This document shows positions 1 through 10,946 of a stretch of 10,946 nt of DNA, piece by piece. Position 1 is the first letter of the stretch. Each line of letters begins with the position of its first letter. The position numbers were made by a program, and so were the translations under genes. Below the pieces are notes generated by a model. That model worked only from the letters and a program-made list of their open reading frames with translations, ran no database searches and was not told the DNA's origin. This DNA is from a bacterium (GTDB taxonomy: Bacteria > JAMCPX01), in contig JAJYJX010000079.1 of the NCBI GenBank assembly GCA_021789095.1, forward strand, positions 1-10,946, written 5' to 3'.

Positions 1-138
1 CCGGACTATCTCAAGGGGCTGCCGCAGTACCCAAAGCAGGGACAGCGCCCCATTTTCTCAATGGAAGTTCCGAATGACAAGGATAATTACTCTTTAAATG
101 AAAATAGGGCGCTGTCCCTATCGAGGCTATCGAGGTGA
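1..138 (+). CDS. C-terminal tail of an unidentified upstream gene (5' end outside window)
   Basis: Frame 1 is open from the first base to a TGA at 136-138, giving 45 residues that begin PDYLKGLPQYPKQ. No start is needed inside the window, so this would be the end of a gene that begins to the left. From about residue 13 on, the frame passes through the inverted repeat at 38-119, so the last 30 or so residues are probably a tail added or replaced when the repeat arrived. The TGA overlaps a possible GTG start of the next kinase (GTGA at 135-138), which is the arrangement of translationally coupled genes. I do not recognise the protein. An open frame of 45 codons can occur by chance, so confidence is low. 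Confidence 0.35.
   Translation, partial: PDYLKGLPQYPKQGQRPIFSMEVPNDKDNYSLNENRALSLSRLSR
38..119. repeat. Short inverted-repeat element (MITE- or REP-like)
   Basis: Arms at 38-57 and 100-119 are inverted copies of about 20 bp with one mismatch. The left arm reads agggacagcgccccatttt and the right arm is its reverse complement with T for C at one position. The 42 bp between them are AT-rich and code for nothing recognisable. Each arm also has a small internal GGG...CCC symmetry. Termini of the form GGGACAG...ATTTT resemble the repeats scattered around IS200/RAYT-type (Y1) transposases in many proteobacterial genomes; that resemblance is from memory. No transposase lies in the window. The element sits immediately before the kinase start and could form a hairpin in the mRNA. 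Confidence 0.7.
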
Positions 139-140
139 AG

Positions 141-1586
141 ATGCCTGACACCACATTACAATCATGGCTCCACACCCAGCTCTTCGAGCAGGTCTCCTGT
201 AAGATCGCAATAATTGACAGGAACCTGAAAATCGTAGAGCATAACCGGAGTTTTCAGGAGCTTTTCGGACAGGGCCTTGGACGGCCTTGTTACGAGATTT
301 ACAAGAAAAAGAAACAACCATGTGATCAATGCACAGCGGCATTGACATTTGCAGACAGTAAAATCCGCATTAATGAAGAAGTCGGGCTTGATCGTAATGG
401 CAGAACCGCTCATTATCTTGTCCACATGGTGCCTATCACAAAAGAAAATGGCGAAGTCACCTATATAGTTGAAATGTCAACGGACATAACTGAAATTAAA
501 CGCCTGCAGCAGGAGTACCAGACATTGTTTGATAAGGTACCATGCTATATTGCAGTCCTTAACCGTGATTTCAAGGTTGTGCGTGCTAACAGCTTTATGC
601 AAAAGACGTTTGGTTCGACCACAAGCCAGTATTGCTGGGAATTGTTTAAACACCGCGATGAAAAATGTGAAAACTGTCCGGCAGACCTTGCCTTTGCTGA
701 CAACGATACGCACACGGGTGAGCAGATCGGCCTTAATAAGGAAGGGAAGGAAATCAGGTATGCGGTGACCGCATACCCCCTTACCGGCGGAAACTTTGTA
801 AATCATGTAATAGAGATGGCTGTTGATGTTACAAAGGTTTATCAATTAGAGCAGGAAAAGATAGAGGCAGAGCGCCTGGCAGCAGTGGGACAGACTGTAG
901 CCGGACTTGCACACGGGATCAAAAACATCCTGACCGGACTGGAAGGCGGGGTGTACATTTTCAAATCCGGTCTGGACAGAAATGACCGGGACCGCATAGA
1001 TCAAGGCTGGGATGTACTGCACCGGAATATTGATAAAATTTCCATGCTGGCTAAAAACCTGCTCAATTTCTCCAAAGGGATAGTACCAAAAGTAAAGATG
1101 ATCAGACCTGCTGACATGGTGCATGAGGTAATTGAACTATACAAGGAAACCGCTCGCAAATATAACATAGAACTTGTAACCGAATGTGATGAGTCTATTG
1201 CTCCAGCACCCATGGACCCTGAAGGTATCCATACCTGTCTTGCAAATCTAATGTCCAATGCCATTGATGCCTGCCAGTTGAGCGATAAACCGGTTTGCGA
1301 GGTCCGTGTAAGGTGTAAAGAAGAGGATGAATGCATTGTATTTGAGGTTGAAGACAAGGGATGCGGCATGGACTACGAGGTCAAACAGAAGGTGTTTACC
1401 AATTTTTTTACAACGAAAGGAGGAGGAGGAACAGGCATCGGCCTTCTTCTCACCCGGAAGATGGTTCAGGAACATGGAGGCCGCATCACAATGGAATCTG
1501 TGCCGGGTCAAGGCTCTCTTTTCAGGATGGTTTTTCCCAGAAAAAGACTGCCCCTGCTTTCTGCTGAGACAGAAAAGGAGGAATAA
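141..1586 (+). CDS. PAS-PAS sensor histidine kinase with two C-x10-C-x2-C clusters
   Basis: A cytoplasmic-looking sensor kinase of 481 residues with no signal peptide or membrane helix. PAS 1 spans about 16-118 and PAS 2 about 125-235. Each holds the same cysteine pattern: C50-x10-C61-x2-C64 and C165-x10-C176-x2-C179. The dimerisation/phospho-acceptor helix follows, with His258 in LAHGIKNILTGLEGG; the usual acidic residue after His is replaced by Gly. The ATPase part is canonical: N box at 369-378 (NLMSNAIDAC), G1 at 405-410 (DKGCGM) and G2 at 427-435 (GGGGTGIGL). The ATG at 141 was chosen because GAGGTGA (132-138) is a good ribosome binding site; a GTG at 135 would add two residues and overlap the upstream stop. 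The next gene starts 3 bases after the stop, so both form one operon. Its PAS 2 and kinase core clearly match the kinase at 3144-4235. The cysteines suggest metal, Fe-S or thiol redox sensing, which is inference. Confidence 0.93.
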   Translation: MPDTTLQSWLHTQLFEQVSCKIAIIDRNLKIVEHNRSFQELFGQGLGRPCYEIYKKKKQPCDQCTAALTFADSKIRINEEVGLDRNGRTAHYLVHMVPITKENGEVTYIVEMSTDITEIKRLQQEYQTLFDKVPCYIAVLNRDFKVVRANSFMQKTFGSTTSQYCWELFKHRDEKCENCPADLAFADNDTHTGEQIGLNKEGKEIRYAVTAYPLTGGNFVNHVIEMAVDVTKVYQLEQEKIEAERLAAVGQTVAGLAHGIKNILTGLEGGVYIFKSGLDRNDRDRIDQGWDVLHRNIDKISMLAKNLLNFSKGIVPKVKMIRPADMVHEVIELYKETARKYNIELVTECDESIAPAPMDPEGIHTCLANLMSNAIDACQLSDKPVCEVRVRCKEEDECIVFEVEDKGCGMDYEVKQKVFTNFFTTKGGGGTGIGLLLTRKMVQEHGGRITMESVPGQGSLFRMVFPRKRLPLLSAETEKEE

Positions 1587-1589
1587 GAT

Positions 1590-2123
1590 ATGGTTAAACC
1601 GCAAGATATGACAATCCTGGTTGTTGATGACGAGCCGGATATCATTATTTACTTAAGGACATTGCTTGAAGATGCTGGTTTCAAGGTGATGACCGCTTCC
1701 GATGGAGAAGAGGCACTGGAGAAAATCAAGGAACGCAAGCCCGATCTCATCTCCTTAGACCTCATCATGCCAAGAAAAAGCGGCATCCGGTGTTATTACG
1801 AGCTCCGTAAAAACAAAGAATGGTCAAAAATTAAGGTAATCATCGTGACTGCTCATGCACGGGATGACAAAGTAAGAAAGGAAATGGACGAACTGTTCTC
1901 TGGAGCAACAATCTCAGGACCTCAAATGTATCTGGAAAAGCCGGTTCACCCTCAGGACTATGTTAATTTAATTAAACGTGAATTAGGAATTGAGCTTACC
2001 GAACAAATTGAGGTTCCCCGGGGCCCGGAAGGTCTACGTGAGGAGGTAAAGAAGTTACTGGATAGAGCAGACAAAGAAACCCTGGATGCCGCCATGAGGT
2101 TCCTAAAAGAAAGAAAGAAATAA
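1590..2123 (+). CDS. Single-domain response regulator with helical tail
   Basis: A CheY-like receiver (about residues 8-132) followed by a charged, helical tail to residue 177 without a recognisable output domain. All phosphorylation residues are present: acidic pocket D13-D14-E15, acceptor D57 in SLDLIMP, T87, and K117 in EKPV. The Thr-to-Lys distance is 30 residues, against 22 in CheY, so the alpha4-beta5 region carries an insertion. AAGGAGG at 1575-1581, inside the end of the kinase gene, is a strong ribosome binding site 8 bases before the ATG. The upstream kinase is the obvious phosphodonor. The regulator must act by protein contact or as a relay, because no DNA-binding or enzymatic domain is visible. 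Confidence 0.93.
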   Translation: MVKPQDMTILVVDDEPDIIIYLRTLLEDAGFKVMTASDGEEALEKIKERKPDLISLDLIMPRKSGIRCYYELRKNKEWSKIKVIIVTAHARDDKVRKEMDELFSGATISGPQMYLEKPVHPQDYVNLIKRELGIELTEQIEVPRGPEGLREEVKKLLDRADKETLDAAMRFLKERKK

Positions 2124-2145
2124 CAAAAATAAGAGTCTGGGCATC

Positions 2146-2154
2146 TGCTATAAT
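2146..2154 (+). promoter_or_regulatory. Extended -10 promoter candidate before the second response regulator
   Basis: TGCTATAAT at 2146-2154 is a perfect TATAAT hexamer with the TGn extension, lying in the 58-base gap between the two response regulator genes. I see no good -35 at the right distance, but extended -10 promoters can work without one. It would let the second regulator and the Rrf2 gene be expressed apart from the kinase. It rests on one motif only. Confidence 0.4.
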
Positions 2155-2181
2155 TTGTCCAGGCCCTAAAGGAGAACAAGC

Positions 2182-2628
2182 ATGAATGATGTTGTAAAAA
2201 AAAGGTTTTTGGTAATAGATGATGATAGCGATGTACTGGCCTATCTTTCCACATGGCTTGCGGATCACGACTTTATTGTTGATATTGCACATGATGGTAT
2301 AGAAGCTACTGCCAAACTTAAGGAGCATAGGCCCGATCTTATTACCCTGGATATAATAATGCCGAATGAAACCGGCATTAAGTTTTATCGTGAAATCAAG
2401 AAAGATCCACAATACGCATCTGTCCCTGTGATTATCATAACAGGCATAATGACCGAGTTTGAGGATTTTATTTCCCACAGACGCACTGTCCCGCCGCCGG
2501 ATGGTTATATATCAAAACCTTTTAAAGAAGAGGAATTGAGCAATACTATAAAAGAGGTGCTGGAGATGAAAAAATCAAAGAATGGAAAATTAAAACTAAT
2601 TACCGGATCAACCTCTGCAAAATGTTGA
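2182..2628 (+). CDS. Single-domain response regulator
   Basis: A receiver domain of 148 residues with a short Lys-rich tail ending in Cys. It keeps the acidic pocket D13-D14-D15, acceptor D57 in TLDIIMP, T87 in IIITGI, and K112 in SKPF. AAAGGAG at 2168-2174 lies 7 bases before the ATG. There is no output domain. The sequence around D57 and T87 (TLDI-MP--TGIK-Y, VPVIIITGI) is closer to the receiver fused to the HdrD-like protein at 4232-5986 than to its neighbour at 1590, which points to a common origin or shared partner. The Thr-Lys distance of 25 is slightly longer than the 22 of CheY. It may compete for phosphate from either PAS kinase in the window or act as a phosphate sink; that is inference. 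Confidence 0.92.
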   Translation: MNDVVKKRFLVIDDDSDVLAYLSTWLADHDFIVDIAHDGIEATAKLKEHRPDLITLDIIMPNETGIKFYREIKKDPQYASVPVIIITGIMTEFEDFISHRRTVPPPDGYISKPFKEEELSNTIKEVLEMKKSKNGKLKLITGSTSAKC

Positions 2629-2629
2629 A

Positions 2630-2655
2630 AAACTCATGGACATTTCATAGAGTTT
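2630..2655. repeat. Imperfect inverted repeat upstream of the Rrf2 gene
   Basis: AAACTCATG at 2630-2638 pairs with CATaGAGTTT at 2646-2655, with one bulged A and a loop of 7. It begins just past the stop of the response regulator and ends 25 bases before the Rrf2 start. It could be a weak hairpin in the mRNA or an operator for autoregulation, which is common among Rrf2 proteins. There is no run of T after it, so I do not call it an intrinsic terminator. Confidence 0.35.
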
Positions 2656-2680
2656 ATTTAATAAGGAGCATTATGAACCT

Positions 2681-3118
2681 ATGAAAATTACAACTATTTG
2701 CAGATATGGAATAAGAGCAATGATTGAATTAGCAAGGAACTATGGAGATAATCCTGTTGCTTTAAAAGCTATAGCAAACAAAGAAGAGATTTCAAGAAAA
2801 TATCTTGACCATATAATGAGCCGTTTGAAAACCGCAGGACTTGTCCGGGTAACAAGAGGTGTTAACGGTGGTTTTGTATTGGCCCACCCGCCTTCTGAGA
2901 TAACACTGAGCAATATATTCCGTGTACTCGAAGGTGATCCCTCTATTGTTGAATGTGTTAACAATCCGGATGTATGCAAACGGTCCAGGAACTGCACTGC
3001 AAGAGAAATATGGATAGATATGACGGTTATGATTGAAGAGTTTCTTGAATCAAGAACATTGCAGGACATCATAAATTATAAAAGGATCAAACATAAAAAG
3101 CCTGCTAGGATTAAATAG
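2681..3118 (+). CDS. Rrf2-family transcriptional regulator with Fe-S-type cysteine triad
   Basis: A winged-helix DNA-binding protein of 145 residues. The start MKITTICRYGIRAMIELA and the later YLDHIMSRLK...GLVRVTRGVNGGFVLA (about 41-68) are characteristic of the Rrf2 family, which includes IscR, NsrR and RsrR. The three cysteines C92-x6-C99-x5-C105 lie where those members bind a 2Fe-2S or 4Fe-4S cluster, so a redox, nitric oxide or Fe-S sensing role is likely. The family predicts the fold and cluster; the targets are unknown. AAGGAG at 2663-2668 is 12 bases from the ATG, rather far, and is nearer to a three-codon frame at 2673-2684 whose stop overlaps the Rrf2 start. It is the only clear DNA-binding protein among the blocks flanking the cytochrome b/HdrD genes, and so the natural candidate to control them. 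Confidence 0.94.
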   Translation: MKITTICRYGIRAMIELARNYGDNPVALKAIANKEEISRKYLDHIMSRLKTAGLVRVTRGVNGGFVLAHPPSEITLSNIFRVLEGDPSIVECVNNPDVCKRSRNCTAREIWIDMTVMIEEFLESRTLQDIINYKRIKHKKPARIK

Positions 3119-3143
3119 CTTCTCTGTCAGCACCGTACCATAC

Positions 3144-4235
3144 TTATGCCTTTTTAGGTAATCTGACTATAAATGTAGTACCCTTTTTAAAAGTGGAGTC
3201 AATGGTTATGCTTGCCCCGTGTTCTTTGGCAATCTTATAGGCTACAAAAAGCCCGAGCCCGGTGCCCGATGTCGGCTTTGTTGTATATATATCCGAGAAA
3301 AGATGTGCTTTTGTTTCTTCATCCATGCCGGTTCCATTGTCGGATACTTCAAAAATAACTTCTGCGGCTGTATTTTTTAGGGCGACGCCAATAGTATGGG
3401 ATTGTTTATCTTCATCCATGAGACAGGCATCAATGGCATTCTCTATTAAACTTACTAAAAGCAGATATAAGCTCTTTGGATCAGCAGGGATCTCTGTCGT
3501 ATCAGAGTCTACCTGTCTGGAAAACGTTATGCCCCTTAGCTGTGCCTTTGTGTGGAAGAGATCGAATACATCATCAACAACCTTTGCCGGTAATAATTGT
3601 ATTTTCTGCGGTGTTCTGTCTTTTGCACAATACAGGATTTCCATTACCATGTTTGATATTCTTTCCACGTTTCTCTGTACCATGCCCCATCCCTTTTTTA
3701 CAATATCATCGTTTTCCCTTGTAAAGCCGGAATTGACGACATAGATCCCGCCCTCTAATCCGGTAACTATGCTCTTTATGCTGTGGGAGATACTCGCTAC
3801 AAGCATGCCGAGATGGCTGAGTTGAGCCTGCAGTTTCTTCACCTCGGTTATATTTGTGGACATTTCCATTACTTCCTTGATATGGTTTTCACGATCCTTT
3901 ATTGGCGTTGTATATACAACTACGTTTATTGTTTCTCCGCGCTGAGACTGTACAATTTCCTCGCTTGAGTGGACCATGCCGTCTTCAAACGTCATAGCAA
4001 CGGGGCATATCTGACATCTGTCCTTCCTGTGCTTATAGCTTACAAAACATGAATGTCCGATGCCCTCGCCAAAATCTTCCCTGAACCGCCTGTTTACCTG
4101 TTTTATGATAAAGCTTGAATCTTGCACAGAGATATAGCATGGCACCTCATCAAAGAGCTTCCTGTAGTCAATATTTTCAGGATAGAGGCGCATATATGGT
4201 GTGATAACTTTACTTGTCACAGATTGGCTGCTCAT
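3144..4235 (-). CDS. PAS sensor histidine kinase with C-x10-C-x2-C cluster
   Basis: A soluble kinase of 363 residues. One PAS domain (about 23-133) carries C63-x10-C74-x2-C77 plus C33 in VPCYI, the same places as in PAS 2 of the kinase at 141-1586. The phospho-acceptor helix has His151 in SISHSIKSIVTGLEGG; the usual acidic residue after His is Ser. The ATPase domain keeps the N box at 262-271 (SLIENAIDAC), G1 at 299-304 (DNGTGM) and G2 at 324-329 (GTGLGL). Its ATG overlaps the TGA of the HdrD-receiver gene (ATGA at 4232-4235) and has no clear ribosome binding site of its own, so it is probably translated by coupling. The fused receiver just upstream is the likely partner. It ends 25 bases from the convergent Rrf2 gene. 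Confidence 0.93.
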   Translation of the reverse strand: MSSQSVTSKVITPYMRLYPENIDYRKLFDEVPCYISVQDSSFIIKQVNRRFREDFGEGIGHSCFVSYKHRKDRCQICPVAMTFEDGMVHSSEEIVQSQRGETINVVVYTTPIKDRENHIKEVMEMSTNITEVKKLQAQLSHLGMLVASISHSIKSIVTGLEGGIYVVNSGFTRENDDIVKKGWGMVQRNVERISNMVMEILYCAKDRTPQKIQLLPAKVVDDVFDLFHTKAQLRGITFSRQVDSDTTEIPADPKSLYLLLVSLIENAIDACLMDEDKQSHTIGVALKNTAAEVIFEVSDNGTGMDEETKAHLFSDIYTTKPTSGTGLGLFVAYKIAKEHGASITIDSTFKKGTTFIVRLPKKA

Positions 4236-5986
4236 GCATCTTTTACTGCCGTTTGCTTATGTGCAAAGATTTTACCAACAGTAATGAGAAGCTGCTCTTT
4301 GTTAACAGGTTTTTCGATGAATCCTTCAGGATGGGGCAAAGAACGTTCATATATGAATTTTCTGAAGTCTATTTGCGGATAATCCACAGGGTTAATGCCT
4401 GTTATTATAATCACTGGTATGTTAAGCAGTTCTTTCTTGCTTCTCAATTCGTGGTATAACTTTATGCCTGTCTTACCGGGCATAAGAATATCAAGTGTAA
4501 TCATATCAGGGTGTTCTGATAGAATTTTGTTCATTGCTTCGTCCACGCTGAAAGCAGACAATGTTTTATAGCCATGATCCTCAAAAAGTGTTGTAAGGTA
4601 TGTGACAATATCAGGTTCGTCATCTATGACAAGAATCCTCTCTCCACTGCCTCTGATAATTTCTTCTGCAGCTACAACCTTTAATGGAATTCTTTTCTCT
4701 ATTATCATAGCTTCAGAGACCAATTCACTTACAACTTTAACATTCATATTCAGTTTATAGTATTTAATCAAATCTGAAAGTGCATCAACACAGTTATGAC
4801 AGGCAGTCACAACGATCTGCGCTCCTGTTGCCTTAAGCTGCTCCGCCTTCATTTTAGCCACCTCAAGCCTTCGGGGCGTGTATTCCGACATTGACATGGC
4901 ACCTCCACCTCCGCTGCAGCACCAATTATCAGCCCTATTAGGATACATCTCCCTGTAGTCCATGACGGATTGTCTGAGTAAAAACCTCGGTTCTTCTGTT
5001 ATGCCTGAGCTTCTCGCCAGGTTGCATGGATCATGGTAGGTCACACTTTCCTTATTAACAGAAGAATTCAATCTTATCCTGCCTTCTTTTATATATCTTG
5101 TCATTGTTTCAAGGAAGCTTTCTATCGGAAACTTTAAGTCCATTTTTGCCCAATTAGGTGCCTCCCATTTTGTTGCCCTGAAACCATGCCCGCATTCAGA
5201 AACAACAAGTTTTCTGCCTCCAAGTTCATAGACCTTGTCAAATTGCCTTTTGCCCATTAATGCCCCAAGCACATCATCACCTGCAAAAAGGCCGAAGTTT
5301 GTATTGTCCCAGCCCTCGCTTGTCATGGTCCAGTTTTCCCCTGCAGCATAAAAGATCCTTGCCGCAGCAAGCAGGGAAAGCGGGGCATATTTTACTTCCC
5401 TTGGATTTATTGTATACACAACATTTGCGTTCTTCTTATCAATAGGTATTTTAGCACCCCTGTCGCCTGTAGCTGTTTGCAGTTCCTCGCTTAGCCATTC
5501 TATGGTCTCAAGGTAATCTTCTTTGGTAACAGCCATCTGGTTGCCTGTTTCATACTGCGCTTTACACACATCCTTTACACCTTGTGGCGCTTTACCTACA
5601 GATGTAAGAAGTGAACGGCCGATCCTTACAAGCATCGCTGTATCAACACCCATGGGGCAGTTAAGTGTGCACCTGCGGCACATTGTGCAGCTTCCGTATA
5701 AAGCGTCCATAAGCATATCCAGATCTTTATCATCCTTTAATGGTTTGGCCCCTACCCATCCGGGAACAATACGGCCTGTCCAGTCAATATAATATTTATA
5801 AAGTTTTCTTAATTGGTCCACTTTGTAAGCAGGCGCCATTTTAGGATCTTTTGTAGCAGCATAATAATGACAGGTATCCGTGCACATACCACAGTGAACG
5901 CATACGCCGAAGGATATCGCTGCCTGCCTGCTTATCTTTTTCTTTAAAAGTTCAATGACCTTTTGAACATTTTCTGTATTGTTCAT
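4232..5986 (-). CDS. HdrD/TmcB-like Fe-S oxidoreductase fused to a receiver domain
   Basis: A fusion protein of 584 residues. The N-terminal part has two 4Fe-4S ferredoxin motifs, C29-x2-C32-x2-C35-x3-C39 and C100-x2-C103-x2-C106-x3-C110-P. A CCG region follows: in the first copy only C265 (ECGHG) is kept, and the second is complete with C321, C356-C357 (WCCSGGGGAM) and C396-x2-C399. This is the build of HdrD-like subunits such as TmcB, which pass electrons between a membrane cytochrome b and a soluble partner. After about residue 430, a full CheY-like receiver follows (about 448-575) with D455-D456-E457, acceptor D499 in TLDILMP, T529 and K559. Nothing at the junction looks like a separate start or ribosome binding site. 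GGAGG lies 7 bases before the ATG. Both ends overlap neighbours by ATGA. A receiver on this family is outside the family members I know. Either phosphorylation controls electron transfer, or the Fe-S part informs the receiver; which one is unknown. Confidence 0.93.
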   Translation of the reverse strand: MNNTENVQKVIELLKKKISRQAAISFGVCVHCGMCTDTCHYYAATKDPKMAPAYKVDQLRKLYKYYIDWTGRIVPGWVGAKPLKDDKDLDMLMDALYGSCTMCRRCTLNCPMGVDTAMLVRIGRSLLTSVGKAPQGVKDVCKAQYETGNQMAVTKEDYLETIEWLSEELQTATGDRGAKIPIDKKNANVVYTINPREVKYAPLSLLAAARIFYAAGENWTMTSEGWDNTNFGLFAGDDVLGALMGKRQFDKVYELGGRKLVVSECGHGFRATKWEAPNWAKMDLKFPIESFLETMTRYIKEGRIRLNSSVNKESVTYHDPCNLARSSGITEEPRFLLRQSVMDYREMYPNRADNWCCSGGGGAMSMSEYTPRRLEVAKMKAEQLKATGAQIVVTACHNCVDALSDLIKYYKLNMNVKVVSELVSEAMIIEKRIPLKVVAAEEIIRGSGERILVIDDEPDIVTYLTTLFEDHGYKTLSAFSVDEAMNKILSEHPDMITLDILMPGKTGIKLYHELRSKKELLNIPVIIITGINPVDYPQIDFRKFIYERSLPHPEGFIEKPVNKEQLLITVGKIFAHKQTAVKDA

Positions 5987-6657
5987 TTTGCTGCCTCCAT
6001 ATTTTTTTCTCCAACTTTTGGATATACACCTCTTCTTCCAAAATGCCTTCCGAAGTACACCCTAGCAAAGGGATAGTACAGGTAGTGTGATATCTTACTG
6101 AACGGGACGAATATAAGGAAGAAGGCTGTCATAATGAAAAATGATATTAAAGCAGTGTAATCCTTATTAGGAATGCCGAAGAATGCAGTTAACAGCCAGA
6201 CGTCAAGAACAATAAGAGAAAAATAATCGTCCATACTGCTTATAAGTCTGAGATCAGGCATGATAGATCTTTTTATCAGTCTTACTGCGCCTGCGATAAA
6301 TGCAAACCCCGTTATTCCCTGAAAAAGATACATAACAGATTCTATAGTAAAGAGCTTAGGTGCATAAGGTATTATAAAAGATGCGGCTATGGCCGCTGTC
6401 ACACCAAGATGAAATATCACAAACTCAAAGTACCTTAAAGGATGTTTCAGCATGCTTTCCATAGTCCACGGCATAGCTATAGAAAGTAGAGATAATCTTG
6501 CACCTTTTTGCGGATCACCTTTTGCAGGAGTTATTTCTTTTACAAGATTTTTCTTAAATATCCAGCGAAGTTTCAGAGCGTACACCAGAGCCATTACTGA
6601 CAGAGCGACTATCTGGGCTTCATTTTCCATAAATCTCAAAATAGAACCGCTTCCCAT
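5983..6657 (-). CDS. NarI/TmcC-like membrane cytochrome b subunit
   Basis: An integral membrane protein of 224 residues with five hydrophobic helices at about 12-31, 76-97, 106-127, 145-161 and 168-188. The C-terminal stretch PFSKISHYLYYPFARVYFGR, followed by a short HFGRRG segment, is typical of the nitrate reductase gamma family, which includes TmcC, HmcE and DsrM. H72, H83, H191 and H205 are candidate ligands of two b hemes; NarI uses two His pairs in its second and fifth helices. Such proteins exchange electrons with the menaquinone pool and with an HdrD-type partner, here encoded by the next gene with an ATGA overlap. AAGGAGG at 6662-6668 is a strong ribosome binding site. It is the first gene of the operon. 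No cytochrome c or nitrate reductase catalytic subunit is present nearby, so the final electron donor or acceptor is unknown. Confidence 0.9.
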   Translation of the reverse strand: MGSGSILRFMENEAQIVALSVMALVYALKLRWIFKKNLVKEITPAKGDPQKGARLSLLSIAMPWTMESMLKHPLRYFEFVIFHLGVTAAIAASFIIPYAPKLFTIESVMYLFQGITGFAFIAGAVRLIKRSIMPDLRLISSMDDYFSLIVLDVWLLTAFFGIPNKDYTALISFFIMTAFFLIFVPFSKISHYLYYPFARVYFGRHFGRRGVYPKVGEKNMEAAK

Positions 6658-6675
6658 TTCAACCTCCTTGTATGC

Positions 6676-6732
6676 AAAATACTATATATTCTATATTTTC
6701 TATAGTATTTTACTAACTTAGAACAATGTCAA
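6676..6732 (-). promoter_or_regulatory. Sigma-70-type promoter with overlapping repeat/palindrome operator
   Basis: On the minus strand a perfect TTGACA (6727-6732) is followed, after 17 bases, by AATACT (6704-6709), a four-of-six match to the -10 consensus. Transcription would begin near 6697, about 40 bases before the cytochrome b start. The same DNA carries three tandem 9-bp units read on the plus strand, CTATATATT, CTATATTTT and CTATAGTAT (6682-6708). It also carries an 11-bp palindrome AAAATACTATA / TATAGTATTTT (6676-6686 and 6701-6711). These cover the -10 and the transcription start, which is where a repressor would bind. The Rrf2 protein at 2681 is one candidate. The promoter is read from motifs only. 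Confidence 0.6.
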
Positions 6733-6741
6733 TAAAATGAC

Positions 6742-6766
6742 AAAAAAGGGGTTTTTACTGGTCCCC
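6742..6766 (-). terminator. Weak intrinsic terminator candidate after the SulP gene
   Basis: On the minus strand GGGG (6763-6766) can pair with CCCC (6748-6751) across an 11-base loop that contains the SulP stop codon, and TTTTTT (6742-6747) follows directly. Only four G-C pairs form, so the hairpin is weak, but the position at the end of the transporter operon and just before the next promoter is right. Confidence 0.4.
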
Positions 6767-8956
6767 GTCTGTTTGAGGGCCTTTCGTTATGATAGGTTTG
6801 CGTTTTACATCCGGTGCGACAGCCAGGCCTTTGAAGCACACCTTTATCAACGGACATTCCTTTTCCGGGGAGTTCACGTGGGCCTGTACGTGGATTCTCT
6901 CTATGGCAAATGCCACATTGCGGAACAGGTGGTCCTCGCCTATCTTTTCGTATAAATGCGTACGTCTCATTACGTCCAAAACAGAATCATTCAACCCGCT
7001 GATAGAAATATCATATCCTGCCTCGCGTAATCTGGTCGTAAGCAAGGAAAGCATTTCTTCGCCCGAGGCATCGAGTTCATTAATGGCATTGGCTACAATC
7101 AAAATGTGTTTCAGCTCCGGCATGGAGGATACGGCGTTAAGTACCTTTTCTTCAAGATAGTTTACATTTGAAAAGAAAAGAGAGCGATTAAATCTGATCA
7201 CAGCTATATGCCTGCACTGTTCCAGGTTGAATCGTGCAGCATTCCTATAGGTACCGTCAGCATATTTCGACAGCAGTGCTATATCAGGGCTCATTGTCCT
7301 TAAAAGAAACAAAACCAGTGACAGTGCAACTCCTATCATTATGCCGATATCAAGATTGGGTGCAAATACAAGTGTGCAAACAAATGTGATTACAGCTATA
7401 GCCCCGTCATATTTCTGCGCCTGCCATGCATGGATAAAACTTTTTATATTTAAAAGATTTACAACCGCCATCATAATAATAGCTGCCAGTACTGACTGGG
7501 GAAGGTAATACAGCAAAGGAGTAAAGAACAGCAGTGTAACCATGACGATACAGCTTGTGAATACGCTTGATATGCCGGTCATAGCACCTGCCTGCAGGTT
7601 AACTGCGGAACGGGAGAATGAGCCTGATACAGCATAGCTCTGGCTGAAAGATGCAATGATATTTCCAAATCCCTGGCCTATTAATTCTTGATTCGGGTCA
7701 AGCCGCTGTCCTGTTTTTGCTGCCATTGCTTTGGCAATGGAGATCGCTTCCATAAAGCCGATAAGGGAAATAATAGCAGCAATGGGTAGAAGGTTCAAAG
7801 CAATTCCCAGATTAATCTGCGGTATCTTAAAACCCGGCAGGCCATGCGGTATGTTGCCAACAACAGCACCGCTGCCAACAAGCAGAATAGAAGCCTCGTC
7901 CATACGGCTGTCACCTATCTTTAGCTTCCATTTCATTCCTCTGCTATGCAACCCTGCCGGCAGGGTTCCCTGAACATAAAAAATCTGCTTTTTATCTTCC
8001 AGTATTACTGCCGCAAACTTTAACTTTCGCAGTTCAGATCTGTATACCTTTAGCTTATTTTTTAGTTCTTCAATTTTAAGATTTAATAATACCAATTGAT
8101 GCTGCAGTTCCATGACCTCGGAGGAATGCTGTCCGAATTGCTTTTCTGCTTTTGTTATAGCATTATTCAAAGGTATTCTTGACCTGGCTCCTTCCTCGAT
8201 CTGATCAAAAGCAGCGTTAAAATTGTTGATAAGCATTTTTACATCCGGAGAAGCAATCTGTTCAATCTTGCACTTGTAATTATGCTCAAATCCTATTGCC
8301 CACGAAATCAGAGTAGTAAGTACTACTGCAATGAGTACATTGGGAATCCTTGGATTTATACGTCTCAAGCTTATCATGATGATAAAAGCCAGCAATGCAA
8401 ATCCAAGAGTAAGCAAATGTGTGGATACCATTGCGGCCTTTAATATATTATAAACGGTTTCGTATTGATGATGTCCGCTCTCGGCCTCTACGCCGAATAT
8501 ACTCCCGAGCTGGGATGAGGCAATAATAATTGCAGCAGCATTTGTAAAGCCATTTACAACAGGATGTGACAGAAAATTGACGACCAGGCCCAGTTTAAAC
8601 ATACCGAGGAGTAACTGAAAAATACCGACAATCAGAGCGATAAGAATCGCATAGGCAATAAAAGCCTGGCTGCCGGCCGTTGCCAGTGGTTCAAGCGCGG
8701 CTGCACTCATAAGCGAAACCACGGCAACCGGACCTGTGGCAAGCTGATTGCTTGAGCCGAACAGCGCTGCAACCAAAGGAGGCAAGAATGCAGCATACAA
8801 GCCGTAATAAACAGGCAGCCCGGCAAGTTTGGCATAGGCCATTGACTGGGGAATCAGCACCAGTGCCACTGTTACACCAGAAGTCAAATCTGCGCGAAAC
8901 GAGGAAACGGTATAATTCTTAAACCATCTGAGGAATGGAAATAATCTTGTTAACAT
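6755..8956 (-). CDS. SulP-family anion transporter with large inserted domain and C-terminal STAS domain
   Basis: An inner-membrane anion transporter (sulfate, bicarbonate or similar) of 733 residues; most bacterial SulP proteins have about 550-600. The N-terminus is typical, with PQSMAYAKLAGLPVYYGLYA at about 36-55 and ATGPVAVVSLM soon after. The second half has GFMEAISIAKAMAAKTG and then SGSFSRSAVN. A STAS domain covers about 566-686, with the conserved D629 and S631 loop (ELDASGEE). Between the helix ending near 224 and IPHGLPGFKIP near 369, where the family normally has a short loop, lies an extra segment of about 140 residues with a long charged heptad-like helix (about 265-312) and then a strand-rich part. 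A tail of some 45 residues follows STAS. The ATG at 8956 fits the family N-terminus and has TAGGTG 9 bases upstream; a GTG at 8968 would add four residues. It lies 60 bases after the CBS gene, probably in the same operon. The substrate cannot be told. Confidence 0.92.
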   Translation of the reverse strand: MLTRLFPFLRWFKNYTVSSFRADLTSGVTVALVLIPQSMAYAKLAGLPVYYGLYAAFLPPLVAALFGSSNQLATGPVAVVSLMSAAALEPLATAGSQAFIAYAILIALIVGIFQLLLGMFKLGLVVNFLSHPVVNGFTNAAAIIIASSQLGSIFGVEAESGHHQYETVYNILKAAMVSTHLLTLGFALLAFIIMISLRRINPRIPNVLIAVVLTTLISWAIGFEHNYKCKIEQIASPDVKMLINNFNAAFDQIEEGARSRIPLNNAITKAEKQFGQHSSEVMELQHQLVLLNLKIEELKNKLKVYRSELRKLKFAAVILEDKKQIFYVQGTLPAGLHSRGMKWKLKIGDSRMDEASILLVGSGAVVGNIPHGLPGFKIPQINLGIALNLLPIAAIISLIGFMEAISIAKAMAAKTGQRLDPNQELIGQGFGNIIASFSQSYAVSGSFSRSAVNLQAGAMTGISSVFTSCIVMVTLLFFTPLLYYLPQSVLAAIIMMAVVNLLNIKSFIHAWQAQKYDGAIAVITFVCTLVFAPNLDIGIMIGVALSLVLFLLRTMSPDIALLSKYADGTYRNAARFNLEQCRHIAVIRFNRSLFFSNVNYLEEKVLNAVSSMPELKHILIVANAINELDASGEEMLSLLTTRLREAGYDISISGLNDSVLDVMRRTHLYEKIGEDHLFRNVAFAIERIHVQAHVNSPEKECPLIKVCFKGLAVAPDVKRKPIITKGPQTDGDQ

Positions 8957-9016
8957 AAAAAACTGCACCTACCTATCTGTCTGGAAGGATTTTTTCTGTA
9001 AAAGTGAAAACCATTA

Positions 9017-9544
9017 TTAATCCAGCAAAAGTTTTGCCACTTCATGGAAGACGTCTTCACTGCGTACAACACCAACTACCTGGTTATTCTTCAATACCGG
9101 GACAACGCTTATATTATTATCTACCATTTCATAAATGACTTTTATGATATAGTCCTCGTAATCCGCGGTAACTTTTATGAGTCTCATGACATCGCTTACA
9201 GGCCGCTTCACCCTTTCCTCGATGCTTTTCATAAGTTTATCCAGGGATATTTGTTTAAGATCCGGGTTGGATTTTACATCGAACATTTTTTTCCGTTCAT
9301 CTATAAGCAATGTTGATAGAAAATCCGGCTCGAGTCCCCTGAGGATGTCCCTGCGCCTGACTGTACCGAGCAGCTGGTATTTTTCGTCAAACACCAGCAG
9401 TACCCTCGGCGGACATTTTTTGCCGCCTATCTCAAACTCTGCATGCTCCATCTCTGCCATTGCCTGGCGCAAGGTAAACCAATAAGGTATATGCGGATAC
9501 TTATCCAGGGAAACCATAATTTCTCCTGCACGCTTTATCTCCAT
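9017..9544 (-). CDS. CBS-pair domain protein
   Basis: A soluble protein of 175 residues with two CBS domains, about 5-70 (ending LLVFDEKYQLLGTVRRRDIL) and about 115-172 (ending VVPVLKNNQVVGVVRSEDVF). They are separated by a charged linker of about 45 residues that is longer than in compact CBS pairs. CBS pairs bind adenosine nucleotides such as AMP, ATP or SAM and report energy or metabolite state. There is no fused enzyme or transporter domain, so it probably acts in trans, perhaps on the SulP transporter encoded next. AGGAAAGGAG just before the ATG is a strong ribosome binding site and overlaps the stop of the response regulator gene, with a 15-base spacing between the genes. The ligand is unknown. 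Confidence 0.9.
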   Translation of the reverse strand: MEIKRAGEIMVSLDKYPHIPYWFTLRQAMAEMEHAEFEIGGKKCPPRVLLVFDEKYQLLGTVRRRDILRGLEPDFLSTLLIDERKKMFDVKSNPDLKQISLDKLMKSIEERVKRPVSDVMRLIKVTADYEDYIIKVIYEMVDNNISVVPVLKNNQVVGVVRSEDVFHEVAKLLLD

Positions 9545-9559
9545 ACCTTTACTCCTTTC

Positions 9560-10120
9560 CTAATTTTTGGAACTATTTATTGCCGAAGTAATAACATTCT
9601 CCGGTATGCCTGTTAGCTGTGACATTTGCTTGGTATCGGCACCTGTTCTTTTTGACAGCCTGAGTATGTATTCTTTTTCAAAGGCACTGCATGCCCTCTC
9701 ATAAGGCTCCAGTTCAAATATGGCTGTAAGGTGTTTTATATCCCTTTTCATGTTCTGCCATTTAATGGCCCTGTCCACGGTAAATATGATCTGCTCTTTT
9801 TTAAAAGGCTTGGTTATGTAATCCAGGACGCCAAGGGACAGTGCTTCAATAGCCGATTCAAGTGAACCGAATGCAGTGATTATGATTACCTCCTCCTCCC
9901 GCTTTTGCTCCTTGACCATCCGCAGGATGTCCATGCCGTCCATGCCCGGCATTTTCAGGTCCGCTACTACCAGATCAAAGTTGTTTTGCTCGAGCAATTT
10001 GGGCACCTCAAGAGAATTGTTGCTCGTTAAAATTGTGTACTGCGTCTTTTCCTTCATGATCCGTTCAAGCAGTACCAGCATATGGGGCTCATCATCTATT
10101 GCCAGTATATTGTATTTCAT
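9560..10120 (-). CDS. NtrC-type response regulator lacking AAA+ domain, with Fis-like tail
   Basis: A response regulator of 186 residues. The receiver (about 1-125) has D9-D10-E11, acceptor D54 in VVADLKMPGMDG, T82 in ITAFGS and K104 in TKPF, with the normal 22-residue Thr-Lys distance. The order resembles NtrC/AtoC receivers, but the sigma-54-activating AAA+ domain is absent. The C-terminal 50 residues (AFEKEYILRLSKRTG...MSQLTGIPENVITSAI) follow the pattern of a Fis-type helix-turn-helix, so DNA binding is possible; the fit is loose. The start ATG overlaps the TGA of the kinase gene (ATGA at 10117-10120) and is preceded by AAAGGAG. The kinase upstream is the expected phosphodonor. Confidence 0.92.
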   Translation of the reverse strand: MKYNILAIDDEPHMLVLLERIMKEKTQYTILTSNNSLEVPKLLEQNNFDLVVADLKMPGMDGMDILRMVKEQKREEEVIIITAFGSLESAIEALSLGVLDYITKPFKKEQIIFTVDRAIKWQNMKRDIKHLTAIFELEPYERACSAFEKEYILRLSKRTGADTKQMSQLTGIPENVITSAINSSKN

Positions 10121-10946
10121 ACTTTGCTCTCCTTTCCGGTCTTTTCAGCCGCAGGTGTTGGCATGGAAACGGTGAATGTTGTCCCGTTTTTTTGTTCAGG
10201 ATGATCCTCTGCAGAGATGCTCGAAAAGCTTATCTTCCCTCCATACTTTTTGACTATACCGTAACAGAGAGATAACCCAAGCCCTGTGCCTTCGCCCACC
10301 TTTTTCGTGGTAAAGAAAGGATCAAAGACCCTTGGCTTGATCTTGTCGGGAATCCCGCTGCCCGTGTCAGAAACGCTCAGATGCACCCAGCCATTTTCCA
10401 TTTGTGAGGTTAGTGTAATTGCGCCTTCCTTATCTTCCATTGCTGCCACTGAATTATTGATCAGATTGAATATTACCTGTTGAAACTCCCTGCTATCACC
10501 GCGTACCCTTGGCAGTCCTTCAGACAGGTCTAAAACTATGTTTATTTTCTTTGTCATAAGGGTATTTTTAACAATGTTTACAACAGTATTAATACAGTAA
10601 TTGATATCAACGGTATCCTCAAGGCCCTCCGTGATTCTGGCAAACCCGAGCAGGTGTTCCACGATCTTTTTTGCCTGGGTTGCGTGCTGTTCTATGATTT
10701 TCAGGTCCTCGGATTCCTGTGTTCCATCTTTAAACTTTTCTTTAAGGAGGTCGGTAAATCCAAGTATAATGGACATGGGGTTATTGATCTCATGTGCAAC
10801 GCCTGCTGCAAGGGTGCCTATGGAGGCAAGCTTTTCCGTGTTGTAGATGCGGTGTTCCAACTCCATTTTCTCGGTTATATCCTTTATGATAGCAGTGCTA
10901 CCGATACTCGTGCCGTCCTTTGCCCGAACCAATGTACGGGAAATAT
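10117..10946 (-). CDS. Sensor histidine kinase, N-terminus outside window
   Basis: The C-terminal 276 residues of a histidine kinase; the frame is open to the edge of the window, so the start lies beyond it. Residues at the edge (VRAKDGTSIGSTAIIKDITE) are the end of a PAS/PAC domain. The phospho-acceptor box is canonical, GVAHEINNPMSIILG, unlike the two PAS kinases elsewhere in the window. The ATPase core has NLINNSVAAM (N box), DTGSGI (G1), FDPFFTTK (F box) and GEGTGLGL (G2). It overlaps the response regulator by ATGA and should be its partner. What it senses cannot be seen, because any sensing domains are off the edge. A TTG at 10930-10932 would be an artificial start. Confidence 0.93.
   Translation of the reverse strand, partial: ISRTLVRAKDGTSIGSTAIIKDITEKMELEHRIYNTEKLASIGTLAAGVAHEINNPMSIILGFTDLLKEKFKDGTQESEDLKIIEQHATQAKKIVEHLLGFARITEGLEDTVDINYCINTVVNIVKNTLMTKKINIVLDLSEGLPRVRGDSREFQQVIFNLINNSVAAMEDKEGAITLTSQMENGWVHLSVSDTGSGIPDKIKPRVFDPFFTTKKVGEGTGLGLSLCYGIVKKYGGKISFSSISAEDHPEQKNGTTFTVSMPTPAAEKTGKESKV

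Follow-up and report, generated by a model that had tools for sequence, protein, structure and literature searches.

What is a receiver domain, the phosphate-accepting half of a two-component system, doing at the end of what looks like a respiratory electron carrier? The window, by which we mean the whole stretch of DNA analysed, is an entire contig of 10,946 bases from a metagenome-assembled bacterial genome (2.15 Mb, 92% complete, 203 contigs). On its minus strand, at 4232–5986, one uninterrupted frame with an ATG start encodes a 584-residue protein composed of an HdrD-like iron-sulfur part and a C-terminal receiver; the plus strand of the same interval contains many stops. A sequence-only reading of this DNA had recognized an HdrD/TmcB-type carrier joined to a complete receiver, and every residue it listed was recovered by Pfam and inspection of the sequence. 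It had missed the strand, the operon that adds a cognate kinase and a membrane subunit, the association with dissimilatory sulfite reduction and the occurrence, next to true TmcB, of a distinct gene for a receiver of this family. Its remark that no such protein had been characterized agrees with the literature searched, where no description of the architecture was found, most subscription journals lying outside its coverage.

The HmcF/TmcB/DsrK-like part spans residues 5–435 (4682–5974; all features of this gene lie on the minus strand) and is assigned from NCBIfam scores below the curated cut-offs, given further on, and from its fold. It contains two 4Fe-4S motifs, C29-X2-C-X2-C-X3-C39 (C29, C32, C35 and C39; 5870–5902) and C100-X2-C-X2-C-X3-C110 (C100, C103, C106 and C110; 5657–5689), and a CCG domain with one full cysteine set, C321, C356-C357, C396 and C399 (4790–5026), which together place it in the HdrD/CCG iron-sulfur superfamily. 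C265 is the single cysteine of a degenerate first CCG repeat. A flexible linker of low predicted confidence (about residues 436–448; 4643–4681) leads into the receiver at residues 449–575 (4262–4642), which has the acidic residues D455-D456-E457, the predicted phosphoacceptor D499 (codon 4490–4492), T529 and K559. Pfam matches to Fer4_8 (residues 29–114, 43.5 bits), CCG (315–400, 46.2 bits) and Response_reg (451–567, 63.9 bits against a cut-off of 30.2) all exceed the curated thresholds. The best NCBIfam receiver model is that of DVU0259 (NF045717), although the window receiver, at 93.4 bits, stays below its cut-off of 160. Structure prediction gave a mean pLDDT of 86.5 and a pTM of 0.70, with residues 433–441 below 50, and Foldseek matched the first part to EtfD of M. 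smegmatis and to HdrB subunits and the second to ordinary receivers.

The fusion is widespread. A first survey of 60 genomes returned one clear full-length fusion, G014, 53% identical over residues 6–574, whose phylum comprises four genomes, too few for statistics. A second fusion, G060, has the gene order of the window and a longer, repeat-rich linker. Scanning species genomes then yielded 68 close loci, all from metagenome-assembled genomes. With the window and G014 counted, 65 loci hold a full-length gene, fused in 52 and unfused in 13. The 51 further fused loci, at 52–60% identity, again derive from metagenome-assembled genomes only and represent 12 or more named phyla: Acidobacteriota, Zixiibacteriota, Thermodesulfobacteriota, Myxococcota, Ignavibacteriota, Bacteroidota, Planctomycetota, Electryoneota, Gemmatimonadota, Elusimicrobiota, Calditrichota and Hydrogenedentota. 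Among 118 genomes sampled from Zixiibacteriota, the phylum of locus L042, 38 gave a match at 1e-100, about 28 fused and about 10 unfused as judged by match extent; in the Syntrophaceae-type family of locus L079, 6 of 21 genomes match and five of these carry full-length fusions. The database check that the sequence-only reading had proposed, of architecture, spread and neighbours, turned up a broad distribution and, as described below, a conserved operon. The same reading had allowed for homologues that always occur as two proteins, which is not the case, most being fused and some relatives unfused, and for a sequencing or assembly error at about 4650–4720. That region is the interdomain linker (about residues 431–448), and the join is not an error because 51 independent loci share it. 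No encoded relative was found among viral contigs, and no plasmid match was obtained.

Two relatives depart from the common form. In L086 (2980–4822) two overlapping frames take the place of the fusion; they are either separate genes or the product of a frameshift, and in the trees this locus falls within fused relatives. In the Chloroflexota relative L097 (6959–8620), a DsrC-like domain (Pfam, 63 bits) occupies the slot of the receiver and lacks both C-terminal redox cysteines.

Conservation extends across both halves of the protein. All 14 cysteines named above are present in 50 of 50 aligned fusions. Within the receiver pocket, D456, D499 and K559 are likewise invariant (50/50), D455 and E457 are found in 49 of 50, and position 529 is always threonine or serine (50/50). 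With the cysteine set and the receiver pocket invariant or nearly so, both functions have been kept in one chain. The DVU0259 receiver model matches every one of the 50 fusions (E up to 1e-10), and linker length ranges between 11 and 71 residues among homologues.

The fused gene belongs to a conserved operon. A macro-domain gene, where present, comes first; the NarI-like membrane subunit and the fusion are next, followed by a soluble PAS histidine kinase and a stand-alone receiver. In the window the fused gene overlaps both neighbours by four nucleotides (ATGA): the membrane-subunit gene upstream (5983–6657, minus strand) and the kinase gene downstream (3144–4235, minus strand). Scans for promoters (11 promoter-like sites, 12.2 expected) and terminators (8 terminator-like sites, 3.7 expected, mostly within coding regions) were uninformative. 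The 224-residue membrane subunit is HmcE/TmcC-like and of the NarI type (NCBIfam HmcE 46 bits and TmcC 42 bits, below cut-off). In each of the 65 loci that have a full-length HDR gene, it is encoded immediately upstream and in the same orientation, and its His91 and His199, invariant in 70 of 70 sequences, are likely haem ligands. The macro-domain gene, of the ADP-ribose-binding type, is a cluster member in 38 loci (for example L060, 5706–6242, and L088, 799–1329) and is absent from the window.

The kinase (363 residues; Pfam HATPase_c, 77 bits) is soluble so far as its domains show. The phospho-His, His151, is present in 47 of 47 homologues, and the ATP-site residues are invariant as well. 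A kinase gene lies downstream in 48 of 51 fused loci compared to 3 of 11 unfused relatives (Fisher p = 7e-6); its presence therefore tracks that of the receiver, which supports the kinase as partner of the receiver. Four cysteines of the kinase PAS domain, C33-X29-C63-X10-C74-X2-C77 in window numbering, are near-invariant (46/47) and may form a cluster- or metal-binding sensor; they are reminiscent of the 4Fe-4S sensor NreB. PAS domains with this C-X29-C-X10-C-X2-C pattern occur in the kinases at 3144–4235 and at 135–1586.

In most loci the kinase is followed by a stand-alone receiver. What the window has in its place is a divergent kinase–receiver–receiver–Rrf2 set on the plus strand (135–3118). 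It consists of another PAS-PAS histidine kinase of this type (135–1586; Pfam), a receiver protein (1590–2123; Pfam and residue comparison), a stand-alone receiver of the DVU0259-like group (2182–2628; Pfam, NCBIfam and receiver tree) and an Rrf2-family regulator (2681–3118; Pfam Rrf2, 128 bits). The receiver protein at 1590–2123 and the fused receiver agree at five kinase-facing positions, with D, I, Y, L and L in both. We take these positions to correspond to the HK853–RR468 interface, by analogy with which they were assigned. Across loci, similarity of the kinase-facing residues is weakly higher for receivers of the same locus (0.50) than for cross-locus pairs (0.41). Rrf2 genes cluster with the module in 10 of 70 loci, and a gene combining an HTH_17 DNA-binding domain with a degenerate receiver-like domain lies upstream of it in 15 (for example L064, 525–1388). 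On the far side of the operon, the window encodes a SulP transporter (6755–8968), whose match is split into two stretches by an insertion of about 125 residues that is partly coiled-coil-like. Upstream of SulP, a CBS protein, a receiver protein and a histidine kinase (9017–10944) make up another two-component set.

Genomes carrying the fusion tend to encode dissimilatory sulfite reduction. The window genome has dsrAB elsewhere, together with a dsrN-dsrC-dsrM-dsrK set, and both DsrC cysteines are present. Since a true DsrK (754 bits) and a DsrM (432 bits) are thereby already encoded, along with a separate Hmc-like set on another contig, the fusion and its membrane subunit represent an additional pair. 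dsrA was found in 39 of 46 fusion genomes (36 of 43, plus three more) compared to 4 of 50 genomes that lack the fusion and belong to families other than that of the window; the seven fusion genomes in which it was not found may be incomplete. Within one bacterial family, dsrA is present in 5 of 6 genomes with the fusion versus 3 of 15 without (one-sided hypergeometric p ~0.014), and in all five of those members the two genes share a contig, some 6 kb apart. In Syntrophaceae-type genomes the module is located inside the dsr cluster, between dsrC and dsrMK. Locus L060 has, on one strand, dsrA, dsrB, dsrD, dsrN, dsrC, macro-domain gene, membrane subunit, fusion, kinase, receiver, dsrM and dsrK. 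Within the flanks covered, dsr genes adjoin the module in 8 of 53 loci, most loci having none next to it, and a DsrC gene lies near several unfused relatives. Six of the eight other members of the window's family carry dsrA without a match at the level of the fusion, so the module is not needed for Dsr.

Together, the context favours phosphorylation gating electron flow over the redox state of the clusters controlling the receiver, the two options named in the sequence-only reading. In sulfate reducers, DsrMK reduce the DsrC trisulfide (PMC6018796). Judged from sequence, conservation and context, the module may be a DsrMK/HdrDE-like pair under two-component control, in which phosphorylation of the receiver by the adjacent kinase would tune how electrons move between the quinone pool and a thiol protein resembling DsrC; we give this reading an even chance. 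The NarI-type subunit would exchange electrons with the menaquinone pool, and the HdrD-like part would relay them via its pair of 4Fe-4S clusters to the CCG cluster; there a protein thiol or disulfide, most likely that of DsrC, could dock and be reduced (or oxidized). The soluble PAS kinase would sense the cytosolic redox or sulfur state and phosphorylate Asp499 of the tethered receiver. This in turn could make the CCG site more or less accessible, or alter how the fusion couples with its membrane partner, thereby switching electron flow without new transcription. Against this reading, the stand-alone receivers are equally good targets for the kinase, kinase-facing residues of same-locus receivers are only weakly more alike than those of cross-locus pairs, and dsrA is missing from some fusion genomes, dsr genes adjoin few of the loci and Dsr does not need the module. 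The predicted structure, with its low-confidence linker and pTM of 0.70, does not fix the place of the receiver.

Control could also run in reverse, with the HdrD-like part serving as a redox sensor: the cluster state, set by the quinone pool or DsrC, would alter phosphorylation or dephosphorylation of the receiver, and the signal would leave through the kinase, the stand-alone receiver and nearby Rrf2 or HTH regulators. We consider this whole chain, sensing and exit taken jointly, unlikely though worth weighing. Stand-alone receivers, Rrf2 genes and the HTH-plus-receiver-like genes do cluster with the module, the DsrC-like domain that replaces the receiver in the Chloroflexota relative looks regulatory, and in D. 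vulgaris rrf1 and rrf2 adjoin hmcF and regulate expression of hmc (PMC10924467). However, a full cluster set with a conserved membrane partner resembles a working electron-transfer pair, the stand-alone receivers have no DNA-binding domain, and the kinase already has a conserved four-cysteine PAS domain of its own for sensing. Less probable still is that the receiver gates nothing and acts as a docking or assembly module, or as a phosphate sink, keeping the kinase attached to the membrane complex. A long, variable linker would suit such a role, as would those relatives that have lost the receiver and keep the electron-transfer part and membrane partner, but the retention of the phosphorylation residues across the aligned fusions is stricter than simple docking requires. 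An assembly join or frameshift merging two genes, suggested by the metagenomic origin of every source genome and by the split form in L086, is ruled out for practical purposes by the 52 loci and by additional full-length fusions in separately searched genomes, which include long contigs and one sequence labelled a chromosome.

The trees bear on how the fusion arose. In the electron-carrier tree, the window protein groups with fusions from Bacteroidota and Ignavibacteriota among the deepest fused branches; relatives without the fusion make up a single side clade, with further cases nested elsewhere. The receiver tree unites the fused receivers with three stand-alone ones, including that of the split L086, and separates this group from the remaining stand-alone receivers, though with modest support (81). 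Most simply, the fusion arose once, long ago, and was later lost in places and transferred widely among phyla; independent fusions are possible. No match at the fusion level was found among relatives from the window's own family, which fits gene transfer; binning of metagenome-assembled genomes may misplace some contigs.

Two-component systems are usually thought to act on respiration through transcription. A fusion encoded beside its likely kinase suggests that signalling can switch respiratory electron flow directly, the switch being part of the electron carrier itself. That such phosphorylation-gated flow in dissimilatory sulfur respiration, through an attached receiver, operates from this operon in at least 12 phyla, and by extension that two-component genes beside tmc and hmc have a post-translational role, we hold as slightly short of an even proposition. 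The fusion also hints at what the receivers next to tmc and hmc do in cultivable sulfate reducers. With NF045717 named for DVU0259 and rrf1 located by hmcF, the question is testable in Desulfovibrio vulgaris. Its broad distribution among uncultured lineages that carry dsr genes implies that a common point at which sulfite and sulfide turnover is controlled has been overlooked.

Among known systems, EtfD, the ETF:menaquinone oxidoreductase of M. smegmatis, carries its membrane domain in the same chain and takes its electrons from ETF. It is the closest solved structure by sequence and fold (9ojn) and, unlike the window protein, has no receiver. The TmcB/TmcC pair of the sulfate-reducer transmembrane complex, an iron-sulfur subunit with a membrane anchor, is homologous to the window pair; there the DVU0259-family receiver is a separate neighbouring gene, whereas in the window it is fused. 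Presumably, DVU0258–0260 lie in the same way beside tmc in D. vulgaris. In Desulfamplus (locus L114), a true TmcB (826 bits) and, 0.5 kb downstream, a true DVU0259-family receiver (190 bits) are encoded by separate genes, and the fusion therefore links two parts that occur there as nearby genes. The window protein scores 290.8 bits against TmcB (NF045724; cut-off 735), and no TmcA-type multihaem cytochrome c is present among the annotated window genes. HmcF of the D. vulgaris hmc operon is the best-scoring carrier model (NF045711; 309.2 bits, cut-off 750). Both systems have a membrane partner and an Rrf2 gene, but the receiver accompanying HmcF (Rrf1) is separate and that of the window covalently joined. 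The sole adjacent hmc-type gene in the window is the HmcE-like one, with its 46 bits against a cut-off of 275, and HmcA–D are missing. DsrK and DsrM of the DsrMKJOP complex share with the window pair two 4Fe-4S motifs, one CCG set and a NarI-like membrane partner (for the DsrK architecture, see PMC10504309), and the fusion module is embedded in dsr clusters of some genomes; DsrJOP, however, are missing from the window operon, and the match to DsrK (NF045796) reaches 254.4 bits with a cut-off of 400. Because all three curated cut-offs are failed, the fusion is a variant and not a member of the TmcB, HmcF or DsrK families. That its parts occur as neighbours is established; no paper searched describes them joined in one protein, the breadth of that architecture or its location within dsr clusters.
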